A stretch of 64,000 nucleotides of DNA, from NCBI GenBank assembly GCA_022072165.1, contig JAJVIF010000001.1, forward strand, positions 186,001 to 250,000, read 5' to 3'. A program made the position numbers and the translations under genes. The DNA comes from a bacterium (GTDB taxonomy: Bacteria; JAJVIF01). The notes beneath the pieces were generated by a model. The model had not been told where the DNA came from and did no database searches. It saw only the letters and a program-made list of their open reading frames with translations. Shown one piece after another: positions 1-64,000 of this stretch. Every line of letters begins with the position of its first letter. Within the stretch, counting starts at the first letter, position 1.

Positions 1-2
1 GG

Positions 3-206
3 CTGGTCCGGTACCAGCATCTGCCGGTTGTGGCGGGGACTTTCGCTGCCCAGTTGCAGTGGTCCGACCCTGGAGAATATGAAGTCCGGGTCCTGGGCCT
101 CCGCGCCGATGCCCTCCTGCAGACCCCGGAACCCCTGGGCGTCTTCCTCTATCGTGTTCCACCCGGAAAGGAACTGAGTCCGGAATTCGCAGGTGCGGTG
201 TTCTAA
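3..206 (+). CDS. C-terminal end of an unrecognised protein (partial)
   Basis: The frame is open from base 3 to a TAA at 204-206, so only the last 67 residues of a gene that begins upstream are visible. The stretch DPGEYEVRVLG has the alternating pattern typical of the last strand of an immunoglobulin-like or PKD-like beta domain, so an extracytoplasmic beta-rich protein is possible; this is inference from a short fragment. The stop lies three bases before the next start codon, which suggests co-transcription with the following gene. Confidence 0.6.
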   Translation: MVRYQHLPVVAGTFAAQLQWSDPGEYEVRVLGLRADALLQTPEPLGVFLYRVPPGKELSPEFAGAVF

Positions 207-209
207 CCA

Positions 210-1511
210 GTGCCCCGTGTGAAAATGATGGTCTGCCCCTCCGTGACGCTGGCTTCTGAGTCCGACCCCTCGTCCCGCGCTGGTCTCACGCCGCTGCTGG
301 AGCAGCAGCTCGCCTTGCCCCTCTCTGGCTGCGGCCCCTGGGAGGTCATGACGCTGGGCCCGGTGGCTGACCCGGATGCCTTGAGGGATCACCTCCACCC
401 CTGGCTGACACAACTCCCTTACGAACGCGACATGCCGCGCCTGCTCCTGGTGCCGGCCGGGATGCTCCCGGAACGACACTTTCCGTGGCCTGTCGCCTTT
501 GCCTGGCCAGCGACACACTCCTGGCAGCCGTTGCTCCAGCCCTGGATTGACCCCGGTTTTGGGGGACTCTGGATCGAGCTGGTCGGCGATCCCGACGCCC
601 TCGCCGCGCAACGCGACCTGATCGCTGATCGCCTGTACCGGGCGCTGGTCATCGACCCGCCCCCGTTGGGAGCCCTGCCCCGGAGCGTCCTCGAGGAACT
701 GGCCGACATGCATCAGCTGTCGCTATCGCGGCTTCGTGCATTGATCCAGGACGCCCGGCCGTTACAGCGGGACCGTGAAGTCGTGCAACTCTGGACCGAA
801 GCCGCCGACGGTGGAACTCGTGCCTGGCTCTCTGTCCATGCTGGCTCCGGCCCCCTCCACTACGCCCTGCTGCCCTCCTATTCGCCGGTCTGGGCGGAGG
901 CGGTGCTGGAACCACGGGAGCTCTGCCAGGCTGACATCGCCCAGTTGCCCAGGACAGTCGGCACTCATCAGGCCGCGCCGTACTTGCGAGCCTGCGCTGC
1001 GCTGGGCGCGACTCGTCGGCAATGGCTGCTGGAGCATCTGGCGGAAGTGATCCATCAGGAGGCCTGGGAACTCCAGGTCATCGCGGAGCCAGCCTCACAT
1101 CAGGCGTGGTGCGGCATCCACGTCTTAGGGGCTCTTAGCTGGCATCGTTGGGGATTGCAGCGTGCAGCCGAGGGGGAACCAACTTTCCTTGCTGGCGGCT
1201 TGGGAACTCCTGCGGTGCGCCTCGACTGGGTACCTGGCGCGGTGGCTGCGGTGGGTCCGCTGTTCGGGCTGCCGGTGCATCTCCCCCGATCACTGGACAC
1301 CCGGGATGCCCTACGGGCCTGCACCGACTGGAGCCTCGTAGCGCAATTCCGCGAGCAGGGGATCTCATTGCGCGCCGGCTCAAAGGGGCTGCTGCGGACC
1401 TGGCATCCCTCCAGCTTTGCTGAAGAGCCCCGGTGGGGAGATTGGCTCACCGAGCGGGGACTGGTATCCGCACAGACCACATTGCAACCTGTAGCTGCCA
1501 TTCTGGGGTGA
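210..1511 (+). CDS. Hypothetical protein, 433 aa
   Basis: I do not recognise this protein. It starts with GTG at 210, three bases after the preceding stop, with no clear Shine-Dalgarno sequence, so translational coupling is likely. There is no signal peptide, membrane segment or cysteine motif. The sequence is rich in Trp, Leu and Pro; residues about 160-190 look helical and the rest mixed alpha/beta. Methionine aminopeptidase follows 58 bases downstream in the same direction and may share the transcript. Base and codon use match the neighbouring housekeeping genes, so it looks native rather than acquired. Confidence 0.75.
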   Translation: MPRVKMMVCPSVTLASESDPSSRAGLTPLLEQQLALPLSGCGPWEVMTLGPVADPDALRDHLHPWLTQLPYERDMPRLLLVPAGMLPERHFPWPVAFAWPATHSWQPLLQPWIDPGFGGLWIELVGDPDALAAQRDLIADRLYRALVIDPPPLGALPRSVLEELADMHQLSLSRLRALIQDARPLQRDREVVQLWTEAADGGTRAWLSVHAGSGPLHYALLPSYSPVWAEAVLEPRELCQADIAQLPRTVGTHQAAPYLRACAALGATRRQWLLEHLAEVIHQEAWELQVIAEPASHQAWCGIHVLGALSWHRWGLQRAAEGEPTFLAGGLGTPAVRLDWVPGAVAAVGPLFGLPVHLPRSLDTRDALRACTDWSLVAQFREQGISLRAGSKGLLRTWHPSSFAEEPRWGDWLTERGLVSAQTTLQPVAAILG

Positions 1512-1569
1512 TAGACTCCCGGAACAGCGCCCCCGGGGAGGGGCTCAGGCAGGTAGAAAGGTACAGGGT

Positions 1570-2400
1570 ATGGCTGTCGCTGCTCCTGGCGTCATCATCA
1601 AGAACGCCTATCAAATCCGGCACATCCGGACCGCCTGCGAGATGCTCAAGCAGGTCCACGACCACCTGCGCACCATCATTCGACCCGGCGTCTCCACCGG
1701 TGAACTGGATGCCATCGCCGAGCGGATGATCCGCAAGATGGGGGGCATCCCAGCGTTTAAGGGGTATCGCGGCGGACGCGGGGTACCTGATTTCCCGGCC
1801 ACCCTCTGCACTTCCATCAACGAAGAAATCGTACATGGCATCCCGAGCAACGACCGGATCCTCAAAGAAGGCGACATCCTTTCGGTCGATGGCGGCGTGA
1901 TCTGGAAAGGGTTCTACTCCGACGCCGCTTTTACAGTTCCCATCGGGGAGGTGAGCGAGACCGCGAAACGTCTCATCGAGTGCACCCGCCGGACCTGTCT
2001 GGAAGCTATTGAATTCGCCCGCCCTGGCTGCACCACCGGCGATGTCGGACATCGCTGCCAGGAGATTGCCGAGAGCTATGGTTTCGCGCCGGTCCGGCAC
2101 CTCTACGGTCACGGGGTTGGGATCCGGCTGCACGAGCCGCCGGCGATCATGAACTACGGCGAGGCCGGCAGCGGGGTGGAGTTTGTCCCCGGGATGGTGG
2201 TCGCCATCGAGATGATGATCTGTGAACATGGCTACGAACTCGACACCCTGGGGGATGGCTGGACCATCGCGACCGCTGACCGGGGGCTCTCAGCCCATGT
2301 GGAAGAGACGGTCCTGATCACGAAGCAGGGGCCGGAGATCCTGACGCACATCAACACGGAGGGCTTTGTGCCGGGGTACTCGGCTTACTTGTCCGCATAA
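1570..2400 (+). CDS. map: Methionine aminopeptidase, type I
   Basis: Removes the initiator methionine from nascent cytosolic proteins using a dinuclear metal centre. The 276-residue length is normal for the compact type I enzyme. The metal ligands of the pita-bread fold are visible: the paired aspartates around DGGVIWKGFYSDAAF, the His of YGHGVGIRLHE, the Glu in VVAIEMMICE and the Glu in HVEETVLI. The ATG at 1570 follows a short AAGG-type ribosome-binding site. The neighbours are unrelated; no secretion or adenylate kinase genes flank it as they do in many bacteria. Confidence 0.97.
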   Translation: MAVAAPGVIIKNAYQIRHIRTACEMLKQVHDHLRTIIRPGVSTGELDAIAERMIRKMGGIPAFKGYRGGRGVPDFPATLCTSINEEIVHGIPSNDRILKEGDILSVDGGVIWKGFYSDAAFTVPIGEVSETAKRLIECTRRTCLEAIEFARPGCTTGDVGHRCQEIAESYGFAPVRHLYGHGVGIRLHEPPAIMNYGEAGSGVEFVPGMVVAIEMMICEHGYELDTLGDGWTIATADRGLSAHVEETVLITKQGPEILTHINTEGFVPGYSAYLSA

Positions 2401-2518
2401 AGGGACCTTCAGTTCTACTCGCTGTCGAAGCCCGGGCCGGCTATTGATTCGACACAGCGTCGATGTAACTGGTGCAAAAAATCCAGAAAAAATCGCCGTT
2501 CTACGCATTTGCGAAAGC

Positions 2519-2546
2519 TTGCGACCCGTACGAGACTCCCTATAAT
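2519..2546 (+). promoter_or_regulatory. Sigma70-type promoter of the pilin-like gene
   Basis: TTGCGA (2519-2524), a 16-base spacer and a perfect TATAAT (2541-2546). It predicts transcription from about 2553 and an 87-base leader before the pilin ATG at 2640. Confidence 0.7.
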
Positions 2547-2639
2547 CAGCCTCGAAGTCAATGCGACTTCCCTCGCGTAACCCTCAGTTCACGCGCCTTT
2601 GCTCATCACGTCGTAAGACGAAACCTTGGAGAACTCTCC

Positions 2640-3161
2640 ATGCGCAACAATCGGGGTTTTACCCTGCTTGAGCTCCTGGTCGTGGCGTCGATCATCGCAA
2701 TCATCGCCGCGATCGCTATCCCGCAGCTCCTCAATGCGAGGCGGTCTGCCTGGGAGAACCGCGCCAAGCTGACCCTGCGCGCTCTGGGATCTTCCCAGCT
2801 CGCGTATCAGGATCAGAACCTGGACAAGAACTATGGCAACTGGAACGCCATGGTCGCCACCGACTATGTTCAGCAGGGCTACACCCGCACGAACATGATC
2901 GACAACTACTCCCTCGCGGTCTTCTACGCGAACCCCTCCACCCAGGTCAACGGCATCACTGCCTCTGACTCCAGCTTCACCATCGTTGCGGTCCCCCGCA
3001 ACAGCCGGAATCGCCTCCGCACCTTCGCGATCTGCGACGACCAGACCGTCCGCGTCGCGGATACCGGCGACTTCGTCCCGGTCCAGACCGGCGGCAACGG
3101 CCCCGGCGCGACCATCTCGGTCACCGGCGACCTCCCCTGCGTGTGGGAGCCCCTTCGCTAA
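2640..3161 (+). CDS. Type IV pilin-like prepilin
   Basis: A 173-residue prepilin. The N-terminus has a short charged leader ending in Gly followed by FTLLELL, the classic prepilin peptidase site with Glu at mature position 5, and then about 20 hydrophobic residues forming the N-terminal half of the pilin stalk helix. A head domain of about 135 residues follows. It should be inserted in the inner membrane, cut and N-methylated by a prepilin peptidase and assembled into a pilus or pseudopilus; no assembly genes are in the window. The ATG at 2640 is chosen because the prepilin leader starts there and a GGAG lies just upstream; the frame is open further upstream without signal. It has its own promoter and a strong terminator. 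Its head recurs in the next gene. Confidence 0.9.
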   Translation: MRNNRGFTLLELLVVASIIAIIAAIAIPQLLNARRSAWENRAKLTLRALGSSQLAYQDQNLDKNYGNWNAMVATDYVQQGYTRTNMIDNYSLAVFYANPSTQVNGITASDSSFTIVAVPRNSRNRLRTFAICDDQTVRVADTGDFVPVQTGGNGPGATISVTGDLPCVWEPLR

Positions 3162-3190
3162 TCCTTGCGGATTCGCGTAAAGCTCACGCC

Positions 3191-3226
3191 CTCGCCCTCC
3201 TGGCAACAGGGGGGCGAGTTGTTTTT
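3191..3226 (+). terminator. Rho-independent terminator of the pilin-like gene
   Basis: A 12-bp stem (3191-3202 with 3207-3218, one G-U pair), GCAA tetraloop and a T-rich tail TTGTTTTT. Confidence 0.92.
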
Positions 3227-3268
3227 GGTGAGAGATCTGGGCAACACCACGACCCATATCTGTGTTAG

Positions 3269-3277
3269 TGATACAAT
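3269..3277 (+). promoter_or_regulatory. Candidate extended -10 promoter
   Basis: TG-A-TACAAT forms an extended -10 element 42 bases before the next ATG; there is no convincing -35 box. It lies downstream of the pilin terminator, so the next gene needs its own promoter. Confidence 0.5.
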
Positions 3278-3319
3278 ACAGTTACGCCTGCTGGAATCGC
3301 TGACCGGAGGTCATCTTCC

Positions 3320-4582
3320 ATGACTCGTTCGCTCTCACTTGGACTGATGCTTTGTGCCATCCTGGGACTTTGCACCGTGGGACAGCAACGTACCAGTGGG
3401 CTGGTGCTTGCCCATGCCGAGATTCCGGACCCTGGATACACCAGTCGGGCAGAATCCCAGGCCCTGGCACTCGCCCTGATGATGCACGACTACGGGGAGT
3501 TACGGCATGCCACTGGCCCGACGGACCCGACCTTCAATCTGGCCCCCTATTGGCCCCTGGACACCCACGGCAAGTTCTGGCGACAGGGCGAAGACTCCGA
3601 CATCATCCCTGGGGAGCCGCTGGTCCTGCGACGTCATTCCTGGTTGTACACCTACGTCCTCCCCGATGGGACTACGTTCTCGCCGTGGGAAATCACGCAG
3701 TACGCGGGGTTTGTGCCGGCAGGGGAAGAACCGCCGCTGTATAACATTCCGGTCGATGCGTTTCGTGCCCGGACACTCCTCCGTCCAGTGCAGGCCTGGG
3801 TAGTCGCACATCCTGGCGCTGCGGTCCCGTCCCTGGATGAGATCTGTCACGGGCTGGGACTGGCGCTGAATCCGTCATACCTGGGGGAAGTGGCAGGGGC
3901 GTTTGATCAGATCCGGGTGCTTCAGTTTGCAGAAGACTCCTGGCGTCAGGGCCTCTTTCTGTCGGTTGGCGAACGATCCTGGCTCTGGGAGATCGATCGG
4001 CTTCCTGCGATGCAGATGGGGGGGGTGACCCTGAAGCTCACCACCGATGGCGAGGCCATGCGGCGGGCCGCTCAGGGCCGGGAGTCTGAGAGCGCACTGC
4101 GGCAGCTGACCACCAGTGCCGCAGCGAACAGGCTGGCCTGGATGGATCGCAAGCACCAGGTGACGCTGGATAGTCGTCGCGAGACCCTGGAAAACCGGGC
4201 GAAACTGACCCTGCGGGCGCTCGGCTCCTCCCAGCTGGCCTATCAGGATCAGAACCTCAACCGACACTACGGGTCGTATGCCGCGCTGGTCGCGCATGAC
4301 TACATCCAGCATGGCTACACCCGCAGGAATCTGATCAATCTCTACTCGCTCGCGGTGTTCTACGCCAGTCCTGCAAGGATGGTGAATGGCCAACTGGGGG
4401 AGCCTTCACGCTTCACTATCGTTGCGCTTCCACAAGCACCTGGGCTGGGCTTGCGCACGTTCTCCATCAGTGAGGATCAGACTGTGCGGGTCGCGACCGA
4501 CTTCAGCCTCAACATTGTCCCGAATCGTGGAAACAACGTCCCGACCGGCGATGACCCCCGTCACTGGGAACCTCTGCGGTGA
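3320..4582 (+). CDS. Secreted protein with a C-terminal pilin-head domain
   Basis: A 420-residue protein with an N-terminal Sec signal peptide (charged MTR, then a hydrophobic core to about residue 25), an unrecognised domain of about 260 residues rich in Trp and Pro, and a C-terminal part (about residues 285-420) clearly homologous to the head of the pilin-like protein encoded just upstream. The shared block begins at ENRAKLTLRALG and runs on through SSQLAYQDQN, then YSLAVFYA, and both proteins end WEPLR. It lacks the prepilin cleavage site and the hydrophobic stalk helix, so it cannot enter a pilus in the usual way. It could cap, bind or mimic the pilus subunit. The start has the weak sequence GGAGG about 10 bases upstream. 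Function is unknown; the homology is directly visible. Confidence 0.85.
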   Translation: MTRSLSLGLMLCAILGLCTVGQQRTSGLVLAHAEIPDPGYTSRAESQALALALMMHDYGELRHATGPTDPTFNLAPYWPLDTHGKFWRQGEDSDIIPGEPLVLRRHSWLYTYVLPDGTTFSPWEITQYAGFVPAGEEPPLYNIPVDAFRARTLLRPVQAWVVAHPGAAVPSLDEICHGLGLALNPSYLGEVAGAFDQIRVLQFAEDSWRQGLFLSVGERSWLWEIDRLPAMQMGGVTLKLTTDGEAMRRAAQGRESESALRQLTTSAAANRLAWMDRKHQVTLDSRRETLENRAKLTLRALGSSQLAYQDQNLNRHYGSYAALVAHDYIQHGYTRRNLINLYSLAVFYASPARMVNGQLGEPSRFTIVALPQAPGLGLRTFSISEDQTVRVATDFSLNIVPNRGNNVPTGDDPRHWEPLR

Positions 4583-4787
4583 AAGGAGGATCCTGCACGG
4601 GGCAGTTCCAGATCCGGGGAGGGGGCTCCTACAGGCAGAGTGGATTGTCCGTGAAGCTGACCACCGACCGGGGATGGTCATTGTCCAGCAATTAGCTGGC
4701 TCAGGGATCGCCCCGCCTCGAGGGGGGTTGATCACAGACTTAGCTTTGGACTACGAGCGCCACATCTCAGGGAGTGATATCTCTGGC

Positions 4788-4815
4788 TTGACAGGACGCC
4801 TGAGTGTGGTATAAG
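4788..4815 (+). promoter_or_regulatory. Consensus promoter placing the start site at the ATG
   Basis: Perfect TTGACA (4788-4793), 16-base spacer, TG-n extended -10 TATAAG (4810-4815). The expected transcription start, about seven bases on, falls on or next to the ATG at 4822, so the mRNA should be leaderless. This is the best promoter match in the window. Confidence 0.85.
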
Positions 4816-4821
4816 TCAAGA

Positions 4822-5502
4822 ATGACCTACCGACCTACCGACCTACCGACCTACCGACCTACCGACCTACCGACCTTTAAGCACGGATTCAAGGCTTCGC
4901 TGCTCGGAGTCATCTATGGAGCCGTGCTAATCGTGAGTTGGTTCGCTATTCCATCTCCTTCCTACGCAACCAAGTGTGTCCCTCGGTATTGGAATGGCAG
5001 CATGAGCTCCAGGAGCAGCTATGGCAACTGCTCTGGCTCACACTACGCAGCCGTATCTGGAATCCAGTCGATCAGCATCCCCTACAATGGGAACGTTTCA
5101 ACCTACCAGGTCCAGTATGCGGTCCACTACTGTGGCTACAGCAGCAACCCCTGTTCCAGTGGGTTTAAAACCTGCTTTGAGGGCTGGGATAACGGGACTA
5201 CTTCGACACCTGGCTGGCAGTATGACTGCGATGGGGGCTGCTACAAGGTTCATGCCTACACTTGCTTCCCGTCAGGGTGGGATCCTTCTGACAGCAGTGA
5301 TGCCGAATATGAGTTCGACATCACGCATACAGGAGGTTACTACAATGGAGCGCATGTAACTGCGATTCAAAACACCATCATCGACTTCTGGCAAAATGGC
5401 GCTCGCAACGCCAGTAGCCCGGCCACCCCAAACCCGTACTATCAGATTTCCAGCAGTTATCCATGCAATCCAGCAGGGTATGACTGCGGAACCTGTCAGT
5501 AA
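4822..5502 (+). CDS. Secreted cysteine-rich protein, probably phase-variable
   Basis: A 226-residue protein. Codons 2-18 are built from an 8-bp tandem repeat and read TYRPTDLP twice plus one Thr. A signal peptide follows (basic KHGFK, hydrophobic core, cleavage probably after PSYA at about residue 50). The mature part has 11 cysteines and many Ser, Tyr, Gly and Asn residues, suggesting a disulfide-bonded exported or surface protein; I recognise no family. The ATG at 4822 is fixed by the promoter and by the absence of any in-frame Met between the repeat and the signal peptide. Because the repeat unit is not a multiple of three, gain or loss of one unit shifts the frame: one alternative frame stops at once at TAA just after the repeat, the other at 4928-4930. 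The gene is visibly AT-richer than its neighbours. The lipoprotein gene 58 bases downstream is probably co-transcribed. Confidence 0.8.
   Translation: MTYRPTDLPTYRPTDLPTFKHGFKASLLGVIYGAVLIVSWFAIPSPSYATKCVPRYWNGSMSSRSSYGNCSGSHYAAVSGIQSISIPYNGNVSTYQVQYAVHYCGYSSNPCSSGFKTCFEGWDNGTTSTPGWQYDCDGGCYKVHAYTCFPSGWDPSDSSDAEYEFDITHTGGYYNGAHVTAIQNTIIDFWQNGARNASSPATPNPYYQISSSYPCNPAGYDCGTCQ
4824..4876 (+). repeat. 8-bp tandem repeat, six copies plus a partial unit
   Basis: GACCTACC is repeated six times without change from 4824 to 4871, followed by GACCT. The repeat starts directly after the ATG of the secreted cysteine-rich protein. A non-triplet unit inside a coding region is the hallmark of simple-sequence contingency loci. 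Confidence 0.95.
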
Positions 5503-5560
5503 TCAGCCCGAACCTTGCCTCGACTCAGTCAACCTGCTACATCCTCTGAAGGAGACAGTC

Positions 5561-6586
5561 ATGAAAAGCCTGCACAAGATCATTCGGGGCTTCGCGGTTT
5601 GCCTTTGCATACTGGCTACCGCTGGTTGTGTGAAAGAGCCACCGGGACCTGCCACTACTGAGCGACTTGCCATTGGCGATCGCCACATTGCGACACAACC
5701 GGCAACGGGCTATGTTCCTCCCTGCAAGTCTCACTTTGAGTTTGGAGGAGTTGCTGCTTCACACTTGGGCACTGCGATTTTGATCGAAGCTGGGCGGCAT
5801 ACTGGCTCAGCTTCGTCTATCAGCGAGTTAAGCCCAGTCGAACTGTTCCCTGGGGCGTTCGGTGGATTCACACTGGCCACCGCAGGGTGTCCCGACGGAC
5901 GGAACTTCGTTTTGATCCAGCGAAATCCGCAGTCTGCTCCCGCTCTCACACGCGGAGTGAGCACAGAGCCATGTCAGATCGCTGGGTTTGACGGTTGTTC
6001 ACCTGTCGTTCCAGGTCGAGCATCCGCTGTCGAAGCTTACTTGGTGGTTGAGTCCGCGGAGTCAGACCCTGCATTGCTCGCCGCAGAGTTGAGCCGAACC
6101 GGTCAGGACTTGAATGGCCAGTATCTCGCCGAGCTACGGCATGTGTCACATGGCGCATGGACTCCCGAAGGTCTGGTGCATCGTGCGGTTGCGCCAGCCC
6201 AGGTCGGGGACAACATTGGCCTGGGTTACGTAGCGAAGTACCTTTCTGCATTCGCAGCCGATTGGCGTCGGCGTGAGCCAGAAGCCCCCTCGCCTCGTTC
6301 CCTGCCGGACTTCATGGCGAAGTTTGGTGCAGGGGGGGAACTGAGAAATCCCCTGACAAACGCGGTTATCCCGGCAGTGTCACTCGATCGGGCCGAGCCG
6401 GGGACATACACTGACTTGTCATCCGAGCATGGCCTCTTGCTGCTGCTGCATTACCAGGATGCGGAAGGAGGAGTGAGCAGTGTGCTGACGGGTTGCACGA
6501 CGGTGACCCCTGACCATGCCGACCCTCCCAGGCTTTTCGAAGTCCAGGAAGGCAAGCTCGTCGAGATCGGTCAGGCTTCAAGCTAA
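5561..6586 (+). CDS. Unrecognised lipoprotein, 341 aa
   Basis: Starts MKSLHKIIRG with a hydrophobic core and a good lipobox ending TAGC (Cys23), so the mature protein should be lipid-anchored. The body has several cysteines and no family I recognise. A C-terminal stretch (about residues 255-330) containing RNPLTN and PGTYTD faintly resembles the head regions of pseudopilin-like proteins, but this is weak. The ATG at 5561 has GAAGGAGA seven bases upstream; the open frame upstream of it lacks any start signal. It lies 58 bases after the phase-variable gene with no terminator between, and a strong terminator follows, so the two form a unit. If the upstream frame is switched off, transcriptional polarity could lower its expression; this is inference. 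Confidence 0.8.
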   Translation: MKSLHKIIRGFAVCLCILATAGCVKEPPGPATTERLAIGDRHIATQPATGYVPPCKSHFEFGGVAASHLGTAILIEAGRHTGSASSISELSPVELFPGAFGGFTLATAGCPDGRNFVLIQRNPQSAPALTRGVSTEPCQIAGFDGCSPVVPGRASAVEAYLVVESAESDPALLAAELSRTGQDLNGQYLAELRHVSHGAWTPEGLVHRAVAPAQVGDNIGLGYVAKYLSAFAADWRRREPEAPSPRSLPDFMAKFGAGGELRNPLTNAVIPAVSLDRAEPGTYTDLSSEHGLLLLLHYQDAEGGVSSVLTGCTTVTPDHADPPRLFEVQEGKLVEIGQASS

Positions 6587-6620
6587 TCGCCAGCAGGCAA
6601 ATTGCAGGAACGAGTAACAT

Positions 6621-6646
6621 AAGCGCTCCGCTCCGGAGCGCTTTTT
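6621..6646 (+). terminator. Rho-independent terminator
   Basis: AGCGCTCCG, loop CTC, CGGAGCGCT and four or more T residues close the two-gene unit at 4822-6586. Confidence 0.93.
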
Positions 6647-6683
6647 GAATAAAGGAGTGCTCGCTGACCTGCTTCGTGTAGAG

Positions 6684-7433
6684 CTACTTCAACAATTCCA
6701 GCACCGCGTCGTCGGTCCGGAACTGCGTTGCTGAGGCTCGCAGCGCGGCCTTCAGGGCGGTCGCATTGCTCCGCATCTCCAGCGCGGTCCCGACCAGGTC
6801 GCCTGCGCCAGTGCTGGCGCTGACCACATTCCGGGTCGCCACTTCCAGTTCCCGCAAGCCCCGTGTCAGCCGCGACTCCAGGTCAGCCACGGTACGCTGC
6901 GCCAGGTCCACCGACTCTGCGAAGGCCGCAATCTGGGGGAGGCGGTACTGCGCGGCATCGAGATTGACCCCCTCGCGGGGTCCGACGGACAACTCCCGGA
7001 CTGCCAGGGCGGGGAATTCAACCGGTATCCGCTCTTCGGGTCCCACCGCCAGATCGATCCTGCGCCCAAAGAGTGATTCCCCATCGAAGGTCGCGTTCCT
7101 AATGGTGCTGTCGATCCGCTCAAGTGCTGCCCGATAACGATCGTCAGCAGCATCCCGGGCCGCTGCTTCGAGGGTGGGCAACTCGGACTGCACCCGCACC
7201 AGCGCCTGCGATGCTGTCTGAGTCAGCGAGAGGCCGTACTGCAGCGCTTCCGTAGTCCGCTGGAGGCCCCGCAATCGGCTGGTCAGGCGCGTGGTCTCGG
7301 AGAGGGTCGCCGAGTCGGTGGGGGCGGGTCGCCCTGGCGCCGACTGTTCTTCGCTGACTTCAGGTCGGGCGGACTTCAGGTCAGCCAGGCGGGAGCCCAG
7401 GGGGGCCGGGGATCCGATGGGTGTCAGTGACAT
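6684..7433 (-). CDS. Short flagellin-like protein
   Basis: About 249 residues, mostly helical and free of cysteine. Two blocks match the flagellin D1 core: an N-terminal helix region with the pattern [18 protein letters not shown] followed by [12 protein letters not shown] (compare the flagellin pattern T-FNG-LL), and a C-terminal helix with [14 protein letters not shown]. The extreme N-terminal D0 helix of normal flagellins is short or absent and there is no hypervariable centre. The ATG at 7433 is preferred because GGAGG lies ten bases upstream. No other flagellar gene is in the window, so it may be an orphan filament, hook-junction or secreted flagellin-fold protein. It is transcribed away from the following acyl-CoA gene. 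Confidence 0.7.
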
Positions 7434-7595
7434 CTGGCAGGTTCCTCCCCTGGCGGCAGCCGACATCAGTCAGCCCACGGCCACACAGACTCCAAATATT
7501 ATCGACGAATCTGCGAAAAACTGGAGGCCTGGGCTATCCTACAGGTTCGGCGCCCGCCGACTCCCTTATCGCTGAAAGGAACCAACAGACGCTCC

Positions 7596-8450
7596 ATGAC
7601 TGTGTCCCGTATCACCGTGATTGGCGCTGGCCAGATGGGCAGCGGTATTGCACAGGTCGCGGCCCAGGCGGGCCTCGCGGTCTTCCTCAATGACATCGGC
7701 CAGGAGCCCCTGGAACGGGGAATGGGGTCCATTCGCAAAAACCTGGACCGCGATGTCGAGAAGGAGCGCCGGACCCGCGACGAGGCCGATGCCATCCTGG
7801 CGCGGATCACGCCAACGACGGTCCGGGAAGCCGGTGTGGACCTGATCATCGAAGCGGTTGTGGAAAATGAGGAAGTCAAGAAACAACTCTTCTTCGAACT
7901 CGACCGGATCGCCCCCGAGAGCACGATCTTCGCGTCCAACACTTCCAGCATCCCGATCACCAAGCTCGCAGCCGCCACCAAACGCCCGGACCGGGTCATC
8001 GGGATGCACTTTATGAATCCCGTGCCGGTGATGAAGCTGGTGGAGGTCATCCGGGGCTACGACACCTCCGATGCTACCCACGCGACCATCAAGTCGCTGG
8101 CTGAAGCGATGGGCAAGACGGTCGCGACCAGCGCTGACTATCCGGGCTTTATCTCGAATCGCCTGCTGATGCCCCTCATCAACGAAGCAGCCTACGCGCT
8201 CATGGAAGGAGTCGGGGACAAAGAGAGCATCGACACCGTCATGCGGCTCGGGATGAACCACCCGATGGGTCCCCTGACCCTCGCTGATTTCATCGGTCTG
8301 GACACCTGCCTCGCCATCATGGAGATTCTCGTTCATGGGCTTGGCGACCCCAAGTACCGTCCCTGCCCCCTGCTCCGTCAGCTGGTCAATGCCGGGCATC
8401 TCGGACGCAAAACCGGGCGGGGCTTCTACGACTACTCCCAGGCAGGCTAA
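7596..8450 (+). CDS. hbd: 3-hydroxybutyryl-CoA dehydrogenase
   Basis: NAD(P)-dependent oxidation or reduction between 3-hydroxyacyl-CoA and 3-oxoacyl-CoA in beta-oxidation or butyrate/PHB-type pathways; cytosolic. The 284-residue length is that of single-domain-pair Hbd enzymes. The Rossmann motif [11 protein letters not shown] is at residues about 8-18, the catalytic His is at 138 in GMHFMNPVP and the helical dimerisation domain carries [12 protein letters not shown] second copy lies at 25457. The gene ends six bases before an isochorismatase-fold hydrolase, so the two are in one operon. Candidate -10 TATCCT at 7535. Confidence 0.95.
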
Positions 8451-8456
8451 CCTCCC

Positions 8457-9080
8457 ATGACCCCCGCAGCCCGACATCCCGACCTCTTACGCGCTGCGGA
8501 TGCCGCCCTGCTGATTGTCGACATCCAGGGACGGCTGGCGCGGCTTGTCCCGCATCGGGACCAGGTCATCGCCACCACCCTCCGCCTCATCCGGCTGGCG
8601 CAGATCTATGGCCTGCCCATTGGACTCACGGAGCAGAATCGCGACAAATTCGGTCACACCGAAGCGCCGATTCTTGCGGCACTGTCTGGCGAAGGTCAGG
8701 GCACCGTCGCGGTCAACAAGTTCGAGTTTTCCGCCTGCGCGAGCCCCGACGCCCGGACCGCCGCCATCGATGCCCTCCAGCGTCCGCAGATTGTCCTGGT
8801 CGGCATGGAAACGCACATTTGCATCCTGCAGACCGCCCTGGATCTGTTGCACGCCGGCTGGCAGGTCCATGTGGTGACTGATGGGGTCGGCAGCCGGAGC
8901 GAGGCCACGCACCAGAACGGCCTGGAGCGCATGGCCCGCGCTGGGTGTGTCCTGACCAACTGGGAGTCGGTCTGCTACGAGGTCGCCTATGCCGCAGGCG
9001 ATGATCGCTTCCGTCGGGTGCTCAACGAGATCATGAAAGCCGACTTCCCGGTTCCGCCCGTTGCTGAGGCTGCCGGATGA
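8457..9080 (+). CDS. Isochorismatase-family cysteine hydrolase
   Basis: A 207-residue alpha/beta hydrolase of the isochorismatase-like superfamily (nicotinamidases, N-carbamoyl hydrolases and uncharacterised YcaC-type enzymes). The catalytic triad is visible: Asp22 in LLIVDIQG, Lys88 in VNKFEFSA and Cys122 in ETHICILQ. The C-terminal motif VTDGVGSRSEA is typical. The substrate cannot be read from sequence; the His-Ile before the catalytic Cys is common in YcaC-like members. It follows hbd by six bases and overlaps the next gene by four bases (ATGA), so it is in the middle of an operon. Confidence 0.9.
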   Translation: MTPAARHPDLLRAADAALLIVDIQGRLARLVPHRDQVIATTLRLIRLAQIYGLPIGLTEQNRDKFGHTEAPILAALSGEGQGTVAVNKFEFSACASPDARTAAIDALQRPQIVLVGMETHICILQTALDLLHAGWQVHVVTDGVGSRSEATHQNGLERMARAGCVLTNWESVCYEVAYAAGDDRFRRVLNEIMKADFPVPPVAEAAG

Positions 9081-9748
9081 GCAGATCGTCGGTGCCCCTG
9101 GACCCGCCCCTCCAGCCCCGGCACTGGCTCCGCGGTCTCCTGGCGCTGGGCATCGCCCTGGGGATCGCGTGGGTCCTGCCGATCAGCGTGCAGCGGATCT
9201 GGTTGGGTGTCCCGGTCCTCCCGGCCGGCGACCCCCCGCCGCCGCAGATCGGGAGCACTCTGCGGAGTGTTGCCCCCGGAAGTGTTGCGGCGATCCCGGG
9301 GAGCGGCGGCATCATTTTTGCCGGCACCGCCTGGCAGGATGTCGCTCCCTCCACGCAGCAGGATGCCGCAACAGACAGTGCTGACTCTGCTGGCAATGGG
9401 AATGACGTGGCAACATCCGATGCCAACGACACGAGCACGCCCGTCAGCAATCTCACACCCCCGGACAGCCGGTCCGCCTGGCTGGTGTCCCAGCTGCCCG
9501 CCGGGATTCCTCGGCAGGAATACGCCGGGTGGGTCTGGCTCTCCACGACAGACAAGGGGGAGGTCCTCTCCGCCAAAATCAGTACTTCCAGCGGCCAGCC
9601 GGAGGTGGATAAGGTAACCCTGGAGCGACTGAAAAGGCAGCGGCTCGACCCTGCGTTCGAGACGCTGGAGTCGGGGAGTCAGGTCCCGGTCCCCTACGAG
9701 GGGCTCTGGTATTTCCGTTGGGTGCAACTGAGTTCCAATACACCCTGA
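9077..9748 (+). CDS. TonB-like membrane-anchored protein
   Basis: A 223-residue protein with one N-terminal membrane segment (about residues 18-42), a Pro/Ser/Asp-rich linker and a C-terminal region (about 130-215) with the TonB C-terminal pattern: AGWVWLSTTDKGEV, then STSSGQPEVD and ERLKRQRLDPAF. TonB proteins transmit proton-motive force from ExbB/ExbD to outer-membrane transporters; the ExbBD pair of this window lies 9 kb away. It overlaps the hydrolase stop by four bases. Distance from ExbBD and the modest match leave open that it is another TonB-fold periplasmic protein. Confidence 0.65.
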   Translation: MSRSSVPLDPPLQPRHWLRGLLALGIALGIAWVLPISVQRIWLGVPVLPAGDPPPPQIGSTLRSVAPGSVAAIPGSGGIIFAGTAWQDVAPSTQQDAATDSADSAGNGNDVATSDANDTSTPVSNLTPPDSRSAWLVSQLPAGIPRQEYAGWVWLSTTDKGEVLSAKISTSSGQPEVDKVTLERLKRQRLDPAFETLESGSQVPVPYEGLWYFRWVQLSSNTP

Positions 9749-9857
9749 TAAACGGGGGCAGGCGTATACTTAATGCCGCGGTGAAGGTCCGGTCATCCCG
9801 GATGGCCGCCTGTTCCGGGCAGGAGCATCATCCCAGGAGAGGAGCCGTCGAATTCCC

Positions 9858-10103
9858 GTGTCTGCCACCCCGCTCACACTCTTCCTGCTGGCGGTGCTGA
9901 CCCTGGTTCTGCCCCTGGGAGTCCACTGGGTGTTGCGCCGTCGACCTGCCCTGCAGGAGCGGATGCAGGGCGCATTGCAGCGTCAGGGCCCTTCGCAGGA
10001 GGACTTCCTGATCGGCTTTCCGCTCTTTATCGTCTTTTGCGGCATTCTCATGGGCTGGATGCTCCTCTTTGTGGGAGTGGTCCGGCAGGGAATGCTCCGC
10101 TAA
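9858..10103 (+). CDS. Small two-helix membrane protein
   Basis: An 81-residue protein with two hydrophobic segments (about residues 4-25 and 51-75) separated by a basic, Gln-rich loop. I recognise no family. GTG at 9858 follows a purine-rich AGGAGAGGAG site 10-15 bases upstream. It lies 24 bases before tatA in the same direction, so it probably belongs to the Tat operon; a role in translocase assembly is possible but only inferred from position. Confidence 0.7.
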   Translation: MSATPLTLFLLAVLTLVLPLGVHWVLRRRPALQERMQGALQRQGPSQEDFLIGFPLFIVFCGILMGWMLLFVGVVRQGMLR

Positions 10104-10127
10104 TCCGGGCAGTCAGGACGCCACGCT

Positions 10128-10307
10128 ATGCCTCTCGGACCCACCGAACTCATCATCATCCTGGTGATCGTCCTGATCGTCTTTGGAGCAGGCCGACTCC
10201 CAGATGTCCTGCGAAGCATGGGCCAGGGGGTCCGGGCATTCAAGGACGAGGTCCGCACCGATGACAAGTCAGCCCCATCCGAGGACTCCGCGCGGACCGA
10301 GCGCTAG
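10128..10307 (+). CDS. tatA: Sec-independent translocase protein TatA
   Basis: A 59-residue protein: MPLGPTELIIILVIVLIVFG, then AGRLPDVLRSMGQGVRAFK and a charged tail. This is the TatA/E layout of a short N-terminal membrane helix, FG hinge and amphipathic helix. TatA oligomers form the passage for folded proteins in the Tat pathway. A separate TatB-like gene and tatC follow within 450 bases, so a complete translocase is encoded here. Confidence 0.93.
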   Translation: MPLGPTELIIILVIVLIVFGAGRLPDVLRSMGQGVRAFKDEVRTDDKSAPSEDSARTER

Positions 10308-10349
10308 GGGCTGGTCCGACGGTCGTGCTGGAGCCTGGGGGCCGCCGCC

Positions 10350-10760
10350 ATGCCGTTCAACATTGGTGGTTCTGAACTCCTCCTGATCCTGATCGTGGCG
10401 CTGGTGGTCTTTGGGCCGCAACGGCTCCCGGATTTGATGCGCCAGGCGGCCAGAGTCTGGCGGCAACTGCAGCAGTTTTCCAACGAAATGCAGGGGGAGT
10501 TCCGTCGCGCCGTGCGGGAACTCGAACTGGAAGAGGGGACGCGTCCGGAGCATCCCCCCGGCTACGACCCCGCGACCCACAGTGTGCCGTATCAGCCACC
10601 TGACATCCCCCATCAGTATGTCCCGCCCCCGGCGACTCCTGGGGTGATCGAGCCCCTGGCAGCGGCTGTGACTGATGCCGAGGCCGGGACCATTGCAGCT
10701 GTCACGCTGGACTCCGACGACGCGGTCGATCTCCTTGCCACCGGGGAGGGGCGAGTGTGA
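10350..10760 (+). CDS. tatB: TatB-like Sec-independent translocase protein
   Basis: A 136-residue protein with the TatA/B N-terminus: IGGSELLLILIVALVVFG, PQRLPDLMRQAARVW, then a long amphipathic helix and a Pro-rich, acidic C-terminal tail. The FGPQRLP motif and the longer amphipathic helix favour TatB, which with TatC forms the receptor for twin-arginine signal peptides. It starts 43 bases after tatA and its stop overlaps the tatC GTG (GTGA), indicating coupled translation. TatA versus TatB assignment is by length and motif only. Confidence 0.85.
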   Translation: MPFNIGGSELLLILIVALVVFGPQRLPDLMRQAARVWRQLQQFSNEMQGEFRRAVRELELEEGTRPEHPPGYDPATHSVPYQPPDIPHQYVPPPATPGVIEPLAAAVTDAEAGTIAAVTLDSDDAVDLLATGEGRV

Positions 10761-11539
10761 GCACCTCCGCCACGACCCCGACGACGACCACGATCCCGCC
10801 GGGGAGCATGTCACTGCGGGGACATCTCACCGAGCTGCGGAACCGCATCCTGCGGAGCCTGGCCTGGCTGGTGGTGGGAGGGGTCCTGGCGCTGTCGCAG
10901 TGGCAACTGCTGTTCGAGTGGCTGCAGGCCCCCTTCATTGCGGCGCAGGCAGCGCTACCGGAAGGGATGGCAGAAATCGTGACTCGTCAGGCGCAAGGGG
11001 GGCTGGTCCAGGTCTTTCGTGTCGCGACTGCCGGGGCGGTGGTGCTGGCATCGCCGTTCCTGGTTCTCGAAGCCTGGGGCTTTGTCGCCCCGGGACTTAC
11101 GCAAGCGGAGCGACGATTCGCCGGATCGATCCTCCCGGCAGTGATGCTCCTCTTTTTTGGGGGCTGTGCGTTCGCGTACTACGTCCTCTTTCCGCCCATG
11201 GTGCGGTTCATGCTCGCTTTTAATGCGCAGGTCGTCACGATGCAGGTGATCGACATCGCGGAGTACCTCGCGCTGATCACCAACCTGATGATTGCCCTCG
11301 GAGTCGCGTTTCAGATTCCGGTGGTCACTTTCGTCCTGGCCCGCATCGGGCTGATTACGAACCGGACACTCATAGGCTTCCGTCGCCATGCCATCGTGGG
11401 AGCAGCCGTGCTGGCAGCGATCATCACGCCGACCCCGGATGCCTTTAACATGACCCTGCTCGCCCTGCCGCTTTATCTCCTCTTCGAGATCTCCGTGCTG
11501 GTCGCCTGGCTCGGACAGCAGCGACCGATGCGTACCTGA
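10757..11539 (+). CDS. tatC: Sec-independent translocase protein TatC
   Basis: Multi-spanning core of the Tat receptor complex. The 260 residues show the TatC hallmarks: HLTELRNRI after a Thr-rich N-terminal tail, the ASPFLVLEAWGFVAPGLT loop with the conserved Glu, E-R-R before the fourth helix and PTPDAFNMTLLALPLYLLFE near the end. Six membrane helices are visible. The start GTG overlaps the tatB stop. The N-terminal tail of about 20 residues before HLTELR contains a Thr run (PTTTTIPPG) not typical of the family. Confidence 0.97.
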   Translation: MSTSATTPTTTTIPPGSMSLRGHLTELRNRILRSLAWLVVGGVLALSQWQLLFEWLQAPFIAAQAALPEGMAEIVTRQAQGGLVQVFRVATAGAVVLASPFLVLEAWGFVAPGLTQAERRFAGSILPAVMLLFFGGCAFAYYVLFPPMVRFMLAFNAQVVTMQVIDIAEYLALITNLMIALGVAFQIPVVTFVLARIGLITNRTLIGFRRHAIVGAAVLAAIITPTPDAFNMTLLALPLYLLFEISVLVAWLGQQRPMRT

Positions 11540-11571
11540 ACGTTCTCTGCTACAGGAGTGTCCACGACTTC

Positions 11572-12396
11572 ATGAGCAAGCCTGCCACCTGGCTCCCTCC
11601 AGTCATCGCGGCTTTTGTCGCCGCTTTTGTTGGTGCCGGCATCACGAGTGTCGGGAAATCAAAGCAGCCGCCAGTCGAGAAACTGACCGCCCCGGCCCCG
11701 GTGGTTTTGCCAGATGCTGCAAAGGAGTCTGAGGTGCCTGCTATTCCGATCTCGCCGCTGAAGATCAAGGCTGTCGATGTCGTGGGGTACCCCCTGGACC
11801 TCCCCGCTCCGCCGCCACCGCTGGCGAATCTCTGGAGCCTCCCACTGGATCCAGGCTTTCTGTACCAGTGTCAGTGGACCGCCCCGGAGGGTGCGACCTT
11901 CCAGGCGCAATTCCAGGGGGCCCTCGCCAGTGACCTGCTGATGGAAAGCTTCCCGCCACAATTGGGGAACCCGCGTCCGGAAGTGGATCTCTCCAACCCC
12001 TTCGTGGCCTTTCGGGTGGAACCCGACTGGAAGGGCTTTGTCACCCTCTCGCTGAGGGAGTTTGGTCCCGATGGCACCATGCGCCAGAAGCAGTACTACG
12101 GCCGAACCACAGCCTTTGACCCAACAAGCGTCGAACTGGTCCCAGGGGAAGTGCTGATTGGACTGCAGCCAGGATTTACGGCGTCAGACCCCGAGATCGC
12201 AGCGCTGTTACAGGCCTCCGAACTGACGAAAGTGGGGGAGCTGCTGGATGGGAGTGTGGTTCACGCCCGCTCCACCATCGAGCCGCCCCCGGACTTCCTG
12301 GTGCTGCATGGCGCGGTCATCGGGGATGACCGGGTCGCATACGCAGAGCCGAACTTCATTGCACACACGATGGGCACTATGGGTTCGACGGAGTAA
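11572..12396 (+). CDS. Membrane-tethered protein with an orphan subtilase-prodomain-like region
   Basis: A 274-residue protein with an N-terminal hydrophobic segment (about residues 7-28) serving as anchor or signal, a Pro-rich linker, a beta-rich middle (about 85-185) and a C-terminal region beginning VPGEVLIGLQPG and ending DDRVAYAEPNF. That pattern, a strand starting PGEVLI and a closing strand ending V-YAEPN, is how fervidolysin-type prodomains of S8 peptidases begin and end; compare the ENELLITL to AEPNHIHQL region of the S8 peptidase at 35779-39591. There is no protease domain here. A free prodomain could act as inhibitor or folding chaperone of a subtilase. It follows tatC by 32 bases and could be co-transcribed. 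Confidence 0.7.
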   Translation: MSKPATWLPPVIAAFVAAFVGAGITSVGKSKQPPVEKLTAPAPVVLPDAAKESEVPAIPISPLKIKAVDVVGYPLDLPAPPPPLANLWSLPLDPGFLYQCQWTAPEGATFQAQFQGALASDLLMESFPPQLGNPRPEVDLSNPFVAFRVEPDWKGFVTLSLREFGPDGTMRQKQYYGRTTAFDPTSVELVPGEVLIGLQPGFTASDPEIAALLQASELTKVGELLDGSVVHARSTIEPPPDFLVLHGAVIGDDRVAYAEPNFIAHTMGTMGSTE

Positions 12397-12430
12397 CCAA
12401 CCCTCTGGTCCCGGCAGCGAGTGAGCCGGG

Positions 12431-12436
12431 TACACT
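12431..12436 (+). promoter_or_regulatory. -10 element of a predicted leaderless mRNA
   Basis: TACACT eight bases before GTG 12445. The surrounding GGTACACTCCCTCC is shared almost exactly with the site at 14111. Confidence 0.55.
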
Positions 12437-12444
12437 CCCTCCCC

Positions 12445-13263
12445 GTGTCTGCTGTGCTGCACCGTCTCCCTGTCTATCAGGCCCTCGTACGCATCGGCTT
12501 CCTGGAGCCGCTCGCGTATCGCCTGTTCCCGTTCATGATGCTGGTGAGTTACCCCATCATTTTGTCGGGGAACTACTTTCTGTACCAGGCGCTCTATGCC
12601 TCCCGGGGGGGGAGCCCCATTGCCGGACTGACCATCGATCAGGCGATTACGTACATGCTGGTCGCCTGGACTGTCCGGAGCTTCTACAAAATCCCCATCG
12701 CGCGGATTATCGGCGAGCGGGTGAAGTCCGGCGACATCGCCATGGACCTCATGAAGCCGGTGAATCTCTTCGGCTTCTACCTCTGCCAGGGGATTGGACG
12801 GGGATTCCATCGGCTGATTTTCATCGCCGTGCCGCTCACCCTCCTGATCCTGCTGACCGGTAAGGTGGAACTGCCCAGTGCCTGGGACCGGTGGGGACTC
12901 TTCCTCCTCTCAGCGGTCGGGGGCTTCCTGCTCAATGCGGCACTGAGCTACCTCACCGGACTCCTGGCGTTTCTCTTCGAGTACCACGATGGGTTCGACT
13001 GGATGATTGATGTCACCGCGAAGCTCCTCGGGGGACTCATGCTCCCCTTGAGCTTCTTCCCCGATGCAGTCCAGCCACTGCTGAAGGCCTCGCCCTTCGC
13101 CGGGCTGTACTACCAGCCCGCGACCATCTTCCTTGGTCAGCAGTCGTCCGCCGAGACCCTTTTTGCCCTCCAGGTGCAGTGGGGCTGGGTGGTGGGGCTC
13201 TCGCTACTGGCGCACATGCTGTTGCTCTTTGGGCGACGCAAGCTCCTGGTGCAGGGGGGCTAA
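12445..13263 (+). CDS. ABC-2 type permease subunit, pair 1 first gene
   Basis: About 272 residues with six predicted membrane helices, of the ABC-2 family formerly DUF990, whose members occur as two adjacent permease genes with an ATPase gene. Recognisable are the cytoplasmic segment ERVKSGDIAMDLMKPVNLF after the second helix and a C-terminal QWGWVVGLSLLAHMLLLFGR helix. It probably exports an envelope component or drug. GTG 12445 is chosen from the TACACT element; GTG 12421 is the alternative. The next permease starts seven bases after the stop. A paralogous pair follows at 14126-15763, and no ATPase gene is present. Confidence 0.85.
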   Translation: MSAVLHRLPVYQALVRIGFLEPLAYRLFPFMMLVSYPIILSGNYFLYQALYASRGGSPIAGLTIDQAITYMLVAWTVRSFYKIPIARIIGERVKSGDIAMDLMKPVNLFGFYLCQGIGRGFHRLIFIAVPLTLLILLTGKVELPSAWDRWGLFLLSAVGGFLLNAALSYLTGLLAFLFEYHDGFDWMIDVTAKLLGGLMLPLSFFPDAVQPLLKASPFAGLYYQPATIFLGQQSSAETLFALQVQWGWVVGLSLLAHMLLLFGRRKLLVQGG

Positions 13264-13270
13264 ACGACGC

Positions 13271-14101
13271 ATGGGAGCGACTCTCACGCTAAAGCGTCAT
13301 CTGGTCATCGGCTGGCACTATCTCCTGCAGTCGATCAAGACCAAGATGGCCTACCGGGCCAACTTCATTGCTGAGCTCATCGGCACCATCGGCTATGGCG
13401 CGGTCAACATCGGGCTCCTCTGGGTGTTGTTCGAGCGGGTCGGTGCCACCCTCACCGGCTGGACCTTCGCGCAGGCTCTGCTTATCTATGGGATGGGTGA
13501 ATTGACCTTTGCCCTCTTCAGCATGGTCTCGCTCGGCATGGTCTTTTCACTGTCGAGCCATTACATCATCGAAGGGCATCTGGATCGCCCGTTACTGCGT
13601 CCGCTGAATGTCTTCTTCCAGCTCTGCCTGGAGCAGGTCAGCATCAACAACTGGACCATCGCGGTGAAGGGGATCGTGATTATCTGGTGGGCTGCCCAAC
13701 AACCCGGAACCCTCCTGCAGGCCAGCAGCACGGACCCGCTCTGGTGGATCGGGACTGCGCTTGCGGTCCTGGGTGGGGCGGCGATCTACAACGGAATGTT
13801 CGTGACCCTGGCGACTGCCTCGTTCTGGCTCAAAGACCGGGTCAGCCTCACCTGGCCACTGTTTGACTTCAACGAATTCAGCCGCTATCCCCTCACCATT
13901 TACCCCCCGGCGGTCCGGCTCTTCTTCTCCTGGATCCTGCCCTATGCGTTTGTCGCCTTTTATCCCGCGACCCTGATCATGGGAGCGCAGGACTGGTGGG
14001 AGACCGCCCGCTGGTGGCCGGTGGTGGGGATCCTGCTGAACGGCTTTGCCGCCTGGTTATGGTCCATGGGACTGAAGTCGTATGAGTCGAGCGGCAGCTG
14101 A
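13271..14101 (+). CDS. ABC-2 type permease subunit, pair 1 second gene
   Basis: A 276-residue integral membrane protein with six helices and the partner-subunit signature SHYIIEGHLDRPLLRPLNVF, followed by FWLKDRVSLTWPLFDFNEF and RYPLTIYPPAVR; it ends GLKSYESSGS. Together with the preceding gene it should form the membrane part of an ABC exporter. The ATG at 13271 is seven bases after the preceding stop, so the pair is co-translated. It is closely similar in layout to the gene at 14972, which points to duplication of the two-gene unit. Confidence 0.87.
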   Translation: MGATLTLKRHLVIGWHYLLQSIKTKMAYRANFIAELIGTIGYGAVNIGLLWVLFERVGATLTGWTFAQALLIYGMGELTFALFSMVSLGMVFSLSSHYIIEGHLDRPLLRPLNVFFQLCLEQVSINNWTIAVKGIVIIWWAAQQPGTLLQASSTDPLWWIGTALAVLGGAAIYNGMFVTLATASFWLKDRVSLTWPLFDFNEFSRYPLTIYPPAVRLFFSWILPYAFVAFYPATLIMGAQDWWETARWWPVVGILLNGFAAWLWSMGLKSYESSGS

Positions 14102-14110
14102 CGACTTCGG

Positions 14111-14116
14111 TACACT
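14111..14116 (+). promoter_or_regulatory. -10 element of a predicted leaderless mRNA
   Basis: TACACT nine bases before ATG 14126, in the same GGTACACTCCCTCC context as the site at 12431. Confidence 0.55.
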
Positions 14117-14125
14117 CCCTCCGCT

Positions 14126-14968
14126 ATGGCTGCCGCTGCGCCTACCGCCCCCTTTCGGCAGAGTCCTCTCCGTTATCTCGGGCTGATCCGGATCGCGATC
14201 CTGCACTGGCTCGCCTGGCGGATGTCGAGTCTGATGAAGCTCATCGACTTCCCAGTGGTCATTGGGGTCTACACCTATCTCTTCCGGGCGCTCTATGCCA
14301 GCCTCCCACCTGGCCAGCAACTGGTCGGTGGATTGCCCCTCGATGACACCCTGACCTACATCGCCCTGGTCTGGATCATCGAGAGCCTCATCAATAATCG
14401 CCTCGACCAGGATATGGGCCACGAAGTGAGGGATGGGCGCATCGCCACGCTCTTGTCTCGACCAGTGGACCCCCAGGCCTACTACTTCTTCCAGACCCTC
14501 GGGCATGTGCTCTGGCGGATGCTCATGATCAGCCTGCCGATCGTGATCATCGCCAGTACGCTGTTCCGCCTTCACTGGCCGCCAACACCGGAAGCGGCGA
14601 TTGCCTTTGTGGTCGCGCTGGCCGGGGCGATGGGGCTGATGTTCCTGCTCAACTTCATGTCCGGACTCATGGCGTTCTTCTTTGAGTGGAACTATGGTCT
14701 CGGCTTCTTCAAGGAGGCCAGCCTCCGGGGGCTAGGGGGCCTGCTGATTCCACTGACCATTTTCCCCGAGGCGATACGGGAGTGGCTCCTGCGGCTTCCG
14801 TTTGCGCAGATCTACTTTGTGCCGGTCCAGATCTGGCTTGGACGCATCTCCGGTGAGGCCCTCTGGGAGCGGCTGGCCTGGCAATGGGGCTGGGTGCTGG
14901 TGCTGCTGCTTTTCAGCCGGGTCCTGCTGGATCAGGCGCAGCGTAAAGTCACGCTGGTAGGAGGCTGA
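14126..14968 (+). CDS. ABC-2 type permease subunit, pair 2 first gene
   Basis: A 280-residue, six-helix membrane protein paralogous to the gene at 12445: shared layout QALYAS/RALYAS in the first loop, the regulatory loop HEVRDGRIATLLSRPVDPQ, the segment LAFLFEY/MAFFFEW in the fifth helix and an almost identical QWGWV start of the last helix. It should pair with the following gene as the membrane part of an ABC exporter. The next gene starts three bases after its stop. Its own -10 element suggests it can be transcribed separately from pair 1. Confidence 0.87.
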   Translation: MAAAAPTAPFRQSPLRYLGLIRIAILHWLAWRMSSLMKLIDFPVVIGVYTYLFRALYASLPPGQQLVGGLPLDDTLTYIALVWIIESLINNRLDQDMGHEVRDGRIATLLSRPVDPQAYYFFQTLGHVLWRMLMISLPIVIIASTLFRLHWPPTPEAAIAFVVALAGAMGLMFLLNFMSGLMAFFFEWNYGLGFFKEASLRGLGGLLIPLTIFPEAIREWLLRLPFAQIYFVPVQIWLGRISGEALWERLAWQWGWVLVLLLFSRVLLDQAQRKVTLVGG

Positions 14969-14971
14969 CTC

Positions 14972-15763
14972 ATGCGCTGGCTGCTGATCTTTTTCGCCTA
15001 CTTTGGGCAGTATGTGAAGCGGCAGATGAGCTATCGCTTCAACTTCATCATGCAGGGCGGCGCACTGGTCGGCTGGGGAATCGTCAACCTGAGTCTGATC
15101 CATCTCGTGTTCCAGCAGGTGCCATCGATTCAGGGGTGGAGTTACGCTGAGGCGTTGCTTATCTATGGACTCGCCCATGCGGCGTTCGGACTGAGCTTTG
15201 TCTTCGGAGCGAATCTCCTCTGGCTGCCGAGTCGCTACATTGTCGAGGGGCATCTCGACCGTGTGCTGATCCGCCCGCTCAATCCCTATCTGCAGATGCT
15301 GTTCGAGGAATTCTCCGCCGAGGACCTCCTCTTCACCGTGATGGGCTTCGCAGTCGTGCGTTATGCCCTCGGGTTGCTGGGACGCCCCTTCGATCTGCCG
15401 ACTTTCGCGTTACTGGTGCTGATGGTGCTGTCGGCCAGCCTCGCCTGGATCGGGATGCTGACGATCGCTGGTTCCTGCAGCTTCTGGTTCAAAGATCGGG
15501 GAACGCTCATCTGGCCGCTCATCGAAACGGCGGACCAGGTGGGTCGCTATCCCCTCACCATCTATCCCACCGGGATGCGCTGGATTCTCACCGGGCTCAT
15601 TCCCATCGGCTTCCTCGGATTTTTTCCGGCACAGGCGTTTTTAGGACGTCCGGAATGGGCCTGGAGCGTCTGGATGACACCGATCATGGGGGTGGGGCTG
15701 GCGTTAGCCGGCTATGCCATGTTCCGGCTGGGACTGCGGACCTATGAGTCTGCCGGCTCCTGA
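14972..15763 (+). CDS. ABC-2 type permease subunit, pair 2 second gene
   Basis: A 263-residue membrane protein paralogous to the gene at 13271: SRYIVEGHLDRVLIRPLNPY, then FWFKDRGTLIWPLIE and RYPLTIYPTGMRW, ending GLRTYESAGS. Its start, CTC then ATG, lies three bases after the preceding stop. The last 22 bases overlap the convergent minus-strand gene at 15742-16404. As with pair 1, the nucleotide-binding subunit must be encoded elsewhere. Confidence 0.87.
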   Translation: MRWLLIFFAYFGQYVKRQMSYRFNFIMQGGALVGWGIVNLSLIHLVFQQVPSIQGWSYAEALLIYGLAHAAFGLSFVFGANLLWLPSRYIVEGHLDRVLIRPLNPYLQMLFEEFSAEDLLFTVMGFAVVRYALGLLGRPFDLPTFALLVLMVLSASLAWIGMLTIAGSCSFWFKDRGTLIWPLIETADQVGRYPLTIYPTGMRWILTGLIPIGFLGFFPAQAFLGRPEWAWSVWMTPIMGVGLALAGYAMFRLGLRTYESAGS

Positions 15764-16404
15764 GTCTGACTGAGTGGAGTCAGCCCTGGAGCGTCAAATG
15801 CTTGTGTCAGCAGCTGCAGACGCTGCCGCTCGAAGTAGTCGAGGAGGCTCTGGACCCCGGGATGCCGATCAAAATCGCTGATCGCCCCAGTTGCCAGGAC
15901 CTCGCCACCTGGCGAGAGCAATGTCACGCGCAGCACCCGATGCGGTCGGACCCTCCCGGGGCGCTGGCTTAACGACTGCCAGCTGGAGTCGGGGATCGCG
16001 AGGAGCCGCAGCAGGAGCGCTTCCTGCCGCTCGGTGCCGGGGGTCCAGTTCAACTGTTCGGTGCCTGAGGCACAGGCGGCCAGATCGAGTCCGGAGCTCC
16101 GGCTGCCGTTGACCGCATCGGTATTCATCTGGACAAAGGCGTACGATGCATGTGGAGCCGCCGGACCCTGGTACAGCCTGGCAGTCAGGCGCACCCCGGC
16201 CGGGTGGAGCAGCGCCGCCTGCAGCGTTGCGGCTGTCAGTGCTGGAACTTCCGCCTGCTTGCCAAAGAGGGGACCGCTTAAAGAAGCAGTGAGCAACAGT
16301 GACAGCGCCATCGCCAGGGGAATCACCAGCGGCGAGACTCCCGTCGGTGCCTGCGGTACCGGCGGATGAAGACGAAGTCGGGGCGGGGTGGCAGTCAGCC
16401 CCAT
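15742..16404 (-). CDS. Membrane-anchored hypothetical protein, 220 aa
   Basis: I recognise no family. A Pro-rich N-terminal tail of about 25 residues precedes one hydrophobic segment (about residues 26-46), and the remainder is a soluble, probably periplasmic domain with the segment LTARLYQGPAAPHASYAFV. The ATG at 16404 has an excellent Shine-Dalgarno, AAGGAGG, six bases upstream. It lies 75 bases downstream of the STAS gene in the same direction and is probably co-transcribed with it. Its 3' end overlaps the convergent permease gene by 22 bases. Confidence 0.72.
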   Translation of the reverse strand: MGLTATPPRLRLHPPVPQAPTGVSPLVIPLAMALSLLLTASLSGPLFGKQAEVPALTAATLQAALLHPAGVRLTARLYQGPAAPHASYAFVQMNTDAVNGSRSSGLDLAACASGTEQLNWTPGTERQEALLLRLLAIPDSSWQSLSQRPGRVRPHRVLRVTLLSPGGEVLATGAISDFDRHPGVQSLLDYFERQRLQLLTQAFDAPGLTPLSQTQEPADS

Positions 16405-16479
16405 CGGGGGCCTCCTTGGACAGCACGGACATCGGACAGGCGACAGGGCGCGCAGTCCGGGATGACATAACGTCGCGTT

Positions 16480-16836
16480 TTAGGACACAGTTTTGAACTG
16501 ATTCAGAGCCATTTCATCTTCCAGTACCGTGAAAAATCGACAGAGGCGGGTCGTTTCCAGCAGCCGCTTCACAACAGGGCTCGGATCTGACAAGGCCAGC
16601 GCGCCACCGCTCTTCACCATCTTTTGATGAAGATCGATCAATTCTCCCAGTCCGGTGGAGTCCACTTCCCGAACTCCGGACAAATCCACGATGAGCCGTT
16701 CGCCGCTCTGAATCTCGAACTGGCGCACGATGTCGGCGCAATTCCAGGACTCAATAGCCCCTTTCACCCGGGCATGGCGGACCGGGCCTTCAACCGACAC
16801 TTCGATGGTGGTAGGGATGCCCCGGCGGATACTGAT
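16480..16836 (-). CDS. STAS-domain protein, anti-anti-sigma factor type
   Basis: A single STAS domain, as in SpoIIAA/RsbV-type anti-sigma factor antagonists, which bind a kinase/anti-sigma partner and are switched by phosphorylation of a Ser. The phosphorylation-site pattern VDSTGLGEL is present, preceded by LIVDLSGVRE; the C-terminal helix carries VKRLLETTRL. No anti-sigma kinase lies nearby. The start is odd: the only strong Shine-Dalgarno (AAGGAGG) lies six bases before an ATC codon at 16836-16834, giving about 118 residues; the first normal start is GTG at 16800 (106 residues) with no ribosome-binding site. Either choice keeps the whole domain. The downstream gene has the same SD-spacer layout with ATG. 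Confidence 0.85.
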   Translation of the reverse strand: MSIRRGIPTTIEVSVEGPVRHARVKGAIESWNCADIVRQFEIQSGERLIVDLSGVREVDSTGLGELIDLHQKMVKSGGALALSDPSPVVKRLLETTRLCRFFTVLEDEMALNQFKTVS

Positions 16837-16993
16837 CGCGGGCCTCCTTTTCTCTGTTGCCAGACAGCCACTGGATCGCTGTTAACGCTCCGACACAATA
16901 TCGGGACACAGATGCGATTCTGCGCTTAATCCGTCCAAAATTTGCACAGGAAAAGTCACATCCCTGACATCTCCCGGAGCACAGCCTCTTTGG

Positions 16994-16999
16994 TACGCT
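16994..16999 (+). promoter_or_regulatory. -10 element of a predicted leaderless mRNA
   Basis: TACGCT six bases before ATG 17006, with only TCCCCC between. Confidence 0.5.
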
Positions 17000-17005
17000 T
17001 CCCCC

Positions 17006-17665
17006 ATGAAGCTCTTCATCGACACCGCGCTCCTCCCGGAAATCGAGACCGCCAGCCATTGGGGGATCATCGATGGGGTGACCACCAATCCGACCCTCAT
17101 CAGCCAGACCGGACGGGACATCCGGGGCGTGATCGCCGACATCCGGGCACTCATCGATGGCGACATTTCCGCTGAGGTCATCAGCACCGATACCGCCGGT
17201 ATGGTCCGGGAAGCCCGGGAGATCGCGACCTGGGGCGACAACGTGGTGGTGAAAATCCCCCTCACGGAGCAGGGGATCGCGGCAGTGGCGCAGGTCAGCA
17301 AAGAAGGGATCCGGACCAACGTCACCCTCTGTTTTAGTACCAATCAGGCTCTCATGGCTGCGAAAGCCGGCGCGACGTATGTCAGTCCCTTCATTGGGCG
17401 TCTCGATGAAATCGGCATCGATGGGGTCGAACTCATCCAGCAAATCGTGCATGTCTACAGCACCTATGGCTTCGAGACACAGGTGCTGTCTGCGTCGATT
17501 CGGCATCCGCTGCATGTCCAGCAGGTGGCCCTCGCGGGCTCCCATGTCGCCACCTGCCCCTTTAAGGTGCTGCAGCAGATGTTCCACCATCCCCTCACCG
17601 ACAAGGGGCTCGCGACTTTCCTCGCCGATCACGCCAGGGCACAGCAGGCCACCGCTCCGGTCTAG
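17006..17665 (+). CDS. Transaldolase-like / fructose-6-phosphate aldolase
   Basis: A 219-residue single-domain TIM-barrel enzyme of the short transaldolase subfamily (TalC/FSA). The N-terminus MKLFIDTA, the loop VTTNPTLIS and the Schiff-base Lys83 in VVVKIPLT are diagnostic; the later segments RTNVTLCFS and YVSPFIGRLDE complete the barrel. It acts in the non-oxidative pentose phosphate pathway or as a fructose-6-phosphate aldolase; sequence alone does not separate the two. The predicted transcript is leaderless. Its last four bases overlap the 3' end of the convergent sugar-phosphate isomerase gene. Confidence 0.93.
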   Translation: MKLFIDTALLPEIETASHWGIIDGVTTNPTLISQTGRDIRGVIADIRALIDGDISAEVISTDTAGMVREAREIATWGDNVVVKIPLTEQGIAAVAQVSKEGIRTNVTLCFSTNQALMAAKAGATYVSPFIGRLDEIGIDGVELIQQIVHVYSTYGFETQVLSASIRHPLHVQQVALAGSHVATCPFKVLQQMFHHPLTDKGLATFLADHARAQQATAPV

Positions 17666-18720
17666 AACCCCAGTGTCTGCAGCTCCTGTTTGAAGCGATT
17701 CACATAGGGAATCGGCGACGGATCGATGCCGTAGCTCTCAGAGAGGGTCAGGCTGAGCCAGCTCCCCATGCTCAGTGTTAAAAGGACTTCCGCCAGCCGG
17801 GACTTTCCTTGAGGCTGCCAGGTCACATGCGCCATTCCGAGGGAATCGAGGATGCTCCGCATCACCTGATAGCGCGCCTGATTCGCTGCCAGATAGTGAC
17901 TGGACTCCAAAAAGACAAACGCGGTCAAATCTTTGAGGGCGGGGGGATGCAGCAGTCCTTCCAGCAGGTGATGATTGACCTCGGGCAGACTCTGCCAGGT
18001 CGCCTGGAGTTTCGCGTTCTCGTTGAGCTGATTCGCCAGGATGTGCGCGCTCCCTTCCAGATGCTCACTGCCGACTATCACCAGCCCTTTGCCCGCCAGG
18101 GTGGAGGTGAGGTGGGGGAGGGGCGACTCCTCACCCCCGGGATCCAGTCGCTGCAGCGATGACTCAAGTCCCTCTACCAACGCCATCGATGGCTCGCGTG
18201 CATCCGACAGGATGCCAGCGTTCCAGAGCAGACCCAGCAATCCGAACAGGGCGTAGCCCAGCGCCATACGGGGTTGGCCGCAGGGATTATGGGTCGGGAC
18301 AATCCGATACCAGGGAACACCCACGTTAGTGAGCACTTCTCCCAGAGGACCACCCGCGGTGAGGCCGAGGAGCATGGCCTGACGCTCCCGTGCGGTCCTG
18401 AGGGCTGCCAGGGTCTCGGCGGTTGAGCCGGAGTAGCTCGACAAAATGACGAGGCTCTCGCCGTTGACCCAGCCAGGGATCAGGTAATCCCGGCTGATGA
18501 CCAGCGGGACTGGCAGCGTGTCTTCATGCAGTCGTTGCACCACATGCGCCGCCAGCGCCGACCCACCCATGCCGCACAGGAGAATCTGCTTCGCCTTGCC
18601 GTAGGACTCCGGGATCGATACTGCAGCTGTTTCTTTCAGAGCCTGCAGGCACTGCGCGGCGAGAGCGCGGATGGAGTCCGCCATGTTGAAAGCATCGAGG
18701 GGGGGCTGGTAGCGACTCAT
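17662..18720 (-). CDS. Bifunctional phosphoglucose/phosphomannose isomerase
   Basis: A 352-residue SIS-domain isomerase of the PGI/PMI family known from archaea and some bacteria, interconverting glucose-6-phosphate or mannose-6-phosphate with fructose-6-phosphate. The N-terminal SIS domain has LLCGMGGSALAAHVV and ILSSYSGSTAETL; the C-terminal family motif appears as NENAK and PEVNHH. The ATG at 18720 is preceded by TACCCT six bases upstream, so a leaderless transcript is likely. It is convergent with the transaldolase-like gene, and both act on sugar phosphates. Confidence 0.92.
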   Translation of the reverse strand: MSRYQPPLDAFNMADSIRALAAQCLQALKETAAVSIPESYGKAKQILLCGMGGSALAAHVVQRLHEDTLPVPLVISRDYLIPGWVNGESLVILSSYSGSTAETLAALRTARERQAMLLGLTAGGPLGEVLTNVGVPWYRIVPTHNPCGQPRMALGYALFGLLGLLWNAGILSDAREPSMALVEGLESSLQRLDPGGEESPLPHLTSTLAGKGLVIVGSEHLEGSAHILANQLNENAKLQATWQSLPEVNHHLLEGLLHPPALKDLTAFVFLESSHYLAANQARYQVMRSILDSLGMAHVTWQPQGKSRLAEVLLTLSMGSWLSLTLSESYGIDPSPIPYVNRFKQELQTLGF

Positions 18721-18726
18721 GCCCGG

Positions 18727-18732
18727 AGGGTA
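18727..18732 (-). promoter_or_regulatory. -10 element of a predicted leaderless mRNA
   Basis: TACCCT on the minus strand, six bases (CCGGGC) before the ATG of the sugar-phosphate isomerase. Confidence 0.5.
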
Positions 18733-18918
18733 GCACTGGGGAAGTGGGGATTATGTCGCCCGCAGGTCCCTGAATCAGCCTGAATGCGACATTATCTGGG
18801 TGCAGCGGTATCCGGAGGCAACGCCCTTGGGCATAATCCCTCCGGCGTTCAACATTTCCAGGGGCCGCTGACTCTTACTGCCAGCGACACCACCGGTCCG
18901 GGAGCAGCAGACTACCGC

Positions 18919-19452
18919 ATGGAATTCGCCGATCTGGCCGTCCTGACCATCCTGGGAGCCTACTCCCTCATCGGCGTCGGCATCATTGCCGAGAAGTACC
19001 GCTATCTGGCGCAGGCTGGGGCGGATCTCAAGGCCCGTCTCGCAGGTGGCGCATCGGCGATCCCCCAGACCCCGGCCCTCGCGAAAGCCTTCGCTGAAGC
19101 GTCGGGTGAAAAGGCGGACCCCCGGACCATTGACCGGGAGCTGGCGCTGGTCTCCGACCGGGCCACGGCCGGCATGGTCTTCCTGGCCACCATCGGCAAC
19201 ACCGCTCCCTTTGTCGGACTCTTCGGGACAGTCCTTGGCATCATGCACGCCTTCGGCAAAATCGCATCCACTGGTGAAGCGGGATTTGAGACGGTCGCCG
19301 GACCACTCTCCTCGGCCCTCATCGCCACCGCTGCCGGCCTCGGTGTCGCCATCCCGGCGGTGATCTTCTACAACTACTTTGGCCGGCGCATTCAGAGCCT
19401 GCTGGTCGAAGCCCGGTATCTGATGGAACGGGAACTGGCGGAGAGGGCCTGA
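18919..19452 (+). CDS. exbB: ExbB/TolQ-type proton channel protein
   Basis: A 177-residue MotA/TolQ/ExbB family protein with three membrane helices: [18 protein letters not shown], a second beginning [18 protein letters not shown] (the highly conserved family motif) and a third with [18 protein letters not shown]. With ExbD it forms the proton-driven motor that energises TonB or Tol proteins. The ATG at 18919 is taken because the first helix starts directly after it; the frame is open upstream without clear signal. exbD begins five bases after the stop. Confidence 0.94.
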
Positions 19453-19457
19453 CACTT

Positions 19458-19964
19458 ATGGCGTTTGGCGGGGGCACCAGTTCCAATGATGGGCAACTCC
19501 CGATTGCGGAGATCAACATTACGCCGCTGACCGATGTCATGCTGGTGCTGCTGATCATCGCAATGGTGATCGCGCCGACCCTCGCCTTTAAAGGCGCGCC
19601 CATGAATCTTCCGCAGGTCGACAAGCCACAGCAGTTTGATGAAGCCGACAACCTCGTGCAAATCGCAGCCGATGGCAGCCTCTACTTCAATCAAGAGCCC
19701 ATCACGCTCGAAGCCCTCGGACCCGCCATGGATGAGCTGGTGACCGCCGCTGACCGGGATACTGTCACGCTCATCATCGCTGCGGACCCCTCGGTGGCCT
19801 ACCAGCAGGTGCTGAATCTCTGGAACTTCGCCACCGCGCATAAGGTGGAGCGCATTGTCCTCGCCGGGGATGTCGTGGATCAGCACGGACGCTCCCTCCT
19901 CACGCCCGCCGATACCCGTGCAGCTCCCGCAGAGACCCCCGCTACTGACGGTGACGGCGCATGA
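19458..19964 (+). CDS. exbD: ExbD/TolR-type biopolymer transport protein
   Basis: A 168-residue protein with a short cytoplasmic tail, one membrane helix beginning INITPLTDVMLVLLIIAMVI with the proton-carrying Asp, and a periplasmic ExbD domain with LVTAADRDTVTLIIAADPSV. The C-terminus is extended by about 25 Pro/Ala/Thr-rich residues. It works with the ExbB protein just upstream. Its stop overlaps the next start by four bases (ATGA), so the third gene of this operon is translationally coupled. Confidence 0.94.
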   Translation: MAFGGGTSSNDGQLPIAEINITPLTDVMLVLLIIAMVIAPTLAFKGAPMNLPQVDKPQQFDEADNLVQIAADGSLYFNQEPITLEALGPAMDELVTAADRDTVTLIIAADPSVAYQQVLNLWNFATAHKVERIVLAGDVVDQHGRSLLTPADTRAAPAETPATDGDGA

Positions 19965-21112
19965 CCTCGCCAGCACCGAAGGTTGCCATTCATCCCGGCA
20001 CCCCCTATGGACTGGCGTTGTTGCCCTACCTGGCGCTCTCGCTCTGTCTGCATGCGGCCATCGCCGGGGGATACGCCTTCGTCACCGGGAAAAGTCGGTC
20101 TGGCGACAGCGCGTTTGCCATCAAAACGTTCGGCCGTCCCGCCGCCGTTCCCCAGACCATCGCGGAGCAGCTGGAAGGGCTCGAAGCCATCGGCAATGAC
20201 CGGCCTCGCCGGTATCGCCTGAGCTACTACGACCGCATCGTGCTCCCCCAGCCGGAGCCCGTTGTAGATGTGACGGTGGTCCCACCTGAACTGACTCCGG
20301 CTCCGGAGATCCCGACTCCCAAGCCGACTCCCAGGTCGCCGCGTCCGAAGAACCCGACTGTGCCAACTCCCGCGCCGGCGGAAGGGACTGGGACCCCCAG
20401 TGGTGACCTCGCAGCCCTCCTGCGTCCGGAGACCAGTGTCGCCATCGGGGAACTCAAGGGCGTTGATGGGGAACTGCTCATGGTGCCGCGATTTGAGCTC
20501 CGGACGCTCCGGGATGATCTCGTCCGGCGGGAAACCGACTTCCTCCGGTATCCCGCGATTTTTATTGTGGGCGACATCTCGACAGAGGAAGGAATGAGCG
20601 ACATGTACACCTGGGCACATCTGTTCCACGACCTGCTGCACTTCCCGAATGTCGTGACGCCGCCGTATGTGCTGGTGGTCGGCGAAGCCGTGGCCAAACC
20701 CGATTTCCTCACGCCCGACCTGGCGGAAGATGCCATGCTGCGTCGATGGGACAAGCTGCAGCTCTTTGCGGGACCGGTCTGGGGTGATGCGGCCTTTGAT
20801 CGCAAGGGTGAGTTTCTCGACGGTCTCGACATCATGAAACTCGATGCGCCCCAGATTTATGTCATGGACCTCGATGGTTACATCCGCATCATGATCAAAG
20901 GGCGACTGGCTGACCTCTCCCGGGAGGAAATCCTCCAGATTGTGGAAACCATCAAAGACCAATGGGGAATGACCCCGGCGGAGCACACCGCGGCCCGTAT
21001 TGCCGTGCTGACCTGGCAATCCAATCTCAAAGCCGGACGTCTGGGGCCGCCAACCCGCACCAATCCCGAAGCCCAGCCACTCGCGATTCCCTCTGCACAG
21101 CCACCTTCCTAG
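19961..21112 (+). CDS. ExbBD-linked protein: TonB-like N-terminus, thioredoxin-like C-terminus
   Basis: A 383-residue protein in the place where tonB or tolA is expected. The N-terminus has one membrane helix (LLPYLALSLCLHAAIAGGYA), then a periplasmic segment and a TonB-like proline-rich linker (PTPKPTPRSPRPKNPTVPTP, about residues 115-145). The C-terminal half (about 175-345) is not a TonB domain; it looks thioredoxin-like, with a strand PAIFIVGD, a helix, a strand PYVLVVGE and later APQIYVMDLDGYIRIMIKG, which matches the cis-proline strand pair of AhpC/TSA-type folds. It contains no cysteine in that half, so it cannot be a thiol redox enzyme. The operon position implies it is driven by, or scaffolds, the ExbBD motor; the partner is unknown. 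Confidence 0.75.
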   Translation: MTSPAPKVAIHPGTPYGLALLPYLALSLCLHAAIAGGYAFVTGKSRSGDSAFAIKTFGRPAAVPQTIAEQLEGLEAIGNDRPRRYRLSYYDRIVLPQPEPVVDVTVVPPELTPAPEIPTPKPTPRSPRPKNPTVPTPAPAEGTGTPSGDLAALLRPETSVAIGELKGVDGELLMVPRFELRTLRDDLVRRETDFLRYPAIFIVGDISTEEGMSDMYTWAHLFHDLLHFPNVVTPPYVLVVGEAVAKPDFLTPDLAEDAMLRRWDKLQLFAGPVWGDAAFDRKGEFLDGLDIMKLDAPQIYVMDLDGYIRIMIKGRLADLSREEILQIVETIKDQWGMTPAEHTAARIAVLTWQSNLKAGRLGPPTRTNPEAQPLAIPSAQPPS

Positions 21113-21192
21113 CATCACATTGTTAGTTTCTCCGGGGAACGTGACTCCGGCCGTCCGGCGCGGGTAGGATGCCCGCTGGAGGCCGTCCTGCC

Positions 21193-21414
21193 ATGATCAA
21201 AAAGGGACTCAACAAGCATCCGGGGGGCAAGAAGAAGCCGGTCAACCTGGATCAGACCCAGATCAAGAAGTACATCCAGGCGGAGACCGGCGTGGTCATC
21301 TCGTCCCTGGATCGCGACTCCAAAACGGTCTTCATTGGCAAAACTACTGACCTGGCGAAAGTCGAAGCCACCTTGGGCAAAACAGTCGGGGGCTGGACCG
21401 TCAAACAGGGTTAG
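21193..21414 (+). CDS. Small basic hypothetical protein, 73 aa
   Basis: Starts MIKKGLNKHPGGKKKPV, a strongly basic N-terminal tail, followed by a compact segment with IKKYIQAETGVVISSLD and LAKVEATLGKTVGG. No cysteines or membrane segment; a nucleic-acid or phosphate-binding role is only a guess from charge. The ATG at 21193 follows GGAGG ten bases upstream and a TAGGAT -10-like hexamer at 21165. It sits between the ExbBD operon and thiolase, 42 bases before the latter, and may be co-transcribed with it. Confidence 0.7.
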   Translation: MIKKGLNKHPGGKKKPVNLDQTQIKKYIQAETGVVISSLDRDSKTVFIGKTTDLAKVEATLGKTVGGWTVKQG

Positions 21415-21456
21415 CATCAACGTCAGTACACCTCTCCTGACCGAAGGACCTCTCAC

Positions 21457-22644
21457 ATGACTCCCTCAGATCTCGTCCTGCTGGGCGGTGCCCGGACTCC
21501 CTTTGGAGCGTTCGGCAAGTCGCTCAAAGACATCAGCACCAACGACCTCGGGGCACTGGCGGCCAAAGCGGCCCTGGAACGGACCGGCGTGCGACCGGAC
21601 CAGCTTGACCATGTGGTGGTCGGGAATGTGATTCAGTCGCAAACCGATGCGATCTACTGCGCCCGTCACATCGCTCTCAAGGCTGGTGTGCCCATCGAGG
21701 TCCCGGCCCTGACGGTCAATCGGCTCTGTGGGAGCGGGATGCAGTCCATCGTGGAGGCCTGCTGGATGATCCGGGCCGGCGAGGCCACGACGGTCCTGGC
21801 TGGAGGCGCGGAGAACATGTCGCAGGTCCCCTACGCCCTGCGGGGAGCCCGTTGGGGGTACCGGCTTGGGAGCGGGGAGGTCGAGGATGTCCTGATGGCC
21901 GGATTGACAGATGGCCTCTGCGGCATCGCGATGTCCGGGACTGCCGAGAATCTGGCGAAAAAGTACGGCATCACCCGCGAGGAGCAGGATCAGTTCGCCT
22001 TTGAGTCGCAGATGAAGGCGAAGGATTTCATCGAGTCGGGGCGCTACAAAGACGAGATCGTGCCGGTCGAGCTGAAAGACAAGAAGGGGACCACCCTCTT
22101 CAGCATTGATGAGCACCCCCGTTTCGATACCACTCCAGAAACTCTGGCGAAACTGAAGCCCGCCTTTGGGGAGGGGACCGTCACCGCTGGCAACGCTTCG
22201 GGAATCAACGACGCTGGGTCTGCGGTCCTCGTGACGACTGCGGAGAAGGCGGCGGCTGAGGGCTGGTCGCCGATGGCGCGAATTGTCAGCTGGGGTCTCG
22301 CTGGTGTGCCCCCGGAGATCATGGGCATCGGTCCCGCCCCGGCGATGCGCCAGGCACTCCAGAAGGCGGGTCTGACCTTCGCGGATATGGATCTCATCGA
22401 GGTCAACGAGGCCTTTGCCGCCCAGTACCTGGCGGTCGAAAGGGAATGTGAGCTCGATCGCAGCAAGGTAAACGTCAACGGCGGTGCGATTGCCATCGGT
22501 CATCCGCTGGGAGCGAGCGGCAACAAGCTCACCCTCAACATGATGTTCGAACTCCAGCGACGAGGTGCGCGTTACGGTATCGCGTCGCTCTGCATCGGTG
22601 GCGGTCAGGGGATTGCGCTGCTCATCGAAAACCTCCGCGTCTAG
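21457..22644 (+). CDS. Acetyl-CoA acetyltransferase (thiolase)
   Basis: A 395-residue thiolase: condenses two acetyl-CoA or cleaves 3-oxoacyl-CoA. All catalytic residues are present: nucleophile Cys91 in NRLCGSGMQSI, His349 in AIGHPLGASG and Cys379 in SLCIGGGQG. GAAGGA lies ten bases before the ATG. It is followed by a strong terminator. Together with the two hydroxyacyl-CoA dehydrogenases and the acyl-CoA dehydrogenase of this window it supplies three of the four beta-oxidation steps; no enoyl-CoA hydratase is seen here. Biosynthetic versus degradative direction cannot be told. Confidence 0.96.
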   Translation: MTPSDLVLLGGARTPFGAFGKSLKDISTNDLGALAAKAALERTGVRPDQLDHVVVGNVIQSQTDAIYCARHIALKAGVPIEVPALTVNRLCGSGMQSIVEACWMIRAGEATTVLAGGAENMSQVPYALRGARWGYRLGSGEVEDVLMAGLTDGLCGIAMSGTAENLAKKYGITREEQDQFAFESQMKAKDFIESGRYKDEIVPVELKDKKGTTLFSIDEHPRFDTTPETLAKLKPAFGEGTVTAGNASGINDAGSAVLVTTAEKAAAEGWSPMARIVSWGLAGVPPEIMGIGPAPAMRQALQKAGLTFADMDLIEVNEAFAAQYLAVERECELDRSKVNVNGGAIAIGHPLGASGNKLTLNMMFELQRRGARYGIASLCIGGGQGIALLIENLRV

Positions 22645-22676
22645 CCAGGCAATTGCCATATCTTCGAGAATCCGGG

Positions 22677-22704
22677 GCAGAGGCCGATTGGTCTCTGCTT
22701 TTTT
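22677..22704 (+). terminator. Rho-independent terminator of the thiolase gene
   Basis: Nine-bp stem GCAGAGGCC/GGTCTCTGC with one G-U pair, GATT loop and six T residues. Confidence 0.93.
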
Positions 22705-22799
22705 ACATCTGTTACTGGCACTGACAGTCACAATCAGTTCTAAAATGTCCGCCACACCAGCACTTCGGCGATGTCGCCAGATTGTAGGAGCGTCGTGCT

Positions 22800-25388
22800 A
22801 TGCGCTACTTGGTAGCCCTGTTCGCACTGTTGCTCTTCCTCGGCTGCCAGGGGAGTGGCACAGCGCCGACTGCCCCACCGGACCTGGAAGGGCAGACGCC
22901 GGGACTCATCGGGGACCCCCTGGCTGATCCCTTTGATGAGATCTTCCGTGAAGGTGCGGGCCTCGTACAGGGCGACATCACGGTGCGGGGAACCACCGAG
23001 ACCAGCCCGGACTGGGACGATCATCCGTTCCCGGTCAGTCAGGCGGCCCGGAGTGGCGACCTGGCGGTCTTCCGGGTACGGGGACGGCTGACCAACAACG
23101 CCAACACAACCCTCTTCTGCAAGTTGTCGCAGGCCACCAAGAACTACCCGTCGTACTTCATCCCCGGCACCAACACCGACACCTACCGGGCCATCTATGT
23201 CGAGAACAATGAGCCGATGAATCTGACCTTCTACAACTCCTCCAACTGGAATACGGCTCAGAACAGCAAGGCGGCGATTTACAACTACTCATTCAAGACC
23301 TCAGCGGTCGAAAATGCCGATGAACCGAACGATGACGACAACGGCGCGACCATCACGGACCGGACCCTGGCGAAAAACATCCCCAAGGACTTCGTGGCGA
23401 CCCGGTCGGTCTACTACTTCAATGAGACCACCCGCGACATTGAGGAGTGGTATCGCACGGATGTCACCGCCGGAAATCGGTTCAGCTGGAAGTTTGCGAC
23501 CAGCCCGGGCCGCTACGGCAGCACCTGGAGCTACGAACTGAAGGTCTTTGATCCCAGTGGGGTGCAGATGGGAAGTGCCGTCCCGGTCAGTTCCACCTCC
23601 TCAGCAGCGACCATCACGCGGACCGCGACCACCACGGGGATCCACTACCTGCAGATTGTCGCGACTCCGCTGACCAAGTCTTACACGAACCTCTTCTATG
23701 CACTCTATACCATCACGCCCTGTCTGGCGCCGACGATCACCGGCGTCAGTACCATCGCAGAGTACGGGTACTGTCCCGGGGGAATCGCGTCTTTTCAGGG
23801 GAGCTACATCAACCCGGTCACGAGCTACAGCTGGAACTTCGGCGGGGGCGCCACGCCGAACACCAGTACGCAACAGAAGCCAGAAGTCGTGCTCGGCAGC
23901 CCGGGGACATATACCTACTCACTGACCGTGAGCAATGGATGTACATCGTCTGAAACTTTCCAGGGGCAATACTCGGTTGCCTGTACCGGGAATGTGGGCC
24001 GTATGGGTGGGGTTGGGGCATCCGTGATAACAACAGGCTTAAAGGGATTCGACGACGGAGGTGTACTGCAGGTGGGGTATTTCACAGGCACCGTCGATCT
24101 CGACCCGGGACCAGGGACCTCGAGTGCCTCAGCCACTGGTCAGGCGGGCTTTATGTCAGAGTACAACAACGATGGGTCGCTGTTCCTCACCCGGATCATT
24201 GGGGGGGGAGCAGGGACGGCTGTCTCTCCCAGAAGTGTCGACTTTCATCCGGTTGATGGCTATCGGGTGGCCGGAGCCTATACCGGACTGATCGACTTTG
24301 ACCCGGGCGCAGGCGTGACTCAGCGGAACTCCACTACAGATGGGGCAAACTTTGTTCTGGCGCTGGATACAAGTCGTAACTTTAAGTGGGTGGCGACTTT
24401 CGGGTCTGGGGTGTCTGGCATCCATCTCCGCTTCCATGAGAGTACTGGCAGTCTGTTTGTTGCCGGGAGCTACGGTGGCACGGTGGATATGGATCCCGGC
24501 CTGGGAGTCCTGACCAAAACTGCCTCCGGGATTTATGATGGGTACCTGATGACGTTGAGCCGGGATGGACTTCTCCAGTATCTGGGGATATTCAGCGGGA
24601 CCGGTTGGGATGCTGTCAGTGCCCTCGATGTCTGGAATGACACCCTGTACCTCACAGGTATCTTCAATGACACAGTCGACTTCGATCCCGGCCCGGGTGT
24701 CAGCACTTTGACATCGCTTGGAAGCATCGCCGGCTTTGTCGCCAGATTTGCCGTTCCCACCCCATCTCAGCCTTTTTTTGCTTCAGCCGGAGCACTGACA
24801 GGTGTTGCATCAAACGTTTCACCGACATCAGTGGCGTTCATCACAACAGGCGTTCATGCGGGGAAGCCGGTCTTTACGGGCGGGTTTGATGGCTCGCCAG
24901 ACTTTGATCCCGGGGTTGGGACAAAGGTGCTCAGCAGCAATGGTGGCTTGGACAGTTATGTGCTGGGGCTGACGCTAGTTGGCGGCTATTCCTGGGTTGC
25001 ACAATTCGGCGGAGAAAGCTACGACACAGCCTTCAAAGTGGCGATACATCCTGATGGTTCCAGCTTGCGCGTAGCCGGGACCTGGAGCTCTACGGTTGAC
25101 TTTGATCCCGGGCCGGCGGTCGACAACCGCGTCTCCTTCGGCAACGATGCATACCTGGTCTCCTTCACGACCGCCGGCGACTGGCTGTGGTCCAGCACCT
25201 GGCAGGACACCGGATCACTCCAGGCGACCCAGGTCGGCATCGACAATCTGGGGATCAGCCGGGTCTCGGGCACTTTCACCGGCACCGCTGATTTCGACCC
25301 CGGCGTGACTGTCTTCAACCTCACCCCGCTGGGAGAAACTGACAGCTACAACACAAAGATTCTCAGCAACGGCCTCTGGCAGCAGTAA
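22800..25388 (+). CDS. Large lipoprotein with a PKD domain and seven DPG repeats
   Basis: An 862-residue protein. The signal MRYLVALFALLLFLGC is a lipoprotein signal (Cys16). Residues about 30-310 form a beta-rich region with two segments resembling bacterial pre-peptidase C-terminal-type domains; residues about 312-397 are a PKD domain with the motif SYSWNFGGGATPNTS. From about 430 to 850 the protein contains seven repeats of about 65 residues, each opening with a strand, then D-x-DPG and ending before a Trp/Phe-rich strand, the size and number expected of a seven-bladed beta-propeller. It should be surface or periplasmic; its ligand is unknown. A TAGGAG site precedes the ATG. Confidence 0.88.
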   Translation: MRYLVALFALLLFLGCQGSGTAPTAPPDLEGQTPGLIGDPLADPFDEIFREGAGLVQGDITVRGTTETSPDWDDHPFPVSQAARSGDLAVFRVRGRLTNNANTTLFCKLSQATKNYPSYFIPGTNTDTYRAIYVENNEPMNLTFYNSSNWNTAQNSKAAIYNYSFKTSAVENADEPNDDDNGATITDRTLAKNIPKDFVATRSVYYFNETTRDIEEWYRTDVTAGNRFSWKFATSPGRYGSTWSYELKVFDPSGVQMGSAVPVSSTSSAATITRTATTTGIHYLQIVATPLTKSYTNLFYALYTITPCLAPTITGVSTIAEYGYCPGGIASFQGSYINPVTSYSWNFGGGATPNTSTQQKPEVVLGSPGTYTYSLTVSNGCTSSETFQGQYSVACTGNVGRMGGVGASVITTGLKGFDDGGVLQVGYFTGTVDLDPGPGTSSASATGQAGFMSEYNNDGSLFLTRIIGGGAGTAVSPRSVDFHPVDGYRVAGAYTGLIDFDPGAGVTQRNSTTDGANFVLALDTSRNFKWVATFGSGVSGIHLRFHESTGSLFVAGSYGGTVDMDPGLGVLTKTASGIYDGYLMTLSRDGLLQYLGIFSGTGWDAVSALDVWNDTLYLTGIFNDTVDFDPGPGVSTLTSLGSIAGFVARFAVPTPSQPFFASAGALTGVASNVSPTSVAFITTGVHAGKPVFTGGFDGSPDFDPGVGTKVLSSNGGLDSYVLGLTLVGGYSWVAQFGGESYDTAFKVAIHPDGSSLRVAGTWSSTVDFDPGPAVDNRVSFGNDAYLVSFTTAGDWLWSSTWQDTGSLQATQVGIDNLGISRVSGTFTGTADFDPGVTVFNLTPLGETDSYNTKILSNGLWQQ
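24093..25310 (+). repeat. Seven coding repeats marked by D-x-DPG
   Basis: Within the lipoprotein, the codons for DLDPG/DFDPG/DMDPG begin near 24093, 24291, 24484, 24677, 24900, 25097 and 25288, a spacing of about 190-225 bases. The fourth unit is the longest. The repeats have diverged, so this is an old internal duplication. Confidence 0.85.
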
Positions 25389-25406
25389 GCCACCAGCGAG
25401 CCTGTG

Positions 25407-25412
25407 TACAAT
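25407..25412 (+). promoter_or_regulatory. Candidate -10 element
   Basis: TGTGTACAATCG context 45 bases before ATG 25457; the same TGTGTACAATCG string occurs upstream of leuC. No clear -35. Confidence 0.45.
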
Positions 25413-25456
25413 CGACCCCCGCACGCACCTGCCTGCTCTGGAGGAGAGACCACGCC

Positions 25457-26377
25457 ATGACAGCCACCCTGACCGCCCCTGCGGGCACAGGACCCTTCAC
25501 GATTGATCAGATCGCCACGGTCGGAGTAGTCGGCTGCGGGACCATGGGGTCCGGGATCGCCCAGGTGATTGCCGAAGCCGGCTACAGCGTCGTGGTGCGG
25601 GAAGTCAACGATGCCGCCCTGGCAGCGGGACGGACCCGCATCGAGAAGTTTCTCGGCAAGGCCGTCGAAAAGGGGAAGAAGAGCGCTGACGAGCGGGATG
25701 CCATCCTCGGACGCTTCAGCTGGGTCACCAGTCTTAGCGACCTGGCGCATTGCGACCTGGTGGTCGAGGCCATGATCGAAAACCTCGAGCTCAAGTGCTC
25801 CATGTGGGCCGAGCTCGATGGCATCTGCAAGCCCGGCGCGATCTTCGCGTCCAACACCTCCAGCCTCTCGGTCACCGAACAGGCCGCCGCGACCTCCCGT
25901 GCCAGCCACTTCATCGGGCTCCACTTCTTCAATCCGGTGCCGCTGATGAAGCTGGTGGAAGTGGTTCGGGCGATCCAGACCTCCGATGAGGCGATGGCCA
26001 CTGGCATGGAATTTGGGCGGAAAATCGGTAAAGAGCCGATCGCCGCCAAGGACACCCCGGGCTTCGTGGTGAACCTGCTGCTGGTGCCGTATCTCAACGA
26101 TGCGGCCCGGGCGTTCGAGGCGGGTGTCGCCTCGGCGGAAGACATCGACAAGGCCATGCGCTACGGCGCCGGGTATCCGATGGGGCCCCTGCGCCTCCTG
26201 GATGTCATCGGCATTGACGTCGCCTGCTATGTCGGGGAAATCCTCTACAACGCCTTCCACGATCCCAAGTACTCTGCACCGCCGATCATGTATCGCATGG
26301 TGAAGGCGGGGTACCTGGGAGAGAAGTCAGGGCGCGGGTTCTACGACTATTCCCAGGGCGGCACCATGCACGGGTAG
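25457..26377 (+). CDS. 3-hydroxyacyl-CoA dehydrogenase, second copy
   Basis: A 306-residue paralogue of the enzyme at 7596. The Rossmann motif is [16 protein letters not shown] (about residues 23-38) and the catalytic His is at 156 in GLHFFNPVPLMKLVEV. Both copies end with the same [11 protein letters not shown] / [11 protein letters not shown] motif. Compared with the first copy it carries an N-terminal tail of about 20 residues (Thr/Ala/Pro). The two differ enough to suggest different chain-length or pathway roles. Good GGAGGAG site before the ATG. It converges on prfA across a shared terminator. Confidence 0.95.
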   Translation: MTATLTAPAGTGPFTIDQIATVGVVGCGTMGSGIAQVIAEAGYSVVVREVNDAALAAGRTRIEKFLGKAVEKGKKSADERDAILGRFSWVTSLSDLAHCDLVVEAMIENLELKCSMWAELDGICKPGAIFASNTSSLSVTEQAAATSRASHFIGLHFFNPVPLMKLVEVVRAIQTSDEAMATGMEFGRKIGKEPIAAKDTPGFVVNLLLVPYLNDAARAFEAGVASAEDIDKAMRYGAGYPMGPLRLLDVIGIDVACYVGEILYNAFHDPKYSAPPIMYRMVKAGYLGEKSGRGFYDYSQGGTMHG

Positions 26378-26404
26378 TGCCGTGAAAGATCGCAAGAGCA
26401 AAAG

Positions 26405-26435
26405 AGAGCGGCGTCTGTGCGCCGCTCTGTTGTTT
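26405..26435. terminator. Bidirectional terminator between hydroxyacyl-CoA dehydrogenase and prfA
   Basis: Perfect 9-bp stem AGAGCGGCG/CGCCGCTCT. The plus side is followed by GTTGTTT; the minus side by CTTTTGC, the better tail, so it probably serves both convergent genes. Confidence 0.85.
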
Positions 26436-26470
26436 ATTGGGGAGGCGATGTTCGGACCTTGAAGTCGGGC

Positions 26471-27547
26471 TCAGCTTTCCCCGACATTCGCCATCGATTC
26501 CGCTTCTGCCGCGACCATCAGCTCCGTGATGAGTTCCCCGAGGTTCCCGGCCATGATGCCGGGAATGTCGTGGATGCTTTTGTTGATCCGGTGGTCCGTC
26601 ACCCGGTTCTGCGGGAAGTTGTAGGTGCGAATCTTTTCTGACCGGTCCCCGGATCCCACCTGCAGTTTCCGATCAGCCGCCAAGCCTGTTGTCCGCTTGC
26701 TCTCCTCCGCCTCCACCAGCTTCGCCATCAGCACCTGCATACATTTATCCCGGTTCTGATGCTGACTCCGCTGGTCCTGGGAGGCCACGATGATGCCGCT
26801 GGGGACATGGGTGATCCGGACTGCCGAGGAGGTCTTGTTCACATGCTGCCCCCCCGCCCCGGAGGAGCGGTAGTAGTCGATCTCCAGGTCCTTGGCATCG
26901 ATGGAGACCTCTTCCGGGTCCGGCAGTGACAGGACTGCCACCGTGGCAGCAGATGTATGAATCCGCCCCTGCGATTCGGTCACCGGGACACGCTGGACGC
27001 GATGGGTGCCAGACTCCCAGCGCAGGCGGGAGAACGCGCCATCGCCCTCGATTTCCGCGACGGCTTCTTTGATGCCCCCCTGGTCGGCTTCGGAGTAATC
27101 CACGACGGAGAATACCCAGTTCTGGCTCTCGGCATAGCGGCGGTACATGTCGAACAGCTCCGCCGCGAACAGGGCGGCTTCCTCGCCGCCGGTTCCCGCC
27201 CGGACTTCCAGGACCACCGCTTTGTCGTCGCGGGGGTCCCGGGGCATCAGCAGGATCTTCGCCTGCTCTTCCAGCTGCGCAACTTCGGCCTCGAAATGGA
27301 GGAGTTCCGCCTGCGCGGCGTCCCGCTCGGCTCCTTCGGTCAGTTCGATCAGTTCTTTCGCGGTCTCGATGTTCCCCAGCGTGTCGGCCAGACGGTCGTG
27401 CACTGCCGCAATCGGCTCCAGGTGCTTGGCTTCCTTGCCCAGGGCTTTTTGACGCTCCCTGTTTTCTGCTGCGTACATGGCAGGGTCAGACAGGAGGCCC
27501 TGGACCTCGAGGTAGCGCTGCTTCAGCTCGTAGAGTTTCTCCAGCAT
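26471..27547 (-). CDS. prfA: Peptide chain release factor 1
   Basis: Recognises UAA and UAG in the ribosomal A site and triggers peptide release. 358 residues, normal for RF1. The GGQ catalytic motif is at residues 232-234 in SSGAGGQHVNKTSSAV, nearly the same position as in E. coli RF1; the stop-codon recognition domain starts near HTSAATVAVLP. The ATG at 27547 gives the usual MLEKL start; the frame is open for 46 further codons upstream into the divergent pyroglutamyl peptidase promoter. With the DUF1385 gene, rpmE and rho it makes up a cluster conserved in many bacteria, here interrupted by plus-strand genes. Confidence 0.97.
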   Translation of the reverse strand: MLEKLYELKQRYLEVQGLLSDPAMYAAENRERQKALGKEAKHLEPIAAVHDRLADTLGNIETAKELIELTEGAERDAAQAELLHFEAEVAQLEEQAKILLMPRDPRDDKAVVLEVRAGTGGEEAALFAAELFDMYRRYAESQNWVFSVVDYSEADQGGIKEAVAEIEGDGAFSRLRWESGTHRVQRVPVTESQGRIHTSAATVAVLSLPDPEEVSIDAKDLEIDYYRSSGAGGQHVNKTSSAVRITHVPSGIIVASQDQRSQHQNRDKCMQVLMAKLVEAEESKRTTGLAADRKLQVGSGDRSEKIRTYNFPQNRVTDHRINKSIHDIPGIMAGNLGELITELMVAAEAESMANVGES

Positions 27548-27619
27548 GTCAGCCGGGACAGTATGCGGGATAGAGCGCGCTGAGGGTAGTCCCGACGGCA
27601 AAACATCGATGGCTCCCGC

Positions 27620-27625
27620 TACACT
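27620..27625 (+). promoter_or_regulatory. -10 element of a predicted leaderless mRNA
   Basis: TACACT seven bases (TCCACCT) before ATG 27633. It lies within the divergent region shared with prfA. Confidence 0.55.
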
Positions 27626-27632
27626 TCCACCT

Positions 27633-28268
27633 ATGGCGACACTGCTTCTGACCGGCTTTCTCCCTGAGCGGGACGATCTTGGCAACGCATCCCGTGACCT
27701 CGTGACGCTCCTGTCGGAATTCGGCTTGCCACCTGGATGGGTGACCGCCCTGCTGCCGCAGGACTCCAGTGCATTGCCGGTACTGTTGGAGGCGTTGCTG
27801 GCGGAGCATCAGCCCCGGCTCACCATCCTCTGTGGACAGGCCCCCGGACGGAACCGGCTCTCGCTGGAAGCAGTCGCGCTCAATGTGCTGGACTTCCGGG
27901 TCCCTGATGTCGCCGGAGCACAACCACGCGGCATTCCGGCAGCGGCGGAACAGCCGTTGGCCCGCCGGTCGCGGCTCCCGCTCGCCGCTGCCGCCAGTCA
28001 TCTGCAGACTCTTGGGTTTCCGTCCCATGTGTCGTGGCATGCCGGGACGTTCCTCTGCAATCAGGCGCTCTTCCTCACTCTGGACTGGCTGGCACATCAC
28101 GGCGAGGCTGGGCAGGACGCCCTGTTTCTCCATATTCCACTGGCACCATCACAGGTCATCCTGGAATCATCCATGGCGGAGAAAGCCTGTCTGGACACCC
28201 CCTTTGTTGCCAGAGCGACCCTGGCGCTGGGAGGGTGGCTGCTCGAGCAACAGGCATCCGGAAACTAG
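27633..28268 (+). CDS. Pyroglutamyl-peptidase I-like cysteine peptidase (family C15)
   Basis: Cleaves N-terminal pyroglutamate from peptides in the cytosol. The 211-residue length and all three catalytic residues fit the family: Glu79 in LSLEAVALN, Cys142 in WHAGTFLCNQ and His167 in LFLHIPLAP; the N-terminal LLLTGFLP and the CGQAPGR loop are also typical. The family pattern before the Cys is usually S-N-DAG; here it is WHAG, so specificity may differ. The start is set by the -10 element seven bases upstream; upstream in-frame codons overlap the divergent prfA promoter. Confidence 0.85.
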   Translation: MATLLLTGFLPERDDLGNASRDLVTLLSEFGLPPGWVTALLPQDSSALPVLLEALLAEHQPRLTILCGQAPGRNRLSLEAVALNVLDFRVPDVAGAQPRGIPAAAEQPLARRSRLPLAAAASHLQTLGFPSHVSWHAGTFLCNQALFLTLDWLAHHGEAGQDALFLHIPLAPSQVILESSMAEKACLDTPFVARATLALGGWLLEQQASGN

Positions 28269-28282
28269 CAGGGACGGACGGG

Positions 28283-29386
28283 CTATTCCGCCGCCATCGC
28301 GAGGGATGGTTGCTGGGCCAGCACATCGGCATCGTCCATGACCTGACGGAACGCATCGATGGCGACTTCCACCATGGTGTCGGTCGGCTCCAGTGCGGTC
28401 AGCTTCTGGAACCAGATGCCCGGCAGCGAGAGCACGTTGCTCCAGAGGGCCTTGGGGTGCGCGGCGGTGATGCGGAGGAGTTCATAGCTCACCGAGGCCA
28501 CCGGCACCAGGAGCGCGAGATTCCGCAGGATTCGGACCCACCATTCCGGATGCCAGCCGGTCACGACATGCATAAGCATGGAGACCATCGCCACCAGGAA
28601 GATAAAGCTCGTACCGCAGCGTCGATGAAACGTCGGCATCCGCTGGACTGATTCCACGGTGAGCGGCGCAGCGGCTTCATAGGCGTTGACGGTCTTGTGC
28701 TCTGCCCCGTGGTACTGGAAGACCCGGTAAATCTCTTTGAAGAAGGTCCGGATCACCAGGATGTAGGCGACAAACATCCCGATGCGGACCACGCCATCAA
28801 TGATGTTCTTCGTGACATTTGCGGGAGAGTAGGGATTGTTCCGGGCAGCTTCGGTCGAGACATGGAGGGCATTGCCGCTCCACTCGGCGATGAAGTTGGG
28901 GATGAAGTGGAACAGGACAATGGCGAAGCCGATAGAGAGGCCGTAGGAGAGGATCTTCTGTCCAAGGGTCGGCTCCGCCTCCTCCTCTTCCATCCCCTGA
29001 CCTGCGACCTTCGCTGAGAACTCCAGCGCTTTGGTCCCCAGTGACAGACTCTCGATCAGCACAAACACACCCCGGATGAACGGCAGCTGTTTCCAGGACT
29101 TTGCCGGCGCTCCTTCAACCTGCCAGAGCTGCTCGCTGACAATCTGACGCTGTCGCTCATGGGCCGCGAGCTGCTCCGGGTCCCAGTCGCGGGTGGGATC
29201 GACCCACTTCCCCTTTTCATCCTTTTCGTAGGGCACCGACTCCCGGACCGAGACCACGGCGCGACGGGCGCTTTTCATCAGCACCCCCTCGATGACCGCC
29301 TGGCCACCGTAGAGCTTCGCCTCCCGGATCGGCGCCGGAGCGCCATCGGATGTCGACTGGACGATCAGACCGCCAAGGACACTCAT
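28283..29386 (-). CDS. DUF1385 family membrane protein
   Basis: A 367-residue protein of the DUF1385 family, whose biochemical role is unknown. Family hallmarks are GGQAVIEGVLMKS near residue 27, the central YHGAEHKTVNAYE and HRRCGTSFIFLVA. Four or five membrane segments are visible between about residues 150 and 310. A charged insert of about 50 residues (KDEKGKWVDPTRDWDPEQ and following) lies between the N-terminal motif and the first helix. Location between rpmE and prfA is characteristic of the family. It is convergent with the pyroglutamyl peptidase gene, with only 14 bases between the two stops. Confidence 0.92.
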   Translation of the reverse strand: MSVLGGLIVQSTSDGAPAPIREAKLYGGQAVIEGVLMKSARRAVVSVRESVPYEKDEKGKWVDPTRDWDPEQLAAHERQRQIVSEQLWQVEGAPAKSWKQLPFIRGVFVLIESLSLGTKALEFSAKVAGQGMEEEEAEPTLGQKILSYGLSIGFAIVLFHFIPNFIAEWSGNALHVSTEAARNNPYSPANVTKNIIDGVVRIGMFVAYILVIRTFFKEIYRVFQYHGAEHKTVNAYEAAAPLTVESVQRMPTFHRRCGTSFIFLVAMVSMLMHVVTGWHPEWWVRILRNLALLVPVASVSYELLRITAAHPKALWSNVLSLPGIWFQKLTALEPTDTMVEVAIDAFRQVMDDADVLAQQPSLAMAAE

Positions 29387-29484
29387 GGGGCTTATTGTGC
29401 CTTACCTGGCTCCCCTTGCGGGCGCAGCGGTATCCGCAATCGCCCTATAGATCGACGCTGACAGCGGCTCCATGGCTAAAACAG

Positions 29485-29514
29485 AACAGGCGCGACCCGG
29501 AAGTCGCGCCTGTT
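29485..29514 (-). terminator. Rho-independent terminator of rpmE
   Basis: Perfect 12-bp inverted repeat AACAGGCGCGAC/GTCGCGCCTGTT with a six-base loop; on the minus strand it is followed by CTGTTTTAG. Confidence 0.88.
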
Positions 29515-29557
29515 ACAACAATGATTGGTGCTGCCGCGCCGTTGCGGGAGCAAGGGG

Positions 29558-29779
29558 CTAGTCGAACTGGTAGACCCCGCTGGAGCCGGCATAGCGCTGC
29601 TTGAAGCGTTCCAGGCGACCGCCCGTGTCGATGATCTTCTGGACGCCCGTATAGAAGGGATGGCAGTTCGAGCAAATCTCGACCCGGATCTCCTTCGCGG
29701 TGCTGGTCGTGTCCCAGGTATGGCCGCACTGGCAGCTCACCTTGCACTGGTAACTGGTCGGATGGACTTTGTTTTTCAT
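29558..29779 (-). CDS. rpmE: Ribosomal protein bL31, zinc-binding form
   Basis: 73 residues, starting [10 protein letters not shown]. The zinc ligands of the C+ form are all present: Cys16 and Cys18 (SCQCGH) and Cys36 and Cys39 ([11 protein letters not shown]). bL31 bridges the two ribosomal subunits. AAGGAG lies nine bases upstream of the ATG. The strong terminator downstream separates it from the DUF1385 gene. The zinc-binding form is the one normally made when zinc is sufficient. Confidence 0.97.
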
Positions 29780-29907
29780 GGGTGCTCCTTGTGTGGTGGG
29801 ACGGTCGTGGTCGTCCCGGACCCCCAGTAAGATGCCGCCGGATCAGGATGCCGGACGCGCGAATTGGGAAGTGTACCAGAAAACTACCCCCGCATGACGC
29901 TGTGGGG

Positions 29908-29913
29908 TACGAT
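29908..29913 (+). promoter_or_regulatory. -10 element of a predicted leaderless mRNA
   Basis: TACGAT seven bases (GCCCCCT) before GTG 29921. An ATG overlaps the hexamer at 29912 and is the alternative start. Confidence 0.5.
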
Positions 29914-29920
29914 GCCCCCT

Positions 29921-30961
29921 GTGAGCCGACGTGTCACCATCATTCCCGGCGATGGGATTGGACCCGAAATCACTACCGCCACCCTGGCGGTCCTGGAGGC
30001 TGCTGGGGCCGACTGCCAGTGGGAGATGGCCCTCGCTGGTCAGGCAGCCCTGGAGCAGGGCCTGCCGGTAGTGCCCGAGGCGACCATTGCTGCCATCCGC
30101 GACACTGGGGTCTGCCTTAAAGGCCCATTGATGACCCCCTCTGGCGGCGGTCACCGGTCGGCCAATGTCTCCCTGCGGGTCGCGCTGGATCTGTACGCCA
30201 ATGTCCGACCGGCGGTCTCGCTGGCGGGGCTGATGACTCCTTTCTCCGATGTCGACCTCCTGATTGTCCGGGAAAACACCGAAGGGGCGTATGCCGGCAT
30301 CGAGCATTACCAGACCCCCGATGTCGCACAGAGCCTGAAGATCATTTCCCGAGCCGGATCGTTGCGGGTCTGCGAGTTTGCGATGGAGCTCGCCCGGAAG
30401 CGCGGACGCCATCAGGTCACCTGTGTCCACAAAGCCAACATCATGAAGCTCACCGATGGGCTCTTCCTCGACTGCTTCCGTGAAGTGGCCGCCCGGTACC
30501 CTGACCTGGAAACCCGGGACATGCTGGTCGACAACTGCTGTATGCAGCTGGTGACCCGTCCGGGGCAGTTCGAGGTCCTGGTGATGGCGAATCTCTATGG
30601 CGACATCCTCTCGGATCTCTGCGCCGGGCTGGTGGGGGGCCTCGGAGTCGCCCCCTCGGCGCAGTACGGTGTCCATGCCGCCATGTTTGAGGCGGTCCAT
30701 GGGACAGCGCCAGACATCGCCGGGAAGGGCATCGCGAATCCGACCGCTCTGCTGATGTCGGCGGTCTCCATGCTGCGGCACATCGGGCAGGGGGCAGCGG
30801 CGGAGCGGGTCAAGGGCGCGATCATCGAAGCCCTGAAGTACCCGGAACGTCGGACCGGCGACCTGGGCGGCCGTGCGACCACCGGGGAATACGCCGATCA
30901 CCTCATCGCGCTGCTCCACAGCCCAGAAGTCGCGCAGTACCTCTCGGAGGTGCAGGCATGA
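29921..30961 (+). CDS. NAD(P)-dependent isocitrate dehydrogenase-type enzyme, catalytic part
   Basis: A beta-decarboxylating dehydrogenase of about 346 residues. The motifs are IPGDGIGPEI at the start, TPSGGGHRSANVSLR and LDLYANVRP for substrate binding, RENTEGAYAGIEH, the catalytic Lys of HKANIMKLTDGLF, and NLYGDILSDLCAGLVGGLG. The Ser in the substrate loop and the IDH3-like TP-GGG-RS-N pattern favour isocitrate over isopropylmalate. It lacks the C-terminal extra domain found in the tandem paralogue at 31413; a homologue of that domain is encoded separately by the next gene, whose ATG overlaps this stop (ATGA). Confidence 0.88.
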   Translation: MSRRVTIIPGDGIGPEITTATLAVLEAAGADCQWEMALAGQAALEQGLPVVPEATIAAIRDTGVCLKGPLMTPSGGGHRSANVSLRVALDLYANVRPAVSLAGLMTPFSDVDLLIVRENTEGAYAGIEHYQTPDVAQSLKIISRAGSLRVCEFAMELARKRGRHQVTCVHKANIMKLTDGLFLDCFREVAARYPDLETRDMLVDNCCMQLVTRPGQFEVLVMANLYGDILSDLCAGLVGGLGVAPSAQYGVHAAMFEAVHGTAPDIAGKGIANPTALLMSAVSMLRHIGQGAAAERVKGAIIEALKYPERRTGDLGGRATTGEYADHLIALLHSPEVAQYLSEVQA

Positions 30962-31293
30962 GTCCTCTGGCCCCACCCAGCAATGCGGTCGTGACGCTGG
31001 TCGGCGCGGATGTCTTCATCCGGGCAGAAGCGCTGCCGACTGTGCCGGCCCAGGTTGGTCCACTGACCCTGCACTGGATCGGGAATCGGGGGACCAAAAT
31101 CTGGCCGGGGGAGCCGCCAGACATCCTGCTGGTAGACCTGTTCCGGTGTCGGTACCTGGTGGAGGAGGGGAGTCACTGCACGAGCGCTGATGTCCGGGAG
31201 TTGTTGGCCCAGATCGAACATCCAGCACAGCACTGGGTCCATGTGGAGAAGCTAATCCTCATCGATGGTGTCGCCGCTTTCAGCGCCACGTGA
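30958..31293 (+). CDS. Stand-alone isocitrate dehydrogenase C-terminal domain
   Basis: A 111-residue protein homologous to the last 110 residues of the isocitrate dehydrogenase encoded at 31413-32864. Matching segments include VGADVFIRA against VGVDVFVHT, IGNRGTKIWPG against ISNRGVKVFPH, FRCRYLVEEGSHCTSADV against WRCRFTAPGSKGEITHAQI, and VHVEKLILIDG against IKTEHLVNFDG. In Thermus-type enzymes this domain is a C-terminal extension involved in subunit contacts. Here it is a free polypeptide, translationally coupled (ATGA overlap) to the paralogue that lacks it, so the two products probably assemble into one enzyme. Confidence 0.85.
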   Translation: MSPLAPPSNAVVTLVGADVFIRAEALPTVPAQVGPLTLHWIGNRGTKIWPGEPPDILLVDLFRCRYLVEEGSHCTSADVRELLAQIEHPAQHWVHVEKLILIDGVAAFSAT

Positions 31294-31412
31294 TGATTCC
31301 TTTTCCGCCAGTCTGACCGTTTTTCGCGGGCCTTCTCAGAGATCACACAACGATTCGTGTACTCTTCCCGCCCGCAACCTACTTCGCTCCCGCTGGAAGG
31401 AGTCCCCACCAC

Positions 31413-32864
31413 ATGACTACCCCGACACCCATTACGGTCGCCCATGGCGATGGCATCGGCCCGGAGATCATGGAGGCCACCCTCCATATTCTCAAAGAGG
31501 CCGGTGCCCTCCTCGATATCGAGACCATCGATGTCGGCGAGAAGGTCTACCTCGCCGGAAACACTGCCGGCATCGCCGACAGCTCCTGGGAATCCCTCGC
31601 CCGGACCAAAGTCTTCCTTAAGGCCCCCATCACTACCCCTCAGGGGGGGGGCTACAAATCGCTGAACGTCACAACCCGCAAGACCCTGGGTCTCTTCGCC
31701 AATGTCCGCCCCTGTGTCTCGTATCACCCCTTCGTGCAGACCAAGCATCCGGTCATGGATGTGGTCATTGTCCGCGAGAACGAAGAGGACACCTACGCCG
31801 GCATCGAGCATCAGCAGACCGACGAGGTCGCACAGTGCCTGAAGCTGATTTCCCGCCCCGGCTCCGAGCGGATCTGCCGCTATGCCTTCGAGTACGCCCG
31901 GGCGTATGGCCGCAAAAAGGTCACCTGCTTCACGAAGGACAACATCATGAAAATCACTGATGGACTCTTCCATCAGATGTTCGATGAGATCGCGGCGGAG
32001 TATCCGGACCTCGAAAACGAGCACTGGATCGTCGACATCGGCGCGGCAAAGCTCGCCGACACCCCGGAAAACTTCGATGTCATTGTCATGCCGAACCTCT
32101 ACGGCGACATTCTCTCGGATGTCGCAGCCCAGATTGCCGGGTCGGTGGGGCTCGCCGGGTCCGCCAACATCGGCCCTTCCTGCGCGATGTTCGAGGCGAT
32201 CCACGGCAGCGCGCCGCGACGGGCGGGGCAAAATCTCGCCAACCCGTCCGGACTCTTCCTGGGGGGCATCCTGATGCTGGTCCACATCGGCCAGACCGAG
32301 GTCGCGGCCCGGGCGCACAACGCCTGGCTGAAGACCATCGAGGATGGCATCCACACCTATGACATCTTCGAAGAAGGGGTCAGCAAGCAGAAGGTCGGAA
32401 CCCGGGAGTTCGCCGAGGCGGTCGTGGCACGACTGGGGCAGGAGCCGGTGACGCTGAAGAAAGTCAGCTACGCCAACGCTCCCCGCACCGAGACGGTCCA
32501 TGCGCTCAAAGAGCGGGCGGTCATGCACAAGGAACTGGTCGGCGTGGATGTCTTTGTTCATACCCCGACCCATCGCGACCCCAATCGCCTGGGCGAGCAG
32601 CTCCGGGCCGTGCAGGGAGACCTGGAACTCCTCCTCATCTCCAATCGCGGCGTGAAAGTCTTCCCGCACGGGAATCCCGCGACTTTCTGCACTGATCATT
32701 GGCGCTGCCGCTTTACCGCACCCGGCAGCAAGGGCGAGATCACTCATGCCCAGATCATCGGACTGCTCGGACGAGTCAATGAAGCCGGCATCGACTTCAT
32801 CAAGACCGAGCATCTGGTGAACTTCGACGGCAAGCCGGGCTTCCAGCTCGCCCAGGGACAGTAG
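31413..32864 (+). CDS. icd: Isocitrate dehydrogenase, Thermus-type with C-terminal domain
   Basis: A 483-residue isocitrate dehydrogenase of the long form known from Thermus thermophilus. The catalytic region (about 1-340) has HGDGIGPEIMEATL, TPQGGGYKSLNVTTRKTLGLFANVRPC in two adjacent blocks, RENEEDTYAGIEH, the catalytic Lys in TKDNIMKITDGLF and NLYGDILSDV. A linker of about 30 residues leads to the C-terminal domain (about 370-483) beginning ELVGVDVFVH. GGAAGGAG lies upstream of the ATG. It follows the split paralogue by 119 bases in the same direction. One copy may serve the TCA cycle and the other a different hydroxyacid; sequence does not decide. Confidence 0.93.
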   Translation: MTTPTPITVAHGDGIGPEIMEATLHILKEAGALLDIETIDVGEKVYLAGNTAGIADSSWESLARTKVFLKAPITTPQGGGYKSLNVTTRKTLGLFANVRPCVSYHPFVQTKHPVMDVVIVRENEEDTYAGIEHQQTDEVAQCLKLISRPGSERICRYAFEYARAYGRKKVTCFTKDNIMKITDGLFHQMFDEIAAEYPDLENEHWIVDIGAAKLADTPENFDVIVMPNLYGDILSDVAAQIAGSVGLAGSANIGPSCAMFEAIHGSAPRRAGQNLANPSGLFLGGILMLVHIGQTEVAARAHNAWLKTIEDGIHTYDIFEEGVSKQKVGTREFAEAVVARLGQEPVTLKKVSYANAPRTETVHALKERAVMHKELVGVDVFVHTPTHRDPNRLGEQLRAVQGDLELLLISNRGVKVFPHGNPATFCTDHWRCRFTAPGSKGEITHAQIIGLLGRVNEAGIDFIKTEHLVNFDGKPGFQLAQGQ

Positions 32865-32876
32865 GTCCTCAGGCCG

Positions 32877-33329
32877 GTGACCAATACCCTGCCATCCCCG
32901 ACCGTGCTGCTGCTGGCTCCCGAGGGGCAGGAAGCGCACTATGTTCCGGCAATTGCCCTGCTGGAGCAGGCGGGAGTGGCCTGGCAACTGGGGAAAGTTG
33001 CGGATGCTGCATCTGCTGCGGTCGTGCTCTGTCTGATGCCGGAAGGCTCGACTCTCGCGGCTGACGTGGCCGCGGTCACGCAGGCACCGGTCCTGGCGAT
33101 TCCCTGGAGCGATGCACTTCCGGTATCCACTGACCTGCTCGTGCAGTCGACCGGCAGCGATCCGGCGCTGGGTATCGCCACGCTGGCGGTCGGGGAGGCC
33201 GGTGTAAAAAACGCCGCCCTCGCCGCCATCAGTCTGCTGGCGGGCAGCGATCCCCGTCTGGCGTCCTGGTGGGCAGACTATCGGGCAGCCCAGACCGCAG
33301 CGGTCCTGGCAGATTCGCATCTCCTCTGA
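32877..33329 (+). CDS. PurE-like protein lacking the usual catalytic loop
   Basis: A 150-residue protein. The C-terminal half has the shape of PurE-type AIR carboxylase/mutase: APVLAIPWSD, then GIATLAVGEAGVKNAALAAISLLA and a final LASWWADYRAAQ helix. The N-terminal half is shorter and I cannot find the PurE signature S-A-H-R with its catalytic His, nor the GS-SD phosphate loop. It may be a degenerate or repurposed member rather than the purine-pathway enzyme. GTG at 32877 lies 12 bases after the isocitrate dehydrogenase stop, so the two are co-transcribed. Ends before a bidirectional terminator. Confidence 0.65.
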   Translation: MTNTLPSPTVLLLAPEGQEAHYVPAIALLEQAGVAWQLGKVADAASAAVVLCLMPEGSTLAADVAAVTQAPVLAIPWSDALPVSTDLLVQSTGSDPALGIATLAVGEAGVKNAALAAISLLAGSDPRLASWWADYRAAQTAAVLADSHLL

Positions 33330-33355
33330 GCTTCGCCCATCGCACTACAAAGCAG

Positions 33356-33389
33356 ACCGCCCCGGGAGTGACTCCCGGGGCGGTTGTTT
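33356..33389. terminator. Bidirectional terminator between PurE-like gene and rho
   Basis: Perfect 12-bp stem ACCGCCCCGGGA/TCCCGGGGCGGT with a five-base loop, followed by TGTTTG on the plus strand and CTGCTTTG on the minus strand. Confidence 0.87.
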
Positions 33390-33413
33390 GTGCTAAGACC
33401 AGCGACCAGGCGA

Positions 33414-35267
33414 CTAGTGCCCTGGTCCGCCGATCACCCGCGGACCACCCATCCCACCGCCGCCAGCATCCTTCATCAGGGTGGCGTACCACTGCGGAAT
33501 GGCCTCGATGAACTTGTCGTTAGTCGGGAAGACCTTCGAGTTCGAGAGGCGGTCGATGACGAACTCGGTCCCGCGCTGTTCGCCGAGGGCATCGATGAGC
33601 CGTCGCAGGTCGCGGATCGCCTCGATCTGCTCCTCGGTGTAGAGGAGCTCGTCGTGACGGGTCCCGGATCGCAGGATGTCGATGGCGGGGAAAATCCGCT
33701 TGTTCGCCAGGTCGCGGTTGAGGACCAGTTCCATGTTCCCGGTCCCCTTGAACTCCTCGAAAATGACGTCATCGAGGCGGGAGCCGGTGTCGACCAGGGC
33801 CGTGGCGATGATGGTGAGGGAGCCCCCCGACTCCAGGTTGCGGGCCGCGCCGAAGAAGCGCTTGGGCTTGTGGAGGGAGTTGGGGTCGAGACCGCCGGAA
33901 AGGGTCTTGCCCGAGGAGGGCATCACCAGGTTGTAGGCCCGGGCGAGCCGCGTAATGGAGTCAAGCAGGATGATGACATCCCGGTCCTGCTCCACCAGGC
34001 GCTTCGCCTTCTCCAGCAGCATTTCGGCGACCTGAATGTGATGCTCCGGGCGCTCATCGAAGGTGGAGGAGACGACCTCTCCCTGGACGGATCGCTCGAA
34101 GTCCGTGACTTCTTCCGGCCGCTCGTCGATGAGCAGTGCCATCAGCACACATTCCGGATGGTTGTGCGTGATGGAATTCGCGATCTTCTTCAGCAGGATC
34201 GTCTTACCCGCCTTCGGGGGCGACACGATAAGTCCGCGCTGCCCTTTGCCGATGGGGGAGATGAGGTCAATGATCCGGCTGGAGAGTTCTTTGGGGTCGA
34301 CCTCGAGGATCAGACGCTCGAGAGGATAGATCGGCACGAGCTTCTCAAAGGCGGGTCGGGTTTTGGTGATGTCCGGGTTCGCACCGTTGACCGCTTCCAC
34401 CCGCAGGAGGCCGTAGTACTTTTCGCTCTCCTTGGGGATCCGGGTCTGGCCGGAAACATAGTCGCCCGTCCGGAGGCCAAAGCGCTTGATCTGGCTTTGG
34501 GAGACATAGATGTCATCCGGCGATGGCGTGTACCCATTGCGCCGGAGGAAGCCATAGCCCTCTGGCAGGATCTCCAGGGTCCCTTCGCCGAAGAGATTGC
34601 CGCTCTCTTCGGTCTGGGACTGCAGGATGCGCATGATGAGCTCCTGCTTTTTGAGGCCGGTGACATTGGTGATGTCATGCTCTTTGGCGACTTCCCGGAG
34701 TTCCGCCAGAGTCATGTCCTCCAGGTCAGCCATGCCCAACCCGGGATCTTCTTCGCGCTCGTACACCTCAGGCTCCTTTCGGGAAAACGACCGGTAGCGA
34801 TAGCCCGGCGGGGCATCCTGCACATCCGCCCTGGTGGCGACCGGTGGCCGGTCCCCATAGTCCCGATCCCGATCGCGATCCCGGTCCCGACCACGGGGGG
34901 CCGCGCTCGTAGAAAAGCGTCGCTGGGCCGACGAAATCGCGGCGGGCTGGGGTTCGTAGTCATCCTCTGCAGCCGGGGCGGGCCGACTCCGGCGGACGCC
35001 GGTGCTCGCTGGCGGCGGAGTTGCTGCGGGTTCGGGACGACCGGGGCGCGTAGTCGCCCGGCGAGTCGCGGGTTGCCGCGATGCGGCCCCCGGCTCTTCC
35101 CAGGCCGAAGACGACCCGGTCTCCTCGGCGACGCGCCGGCGGGCCGGACGGCTGGGGGCTTCCGATGATGGGGTTTCGTAGCCGGGTTCTGGTTCAGACG
35201 ACGCGCCGGCGCGTGCAATTCTGCGACGCGGTCGCTCGTCATCCCGACTGGTGGGTCGACGACTCAT
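33414..35267 (-). CDS. rho: Transcription termination factor Rho with a long N-terminal extension
   Basis: RNA-dependent ATPase/helicase that terminates transcription. About 617 residues. Residues 1-180 are an Arg/Pro/Ser/Ala-rich low-complexity region with the short repeat [10 protein letters not shown]; then the helical N-terminal domain ([20 protein letters not shown]), the cold-shock-type RNA domain with GYGFLRRN, the Walker A motif [11 protein letters not shown] (Lys355; position 181 in E. coli), [16 protein letters not shown] and the Q/R-loop segment [14 protein letters not shown]. The insertion is therefore about 170 residues at the N-terminus, as in several high-GC phyla. ATG 35267 fits the start of that region; an in-frame GTG at 35327 is the alternative. 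The promoter appears to be about 430 bases upstream. Confidence 0.96.
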
Positions 35268-35706
35268 CTTGGGGTGGGTTCCATCAGGAGGAGTGCCGGA
35301 GCATGCCGGACCCCCCAGGGGATACACCGGACCTACCGGTGCTTCAGGGTGCGAGGAGGTGTGCTAGCTGACTTCTGATGAACGGGTACGGCAGCCGGAG
35401 GACCAGGAGCGGGGGACCGCAATGTGGATTCAGACTCCGGCGCGTACAGGGAAGTTCATCCAGGCAGCGATTACAGGACTCCAGTGTGTCCCCTCCAGTG
35501 GATGGGACAACATACGATCCGACAAAGCGCACTTGCTGTTGCCAGGGCTGATGTCGGTAGTGCGAGTGGCACTCGCCCGTTAGCGCTGCTGCAAACTGCC
35601 GAGGCAGCATGGCAGCGCGAAGCCTGACCGGGAGGAGTTGGAATCCGCAGGGCAGGAGTGCTGGGGGAGACGCGAGTGCAGTGAGTCCTTGGGAGACTCT
35701 GACAGC
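35268..35706 (-). other. Long leader region of rho, about 430 bases, no confident gene
   Basis: Between the rho ATG and the strong minus-strand promoter at 35707-35734 there is no recognisable gene. On the minus strand an 88-codon frame (35610-35344) begins ATGCTGCC but has no Shine-Dalgarno and no family. The region is pyrimidine-rich on the rho-sense strand in its first 60 bases (CTCCC and CCCCC runs), the type of unstructured C-rich RNA that Rho binds. An autoregulatory leader is a reasonable inference; I recognise no RNA family such as RNase P, 6S, tmRNA or SRP. Confidence 0.5.
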
Positions 35707-35734
35707 ATTATAACGGCCCCCGGGGGGCCGTCAA
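35707..35734 (-). promoter_or_regulatory. Strong promoter reading toward rho
   Basis: On the minus strand TTGACG (35734-35729), 16-base spacer, perfect TATAAT (35712-35707). The spacer is almost entirely a GC palindrome (GCCCCCCGGGGGC), an unusual feature that could form an operator or a hairpin in read-through RNA from the upstream peptidase gene. Confidence 0.75.
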
Positions 35735-35756
35735 GCCACCCAGGGGCCGTTTTTTG
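35712..35756. terminator. GC-rich hairpin with a plus-strand T run
   Basis: ACGGCCCC near 35713 pairs with GGGGCCGT at 35743-35750, followed on the plus strand by TTTTTT. No plus-strand gene ends here. On the minus strand the same arms lie just after the S8 peptidase stop but are followed by ATAATG rather than a U run, so the terminator role is uncertain. Confidence 0.4.
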
Positions 35757-35778
35757 CATAGGTTAACTGGCGCTGAAC

Positions 35779-38700
35779 CTAGTTCAGCAGCGAGCTAAAC
35801 CACGTCTTGGTGCCGGAGGGCCGGGAGTCGTTCCACCAGGCCCACATGTTGCCGGACGACTCATCCCGCAGCAGGAAGGGAACTTCTGACACGCCCGTGG
35901 AGTTTTTGGAGAGCTGCGACAGGGCTCCCAGGGAGTCATCAGGATTCACGATCTGGTGGAAGATGTTGCCATCCGTCCCTTCCACCGACGTTTCCCAGAC
36001 GATGTCGAGGGTGCCATCGTCCCGGCGCTTGATGTCCGGGAAGAACTGCTCACCGAACAGGTCGCCGATCTGCACTTCCCGCACGGTGGTGTTGCCCTCG
36101 ATTTCCTGCATCCAGATGTCGTAGTCGCCATCCCGGTTGGAGTGGTAAACGGCGAGCATCCGACCACCAGGAGCCGGCGTGATCCGGACCCCATAGGCCA
36201 GTTCGGTGTCGGGCGTGATGACCCGTGGCGTACCCCATGCGCCGCCGTCCGGACGGGTGTTGTACACCACCCGATGGCTGTTTCCGGGCTGACCGAAGGT
36301 GCCGACATACTCAAACCAGGCAGCGTACAGGGTGCTGCCAGAGCCGATGATCATCGGCTCCTCGGCCACCCGGTTCGTTGGTGTGTTGGAGACCAGGCTG
36401 GCGGTCTGCCAGGTGTCGCCGAGGGTCGTGCTCTCGATGTGATAGACGTTGTATTGAGTGCTGGCGGTCACATTATCGAACCAGACAATGTGCGTGGCAC
36501 CGTTCGCATAAGTAATGCGCGGGACGCGCCCATTGCGGGTCTGATTCGTCACCCGTACTTCCGTGCCCCAGGTGGCAGCGAAGTCTGTCGATTTCTTGAA
36601 GTAAATCTCCCGGTTGTTGTTGCCGTGGCGGGTGTTGTACCAGGAGACCAGGACCTCTCCGTCCGGACCAGTGGCAACATCCGGGTAGTAGTCGTTGGCG
36701 TTGTTGGTCACGATGGCCTGCTCGGTGCCCCAGGTGTAGCCCCCGTCAGACGACTTGCGCATATAGATGTCGAAGTCCGAGAAGCAGCAGGCGTCGTAGA
36801 CCACATACACGTTGCCGTTACCGTCGAGAGCAGCTTTCGAGCGCCAGGACTGGCTGGATCCGGCCTGCGCGAAGATCGCTTCGTTTTCCCAGGAGGGAAC
36901 GATCGGCACGGTGGCCGAGCCCCAGGGGAATCCCGTCACGCTGTCACCTTCTGAAACTTCCAGGTCCGACTCGTTCAGGATCATCAGTCCGACCGTGGTG
37001 TCGGCGGCAGCGCTCCGGGCAATCGAAGCGCTCACGAAGAGCCGGACCTGCCCATCCTCGGTCAGCGGAATCCGCAGATCGCGGAAGGTCACTGATGTAC
37101 CAGTGCCGAAGGAACTGCCGGCATAGACATCCCGATCCTGCGGGTTCCCGAGCTTGGCGGCCGGATCGCCCAGACGGTCGAAGTTGTTGTTGTAACTGGT
37201 GTTCCAGTAGCTCCTCAGGCCCAGTTCACGGTCGGCATTGTCGCCATCGAAGACGCCATTGCCGTTATCCGCCCAGAGGCGGATGTTGGAAATGGCGGCA
37301 GGATCGACTGAGCCGACCAGCGATACCGTCAGCTTTTTTACCGTCAGATAGTTGTTGTCGCCAGTGAGATCCAGCGAAAAGAACGGCATGTTGGTCGAGG
37401 GCCGACGCGCAATGCCTTCAGTGAGGTCGCCGGCGGCCACCGGGACCACGTCGCTGACCCGATCATCCCGCTCCACCCGGACGGTGAAGCTGAAGTTCCA
37501 CGGACCGTCACCAGACGCGTCATCGACCACAAAGTCAAATGTTGCCTCGTAGTTGTCCGGAGTCTCGGGGGAGATGACCAGCGGGAACCCGCTGCCGGGA
37601 GCCATGCCATCAACACGGGTGATGCTGCTCACTGTGATCTGGGTGGCTGCGAATTTGATGAAATCGTCGGTGGGATCCTCGACTGTGAAAGTCGCGTTGT
37701 TGGATCCGCGGAGCCCGACGTTCTGCACCACCGGCCGGACGAAGACTTTCTCGCCAGGATTAATGATGCCGTCGCGATTCCCCCGGGCGAAGCCATACTC
37801 GCTGTCATCGACGGTCACCGTGTTGAGCGACTCCAGCTCCACGCTGAACGACTGCGTCAGCGCCCGGAAGGCATTGATACGACCGGTGCCGAGCTGTCCG
37901 CGGTAGGACGGGTTGATGTCATCGATGGGGTCCGTGGTCCCCATGATCTGATCCGCAACCTCCTGCGGAGTCAGGTCGGGGGCGTTCCCCTTGATCAACG
38001 CAATCAGTCCTGCAACCTGCGGACAGGCCATGCTGGTCCCGGAAAGGGACGCGTAGGTGTTGGGATTGGCCGTGCCGGGAGGGCCGGTGAAGTAGGTGTT
38101 CCAGATGCTGGACCCAGCCGCCGACACATCGACCCAGGTGCCGTAGTTGGAGAAGCTGGATTTCACATCGCCGTTGGCCACCGATGCCACCGCGATGATG
38201 TTCTCGTAGGCCGACGGGTAATGCAGGCTGTTGACATTGCTGTTGCCCGCCGCCCCGGCGAAGGTACAACCGGAGTTGGTCGCATCGGTGTAGGCATTCT
38301 GGCTGGTCTGGCTGAACCCGCCGCCACCAAAGGAGAGGTTGCAGCTAACAATCTTGGCTTCGTTGTCCGGATTGTTATTCCAATCCCGCACAAAGTTAGT
38401 CGCGCCAATGATGCTGGAGGAAGAGGCCCCGTTGTCACCATCGATGGGGAAAATGCGGAGCCCCATCAGCTTGGTATTCCAGGCCATCCCAGCCCCGCCG
38501 ACCCCATTGTTGGAAATCGCGGCGGCAATCCCGGAGCAGTGGACGCCATGACCGACCCCTTCGTCGATCCCACCACGCCCGTTGTTGTCTACACCGTCCC
38601 CGAGGACATCGCCGCCCAGGCCATCACCCTGGGGAGTCACGAAGTCGGCACCATCGACGACTTTCGCCGCGAGGTCCGGATGCTGACGACCAGTCCCGGT

Positions 38701-39591
38701 GTCCATGATGGCGACAATCTGCATGTCGCTTCCCCGCCCGACATCCCAGGCCTCAATCGCCTTCTGGAGGGGGTGGCAATACTGTTGGCCGAAGCTGGGG
38801 TCGTTCGGCACGATGTCCAGCTGGTGGATATGATTCGGCTCTGCGATCTGCACGAAGGAGAGCGCCCGATACGCCGCGATTTTGTCCCACATGGGAGTGC
38901 CGTCGGTGATCACCACGCGGAAAATCGAGGTGCGTGGTAGCCGGGCGATGACCGGGGTCCCCATGCTGGCGAAGAACTCATACACATCATCCGCATCGCC
39001 CACAGGCTGGTCGAGAGTGATGAGGAGTTCGTTCTCGCAGACCTCGTACTCGTTCGCAGCCCCGGCAGGCGGGTTCGGGTCAAACAGCATCACCTCAGCA
39101 GTCGGCTGAGGATGAATCTGGTCGGTGTCCGGCGCATCGCTGTCGACATAGACACGCAGCGGCAGGAAGACCTCGCCATCGGGGGTGGAAATCCGGGCTT
39201 CCAGTCGACCCTCACCCGGATCAGCCATCGGCGCGGTCCAGCGGACCATGAGGCCCGTGGCCTCACTCCCACTCTCAAAGGCACCGGCGGAGGTCGACCA
39301 GCGGACCGCTAAAGCAGCGCCGGGAGCCGGTACGATCCGAAACTCGTGTGACGCGCCAGGGAGTGACCCAGGATAGAGGTAGGCCTGCCCCAGAATCGAG
39401 GTACCGCCGAACTGGACATCGGCGATATGGCGGGCAGGCGATGCCGCAACAATGGCGGCGATGGTGCTTTGATGCGAGTGTGAGGCGGGTTCAGGAGTGA
39501 CTGGACCCTGCCCACCTCCTGAACAGCCGATGAGAGTCAGCGTCAGCAAAAACGCCGGAAGGGTACGCAGCAGGGAGCCTGGATGGACCAT
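35779..39591 (-). CDS. Very large subtilisin-like (S8) lipoprotein peptidase
   Basis: A 1270-residue secreted serine peptidase. The signal peptide ends in a lipobox LIGC. A prodomain (about 175-260, from CENELLITL to AEPNHIHQL) precedes the S8 catalytic domain: Asp near residue 296 in AIMDTGTGRQHPDL, His near 349 in GVGHGVHCSGIAA (usual HGTH replaced by HGVH) and Ser near 519 in LSGTSMACPQVAG. After about residue 590 come beta domains, first one with a CARDB-like look, and from about 890 BNR/Asp-box-like repeats (SSDGGYTWGTEQ, STDFAATWGTE, STTLGDTWQ). The C-terminal half may bind polymeric substrate or the cell surface. The promoter is at 39727-39756. Confidence 0.95.
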   Translation of the reverse strand: MVHPGSLLRTLPAFLLTLTLIGCSGGGQGPVTPEPASHSHQSTIAAIVAASPARHIADVQFGGTSILGQAYLYPGSLPGASHEFRIVPAPGAALAVRWSTSAGAFESGSEATGLMVRWTAPMADPGEGRLEARISTPDGEVFLPLRVYVDSDAPDTDQIHPQPTAEVMLFDPNPPAGAANEYEVCENELLITLDQPVGDADDVYEFFASMGTPVIARLPRTSIFRVVITDGTPMWDKIAAYRALSFVQIAEPNHIHQLDIVPNDPSFGQQYCHPLQKAIEAWDVGRGSDMQIVAIMDTGTGRQHPDLAAKVVDGADFVTPQGDGLGGDVLGDGVDNNGRGGIDEGVGHGVHCSGIAAAISNNGVGGAGMAWNTKLMGLRIFPIDGDNGASSSSIIGATNFVRDWNNNPDNEAKIVSCNLSFGGGGFSQTSQNAYTDATNSGCTFAGAAGNSNVNSLHYPSAYENIIAVASVANGDVKSSFSNYGTWVDVSAAGSSIWNTYFTGPPGTANPNTYASLSGTSMACPQVAGLIALIKGNAPDLTPQEVADQIMGTTDPIDDINPSYRGQLGTGRINAFRALTQSFSVELESLNTVTVDDSEYGFARGNRDGIINPGEKVFVRPVVQNVGLRGSNNATFTVEDPTDDFIKFAATQITVSSITRVDGMAPGSGFPLVISPETPDNYEATFDFVVDDASGDGPWNFSFTVRVERDDRVSDVVPVAAGDLTEGIARRPSTNMPFFSLDLTGDNNYLTVKKLTVSLVGSVDPAAISNIRLWADNGNGVFDGDNADRELGLRSYWNTSYNNNFDRLGDPAAKLGNPQDRDVYAGSSFGTGTSVTFRDLRIPLTEDGQVRLFVSASIARSAAADTTVGLMILNESDLEVSEGDSVTGFPWGSATVPIVPSWENEAIFAQAGSSQSWRSKAALDGNGNVYVVYDACCFSDFDIYMRKSSDGGYTWGTEQAIVTNNANDYYPDVATGPDGEVLVSWYNTRHGNNNREIYFKKSTDFAATWGTEVRVTNQTRNGRVPRITYANGATHIVWFDNVTASTQYNVYHIESTTLGDTWQTASLVSNTPTNRVAEEPMIIGSGSTLYAAWFEYVGTFGQPGNSHRVVYNTRPDGGAWGTPRVITPDTELAYGVRITPAPGGRMLAVYHSNRDGDYDIWMQEIEGNTTVREVQIGDLFGEQFFPDIKRRDDGTLDIVWETSVEGTDGNIFHQIVNPDDSLGALSQLSKNSTGVSEVPFLLRDESSGNMWAWWNDSRPSGTKTWFSSLLN

Positions 39592-39726
39592 GGGTAGGAC
39601 GGGACCTCAGCGGGTCAGGAATGAGCGATGCGACGGAACGTCCCGGAATGCCAGAGGAGCGGGACGGTGGCGGAAGGACGACGCACACAAGGCATTCGAC
39701 AGGGCGTCAAAATGCCTCGACCATTC

Positions 39727-39756
39727 ATTATACCGACCCGACCGGCGGGCTGTCCA
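39727..39756 (-). promoter_or_regulatory. Promoter of the S8 peptidase gene
   Basis: Minus strand TGGACA (39756-39751), 18-base spacer, perfect TATAAT (39732-39727); predicts a leader of about 130 bases before the ATG at 39591. Confidence 0.72.
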
Positions 39757-39809
39757 CGGCCGGAATTCGGCCCAGGTGTCCTGATCCGCGGCAGCTTTGG
39801 GGGCTGCAA

Positions 39810-41228
39810 TCAGAAGGTCCGGAGGCGGAGTCGGGGCTCCGGGCTGAGCAACGACCGGGACTGCAGGACATCCTCCATGGCTTCCGGGAAGGTCCGCCAA
39901 GGGCCTTCCCGCAAGCGCCAGGCGAAAAGCATCGCCAGCGCGAGGTTCGAGTATCCCCGGGGCAGCAAGGCCCGCGCGATCGGCCCCCGCATGGCGGTCA
40001 GGGGGAAGGTGGCGACCAGCCAGCGCAAAGGAGCCAGGGGCAGGACCTGCAGGACACGTTGTAGCAGGCCAGGTGGATGAGGGCGATGGGCTTTGTAAGC
40101 GGCATACATCCGCTCGCTCCACCAGCCGGGGGCGTCAGCCTCCAGCGGTGACGGGGCCACCAACTCCGCTGCCTGCTCGGGGAGTCGCGCCAGTGCGCCA
40201 TCAACCTGCACGGGCTGATACTCCGCCGCGGGGTCCGCCAACATGGCGGCAACCTGGGCGGTCACCAGATCCAGCATGGTCGACAGATGCACGAATTTCG
40301 GGTCAGAGTCCACTACAGCGCGGAACTCAGCAGTCCCATAGTCCCGGAGCAACGCCCGGACATAGTGATACGTCCCGGCATTTACCAGGTCGGCAAACTC
40401 CCGGCACCGGGGGAGTTTTTCAATTCGCACCGGCTGTGGCTCATCGTAGTAATCCGCTGCCAGAATCGCTGAATGCGCTTCGATGTACGACGGCGCGATC
40501 TCTTCCAGCAGGCGATAGGGGAGCCGGCGACGTCCGAGGACGTAGGCTGCATCGTAATCGTCGCCTAACTGCCCGACCGCATACGCATCAACGATGAGTT
40601 CTGTCACCCAATGATCCGCTGTGAAAAAGGCCCCCCCGAGTCCCTCGTGATGCTCCATCCCCAGGTGGTACATCACCTCGTCCCAGTAGTACCCAAAGTA
40701 CGCCTCCCGGTTGACATAGCCGAAGAAGCGGTCGAACGGCAGGTTGTGGGCGAACTGGTCGGCGATCTGATGACTGATCCAGCCGAGGGCCATCAGGCGC
40801 TCATCGTCAGTTTTTGCCGCTGCCCAGAGGGCCTGCCCAAACGCAGGATGACCGGCGTAACGATTGGGCAGCGGATTGTGGGCGTACTCGAAGTGGAGTT
40901 GTTTGTAGAGGAAGGAGTAGGTCTTGATGACATCCGGATCGATGCTGTGCTGGACATACGCCAGCGCGCCCTGAGGCTCTCGCAACAATCGTGCGACCGG
41001 ATGATCAGCCGGGGGATCGGTGGCTAAAAACGCCCGGCAGGCCCGATGGTTAAAGTAGGTATGAGTCAGTGGACCCCAGCCCAGCAAGGGGCAGATCGGA
41101 GCGAGGAGCCAGGCGAGACGGTCACGGGGTGCCAACTGCCGTAGCAGCAACAAGCTCCCCATCAGGACCAGCAGGCTCGCGATGACGATCAACAGCCACA
41201 CAGCGGCGATTCTACTGGTCCGAAGCAC
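39810..41228 (-). CDS. Membrane protein with zinc-dependent phospholipase C-like domain
   Basis: About 472 residues. An N-terminal double hydrophobic stretch (IAAVWLLIVIASLLVLMG and a second at about 45-60) is followed by a domain resembling zinc-dependent phospholipase C (PF00882-type): GPLTHTYFNHRACRAFL, then HSIDPDVIKTYSF, FEYAHNPLPNRYA and the metal-binding LGWISHQIADQFAHNLPFD with the H-x3-D-x3-H spacing. A large helical C-terminal part follows. Likely acts at the outer face of the membrane on lipids or a phosphoester; substrate unknown. GTG at 41228 overlaps the end of ruvX by 17 bases; the frame stays open further inside ruvX, so the start is uncertain. Confidence 0.75.
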   Translation of the reverse strand: MLRTSRIAAVWLLIVIASLLVLMGSLLLLRQLAPRDRLAWLLAPICPLLGWGPLTHTYFNHRACRAFLATDPPADHPVARLLREPQGALAYVQHSIDPDVIKTYSFLYKQLHFEYAHNPLPNRYAGHPAFGQALWAAAKTDDERLMALGWISHQIADQFAHNLPFDRFFGYVNREAYFGYYWDEVMYHLGMEHHEGLGGAFFTADHWVTELIVDAYAVGQLGDDYDAAYVLGRRRLPYRLLEEIAPSYIEAHSAILAADYYDEPQPVRIEKLPRCREFADLVNAGTYHYVRALLRDYGTAEFRAVVDSDPKFVHLSTMLDLVTAQVAAMLADPAAEYQPVQVDGALARLPEQAAELVAPSPLEADAPGWWSERMYAAYKAHRPHPPGLLQRVLQVLPLAPLRWLVATFPLTAMRGPIARALLPRGYSNLALAMLFAWRLREGPWRTFPEAMEDVLQSRSLLSPEPRLRLRTF

Positions 41229-41658
41229 GGCTCGACTCGCGGTCGAACCATGTTTGTAGCAGCAATGTGGCGGCGGTGGAATCTTCCCGTACGGCCGGAA
41301 CTTTGCCCGACCCCTTGCCACGGGATGTCCGGGTCGCCCGCTGGATCGAGGCCCCCTGCTGACTGGTGAGCCGCTCATCGACCGTGTGTACCGCCGCGTC
41401 AGTCTGCCGCCGCAGGCTGTCGACCAGCTTCTGTATCGCCAGAGCCTGGGGCCCCGCTTCGCCCCTAAGCGTGTATGGCATTCCAATGACAACCACCGCC
41501 GCCTGTTCCTTCTGGATCAACTGCAGTAGTGTCGGGAGAATCGTGACGGGATCCGTGAGACGGACTTCGGGTCGGGGAGTGGCAATGCCCAACTGGGTGT
41601 CGCCTACTGCGACCCCCAGCCAGCGCTCGCCGATGTCGAAGCCAAGGACCCGGGTCAT
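41212..41658 (-). CDS. ruvX: RuvX/YqgF family Holliday junction resolvase-like nuclease
   Basis: A 148-residue RNase H-fold protein involved in 16S rRNA maturation or Holliday junction resolution, depending on the organism. Motifs: VLGFDIGERWLGVAVGD with the first catalytic Asp, VVVIGMPYTLRGEAG, HTVDERLTSQQGASIQ with the catalytic Glu, and EDSTAATLLLQTWFD with the last Asp. The loop RTSRGKGSGKVPAVRED is longer and more basic than usual. The ATG at 41658 is preceded by TAGCCT eight bases upstream, so the transcript is probably leaderless; longer in-frame starts run into the neighbouring lipoprotein gene. Confidence 0.92.
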   Translation of the reverse strand: MTRVLGFDIGERWLGVAVGDTQLGIATPRPEVRLTDPVTILPTLLQLIQKEQAAVVVIGMPYTLRGEAGPQALAIQKLVDSLRRQTDAAVHTVDERLTSQQGASIQRATRTSRGKGSGKVPAVREDSTAATLLLQTWFDRESSRASDQ

Positions 41659-41666
41659 CACCCGGG

Positions 41667-41672
41667 AGGCTA
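41667..41672 (-). promoter_or_regulatory. -10 element of a predicted leaderless mRNA
   Basis: TAGCCT on the minus strand, eight bases before the ruvX ATG; it overlaps the last codons of the upstream lipoprotein gene. Confidence 0.45.
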
Positions 41673-44471
41673 CCAGAGACCCGAGCCGATGGTGATTTGC
41701 TGGAACGAAGGTGCGCGGGAAGTGCACACCAGTTTTCCTTCGTGCACACCCATCCCCGGCATGTACCCCTGACTGCCCGCGCCAGTGATGATCGTGCTGA
41801 ACTGCCAGTCCGCTGGACTGGACGGATTGCAGTTCATCGCCCTGGCGGACTTCAGGCCGCCGTTGTTCGGACCCGGGGAAGGATTCTCGTCGAAGGTGTA
41901 GAAGAGCATCAGCCGGCCGTTCACCGACTTCATGTCCAGATCACCGGCGAGGTCGCCGACAGGATCCAGGTCGTAGCGGAGCCAGTCTGAGGGGCCAGCG
42001 GGCGTCGCGACTGTGGCCAGATTGAACGTCATGACCTGCGCGACGGTGTCGTTGTAGACCACGGCAAGTCGCCCGCCAGTCTCGGAAATCCCCAGGCTCG
42101 TGCCGTTATACGCCGTGGTGCCGGTCCCGGCCGCCTCGATGACCGTATGCACCCAGTCAGCGCTGCTCGAAGGGGCCGCGCTGGTGGCGCGGGCCATCAG
42201 GATGTCGCCGGTGTTGTAGTTGCGATGTACGACGACCGGCACGCCATTGAAGGGGATCCACCCGGTGTCATTGCCAACTGTGGGGGTGGAGTTAGCGGTA
42301 TGCCAGAGCCAGTGACCGGAGTTGGTCGGTGTGGCAGTAGTCGCCCGGGCAAAGCGAAGGGTCGTGGGACTCCCGCCGCCATAGCTCATGCCCAGCAGGC
42401 CGTTCACGGTGTTGAGCTCGATATCGAGGCCTGTGAACCCACCCTCCAGCGTATAGGTCTGCCAGTCCCCTTCGCCGTTAGGAATCGCGACCTGCGAAAT
42501 CGCGACCCGCACCGCGCCGGCGGTGGAGTCACGCCAGCTGGCGACCAGCTGTCCGTTGTAGCTGATCATGGACATGTTCTGCCCCTGAAAGCCCGCCGCG
42601 AGGATGGAAGAGACTGTCCAGTCCGACTGGCTCGTCGGATTCGCGTTGTTCGAGATGGCGAAGAAGGCATCGCAGCACGTTGCCGCACTCCCCCCATTGC
42701 CGCTGTTGTAGGCCACTGCGATGCGCCCTTCGTGCGAGACCACGGAGGCGTAGTCATACTCAAAGCTCAGGGCGGTGACAGGTCCGACGTTATGGGTCTG
42801 CCAGGTGGGAGTGGGTCCCGCCGCGACCGTGTAAGAGAAGGGAAACGGTGCGCTGGAGCCACCGGCATTGCTGGCCGTCAGGGTCCCGTTATAGGTGCCC
42901 GGACCAGCCAGCGTGACCGTCGGCGATTCGAGGATGGAGGTATTCGGTGCGGCACCGCCGCCGAAGTCCCAGGACCAGCTGGTCGGGTTGTTGTCGATGA
43001 CCGCAGAGAACATGACATCCTGGCAAGGTGCGCCGATCGTGCCAATCGGGCTGACAGAAATGATCACCGGCGGGGCCAGGGAGGTTTCGACCTCATACGG
43101 CACTGCCTGATAGGTGATGGGACGGATCGCCCGATTGCTGTTCGCCTGCAGGGTCACCGGATCAACCCCGAAGTGATACTCCGCAGCATTGGCGTCGGAG
43201 GCCGACGGGTCAGTGACCCGCAGCAGCGCCCAGTAGCTCCCTTCCGGTGCGGTCTGCAGCACATTGCTGATAACCCCGGCATAGGTCAGTTCATCGTTGG
43301 GCAAGCCTGACCCGCCGCCAGTCGCCGGGATGCTGACCGGCGTGGAGAACAGCGCCGGTGCTGAGATCTCGATGGTAGGAGCACCGCTTGCTCCGAGCTG
43401 GACCAGCGCCACATCGCTCTCCAGTGACAGATCCACGCCCGCCGCTTCAGTCGCGGTGGCATCCCAGTCACGGACCTGCACGGTGACATCCACCAGGGGT
43501 CCGCCGTTGCTTTCCACCGGCGCGATGGGGTCGACTGACACCACGGAGGCATCGAGGGCCGCGAAGGGAAGGCGATAGGCGAAGGCCAGGGGATCGGCGG
43601 GTTCCGTGGGGAAGCGTCGGGAGCGTCCCGGCAATCCGCGGGGATCGGTGTACTTGATCAGCACCGCCATGGGGAGACTCACCGGCCCCCCACCGAGCGC
43701 AGCCACATCCAGGTGGACTTCCAGGCTCGAGGTCTGGCCACCATGCAGGTAGTCGTACCCCGTCCAGCCAGTGTTGTTCGCTCCTGCGTTGCTCCGCTGC
43801 CAGCCACCGATCGCTGGGTTGTACGAGCCCGTCATCTGGCTGCCATTGGAGACCCCGATTCGGGAGTCATCCACTTCATCGACCAGTAGCACGTAGGGGA
43901 ACGCGCTGACGTTAAACATCCCTTTCGCCAGGAGGTCGCCGGGCTGGACATACCCCTGGGCGTTGCTGACCAGCGCGGGATTCAGGCTGACATTCCCGAA
44001 CCAGGTGTTGGCTGGGACGTCACCAGGTGCCAAGTCTGCGAGGATCAGCAAGCGTCCGGTGTAGCCCAGGTCGGCCCGATTGCTGCCGCTGATGCCGGCA
44101 TTGAAGTCCGGGGCCGGGAACGGGTGGCTATGAGTCAGGGTCAGGACCAACGTCTTCGGGCCATCGCGACGCACACTCCGGACCTTCAGGTCCCCGGGCC
44201 GGAGAAAATTTTCGATATCCAGGTCGTAGCTCTTGGCCTGCGGCCCCTGGCCGGTACGGTCCATCCGGGGCCGGATGGTTGCGGTCAAGCCCACCGGGTC
44301 GATATCGCAGTCGAACAATGCCAGATGCGGATGAGCGGTCAGGCCGGATTCCAGTGCTGCACTGCCTGCAGCTCCGGTAATGGACGCAGGTGTCAGGGGC
44401 GAGCCTTGCTGACAGGCAGTGAGGAGGAGTCCGGAAACAAGACAACAGAGGGCGGGCAGGGACTGACGCAT
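41670..44471 (-). CDS. Large lipoprotein with PKD domain and C-terminal repeats
   Basis: About 933 residues. MRQSLPALCCLVSGLLLTAC is a lipoprotein signal; the ATG at 44471 has GGAGG upstream, whereas an in-frame ATG at 44570 lacks one. The first half (about 40-460) is beta-rich with no family I recognise. A PKD domain (about 470-555) carries SWSWDFGGGAAPNTS, almost the same motif as the lipoprotein at 22800. The C-terminal part (about 560-930) has a repeat of about 50-60 residues of the form R/L-A-V-YN followed by P-SS-DW, consistent with a beta-propeller. Likely surface or periplasmic; ligand unknown. Confidence 0.88.
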   Translation of the reverse strand: MRQSLPALCCLVSGLLLTACQQGSPLTPASITGAAGSAALESGLTAHPHLALFDCDIDPVGLTATIRPRMDRTGQGPQAKSYDLDIENFLRPGDLKVRSVRRDGPKTLVLTLTHSHPFPAPDFNAGISGSNRADLGYTGRLLILADLAPGDVPANTWFGNVSLNPALVSNAQGYVQPGDLLAKGMFNVSAFPYVLLVDEVDDSRIGVSNGSQMTGSYNPAIGGWQRSNAGANNTGWTGYDYLHGGQTSSLEVHLDVAALGGGPVSLPMAVLIKYTDPRGLPGRSRRFPTEPADPLAFAYRLPFAALDASVVSVDPIAPVESNGGPLVDVTVQVRDWDATATEAAGVDLSLESDVALVQLGASGAPTIEISAPALFSTPVSIPATGGGSGLPNDELTYAGVISNVLQTAPEGSYWALLRVTDPSASDANAAEYHFGVDPVTLQANSNRAIRPITYQAVPYEVETSLAPPVIISVSPIGTIGAPCQDVMFSAVIDNNPTSWSWDFGGGAAPNTSILESPTVTLAGPGTYNGTLTASNAGGSSAPFPFSYTVAAGPTPTWQTHNVGPVTALSFEYDYASVVSHEGRIAVAYNSGNGGSAATCCDAFFAISNNANPTSQSDWTVSSILAAGFQGQNMSMISYNGQLVASWRDSTAGAVRVAISQVAIPNGEGDWQTYTLEGGFTGLDIELNTVNGLLGMSYGGGSPTTLRFARATTATPTNSGHWLWHTANSTPTVGNDTGWIPFNGVPVVVHRNYNTGDILMARATSAAPSSSADWVHTVIEAAGTGTTAYNGTSLGISETGGRLAVVYNDTVAQVMTFNLATVATPAGPSDWLRYDLDPVGDLAGDLDMKSVNGRLMLFYTFDENPSPGPNNGGLKSARAMNCNPSSPADWQFSTIITGAGSQGYMPGMGVHEGKLVCTSRAPSFQQITIGSGLW

Positions 44472-44600
44472 GAGGGAGGGACCTCCGGGAGGGGTGGTCG
44501 ACCTGAGAGCGACGACCGCCACATGGGGTGGCTGGGAGAGGACAGGCGACACAACAGGGAACAGATGCATTGTAAGCGATGCCGCAGAGCGGGACGCCGC

Positions 44601-44637
44601 AAAAAGCGTGACGCCAGCCTCATTAGAGGCCAGCGTC
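44601..44637 (-). terminator. Rho-independent terminator of trxA
   Basis: Minus strand GACGCTGGCCTC / GAGGCTGGCGTC, a 12-bp stem with two G-U pairs and TAAT loop, followed by ACGCTTTTTGC. Confidence 0.88.
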
Positions 44638-44668
44638 GCACGAAAATCTGTCGCCGGGGACGAGTCGC

Positions 44669-44995
44669 CTACGCGGAGTGCTCGGCGATCTTCTTCTTCA
44701 GATTGTCCTTCGAGGCGAAGCCGATGATCCGCTCCACCGCTTTCCCATCCTTGAAGAGGATCAGGGTCGGGATGCTCATGACCCCGTAGCGGGCTGCAGC
44801 ATCGGTGTTCTCATCGGTGTTGATCTTGGTGAACTTGACATTCGTCATGTCCACCGCGAGCTCCTCCAGCAGCGGCGCGATCATCTTGCAGGGACCGCAC
44901 CAGGGAGCCCAGAAGTCCACCAGGACTGGCTGGGAACTGGAGGTAGTGATGACTTCCTGCTCGAAGGTGCTGGTGGTGATTTCCTGGATGGCCAT
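44669..44995 (-). CDS. trxA: Thioredoxin
   Basis: Cytosolic dithiol-disulfide oxidoreductase, 108 residues. The active site WAPWCGPCKM has Cys33 and Cys36; the cis-proline loop is SIPTLILFKDG and the Asp of VLVDFWA is in place, all as in standard thioredoxin 1. AGGAG lies eight bases before the ATG at 44995; the open frame upstream of it has no start signal. It ends in its own terminator, so it is a single-gene unit. Confidence 0.97.
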   Translation of the reverse strand: MAIQEITTSTFEQEVITTSSSQPVLVDFWAPWCGPCKMIAPLLEELAVDMTNVKFTKINTDENTDAAARYGVMSIPTLILFKDGKAVERIIGFASKDNLKKKIAEHSA

Positions 44996-45429
44996 GGACT
45001 TTCTCCTGCGGGCGCGAGTGGGCGCGGTGAGTACGGGGGCGAGTGTACCCGAAAGCGACCAAGGCTTCGTCACATGGGTGCCATTGAGATACCAGCCGGT
45101 CCCGTCGGAGGGTGAGTGCTGCAGGGAACAGCGGAAGGAAGCGGAAGCAGAGGGAGAGGAGGAAACCGCCGCCGACGAACAAGTATCTGGACACTTGTCC
45201 ACATACAAGGTGGGTCCCTGAGCCGCTGTCTCGCGGCGCCGCCGTGATGGCGTGGGGTGCTACGGCGTTCAGGATTCCGGCGGATGCAGGCGGGACAGCG
45301 CCTGCACCGGTGACAAGGCCGGCCTTCAACACACACCGCAGAGCAGGGATCCAGTCGAAGAGCTACCAGGCCAGACATCATGGTCCGCCGGCGGCAGGTG
45401 CAGTATACCCGGACAGTCAGGGCGACGGA
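44996..45429. other. Intergenic stretch without a confident gene
   Basis: About 430 bases between trxA and the palindrome upstream of the ArsR-type gene. Frames of 110-120 codons are open on both strands (45112-45447 plus, 45070-45441 minus), but they have no ribosome-binding site, family match or coding pattern. A minus-strand TACACT at 45048-45043 may be a trxA -10 element. The segment at 45120-45170 is strongly purine-rich on the plus strand. I see no tRNA or known RNA here. Confidence 0.5.
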
Positions 45430-45472
45430 GAGGCTCCTCACTGGTAATGGCTCTTTACCAGTGAGGAGCCTC
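45430..45472. promoter_or_regulatory. Perfect 18-bp inverted repeat upstream of the ArsR-type regulator
   Basis: Arms 45430-45447 and 45455-45472 (core CTCACTGGTAA/TTACCAGTGAG) match at all 18 positions around a seven-base loop. The right arm ends at the -35 position of the TATAAT promoter at 45494. A third partial half-site, ACTAGTGAGG, follows at 45474-45483. Neither arm is followed by a U run, so an operator is more likely than a terminator. Confidence 0.75.
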
Positions 45473-45493
45473 CACTAGTGAGGGATTCGGACG

Positions 45494-45499
45494 TATAAT
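45494..45499 (+). promoter_or_regulatory. -10 element of the ArsR-type regulator gene
   Basis: Perfect TATAAT 42 bases before ATG 45542; there is no TTGACA-like box at the right distance, where the inverted repeat ends. Confidence 0.65.
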
Positions 45500-45541
45500 G
45501 CCCGCTCCAGTACTGACTTCTTCCGCACCAGGCTCCCCGCT

Positions 45542-46183
45542 ATGTCGCACGGACTCACCCCCATTCAGCAGCGTCAGATCAAAACCTTCAAGGCCCTGGC
45601 CGATGGCACCCGCATGAAGATGATCTCGGTCCTGAACCGACCCATGACCGTCAAGCAGCTCGCTGATCTGATTGGGGAAGACCACCACAAGCTCTACCAC
45701 CACATGCGGGTCCTGGAAGGCGCGGGGATTGTCCGGCTGGTGGAAACCCGGACCGATACCCATATTGTCGAAAAGTACTACCAGCTGATTGAGAACTCCA
45801 TGACCCTGAAGTCGGAAGAGTTCACCCCCGAATACATCCCGATGTTCAACTCGATGGTCCTCCAGATCGCCCAGGCCGCCATCAATGACCTGGTGGAGTC
45901 CGCCCATCCCGACCGCGAGCGGGCCGCCGCCAGCCGGGTGGTCCTGCGGTGCAATGCGGATCGCTTCGAGGCGGTCCGGCAGGCGATTCAGGGGCAGTTC
46001 CGGGAACTGCTGACCAGTCTCCAGGACCTTGAGCAGGAAGAGGGGGAGTCGGCCTACGAAATCCTGCTGCTCCACTTCCCGGTCTTTGAGGCTGCGGACC
46101 CGGCAGAAGAGGGACAGAACGGCAGCGCGATTCGGAAGCGGACCGCCGCCACCAACCAGACCGCCGCGACACTCCAGTCCTAA
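45542..46183 (+). CDS. ArsR-type winged-helix transcriptional regulator
   Basis: A 213-residue regulator. Residues about 12-75 are an ArsR-like winged helix: KALADGTRMKMISVL, the helix-turn-helix MTVKQLADLIGEDHHKLYHH and the wing GIVRLVETRTDTHIVEKYY. The C-terminal 120 residues are helical and acidic (DLEQEEGESAYE) and could sense a ligand or dimerise; the metal-binding Cys of ArsR/SmtB is absent. Such longer forms with YHH in the recognition helix are common among ArsR-family regulators of unknown signal. The perfect palindrome before its promoter suggests it represses itself. No divergent target gene is obvious; trxA lies on the other side. Confidence 0.9.
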   Translation: MSHGLTPIQQRQIKTFKALADGTRMKMISVLNRPMTVKQLADLIGEDHHKLYHHMRVLEGAGIVRLVETRTDTHIVEKYYQLIENSMTLKSEEFTPEYIPMFNSMVLQIAQAAINDLVESAHPDRERAAASRVVLRCNADRFEAVRQAIQGQFRELLTSLQDLEQEEGESAYEILLLHFPVFEAADPAEEGQNGSAIRKRTAATNQTAATLQS

Positions 46184-46201
46184 CGCAATCCATCTGCCGG
46201 G

Positions 46202-46672
46202 CTAGGGGAGGTCTGTTGCCCCCCCGAGACGTCCCACCGCCTCACCGATGAGCCCCTCCAGGACCCGGATCCCGGCGTCATCCCGACGCGCTTCCAGCAA
46301 TTCCAGCACGTCCGCCAAATCGGCGAGCCCTTCCAGTAGTGCCCCGGACTCGACCCGGCATTCTGCGGCGGCTCCCTGACACCAGAGCGCGAGGCGTGGC
46401 TCCAGCGGATGTAGCAGGGTCGCCAGATCGTGGTAGTGCTGATGGGCCTCGTCCCAGCGACGCTGCGCGAAGAGGAGCTCCCCCTCCCGTTGCCACGCCG
46501 CCAGGGCATCCAGGAGCTGGACATCTGGCAGGTACTCAAGAATGGATCGGGCGCGCTGGGTGAGGAACTCCCGGAGCGCAACGAGGGCGTCGGGCGAGGG
46601 GCCAGCATCACGCCAGGCTTCCAGCAGGGCTTCGAACTCGAAAGCGACAGACGGGTCCTGGGCTGTGGACAT
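46202..46672 (-). CDS. Helical hypothetical protein coupled to aspS
   Basis: A 156-residue, almost entirely helical protein with no membrane segment and few basic residues. The spacing of Trp, Tyr and Ala (WQREGELLFAQRRWDEAHQH, then YHDLATLLHPLEPRLALW) resembles tetratricopeptide-like helical hairpins, but no canonical TPR is clear. The ATG at 46672 lies two bases after the aspS stop, so it is translationally coupled to aspartyl-tRNA synthetase. The name and role are unknown. It ends close to the convergent ArsR-type gene. Confidence 0.7.
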   Translation of the reverse strand: MSTAQDPSVAFEFEALLEAWRDAGPSPDALVALREFLTQRARSILEYLPDVQLLDALAAWQREGELLFAQRRWDEAHQHYHDLATLLHPLEPRLALWCQGAAAECRVESGALLEGLADLADVLELLEARRDDAGIRVLEGLIGEAVGRLGGATDLP

Positions 46673-46674
46673 CG

Positions 46675-48486
46675 CTACTTCGGAGTGCCGGGGACCACCC
46701 GCAGCCCGACATCCGCCAGGGTCGCCTCCGGCATCGGGGCCGGCGCGCCCATGAGCAAGTCGTGCCCTTTGAGCGTCTTCGGGAACGCGATCACCGACGT
46801 TATCGCCTCTTCCCCTGCCAGCATCGCGATGAGACGGTCCATCCCCGGGGCCATCCCGCCGTGCGGTGGTGCGCCGTAGCGAAACGCCTCCAGCATATGA
46901 CCGAACCGCGCCTGGATGGTCTCCTCCGGGATGCCGAGACAGCGGAAGATCTGCCACTGCAACGCGGGCTCGTGGATGCGGATCGATCCCGAGGCGATCT
47001 CCTCGCCGTTGATCACCAGGTCGTGTGTCACGCTCCCCAGACGAAGCAGGATCTCCCCATCGGCGAGGGTCGGCTCATGCCCCAGTTCCGCCAGGAGGGC
47101 CTCCCACTCCGCCTGATGCGGACGGGTAAACGGATGGTGGACCGCCGAGATCGATCCATCGTTGTTCTTCTCAAAGAGCGGGAAGTCCACGACAAACAAC
47201 GGCGCGACCGCCCCGGCGGGAATCAGGTCGAGGGCGCGTCCCAGCTCCAGACGGAGCGCCCCAAGGATCGCGTGAGCATTCTCACCACTATGCGCCAGCA
47301 AGAACCACGTATCGCCGACCGGCGTGTGCGACTCGAACCAGGCTTTCTCCGCCGCAGCGAAGAACTTCGCCAGCGGCGACTTCAGCTCCTCTGCTTCGCG
47401 GATGACATGCGCCAGCCCCAGGGCTCCCAACTGCTTCGCCCGGTCCTGCCAGTGGTCGAGCTCCGAGCGGGAGAAGGTCCGCCCCGGGACCCGTATCCCG
47501 AGGATCCGCCCGCCGGCATCGAGGGTGCCGCGGAAGACTTTTACTTCAGTCGTGGAGAAAGCGTCCGAAAGGTCCTCGATCTCCAGCCCGAAGCGGAGGT
47601 CTGGCTTGTCGACCCCGAACCGCGCCATCGCTTCCCGGTACGGCATCCGGGGAAAGGGAGTCGCCAGGGTCTGCCCACAGAAGCGCTCGAAGAGCATCGC
47701 GACCCAGGCCTCAACGGTCGTGAGAATCTCTTCCTGGGTCGGGAAGGCCCACTCGAGGTCGAGCTGCGTGAACTCCGGCTGACGATTCGAGCGTAAATCC
47801 TCATCCCGAAAGCAGCGCGCGATCTGGAAATACCGCTCGAACCCGGCGGTCACCAGCAGTTGCTTGAATTGCTGAGGCGACTGCGGGAGGACATAGAACA
47901 TCCCCGGCTCCTGGCGATAGGGGACCAGGTACTCCCGGGACCCTTCCGGTGTCCCCTTGCAGAGGATCGGAGTCTCCAGCTCGTGAAAGTCCCGGGCGAA
48001 AAAGAACTCCCGGGTCGCCTGCATAATCTGGTGACGCAGAACCAGATTGCGCCGCATCCCGGCGCGTCGCAGCTGCAGATAGCGATACCGGAAGAGGAGT
48101 TCCTGATTCTCGTGCCCCTCGGAATGGACCAGGACCGGCACCGGCTCCGCCAGATTCAGGATCACCAGGGCCTGCCCCTGGACCTCGACCCCGCCTGACG
48201 CCCACTCGCGATTCTCCTGTCCGGCAGGACGGACGCTGACCGTTCCCCGGACCAGGACGACCGATTCCTCCCGGACACCGGCGGCCAGCGCTGCCGCCTC
48301 CGCATCGATGTCGGGGCCAAAGACCACCTGCACCAGCCCCGAGGCATCCCGGAGTTCCAGGAAACAGAGGCCTCCGAGGTCGCGTCGACGATGCACCCAG
48401 CCGGCCAGGGTGACGGTGGTATCTGCCAGTGCGGGAGTGCAGTCGGCGGCGTAGTGGGTCCGGGTGTCTGATGGTGCCAGTGTCAT
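46675..48486 (-). CDS. aspS: Aspartyl-tRNA synthetase, bacterial type
   Basis: Charges tRNA-Asp (and possibly tRNA-Asn if the enzyme is non-discriminating). 603 residues with the bacterial layout: OB-fold anticodon-binding domain (LAGWVHRRRDLGGLCFLELR), class II motif 2 (FQIARCFRDEDLRSNRQPEF), the GAD insertion domain (about 300-420) and motif 3 GAPPHGGMAPGMDRL. The ATG at 48486 is preceded by TACACT eight bases upstream with no Shine-Dalgarno, so a leaderless mRNA is likely. A small helical gene follows two bases after the stop. Confidence 0.97.
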   Translation of the reverse strand: MTLAPSDTRTHYAADCTPALADTTVTLAGWVHRRRDLGGLCFLELRDASGLVQVVFGPDIDAEAAALAAGVREESVVLVRGTVSVRPAGQENREWASGGVEVQGQALVILNLAEPVPVLVHSEGHENQELLFRYRYLQLRRAGMRRNLVLRHQIMQATREFFFARDFHELETPILCKGTPEGSREYLVPYRQEPGMFYVLPQSPQQFKQLLVTAGFERYFQIARCFRDEDLRSNRQPEFTQLDLEWAFPTQEEILTTVEAWVAMLFERFCGQTLATPFPRMPYREAMARFGVDKPDLRFGLEIEDLSDAFSTTEVKVFRGTLDAGGRILGIRVPGRTFSRSELDHWQDRAKQLGALGLAHVIREAEELKSPLAKFFAAAEKAWFESHTPVGDTWFLLAHSGENAHAILGALRLELGRALDLIPAGAVAPLFVVDFPLFEKNNDGSISAVHHPFTRPHQAEWEALLAELGHEPTLADGEILLRLGSVTHDLVINGEEIASGSIRIHEPALQWQIFRCLGIPEETIQARFGHMLEAFRYGAPPHGGMAPGMDRLIAMLAGEEAITSVIAFPKTLKGHDLLMGAPAPMPEATLADVGLRVVPGTPK

Positions 48487-48494
48487 GGCCGGGG

Positions 48495-48500
48495 AGTGTA
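48495..48500 (-). promoter_or_regulatory. -10 element of a predicted leaderless mRNA
   Basis: TACACT on the minus strand, eight bases before the aspS ATG; CAGACA 16 bases further upstream is a fair -35. Confidence 0.6.
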
Positions 48501-48701
48501 GCGAATGCGCGTTGCCTGTCTGGGAGAGACGTCTAGCATTGCCGGTAAAAAAAACAATGCATTGAATTGCGAGTCCTCGCTAAATGCAGTAGAGAGCAGA
48601 GTGTGAAACCTCCGGCCGTAAAGAGAGCGCTGCGTGCGACCCTCGAGTGTGGGCCCTTTCAAACACGGATCGTTCACCTGCTATAGCTTAGAAGGAGAGG
48701 T

Positions 48702-50207
48702 ATGTCTACCATGAATCGCCTGCTCAGTCTGCTTCTGGGGGTGTTGCTTGCAGTGTCCCTCCTGAGCTGTTCACACGGACAGGTGCCCTCTGAACCGGTA
48801 CAGCCAAGGATTCTCGGCGTTTCTGTTCCGCCCGGCATGCTGCTGCCTGGTCAGCAACTGACGCTGGAATCTGTTACCACCGGTGAGATAGATTCTTTTG
48901 AATGGACCATCGGGGGGACGTCCGCAAAGTTAGTTGCGAACAACCACTTATCAGCCACAGTTGAGTTAATCCGCGAGGGTCCGGTGTCTGGCGTGCTGAG
49001 TATTGCCGGGCCCGCAGGAAGCGACAGTCTGGAATTCGAGTTCCGTGTAGCCAGTCCGCGCATACCTCAGTTTAGTACGGTAATTGAATTGCCAGCCTTA
49101 CCCGGTTCTGATATCGATTTTGCACAGCGCGCTTACGGTCTAAATGTCGTACTTGCCCATGATCGACTCTGGATGGTTTACACGGTTTCAGGAGGCGTTT
49201 TCAGTTCTGGATATATCAAATTGATTCTGGCGCATTGCGGTGCACCAGACCTGGAAAATCCGGAAAGCTGGCAGTTTCTGGAGTTTAGCGAGCGCTATAC
49301 AGCGGTCAGTAGTTTATTCGAAACTGACGGGCGAATTGTTGTGATATACAGTCAATCCGCCAGTCCTGAGCCAGATGGTTTAATCGTGGCTATTGCCACA
49401 CGGGCCGTGCCTCAGAATGATGCAGATTTCCGCAAAACTCTGCTCACGGAGCTACATCCCTTAACACCTGGCAAGCGTCTGGTCGTACATGAGGGCGCAT
49501 TACTGGCGCTCTCTTCCGTGAGAGATGCAAACTCATTTGCGCGCCCCGCGCTCGCTCGTTTGCCCTTAACGCAATCGGTCACCGCTGCAGATTTGGTTAA
49601 GGGCGAGCTGCCTGGTGGATTCGGATCATTTTGGGACCCCATTATGACTAGTATCCAGGGCAAAATCGCCATCGCCTGGGCCTATAATGCAGAACAATAT
49701 ATCCTCGTCCGCAACTCTTTTCCACCCTGGGACATATTTAGTTTTTCTGCATTGCCATTCACGCACGGTGAAGTACAGGTGACCGGCCTCGGCCCCTGGG
49801 GTACTTCCGGTCTGATCATGGGCTTCTCCGATCTAGTCGATGGGCGACAGTACTATACGACCAGTTCAACGCTAACACCAATATTGGAAGACTGGAGCAC
49901 CCCAGTCGAAGTCCCGCAAACGCTGCTTGGGAGGCCAGTCATGTGGGCAGGGCGCCAAGTCTGGCATACGAACAGTACACTCCGGGTTCCCAATCAGGAA
50001 ATTCTTGCGCGCACCATCGCCGCACCGCCTTCGGAGGCTTCGGATCTCATCTTCACTCCATTTGAGATCGATATGATTGGGCGTTCTGAAGTGCCGACCA
50101 TGCTGGACTTTGATGGCCGGCTCATCATCGTGCACCCGTATGATCCTGACGGCAACGGTCCGGAACCCCAGCGCATCCGGCTGCTGCAGAGCGACGGCCC
50201 CTGGTAG
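48702..50207 (+). CDS. Unrecognised lipoprotein, AT-richer than its surroundings
   Basis: A 501-residue protein. MNRLLSLLLGVLLAVSLLSC is a lipoprotein signal. Residues about 30-115 look like an Ig/PKD-type beta domain (PGMLLPGQQLTLES, SFEWTIGG); the rest has repeated strands with LFETDGRIVVIYSQ, VHEGALLALSS and MLDFDGRLIIVHPYD, consistent with a beta-propeller similar to the C-terminal part of the lipoprotein at 41670. AAGGAGAGG precedes two possible starts, ATG 48702 and ATG 48711. Codon use includes many A/T-ending codons (GTT, TTA, ATT), unlike the adjacent aspS and polyprenyl synthase genes, which suggests recent acquisition or relaxed expression. Confidence 0.83.
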   Translation: MSTMNRLLSLLLGVLLAVSLLSCSHGQVPSEPVQPRILGVSVPPGMLLPGQQLTLESVTTGEIDSFEWTIGGTSAKLVANNHLSATVELIREGPVSGVLSIAGPAGSDSLEFEFRVASPRIPQFSTVIELPALPGSDIDFAQRAYGLNVVLAHDRLWMVYTVSGGVFSSGYIKLILAHCGAPDLENPESWQFLEFSERYTAVSSLFETDGRIVVIYSQSASPEPDGLIVAIATRAVPQNDADFRKTLLTELHPLTPGKRLVVHEGALLALSSVRDANSFARPALARLPLTQSVTAADLVKGELPGGFGSFWDPIMTSIQGKIAIAWAYNAEQYILVRNSFPPWDIFSFSALPFTHGEVQVTGLGPWGTSGLIMGFSDLVDGRQYYTTSSTLTPILEDWSTPVEVPQTLLGRPVMWAGRQVWHTNSTLRVPNQEILARTIAAPPSEASDLIFTPFEIDMIGRSEVPTMLDFDGRLIIVHPYDPDGNGPEPQRIRLLQSDGPW

Positions 50208-50340
50208 TCCGCCTGCACGACTCCGCCCCCTGGGCTGTCTTTACAATGCCGGTGGCATCTGGGAATATGATGAGTCGGGGTCGACCGCGCCTGGTCGTGG
50301 GTCCCCGCTTGGGAGCACCCTGACAGGAAGGTGGGCAGGC

Positions 50341-51324
50341 GTGACGTCGTTGCCGCAGACCGAGGGCCGGACGGCCGGGCCGCTCGACGCCATGGGCCGG
50401 GTCGAAGCACGGCTCCTGGAACTCACCGACAACGAGATTGGCATCGTCCGGGACCTTGCCCGTCATGTCACTGTTTCCCGGGGCAAAAAACTCCGCCCCG
50501 CCTTTGTGCTGTTGGGGTGTCAGATGTACCGCCCCGACATCGATGCGGTCGCTATTGATGTCGCCTGCGCCACGGAACTGATCCACGCCGCCACGCTGCT
50601 GCACGATGATGTGGTCGACAACTCATCGACCCGTCGCGGCAAGATCTCCGCCAACTACAAATGGGGGAACACCTTCGCGGTCCTGGTGGGGGACAACCTG
50701 CTGGCCACCGCCTTTACGGCCCTTGCGCAGGCCCGAGACCTGGAACTCCTGGAGCTCTTCTTTTCCGCGGCCAAGGAACTCGGCGAGGGGGTCATCCTGG
50801 AACTCGCCCAGAAGGAGAACTGGCGACTCACCGAGGCCGAATACCTCAACATCATCCGGAAGAAGACCGCGATCTTCTTCGCGGCCTGCTCCCGGGCTGG
50901 GGGGATGCTCGCGGGGGTCGATGAGCGCCAGCTCGAAGCCCTGCATGATTTCGCCTTCAACTTCGGGATGGCTTTTCAGATCACCGATGACCTGCTGGAC
51001 CTCCAGTCCTCCCAGGCCGCTGCCGGCAAGCCCATTGGTCAGGACTTGGTCGAAGGCCGCGTGACCCTGCCGCTGATCCGCTTCCTGCAGGATGGCGGGA
51101 AGCTCGAAGAATTGCTGGCGATCCGGACCGCCAACGGGGAGCATGAAGCCCTGGTGCATGGCCTGTCAGCACGGCTGGAGGACCTGGGGCACCTGGCGTA
51201 TGCGCGGCAACTGGCGCAGGAGTCGCTGGACCGGGCCGGGGAGGCCCTGACAGTGCTGCCAGCGTGTCCGGCGCGGGACTATCTGGCGGGCCTGATGGCG
51301 AAGCTGGTGAATCGGGAAACGTAA
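50341..51324 (+). CDS. Polyprenyl synthetase (trans-isoprenyl diphosphate synthase)
   Basis: Elongates isopentenyl diphosphate to a long-chain prenyl diphosphate, usually the side chain of a quinone. About 327 residues. The first aspartate-rich motif is LLHDDVVDNSSTRRG, the second FQITDDLLDLQ; GKKLRPAFVLLG is the substrate-binding Lys/Arg motif. The chain-length region before the first motif (CATELIHAATLLHDD) has small residues, consistent with long products. GTG 50341 is selected because GGAAGG lies about ten bases upstream; ATG 50392 is a shorter option and the frame continues upstream into the lipoprotein gene. A TACAAT at 50242 may be the -10. Confidence 0.93.
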   Translation: MTSLPQTEGRTAGPLDAMGRVEARLLELTDNEIGIVRDLARHVTVSRGKKLRPAFVLLGCQMYRPDIDAVAIDVACATELIHAATLLHDDVVDNSSTRRGKISANYKWGNTFAVLVGDNLLATAFTALAQARDLELLELFFSAAKELGEGVILELAQKENWRLTEAEYLNIIRKKTAIFFAACSRAGGMLAGVDERQLEALHDFAFNFGMAFQITDDLLDLQSSQAAAGKPIGQDLVEGRVTLPLIRFLQDGGKLEELLAIRTANGEHEALVHGLSARLEDLGHLAYARQLAQESLDRAGEALTVLPACPARDYLAGLMAKLVNRET

Positions 51325-51429
51325 GTCACGACCGCAGCGCAGCGTAATGCGGCGAGCACCGATGCTGTGCTCGTCACCCCGCTCCAAACCACAGGATCTG
51401 GAGCGGGGCTGAAGATCAAATCTGGCGTT

Positions 51430-52440
51430 TTACTTCACTCCGACAGCCATGCTATCCGGACCCACGAGGTGTTCGACCCGTGCCTCCTGGAACCCGGCCT
51501 CGCGCAGCCAGCCGATGACATCCGCGCCGGTGTAGTCGAATCCGCCAGAGGTTTCGATGAGCATGTTCAGGCTCATCATGAGACCGAAGGCATTCACCCG
51601 GCGATCGTCATCGATGAGGCAGTCGTAGACGATGAGTGCGCCGCCTGCCGGGAGGGCATCGTAGGCCTTGGCGATGAGCATTTTCTTGGTCGGCAGATCC
51701 CAGTCATGCAGGATGTGCCCCATGGTGATGACATCGGCCTGGGGAAGCGGATCGGCGAAGAAGTCGCCAGACGCGAAGGTCGCGCGCGCCTCGAGCTGCA
51801 ACGACGCCATGTACTCCTCGAAGATCGGCGCGACCTGCGGCAGATCGAATCCGATCCCGGTCAGAGGTGGCTGGGCGAGGCAAATCTGGGCGACCAGATC
51901 GCCCTGGGCGGTACCGACATCACAAATGGAGGTGTAGCCGCTCCAGTCGAATTGCCGGGCGATCGCCATGTTCGCGCCATGGGAGATGCCGGTCATGGCT
52001 GCGAGGAAGCCCCGGAGTCGCGCCGGGTCGGCATAGAGCTCGCCGAAGAGGTCCTGGCCGTGGCCGGCTTCGTTCTGCGGCTTCCCGGTCTTGAGGGCTT
52101 CGGTGAGATGTCCCCAAAAGGGATAGAGCCGGTGATTCGCCATCTCCAGGATGCCCCCGATGTACGAGGGCTTCTGCCGGTCGAGAAACAGGTCCGTTTC
52201 CGGTGTATTGCCGTAGATCTCCCCGTCGCGTGTCAGGAACCCAAGAGCGACCAGCGTGTCGAGGAAGTCACGGGCGGAGCGCTCATGCAGGCCGAGGCGT
52301 CCTCGCAGGCGCTCGAACGCCTCCGGGCCGTGGGCAAGCTCGGTGAAGAGTCCAAGCTCGATGGCGGAGAGCAGCGTTTTGGAGGGCCAGAACGCGAGCC
52401 CGGTTTGCATGATGAGGTCGGGAGTGAGAGGAGCAGGCAT
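51430..52440 (-). CDS. SAM-dependent O-methyltransferase-like protein
   Basis: A 336-residue class I methyltransferase of the plant/bacterial O-methyltransferase type (PF00891-like). The N-terminal winged-helix dimerisation domain has [14 protein letters not shown] and [19 protein letters not shown]; the SAM-binding region has [15 protein letters not shown] (motif I, usually GGG or GTG), [10 protein letters not shown] and the late motif [17 protein letters not shown] with the putative catalytic His. The substrate is unknown; quinone, carotenoid or small phenol methylation are all possible, and the polyprenyl synthase gene next door makes a quinone plausible. ATG 52440 is chosen; GTG 52461 is an alternative. 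Confidence 0.9.
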
Positions 52441-52585
52441 GGGGTGGGGAGTCCTGTGCACGAGATGAATGTGAGCAGCGTCCGCATTATGGGCGCTCTG
52501 GGACTCATCAACGCAAGTGAACCGATGTCCGGTACACTAATCCCCCGGCCGCTCACCGTTGACGTGCCAAGGAAGGATCCTGTCC

Positions 52586-53647
52586 ATGCCCGCTCGTAAA
52601 CCCTGGCTCGCTCTCTCGACCCTGACCGTCCTGGCTCTCATCGGGCTCTTCGCGTTCGGACGTCCCGCGACATCGCAGGCGGCCCCCAAGAAGAGTGACC
52701 GTATTGCCCTCCTCTATGCCGAAGGGGTCATCATGGGCGATTCCCCCGAGGACAGCTTCTTTGGAGGCTCGGGCAACGTCTCCAGCATCGCCATGGTGCA
52801 GAAGCTGGAAGAAATCCGGAAGGATGACCAGATCAAGTCGGTCGTTATCCGGGTCAACTCACCGGGCGGGTCAGCCGCCGCCAGCCAGGAAATCTACGAC
52901 GCGATCGTGAAGGTGAAGACTGTCAAGCCGGTCTACATCAGCATGGGCGACATCTGCGCGTCGGGGGGGTACTACATCTCCGCGCCCGCGACCCGGGTCT
53001 GGGCGACGCCCGCCACGCTCACCGGCAGCATCGGGGTCATCATGGAACTCCCCCGGTACGACAAAATGCTGGACAAAATCGGGGTGGAGTTCCGGACCCT
53101 GAAAGCCGGCGCCCGCAAAGACATCGGCTCCGGGACTCGCGAAATGACCGCTGAAGAACGGGCCATCCTGGAGAAGCTCCTGACAACCACACATGACCAG
53201 TTCATCAAAGCGGTGAGTGCCGGACGAGTCGCTGCGGGGCAGGCGGAGTTCGATGAAGCGATGGTCCGGACCCTGGCTGATGGCACCATCTGGACCGGCG
53301 AAGACGCCAAAGCGGCCGGCCTGGTGGACGAACTCGGGGGGCTGCAGGATGTTCTGATCTATGCCGCCACCCAGGCGGGGCTGGACCCCGACGATTTCGT
53401 GGTCGACGAAATGACCATGACCTTCATGGACGAGCTGATGAAGTCCCTGGGGATGGAGATGCGGGGTCCCTTCGGGAGGCTGCAGTCGATGCTGGGCGCG
53501 TTAGCGCTGCGATCGATGATGCCGGCGCAGCTGCCACTGGCGATGCCGCAGCAGTCGAGTCTGCCGATTCCCCAAACGGGGGCGCTGGGGCTGGCGAACC
53601 GCATGTTCCTGTGCGAGCCGCTTCTCTCCGGCGGCCTGAGCTACTAA
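52586..53647 (+). CDS. sppA: Signal peptide peptidase SppA, short form
   Basis: Membrane-anchored serine peptidase that degrades signal peptides. About 353 residues, the short SppA form. One N-terminal hydrophobic segment anchors the protein; the catalytic domain has SVVIRVNSPGGSAAASQEIY, the nucleophile Ser126 in CASGGYYIS and the general base Lys178 in GARKDIGSG, a separation of 52 residues as in Bacillus SppA. The C-terminus has Met/Gln-rich segments (MMPAQLPLAMPQQ) not typical of the family. AAGGAAGGA lies eight to nine bases before ATG 52586. The maf gene starts ten bases after the stop. Confidence 0.95.
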   Translation: MPARKPWLALSTLTVLALIGLFAFGRPATSQAAPKKSDRIALLYAEGVIMGDSPEDSFFGGSGNVSSIAMVQKLEEIRKDDQIKSVVIRVNSPGGSAAASQEIYDAIVKVKTVKPVYISMGDICASGGYYISAPATRVWATPATLTGSIGVIMELPRYDKMLDKIGVEFRTLKAGARKDIGSGTREMTAEERAILEKLLTTTHDQFIKAVSAGRVAAGQAEFDEAMVRTLADGTIWTGEDAKAAGLVDELGGLQDVLIYAATQAGLDPDDFVVDEMTMTFMDELMKSLGMEMRGPFGRLQSMLGALALRSMMPAQLPLAMPQQSSLPIPQTGALGLANRMFLCEPLLSGGLSY

Positions 53648-53657
53648 GTCCGAGCCC

Positions 53658-54278
53658 ATGGCACCGCCGCCCCTGGTCCTTGCCTCCGCCTCCCCCAGGC
53701 GTCAGGAAATCCTGACCGCCCTCGGGCTCACCTTTGAGGTCGCCCCCATTACGGGGGTCACGGAAGAGCAGATGGCCGAGGACTTCTTTGGGCATCCCCG
53801 GGACCTGGCCTATCACATCGCGATGAAGAAAGCCGGCATAGCGTCCGCCACGTCCGGAAGTGCCCTCACCATCGCGGCGGACACCATCGTGGTCTGCGAT
53901 GACCGTCTGCTGGGCAAGCCGGGGTCGCCGGAGGAGGCGGCGGAGTTCCTGCGGTTGTTGTCAGGACGGACCCACGAGGTCATTACCGGGGTCGGGCTGG
54001 TCGATGGGGAGTCGGGGCGTCGGGTGACCGGCGAGGAGCGGACCCTGGTGTCGATGGTGCCGCTCTCCGCTGACGACATTGCGGGGTATCTCGCCAGTGG
54101 CGAGCCCTATGACAAGGCGGGGGGATACGGCATCCAGGGGCTCGGCAGCCTCTTTATCAGCGGGATCCAGGGGGACTACTGGAATGTCGTGGGGTTCCCG
54201 GTCTACCGGTTCCGGCAGCTATTGGCGGAACTCGGGCACGACCTGGTCGCCTGGAGTTGCACTCCGTTGAAAGTCTGA
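53658..54278 (+). CDS. maf: Maf-like nucleoside triphosphate pyrophosphatase
   Basis: House-cleaning pyrophosphatase that hydrolyses non-canonical or pyrimidine NTPs (dTTP/UTP) to monophosphates. 206 residues; family motifs LVLASASPRRQEIL at the N-terminus, AADTIVVCDDRLLGKPGSPEEA, HEVITGVGLV and the conserved GEPYDKAGGYGIQG. The phosphate-binding Ser-x-SPRR and the Asp of AADT are intact. It begins ten bases after sppA and is probably co-transcribed with it. Confidence 0.96.
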   Translation: MAPPPLVLASASPRRQEILTALGLTFEVAPITGVTEEQMAEDFFGHPRDLAYHIAMKKAGIASATSGSALTIAADTIVVCDDRLLGKPGSPEEAAEFLRLLSGRTHEVITGVGLVDGESGRRVTGEERTLVSMVPLSADDIAGYLASGEPYDKAGGYGIQGLGSLFISGIQGDYWNVVGFPVYRFRQLLAELGHDLVAWSCTPLKV

Positions 54279-54385
54279 TACTCCCCCTGCTTACCTGAAT
54301 CTGTGACCGGTGCCTCTCGAGTTAAAGCAACAGGCAGTACACTCAATAGCTGGCCACGAGGCCGGACACTGAAGGAGCGCGACCC

Positions 54386-55585
54386 ATGGACTTCGCCTTT
54401 TCCGAAGAAAATCTCCAGTACCGCGAGGCCGCCCGCGAGTTCGGCGAGCGGTACATCCAGCCCTTCGCCCATGAGTGGGATGTCGAGGGCCGGTTCACCA
54501 CCCCGATTCATCAGCAGCTGGGCGAAGCCGGCTTCCTCGGACTCTGTATCCCGCAGGAATATGGCGGGCTGGGGGCGAGCTATGTGACCTATGCGCTGGT
54601 CGTGGAAGAGATCAATCGCGCTGACACATCAGTGAGGACCATCATGTCGGTCCACAACAGCCTCATGGCCTCCACCCTCAATGAGTGGGGGTCCGAGGAG
54701 CAGAAGCAGCGCTGGCTGCCGGGCATGGCGAGTGGGGAACTGATGGGCTGTTTTGGCCTCACCGAGCCCAACGCCGGGTCCTGGGCGGTCAACCAGCAGA
54801 CCCGGGCCATCGACAAGGGGGACTACTACCTCGTCAATGGGGTGAAGTGCTGGATTTCCTGTGGCGACACCGCCGATATCGCTCTCTGCTTCGCCACGGT
54901 CGACCCGGCACTGGGGCATCGCGGCATCCTGGCGTTTGTGGCGGAGAAAGCCTCCATGCCGGGGTTCCGCGCCGGGAAGACCGAGCCGAAGATGGGCTGC
55001 CGGGCGGCACACGCCACCGAGCTGATCTTTACAGACTGCGAAGTCCCGAAAGAGAATGTCATCGGCGAGGTCGGCGATGGATTCGCCATCGCCATGGCGG
55101 CCCTTGATCATGGACGCTTTTCGGTCGCTTCCGGCTCCGTGGGTGTCGCACAGGCCTGTGTCGATAAGGCGCGGGAGTATGCGCTCCAGCGGGTCACCTA
55201 CGATGTCCCCATCGCGCAGCACCAGGCGGTGAAGCTGATGATGGGCGAAATGGTGATCGACACCGAAGCGGCCCGGCTCCTCTGCCTGCGCGCGGGGTAC
55301 CTCAAGGACCAGCATGTCCGCTCTACCCGCGAGACCTGCATCGCCAAGTACTTCGCCACCGAAATCGCGAATCGCAATGCCTACAAAGCGGTCCAGATTT
55401 TTGGCGGCAACGGGTACTCGGCAGAGTACGACGTCGAGCGGTACTACCGGGATGCCCGGGTGCTGACCATCTACGAAGGGACCAGCGAGATCCAGCGGAT
55501 GATCATCGCCGACTACGAGTTCGGCTATCGCAAGGACAAAGCGACCCCTTCGCTGGCCCTGCGTGAACCGGCCCTGATGGCCTGA
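54386..55585 (+). CDS. Acyl-CoA dehydrogenase
   Basis: FAD enzyme introducing the alpha-beta double bond in acyl-CoA, passing electrons to electron-transfer flavoprotein. 399 residues. Motifs: EQKQRWLPGMASGELMGCFG for the substrate loop, FGLTEPNAGSW and CGDTADIALCFATV for FAD, and the catalytic Glu364 in TIYEGTSEIQRM. The FAD loop contains WISCGDT where many butyryl/short-chain enzymes have WITN, and FALTEP is FGLTEP, so it is closest in pattern to glutaryl-CoA or related short/branched-chain dehydrogenases; specificity remains open. GAAGGAG before the ATG. Confidence 0.94.
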   Translation: MDFAFSEENLQYREAAREFGERYIQPFAHEWDVEGRFTTPIHQQLGEAGFLGLCIPQEYGGLGASYVTYALVVEEINRADTSVRTIMSVHNSLMASTLNEWGSEEQKQRWLPGMASGELMGCFGLTEPNAGSWAVNQQTRAIDKGDYYLVNGVKCWISCGDTADIALCFATVDPALGHRGILAFVAEKASMPGFRAGKTEPKMGCRAAHATELIFTDCEVPKENVIGEVGDGFAIAMAALDHGRFSVASGSVGVAQACVDKAREYALQRVTYDVPIAQHQAVKLMMGEMVIDTEAARLLCLRAGYLKDQHVRSTRETCIAKYFATEIANRNAYKAVQIFGGNGYSAEYDVERYYRDARVLTIYEGTSEIQRMIIADYEFGYRKDKATPSLALREPALMA

Positions 55586-55730
55586 GCCGTGGATGCCATG
55601 CCAGGTTGCCGCCTCCGGGCCGGTCGCTGCGAAAGCAGAATCGGCTGGCTGATCCTGTCTTCCGGTGCACTCTGTGCTTCAATGCAGGAGCACGCACGCC
55701 ACTCTCACTGCCAGGGAGCACGAACCACCC

Positions 55731-56831
55731 ATGACCAAGCGCATCGCCGTTCTCGGCGGAGACGGGATCGGTCCCGAAGTTACGGCTGCAGCTATGCAGG
55801 TCCTTCAGGTCCTGAATCGCCAGCGACCTGGAACTGTCGAACTGACTGACCTCCCCTATGGAGCGGACTACTACCGGAAGCACGGGTACTCCACGCCGGA
55901 AAACGTACTCGATGAGTACCGCACTTACGATGCGATCTTTGTCGGGGCGGTGGGGGATCCCACGATCGCGGACCCCAACTATGCGAAGGACATCCTGCTG
56001 AAGATGCGCTTTGGGCTGGACCTCTACATCAACTTCCGGCCCTGCACCCTGCTGGATGAGCGGCTCTGTCCCCTGAAGGACAAAGGCATCGAGGATGTCC
56101 AGATCGTCTGCTTCCGGGAAAACACGGAGGGGGCTTATGCCGGGATCGGCGGCTTCCTGAAGCGGTACACCACCGACGAGGTCGCCATTCAGGAGGAGAT
56201 TAGCACCTACAAGGGAGTGGAACGCATCTGCCGTGCCGCCTGCGACTGGGCATTGAAGCATGGCAAGTCGCACGTCACGATGGTTGACAAGTCGAATGTC
56301 ATGACCTACAGCCACGATCTCTGGCAGCGAGTCTGGGCCCAGGTGGCAGCCGACTACCCGCAGCTCAACTGCGACTCGATGTACATGGATGCCATGTGTA
56401 TGCAGCTCGTGAAGAATCCCGAGCGCTACGAAGTCATCGTGACGAACAACATGTTCGGCGACATCCTCACCGACCTCGGAGCCATGCTCTGTGGGGGGCT
56501 CGGGCTGGCCCAGTCCGCGAATATCAATCCGGATGGTGTCTCGATGTTCGAGCCGGTGCATGGCTCGGCACCGAAGTACGCCGGCCAGAACATCGCCAAC
56601 CCGCTGGCGGCGATTCTCACGGTCCAGCTGCTCGCCGAGCATCTCGGCTTTCCAGCCTTCGCCTCAGCGGTTGAGGACGCTGTCAAAGCCTCCATCAAGA
56701 CCGGCAACACGGCCCGTGACCTGTTCGGCGGGTCTCTCGGGACACGAGAAGTCGGCCAGTGGATCGCCGACTACCTGGCAGACCACTATGACCCGGCCGC
56801 AGAGCCGGCCACCGCCGCCGCTGTCGCCTAA
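55731..56831 (+). CDS. leuB: 3-isopropylmalate dehydrogenase (LeuB type)
   Basis: Third step of leucine synthesis: oxidative decarboxylation of 3-isopropylmalate. 366 residues. IAVLGGDGIGPEVTAAAMQV at the N-terminus, the GAVGDP loop, the substrate-specificity segment LLKMRFGLDLYINFRP, RENTEGAYAGIGG, the catalytic Lys in MVDKSNVMTYSHDLW and NNMFGDILTDLGAMLCGGLG are all present. The LRFGLDLY-N-RP pattern excludes isocitrate and favours isopropylmalate, or the related tartrate dehydrogenases. leuC lies 1.8 kb downstream, supporting LeuB. The ATG at 55731 is supported by AGGGAG; longer starts are possible but unlikely. Confidence 0.9.
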   Translation: MTKRIAVLGGDGIGPEVTAAAMQVLQVLNRQRPGTVELTDLPYGADYYRKHGYSTPENVLDEYRTYDAIFVGAVGDPTIADPNYAKDILLKMRFGLDLYINFRPCTLLDERLCPLKDKGIEDVQIVCFRENTEGAYAGIGGFLKRYTTDEVAIQEEISTYKGVERICRAACDWALKHGKSHVTMVDKSNVMTYSHDLWQRVWAQVAADYPQLNCDSMYMDAMCMQLVKNPERYEVIVTNNMFGDILTDLGAMLCGGLGLAQSANINPDGVSMFEPVHGSAPKYAGQNIANPLAAILTVQLLAEHLGFPAFASAVEDAVKASIKTGNTARDLFGGSLGTREVGQWIADYLADHYDPAAEPATAAAVA

Positions 56832-56865
56832 CCGTTTTCCAGGCCTCTTCAGGAGCAGCAGACAC

Positions 56866-57327
56866 ATGGACATCCGCATCATCGACTTCCCCGGCACCAG
56901 GATGGTCGGGCTGGAGAATCGTGGGCCGTTCAGCACGATTGGCGAGGCCTGGCATCGGCTGATGCCGATTGCAGGACCGGCAGGGCTATTTCGTCCGGAC
57001 AAGCGGACCATCACGCTCTGCTGCGATCACGCCGAGGGAACCCCGGAAGCCGAATTCCTGAGCTATGTCGGCATGGAGTTCGAGGATGGCATCGCCCTCC
57101 CCAGCGAACTCACCATCCGGGAGATTCCTGCTGGTCCCTACGCCGTCGGCATTCATCGTGGGCCATATGCGGGGCTGCCCCAGTCCTGGCAGACCTTCGA
57201 GGCCGCAGTTGAGGTGGCTACTGGCCGTAAAGCGACGCGTGGGGACTGTTTTGAAATTTACGTCAATGACCCCGGGTCGACTCCGGAAGATGAACTGATC
57301 ACGGAACTCTATGTCCCCGTAGAGTGA
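56866..57327 (+). CDS. GyrI-like small-molecule binding domain protein
   Basis: A 153-residue stand-alone GyrI-like (AraC effector-binding type) domain. Typical features are MDIRIIDFPGTRMVGLENRG at the start, PFSTIGEAWHRL, the central YVGMEFEDG and the signature IPAGPYAVGIHRGPYAGLPQSWQ, followed by CFEIYVNDPG and ELYVPVE. Such domains bind hydrophobic ligands or act as gyrase inhibitors or hydrolases; which one applies here is unknown. The start follows CAGGAG and lies 34 bases after leuB, so it is probably co-transcribed. It converges on the rhodanese-E1 gene. Confidence 0.88.
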   Translation: MDIRIIDFPGTRMVGLENRGPFSTIGEAWHRLMPIAGPAGLFRPDKRTITLCCDHAEGTPEAEFLSYVGMEFEDGIALPSELTIREIPAGPYAVGIHRGPYAGLPQSWQTFEAAVEVATGRKATRGDCFEIYVNDPGSTPEDELITELYVPVE

Positions 57328-57339
57328 CCGACGAGGTCC

Positions 57340-58506
57340 TCAGCCTGGATCAACTGTGGCAGCGCAGAACGCTTCGTAATCGATGAAGCCGGGGAAGGGT
57401 GTCCCTGGCGCACAGTACGCGCATCCCGGATCGCGGTCCTGCCGCAGCTCCCGGAAGCGTCCGGAGAGCGCATCATAGGTGCAGAGGCGTCCGATGAGGG
57501 GCTCGCCGACCCCCAGGAGGAGCTTGAGCGATTCGGTCGCCTGCAATAGACCGATAACCCCAGGCAGCACACCAAGAACTCCGGCTTCCGCGCAATTTGG
57601 GGCGAGCTCCGGTGGAGGCGGGGAGGGATAGAGGCAGCGATAGCAGGGCCCTCCGGCTGCCGGATGAAACACGCTTACCTGTCCCTCGAAGCGAAAGACA
57701 GCGCCATACACCAGCGGCTTGCTCAGCAGGAGGCAGGCATCGCTCAGCAGGAACCGTGTCGGGAAATTGTCCGTGCCATCAACAATCACATCCGCGCCTG
57801 ACACCAGCGCTTCGACATTCGTGCTGGTCAGTCGCTCCTGATACGTCGTGAGTTGCAGCGATGGATTAAACGCCAGGAGTGTCTGCCGGGCGGAGTCGAC
57901 CTTCGGCTGTCCGACCCGACCGGGGGTGTGCAGGATCTGGCGCTGCAAATTCGAGACATCGACCGTGTCGCTGTCGATGAGGGTGATGGACCCCACGCCT
58001 GCCGCTGCAAGGTAGTAGGCGACTGGTGACCCCAGCCCGCCTGCGCCGACGATGAGCACCCGGGAAGCCAGCAGGCGCTGCTGGCCGGCGACCCCGACTT
58101 CCGGAATCAGGATATGCCGGTCGTAGCGCTGTAACTCCTCGGGGCTGAGTCCAGTGTGCTGGACCACCGGATGCCCCTCAGCCTTCCAGCGACTGATGCC
58201 CCCCGCCAAGGACTGCACATTGCGGTAACCGAGGCGCTGCAGGGTGTCCGCCGCCAGCAGCGACCGGGTTCCAGCGGCGCAATAGACCACGATGGACTGC
58301 TCCCGGTCCGGCAGGACCGTGTCTATGCTCATTTCCAGCTGCCCTCGAGGGATCGTGATGGCCCCAGGAAGCGTGCCCGTGGCGACTTCTCCAGGCTCCC
58401 GGACATCGAGCCACACCACGCCTGAGGCTTCAGCGGCTGCTGCCGGTGTGATCTCCTGCACCGAGGCACGGAGGGTGGCGAGCAGCGTGTCCAGAGAACC
58501 AGCCAT
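57340..58506 (-). CDS. Rhodanese-ThiF/MoeB-type E1 fusion protein
   Basis: A 388-residue fusion. An N-terminal rhodanese domain (about 5-115) has LDVREPGEVATG, and the persulfide Cys76 in VVYCAAGTRS; an E1-like adenylyltransferase (about 118-385) has GAGGLGSPVAYYLAAAGVG for ATP, NLQRQ, the zinc Cys pairs CYRC and CAYC and the active Cys in APNCAEAGVLGVLPG. Such enzymes adenylate and sulfurate the C-terminal glycine of small ThiS/MoaD-like proteins for thiamin, molybdopterin, cysteine or tRNA thiolation. The usual order is E1 then rhodanese; here it is reversed. ATG 58506 is seven bases from a TACAAT, so the transcript is likely leaderless. Confidence 0.93.
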   Translation of the reverse strand: MAGSLDTLLATLRASVQEITPAAAAEASGVVWLDVREPGEVATGTLPGAITIPRGQLEMSIDTVLPDREQSIVVYCAAGTRSLLAADTLQRLGYRNVQSLAGGISRWKAEGHPVVQHTGLSPEELQRYDRHILIPEVGVAGQQRLLASRVLIVGAGGLGSPVAYYLAAAGVGSITLIDSDTVDVSNLQRQILHTPGRVGQPKVDSARQTLLAFNPSLQLTTYQERLTSTNVEALVSGADVIVDGTDNFPTRFLLSDACLLLSKPLVYGAVFRFEGQVSVFHPAAGGPCYRCLYPSPPPPELAPNCAEAGVLGVLPGVIGLLQATESLKLLLGVGEPLIGRLCTYDALSGRFRELRQDRDPGCAYCAPGTPFPGFIDYEAFCAATVDPG

Positions 58507-58513
58507 AATGCCG

Positions 58514-58519
58514 ATTGTA
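58514..58519 (-). promoter_or_regulatory. -10 element of a predicted leaderless mRNA
   Basis: TACAAT on the minus strand, seven bases before the rhodanese-E1 fusion ATG; the divergent leuC element lies 40 bases away. Confidence 0.55.
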
Positions 58520-58559
58520 CTGGCCACCGCGGAAACCATCGGCCCCTGCGGGGCATGTG

Positions 58560-58565
58560 TACAAT
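58560..58565 (+). promoter_or_regulatory. Candidate -10 element of leuC
   Basis: TACAAT in a TGTGTACAATCG context, also found before the hydroxyacyl-CoA dehydrogenase at 25457; implies a leader of about 58 bases with no leucine-rich leader peptide. Confidence 0.5.
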
Positions 58566-58629
58566 CGGTTACAGACCTCCTCACCCACCAGGAGCGAGAG
58601 AGACTGCAGAGAAGGAGCGCACGTACGCT

Positions 58630-59895
58630 ATGGGCATGACTCTGACGGAGAAGATTCTCGCCGCACATACGGACCAGGCGACTGTGCAGGCCGGGGATCT
58701 CATTACCGCGAAGGTCGACCTCACGATGGGGCACGACATCACTGCACCTCATGCTGCTGCGGTGTTCCGTCAGATGGGGGGGACCAAAGTCTGGGATCCG
58801 GACAAAGTGACCCTGGTCAATGACCACTTCGTACCGGCCAAGGACATCAAGTCCGCTGAACTCTCCCGGGCCATGCGGAACTTCGCCAAAGAGCAGGGGA
58901 TCAAGCACTACTTCGAGATCGGACGCTCCGGCATCTGCCACACACTCCTCCCGCAGGAAGGGCTGATCCATCCCGGGCAGGTGGTGATCGGGGCCGACTC
59001 CCATTCCTGCACTTATGGCGCGTGGGGCTCCTTCGCGACCGGAGTTGGTGCCACCGATCTGGCGGCGGTCTGGGCGCTTGGTGAGATCTGGCTGAAAATT
59101 CCCGAGACCATCAAGTTTGAGGTGTCAGGTGAGCGGGGCAGATACGTTACCGGCAAGGACATCATGCTCCGCTGTATCGCGGAGATCGGCTGTGAGGGGG
59201 GCCGGTACAAGGCCCTGGAGTTCAGCGGACCCGCTGTCAAAGCCCTCCCCATGGGAGAGCGGATCATCCTCGCCAACATGGCCATTGAGGCGGGGGGCAA
59301 GAATGGGGTCGTGGAAGCCGATGAAGTCACTCTGGAGTGGCTGAAAGACAAGACCAGCGAGACCGGGACCCTGTACCAGGCGGATGCCGATGCCCGCTAT
59401 GAGCAGGTCGTCGCTTTCGACATCACCGGGATGCCACCGGTGGTGGCGTTCCCTTTCAGTCCGGACAACATCCGGTATTGGGGGGACTGGGATCCGTTCC
59501 CGATCGATCAGGTGGTCATCGGGTCCTGCACGAACGGACGCATCGAGGATCTGCGCGCCGCCGCCGAGGTCCTCAAGGGCAATAAGGTCCACGACTATGT
59601 GCGGGTCGTGGTGTTCCCGGCGACACAGAAAATCTATGAGCAGGCGATCGAAGAAGGTCTGATGAAGATCTTTGCAGAGTCCGGCTGCGCGATTTCGACC
59701 CCCACTTGCGGCTCCTGTGTCGGTGGTCACATGGGCGTCCTCGCCGGTGGCGAGAAGTGCGTCTCCACCACCAACCGCAACTTCCGTGGACGCATGGGCG
59801 ATGCCGCGAGCGAGGTCTACCTGACCAATCCGGCCATCGCTGCCGCCACCGCTGTCAAGGGACAGCTGGCGCTGCCCGATGAGGTTATAGTCTAG
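58630..59895 (+). CDS. leuC: 3-isopropylmalate dehydratase large subunit
   Basis: Aconitase-family subunit that, with LeuD, isomerises 2- to 3-isopropylmalate. 421 residues, the shorter type shared by archaea and many bacteria. The [4Fe-4S] ligands are Cys300 in IGSCTNGR, Cys360 and Cys363 in PTCGSCVGGH; DSHSCTYGAWGSFATGVG is the family signature, and NRNFRGRMG the substrate loop. GAAGGAG lies about 12 bases upstream of ATG 58630; ATG 58636 is also possible. leuD is not seen in the window; a hypothetical gene follows instead. Homoaconitase activity cannot be excluded for this subtype. Confidence 0.94.
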   Translation: MGMTLTEKILAAHTDQATVQAGDLITAKVDLTMGHDITAPHAAAVFRQMGGTKVWDPDKVTLVNDHFVPAKDIKSAELSRAMRNFAKEQGIKHYFEIGRSGICHTLLPQEGLIHPGQVVIGADSHSCTYGAWGSFATGVGATDLAAVWALGEIWLKIPETIKFEVSGERGRYVTGKDIMLRCIAEIGCEGGRYKALEFSGPAVKALPMGERIILANMAIEAGGKNGVVEADEVTLEWLKDKTSETGTLYQADADARYEQVVAFDITGMPPVVAFPFSPDNIRYWGDWDPFPIDQVVIGSCTNGRIEDLRAAAEVLKGNKVHDYVRVVVFPATQKIYEQAIEEGLMKIFAESGCAISTPTCGSCVGGHMGVLAGGEKCVSTTNRNFRGRMGDAASEVYLTNPAIAAATAVKGQLALPDEVIV

Positions 59896-59947
59896 CCCAT
59901 CCACCAGCGGGTCGCGCCTGGGAGCGCACGAGGGGAGCCGGATCAGC

Positions 59948-60619
59948 GTGAATCCGCCTCATCTGCTCGCCGGATACCGGCAACTCATCGATGACTACTT
60001 CCTCTACCTCCAGCGCGGCGAGTTGATCTTGTCGCGCGGGCTCTGCTTTACCCGGATGGCAGAAGCCTCGGAAGCTGACGAGGAAGAACTCATCGCCCAT
60101 TGCATCGTGCAGTACCGACGCCAGCGGGTGGTGCCGGTACTGGTCGATTGGAGCGCGACCCTCGCAGAAGCGATTAATCAGGGGACCGAGTTTCGACAGT
60201 TTTTCGGCCAGCTCTGGGAACTGCAGGCCGCTGGTGCCAGTGAGAGTGAGCAGCAGGACTACCTCAACCGTCTGAGCAGTCTGATGCACAAAGCCCGGGA
60301 CCCGGAACCCGCGGACTCACCGGGCGTCATCATTCACCACATCGGCCCTGTGCAGGAGATGAGCAACGCCGAAATGGAGCAGCTGGGTCGCCTCCTGGCA
60401 GCCAGGATGGAGCGCGCACTCCCGGTCTTCATCTTCTTTCGCGAGGACTACTCCACGCTGTTGCGCCAGCTTCAGCGCGCCAGCGACATGATCTGGGCCC
60501 TGGATGAAACATCCTATGCGGCAGAGTTCTACCTGGCGCATCCCCTGGGCTTTGGCATTGTGCAGGCGCATAACCGCCGACGTCAGCTCACCAGACCCAC
60601 TGACTCCCCACACAACTAA
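59948..60619 (+). CDS. Hypothetical protein, 223 aa
   Basis: I do not recognise the family. The sequence is mixed helical and strand without a membrane segment: YRQLIDDYFLYLQRGELI near the N-terminus, a strand-like RVVPVLVDWSA, GVIIHHIGPVQEM and LPVFIFFREDY. No Walker or metal motif is complete. GTG 59948 is chosen since GGGGAG lies about 11 bases upstream. It follows leuC by 52 bases and may share its transcript. Base composition is like the neighbours, so it seems resident. Confidence 0.75.
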   Translation: MNPPHLLAGYRQLIDDYFLYLQRGELILSRGLCFTRMAEASEADEEELIAHCIVQYRRQRVVPVLVDWSATLAEAINQGTEFRQFFGQLWELQAAGASESEQQDYLNRLSSLMHKARDPEPADSPGVIIHHIGPVQEMSNAEMEQLGRLLAARMERALPVFIFFREDYSTLLRQLQRASDMIWALDETSYAAEFYLAHPLGFGIVQAHNRRRQLTRPTDSPHN

Positions 60620-60647
60620 AGCGCCTCGGACATTGCGTCCAGCGGGC

Positions 60648-60653
60648 TATACT
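60648..60653 (+). promoter_or_regulatory. -10 element of a predicted leaderless mRNA
   Basis: TATACT six bases (CCCCCC) before ATG 60660. Confidence 0.58.
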
Positions 60654-60659
60654 CCCCCC

Positions 60660-60878
60660 ATGCGTTCGTTCGTACGGGTCCGGGACGGCAAGTACATCGG
60701 GGGAGTCGCCCTCGGGCTGGCGTGGTACAGCGGGATCGATGTTCGGCTCGTGCGTATTGCCCTCACCGCCCTCGCGATGCTGACCACCGGCGGACTCGTC
60801 GTGGTGGTCCTCTACCTGATTCTGATGCTCACAACTCCCATCGTTGCCACTCCGGCAGACCTTCCTTCGCGTGAGTAA
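60660..60878 (+). CDS. PspC-domain membrane protein
   Basis: A 72-residue protein that is essentially a PspC domain: FVRVRDGKYIGGVALGLAWY, then GIDVRLVRIALTALAM and a membrane helix TTGGLVVVVLYLILML. PspC-type proteins sense envelope stress and regulate PspA or associated regulators; here the domain stands alone, with no psp genes nearby. The start is set by the TATACT six bases upstream. Its last eight bases overlap the presumed aroA start, so the two are translationally linked. Confidence 0.9.
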   Translation: MRSFVRVRDGKYIGGVALGLAWYSGIDVRLVRIALTALAMLTTGGLVVVVLYLILMLTTPIVATPADLPSRE

Positions 60879-62244
60879 TCCCAGGGGTACTTTGACCGTC
60901 CATCCAGTCCCGCGTCTGGCGGGCACGATTCCCTTGCCTGGCGACAAGTCGTTGTCTCACCGGGCGCTGCTACTGGCAGCCATGGCGCAAGGGACCTCTC
61001 ACCTGATGGATTGCAATCCGGGAGCCGATGTCCAGAGCACGGTGGGAGCGCTGCGGGAACTGGGGGTGACGATCGAGGCCACGGCGGATGGCTTCCTCGT
61101 GAGTAGCCGGGGGCCTGACAGCTGGAAAGCGCCGGAGTCTGTCATCGACTGCGGGAACTCCGGCACCACTGCCCGACTCCTGATGGGAGTCCTCTCCAGT
61201 CTGCTGGGAGTTGAGGTTGTTCTGACCGGAGATGCGTCACTGCGTGCACGACCCATGCAGCGGGTGATCGAGCCTCTAAGGAAGATGGGCGCGTCTGTCG
61301 TGGAACTTGGTGCGTCGGGGTGTCTGCCACTCAGGATCAGCGGCCGCGAGCTCCAGGGCATCACCTGGCGCAATGCCCCTCCCTCGGCGCAGGTCAAGGG
61401 TGCGTTGCTTCTGGCGGGACTCAGGGCCCATAGCGCGACCACGATCGTGGAGTCGGAACCAACACGGGATCACACCGAGCGCCTCCTGGCCTGGCTCGCC
61501 ACCGAGTTTCCACACGCGCTGCAGGAGCCGCTGATCACGCCTCAGGATGGCGGCGGCGCGATTCTGTCGGTGAAGCCACAACTGCAGGACTGGCCGGGGT
61601 TTGATCTTCGCATTCCGAAGGACCCTTCCGCCGCAGCATTCTGGATGGTCGCGGCTCTCGCGCATCCGGATGCCGAAATCACTCTGCCGGAGGTCCTCTG
61701 GAATCCCACGCGCAACGGACTGGTGGAACTCCTCGGGCCACTGGTTATGACCCCGCCGTTAACCCGACTCAGCGGCCCGGAATACGGCCCCGAAGCGGTC
61801 TGGAGCCCTGTGATTCGGAGCGCTACGATCCCGCCAATCCGGATTGGCCCAGGATTTCTCCCCGCCTCGGCGGTCATCGATGAATTGCCGGTGCTCGCGC
61901 TCCTCGCGACTCAGGCAACTGGACGATCAGTGATTGCCGGGGCCGGAGAACTCCGGGTGAAAGAATCGGACCGTCTGACTGGTACGGCTGCCATCCTCTC
62001 CGATCTGGGGGCAAACATCACGGTGGCTGATGATGGCTGGATCATCGAGGGGCCGACTCCCCTGCATGGGGCAACGGTCGCGACGCTGGGCGATCACCGA
62101 CTGGCGATGATGGCTGCCATCGCGGGACTGATCGCTTCCGGTCCGGTGACACTGGATGATGCCGACTGCTTCGATATCAGCGACCCCGGATTTGTCCCCA
62201 CGCTGCAGGCACTGGGGGCGGTTCCCTCCGAGCGCCTGTGCTAG
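60871..62244 (+). CDS. aroA: 5-enolpyruvylshikimate-3-phosphate synthase
   Basis: Sixth step of the shikimate pathway. About 457 residues. Catalytic motifs are GDKSLSHRALLLAA (phosphoenolpyruvate/shikimate-3-phosphate Lys and Ser), NSGTTARLLMG, DASLRARPMQRV, KDPSAAAFWMVAAL, DELPVLALLATQATG with the catalytic Asp-Glu pair and LRVKESDRL. These place it with the bacterial EPSP synthases. GTG 60871 is assumed; TTG 60892 with AGGGG just upstream is an alternative, and both keep the whole domain. The presence of an alanine-type AAMAQGTS segment after LSHRALLL resembles class II enzymes, but class cannot be settled by eye. Confidence 0.95.
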   Translation: MSNPRGTLTVHPVPRLAGTIPLPGDKSLSHRALLLAAMAQGTSHLMDCNPGADVQSTVGALRELGVTIEATADGFLVSSRGPDSWKAPESVIDCGNSGTTARLLMGVLSSLLGVEVVLTGDASLRARPMQRVIEPLRKMGASVVELGASGCLPLRISGRELQGITWRNAPPSAQVKGALLLAGLRAHSATTIVESEPTRDHTERLLAWLATEFPHALQEPLITPQDGGGAILSVKPQLQDWPGFDLRIPKDPSAAAFWMVAALAHPDAEITLPEVLWNPTRNGLVELLGPLVMTPPLTRLSGPEYGPEAVWSPVIRSATIPPIRIGPGFLPASAVIDELPVLALLATQATGRSVIAGAGELRVKESDRLTGTAAILSDLGANITVADDGWIIEGPTPLHGATVATLGDHRLAMMAAIAGLIASGPVTLDDADCFDISDPGFVPTLQALGAVPSERLC

Positions 62245-63185
62245 CATCCCTCATTACTGTGTCCACAGCGACGCCCCCCCTGCTGGAAGAACCATGGGCG
62301 AGCGAACTCTGCGAATGGGGGCTCTGGCCCCCTCTTCCTGATGTCCCCTGGCCGGTCTACCGCCATGTCTCCCGGGTTTCGCTGCGAGCGTTTCAGTATC
62401 TGCGCAATGTCGGTGGTCAGGCGGATGCCTCCCTGCTCCTCCGCAAGGCCCTGGGGATGCGGGGCAAGATGCCCGAGGGACTCGAGGAAGTCGCCCGGGC
62501 GCTCTTCCAGGAGACTCCCGGTTTTGTGGAGCCGGCATCCGGGCACTGGTCCGTGACCATGGATGCCAGGGTCCTGCAGGCGCTCCGGGATCAACGCTTT
62601 GTAGTGTTCGATCTGGAAACCACTGGCGGCAAGCCCCCACAGGAACGGATTACCGAAATCGGGTGTGTCAGGCTGGAGCAGGGTGAGATTACTGGACAGT
62701 TTCAGTCCCTCGTGAATCCTGACAAGCCGATTCCCCCCTTTGTGGCCCGTCTGACCGGCATCACGAACAGGATGGTCCGCCGGGCACCCCGCATCGAACA
62801 GGTCCTTCCCAGTTTCCTCGAGTTCATCGATGGCTACATCCTGATCGCCCATGATGTCTTCCAGGACCTCCGTTTCATTGATCAGGAACTCCTGACGCTC
62901 TGCAATGGGGTCCTGGGGCTCCCAGTCATCGATACCCTGGTCCTCGCCAAGCAGCAAATCGCCCCGGAAATCGGTTATAGCCTCAGGAAAGTGGCAGAAC
63001 ATCTGGGGATGGAGTCGGAGGGGAGCCATCGAGCTCTGGATGATGCCCTGATGACCGCGCATCTGTTTCTCCGGTTCCAGGAGGCTCTGCCATCACCCGA
63101 AGAGTTGCTGGAAGGCTATCAGTTTGAAGAAAATCCAGCATGGCGGCAGCGAGGTAACGGCTTGACTGGCTGGTGGACCGTATAA
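62238..63185 (+). CDS. DnaQ-like 3'-5' exonuclease
   Basis: About 315 residues. The C-terminal two thirds form a DEDDh exonuclease of the DNA polymerase III epsilon type: ExoI FVVFDLETTGGKPPQERITE with the Asp-Glu pair, ExoII LIAHDVFQDLRFIDQEL (usual Asn replaced by Asp) and ExoIII HRALDDALMTAHLFLRF with the catalytic His and Asp. The N-terminal 100 residues (CEWGLWPPLPDVPWPVY, then SLRAFQYLRNVGGQAD) are a helical region that occurs in some stand-alone DnaQ proteins; its role is unknown. The GTG at 62238 overlaps the aroA stop; GTG 62259 is the alternative. Confidence 0.9.
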   Translation: MLASLITVSTATPPLLEEPWASELCEWGLWPPLPDVPWPVYRHVSRVSLRAFQYLRNVGGQADASLLLRKALGMRGKMPEGLEEVARALFQETPGFVEPASGHWSVTMDARVLQALRDQRFVVFDLETTGGKPPQERITEIGCVRLEQGEITGQFQSLVNPDKPIPPFVARLTGITNRMVRRAPRIEQVLPSFLEFIDGYILIAHDVFQDLRFIDQELLTLCNGVLGLPVIDTLVLAKQQIAPEIGYSLRKVAEHLGMESEGSHRALDDALMTAHLFLRFQEALPSPEELLEGYQFEENPAWRQRGNGLTGWWTV

Positions 63186-63256
63186 TGCCCCCTTGCGCGG
63201 GGTGTTAAAGCCCCCTGGCTAGACCGGCCATTCTACGAACTCGCACGAGGTCCGCC

Positions 63257-64000
63257 ATGCGTACGGCATCCATGCACGTCTACTTTGCGCTGTCGATGGT
63301 TCTGGCAGGCGCACTCTCCTGGCCCGGTTCCGGGCTCACAGGATGTTCAGCCGCTCAGGGGCAGTTGCCACAGCGACTCACTATCTTCTACTCCAACGAG
63401 ACTGAAAATGAACTCTATCGTTGCGGCTGTAAGTCCGGGCAGTCCGGGGGGTTGTCCCGACGCGCAACCCTGATCGCGACCAAAGAAGATGCGCCTGAAC
63501 TCCTGGTCGACGCCGGAAACTTTTCGGCGAAGCGTCCGGGCAATGCCTACGATGAGTTCAAGCTAGACACCCTCCTGCGGGTATACGACCTCCTCGGCTA
63601 TAGCGCTTTGAACGTTGGACCCCTGGAGTTCAACCGGGGCAAGGCGCAGTTACAGGCCCTGGCAGAGCGGACAGGTAACCGACTCATCAGTGCTAATGTT
63701 GTGGATGAAGGCGATCAGCTCGTCCTGCCGCCCTACACCATTGCTGAGGTCGAAGGGCTCAAAGTCGGAATCGTCGGCCTGATCACTGAACAGTTCCGTC
63801 CTAACGCTGACAATCCTTCGGACACCCTGAAAACCACCGATCCGGTCGCTGCCCTGGAGTCCGTCTGGGACGAAGTCCGTAAGAAAAGCGATGTCCAGGT
63901 CCTCCTCTCGCAGCTCCGCGATGACGAGGTGTCCCAGATCATCAAAGCTTTTCCCGAAATCGATGTGGTCATCGGCGGTCCTGGATGGCGCCAGGGCGAG
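63257..64000 (+). CDS. 5'-nucleotidase-like metallophosphoesterase lipoprotein (partial)
   Basis: The frame is open from ATG 63257 to the window edge (248 codons); the C-terminus is missing. A signal peptide ends in GLTGC, giving a lipid anchor. The body resembles the UshA/5'-nucleotidase superfamily variant with a cysteine motif: LTIFYSNETENELYRCGCK and GGLSRRATLIATK, followed by LVDAGNFSA, the Asn-His-type metal site region LNVGPLEFNRGK (usual NHE replaced by GPLE) and VVIGG near the edge, which should contain the next metal-binding His. It is an exported phosphoesterase or a catalytically altered homologue. TATAAT at 63181 overlaps the stop of the previous gene. Confidence 0.8.
   Translation, partial: MRTASMHVYFALSMVLAGALSWPGSGLTGCSAAQGQLPQRLTIFYSNETENELYRCGCKSGQSGGLSRRATLIATKEDAPELLVDAGNFSAKRPGNAYDEFKLDTLLRVYDLLGYSALNVGPLEFNRGKAQLQALAERTGNRLISANVVDEGDQLVLPPYTIAEVEGLKVGIVGLITEQFRPNADNPSDTLKTTDPVAALESVWDEVRKKSDVQVLLSQLRDDEVSQIIKAFPEIDVVIGGPGWRQGE

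Follow-up and report, generated by a model that had tools for sequence, protein, structure and literature searches.

Phase variation based on simple sequence repeats (SSRs) has been documented chiefly for host-adapted bacteria, among them Haemophilus, Neisseria, Campylobacter and Helicobacter, and frame-switching arrays in surface genes represent the classical arrangement. Octanucleotide SSRs of Haemophilus influenzae have been listed as candidate mediators (PMC2651432). In the same species, the (TA)9-11 tract between hifA and hifB has been proposed to alter the spacing of the -35 and -10 elements, thereby switching surface-protein expression, while heptanucleotide arrays in the promoter regions of hmw1A and hmw2A modulate expression (PMC2651432). 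In Beggiatoaceae, a single conserved heptamer, TAACTGA, which is associated with genes without functional bias, has been proposed to represent a set of regulator binding sites (PMC4679880).

The locus described here lies in a stretch of 64,000 nucleotides (the window) and resembles the in-frame SSR genes of Haemophilus and Neisseria, which harbour tetra-, penta-, hepta- or octanucleotide units, in that a non-triplet unit is located at the 5' end of the coding region, with two of three unit numbers being off. It differs from them in that the start codon, on an mRNA that is probably leaderless, lies partly within the array, and in that the encoded proteins match no Pfam family. Sister operons with (AG)n, (CT)n or (GT)n arrays follow the spacing principle of hifA/hifB, although the latter concerns one divergent pilin promoter, whereas the present lineage, which is unrelated, has at least nine such promoters within a single operon family, with three different dinucleotides immediately following TTGAC. 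Similarly, the 8-, 10-, 12- and 17-bp leader arrays of further sister operons are comparable to the longer-unit arrays of hmw1A/hmw2A, but the unit differs per operon and the array is positioned at or after the predicted transcription start. Short direct repeats near start codons in an uncultured bacterium are shared with Beggiatoaceae; however, the regulator-binding reading does not fit here because the units differ between loci. The literature searched on phase variation in uncultured bacteria yielded no match to this system. Although the principle is already known, nothing in the literature searched matches this lineage, its proteins, how many operons are involved or the mix of switch types within one family.

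The octamer array and operon of the window locus

The locus was shown to comprise a two-gene operon with the following features, all on the forward (+) strand:

4788-4815 (+), predicted promoter by direct reading: TTGACA (4788-4793), 16-bp spacer, TATAAG (4810-4815)
4793-4806 (+), alternative start GTG (4804-4806) with AGGA (4793-4796) 7 nt upstream, giving a 232-aa ORF (4804-5502)
4822-4824 (+), ATG start codon, 6 nt past the -10 element; repeat unit 1 starts on its G
4822-5502 (+), gene for a predicted secreted Cys-rich protein (226 aa, 11 Cys), from sequence, with paralogues in the genome and no Pfam family
4824-4876 (+), array (GACCTACC)6 + GACCT, detected by TRF, encoding (TYRPTDLP)2
4878-4880 (+), TAA, reached with 5, 8 or 11 units (off), by frame arithmetic
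4928-4930 (+), TAA, reached with 4, 7 or 10 units (off), by frame arithmetic
5561-6586 (+), lipoprotein gene (341 aa, lipobox LATAGC, AAGGAG at 5549-5554), the downstream gene of the operon, with paralogues at C1:0.81 Mb and C1:1.60 Mb and homologues elsewhere in the class
6621-6643 (+), intrinsic terminator hairpin and T run at the operon end (-17.2 kcal/mol, z -3.3)

The array, with a period of 8, 6.6 copies of GACCTACC and 100% matches, represents the strongest tandem array that TRF detected in the window. Six full units (4824-4871) are followed by the partial unit GACCT (4872-4876), and unit 1 begins inside the start codon. Pattern searching revealed the array to be single-copy across the 3.26-Mb genome, and two runs of an order-3 Markov simulation, over 1.27 Mb, produced no period-8 array. 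An SSR contingency locus is expected to possess a perfect array, well beyond chance length, for which a change in unit number alters translation or transcription. The GACCTACC array is perfect and well beyond chance length, and the effect of unit number would act through the frame at this locus and through placement in the spacer or leader at the sister loci. The array starts 9 nt past the last base of the -10 element, inside the ORF, and the window locus therefore does not meet the hifA-type requirement that the repeat lie between -35 and -10.

Translation of the window sequence with varied unit numbers demonstrated that the frame is open with 3, 6, 9 or 12 units, while 4, 5, 7, 8, 10 or 11 units lead to a stop after 16-46 codons. 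The gene as sequenced, with six units, is thus open ('on'). The frame through the array links the ATG with a complete signal peptide (signal-peptide-like N-terminus at ~4822-4968). The only in-frame standard starts 3' of the array are GTG codons at 4924 and 4933, both of which fall in the hydrophobic core of the signal peptide and lack a suitably positioned Shine-Dalgarno sequence; a CTG at 4900 is the sole further option. There is no start 3' of the array that would suit the signal peptide.

The -10 element is preceded by TG one base upstream, and the other repeat-bearing operons are headed by the same kind of TTGAC promoter. The built-in promoter scan did not list the window promoter, because TATAAG lacks the final T. 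As the ATG is located only 6 nt past the -10 element, the mRNA is predicted to be leaderless; a distance of 6-8 nt was also observed at C1:1587188, C1:1590683 and C2:427644. The alternative GTG at 4804 is in frame with the ATG, so that the array would still be coding and the switch logic unchanged.

An earlier reading, made without database searches (the sequence-only reading), had claimed a TTGACA/TATAAG promoter directly 5' of six perfect units plus a partial one, with two of three repeat numbers off through a TAA either right after the repeat or at 4928-4930; these claims held upon inspection of the hexamers, TRF analysis and frame arithmetic, respectively. Its placement of the array start at codon 2 failed, since the array starts on the G of the ATG. 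The claimed leaderless mRNA remains a prediction, with the same -10-to-ATG geometry recurring in three other family members, and the claimed polar effect on the lipoprotein, whose gene is located 58 bp behind the first gene and has its own AAGGAG, is still an inference.

For both window proteins no Pfam family scored above cut-off (with one sub-threshold chance hit), and ten sister proteins likewise had no Pfam match. Single-sequence structure prediction of the mature Cys-rich protein yielded no usable fold (pLDDT 36). Single-protein searches with the window proteins found no relatives outside their own genome, nor did a contig scan with the window protein reveal any.

Directly upstream of the operon, a type IV pilin-like gene (2472-3161) is followed by a longer secreted-protein gene (3320-4582), the C-terminal half of whose product repeats the pilin conserved region (ENRAKLTLRALGSSQLAYQDQN...), representing a partial duplication.

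Repeat-headed operons across the genome

At least 16 repeat-headed loci of the window type were identified in the genome. Each is built of a small secreted-protein gene followed by a lipoprotein gene (the second gene in 15/15 checked) and carries its own repeat, (AG)n, (CT)n, (GT)n or a unit of 8, 10, 12 or 17 bp, at the promoter, leader or start. The secreted products are mostly Cys-rich (11-19 Cys), and in many a CC pair follows shortly behind the signal peptide. Signal-peptide-like N-termini and lipoboxes are present in the sequences, while localisation at the surface or outside the cell is inferred only. Paralogous pairs with retained gene order were found at C1:0.81 Mb, where a perfect 12-bp x 5.3 array lies between TTGACT-17-TATCAT and the start, and at C1:1.60 Mb, beside which further secreted-protein/lipoprotein operons are located, two of them starting with TTGAC(GT)9 and TTGAC(GT)13.

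Dinucleotide arrays were catalogued by pattern search of the whole genome, and long-unit arrays only in a 1.27-Mb sample, which corresponds to 39% of the genome and was partly targeted at known loci. Setting aside period 3, this sample contained 16 perfect arrays, of which 15 are located at promoters, leaders or starts of the family: nine dinucleotide arrays, the window array and arrays of 8, 10, 10, 12 and 17 bp. One dinucleotide locus outside the sample brings the total to 16 operons. The exception is a GC-rich perfect 20-bp x 5.3 array (L039:4246-4351), which is not at a secreted-protein promoter.

In the 3.26-Mb genome, three (GT) and seven (AG) arrays of at least 7 units were detected, at the following positions:

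L033:5072, L197:8937, L151:15475, L202:7645 and L204:6969, dinucleotide arrays of at least 7 units
L207:8531, L172:1501, L013:684, L035:7189 and L037:9754, dinucleotide arrays of at least 7 units

All ten (AG/CT or GT/AC) are located ahead of genes for secreted proteins or lipoproteins; nine come immediately after TTGAC and fill the -35/-10 spacer, the placement that a hifA-type switch requires, and at the measured TTGAC rate the chance of nine in ten is ~4e-24. The remaining one, (GT)10 at C4:114753, is without a clear -35 element, a point against the switching model. Dinucleotide runs displayed a bimodal length distribution, with 5 units off promoters, 7-13 units at promoters and 6 units never observed. 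The inferred spacers of the nine TTGAC-linked loci measure 17, 17, 17, 17, 16, 19, 21, 21 and 25 bp, and the promoter at C2:315474 is an exact TTGACT-17-TATAAT. Assignment of the -10 elements was consensus-based and several hexamers match only 3-4 of six positions; spacer lengths and on/off calls are therefore provisional. With this reservation, the range of 16-25 bp suggests that some promoters are on and others off. Paralogue pairs differ in array length, (GT)9 versus (GT)13 and (AG)7 versus (AG)8, which is indirect evidence as to length variation.

In five sister operons the array (8, 10, 10, 12 and 17 bp) belongs to the leader, 5' of the inferred start codon and at or beyond the point where transcription is predicted to start. 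A clearly coding, frame-switching array was found at the window locus alone. At most loci the repeat units differ in both sequence and length, and the loci accordingly do not share one unit in the manner of Beggiatoaceae, which argues that they are not one shared binding site; a CTACC string recurs in the units at two of them. Family members lacking an array mostly occupy the second position of an operon. A long array is, however, also absent from three members that have their own promoter (C1:1.598 Mb, L033:3370 and L140:1579), which counts against reading the family as a switching system.

Several other repeats were recorded. On the minus strand at L050:4373-4442, the 17-bp unit CATGCAAAGGAGCAGCC x 4.1 precedes a Cys-rich secreted protein, each unit carrying a Shine-Dalgarno-like AAAGGAG and an ATG, which together form a ladder of alternative starts. 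Outside the operon family, an imperfect 78-bp x 1.9 repeat bearing the motif CCAAGTCTGAAGACTTGG / CCAGGTCTTGAGACCTGG was observed at L013:5214-5363. Coding triplet runs (GAC, GCG, GGC), G/C homopolymers of 9-11 and the 20-bp array at L039:4246, possibly a REP-like element, were set aside as unrelated.

Proposed phase variation and competing explanations

The window array is likely to be a contingency locus within a multi-locus phase-variation system, a conclusion inferred from sequence alone, without reads, a second strain or expression data. Strand slippage would add or remove 8-bp units, and, since 8 is not divisible by 3, two out of every three unit numbers are out of frame with the signal peptide. 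The lipoprotein would probably be lost together with the Cys-rich protein through polarity. Across the family of at least 16 operons with their own repeats, three modes of switching are proposed: dinucleotides would change the -35/-10 spacing of promoters, units of 8, 10, 12 and 17 bp would change the leader, and the window locus would change its reading frame. Slippage would move the TTGAC-linked promoters between active and inactive spacing, and the observed spread of spacers is as expected under this model. The arrays, their positions and frames, the operon structure, the family and the tracts at homologous loci in related families are established from the sequence; slippage in cells, the resulting change in expression, surface location and protein function are inferences. 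No array contains a mismatch, which is suggestive of active slippage.

The sequence-only reading had taken the locus to be an on/off-switched surface protein, on the established premise that non-triplet repeats in surface-protein genes are contingency loci in Haemophilus, Neisseria and others. This proposal is supported as the best fit and is strengthened by the genome-wide operon set and the homologues in the class, while length variation is still an inference. The same reading had treated the locus as single; it is instead one member of a regulon, most other members of which would switch their promoter or leader rather than their frame.

The best surviving alternative, which is considered unlikely, holds that the array is a 5'-leader element tuning mRNA level or translation, with translation starting downstream of it. 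The five sister operons with leader arrays upstream of the inferred start support this possibility. Against it, the only downstream in-frame starts are the poorly placed GTG codons and the CTG described above, and the frame through the array joins the ATG to an entire signal peptide.

Less credible still, and regarded as very unlikely, is a stable repeat with a structural or regulatory role but no phase variation, either as a (TYRPTDLP)n extension or as a protein- or RNA-binding array comparable to TAACTGA of Beggiatoaceae. In favour of this, the Beggiatoaceae direct repeats are located just 5' of start codons and were proposed as sites for a post-transcriptional regulator (PMC4679880), and two loci share the CTACC string in their units. 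However, Beggiatoaceae share one heptamer with no pattern of gene function, whereas here units of 2, 8, 10, 12 and 17 bp are associated with one operon class, and dinucleotides in promoter spacers are implausible as binding arrays.

A neutral microsatellite or assembly artefact without effect on expression is all but excluded: a metagenome-derived consensus may err in repeats and no read support is at hand, but the arrays are tied to promoters and starts of one operon type far beyond chance, simulated sequence yields none, and homologous loci of two further families in the class have tracts at equivalent places.

If the phase-variation reading is correct, a regulon of at least 16 repeat-headed surface operons in an undescribed lineage would represent an independent origin of such a system, and a large, previously unseen bet-hedging system for the cell surface of an uncultured bacterium. 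It would also predict that this surface is under strong fluctuating selection, be it by phage, protists, a host or neighbours. The family would amount to a natural experiment, with a single operon type being switched alternatively by promoter spacing, by leader length or by reading frame, and the predicted phase variation is directly testable on existing long reads.

Related loci in the class

The class consists of four genomes, and, by DXS, the closest named record to the organism is an unclassified bacterium (57% identity); the organism represents an undescribed lineage. A MutS homologue is encoded in the genome. MutS would be expected to damp 2-bp slippage, while 8-bp loops usually escape it. 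The remaining three genomes of the class contain no (AG) arrays of at least 7 units, and a search of 143 other bacterial genomes gave no TTGAC(AG)n.

Relatives in the class were reached by profile searches only, which identified homologues of the operon family in two other families. In G001, a lipoprotein gene is homologous to the second gene of the window operon (3.5e-17 for one target), and its promoter, TTGA(C)14GTGTTATACT, contains C14 in the spacer (TTGACC-16-TATACT; L225:1109-1122, G001:C122:5577). G002 encodes the secreted-protein/lipoprotein pair; in one copy, codons 4-7 of the secreted-protein gene contain a C9 tract. The placement of slippage-prone tracts at the operon thus seems to be conserved, while the type of tract is not, on the evidence of two loci in draft genomes only.

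A bolder reading, towards which the evidence leans by a modest margin, is that of a whole-genome combinatorial system in which ~20-25 operons (an extrapolated number), each encoding a secreted Cys-rich protein and a lipoprotein, would switch independently. The switch position (promoter spacer, leader or frame) would be conserved as a principle across three or more families of the class, with the repeat being replaced (dinucleotide, poly-C or octamer).

Two further observations were made in G002. On one contig, (GT)6 adjoins TATAAT (L263:175), with no gene assignable. Dense arrays of the octamers AACCTACC / AACCTGCT / TAACTTAC are located at L177:14833-15008 and L181:191-1575 and are mostly intergenic; the unit AACCTACC is one base apart from the window unit GACCTACC and was treated as a separate matter.
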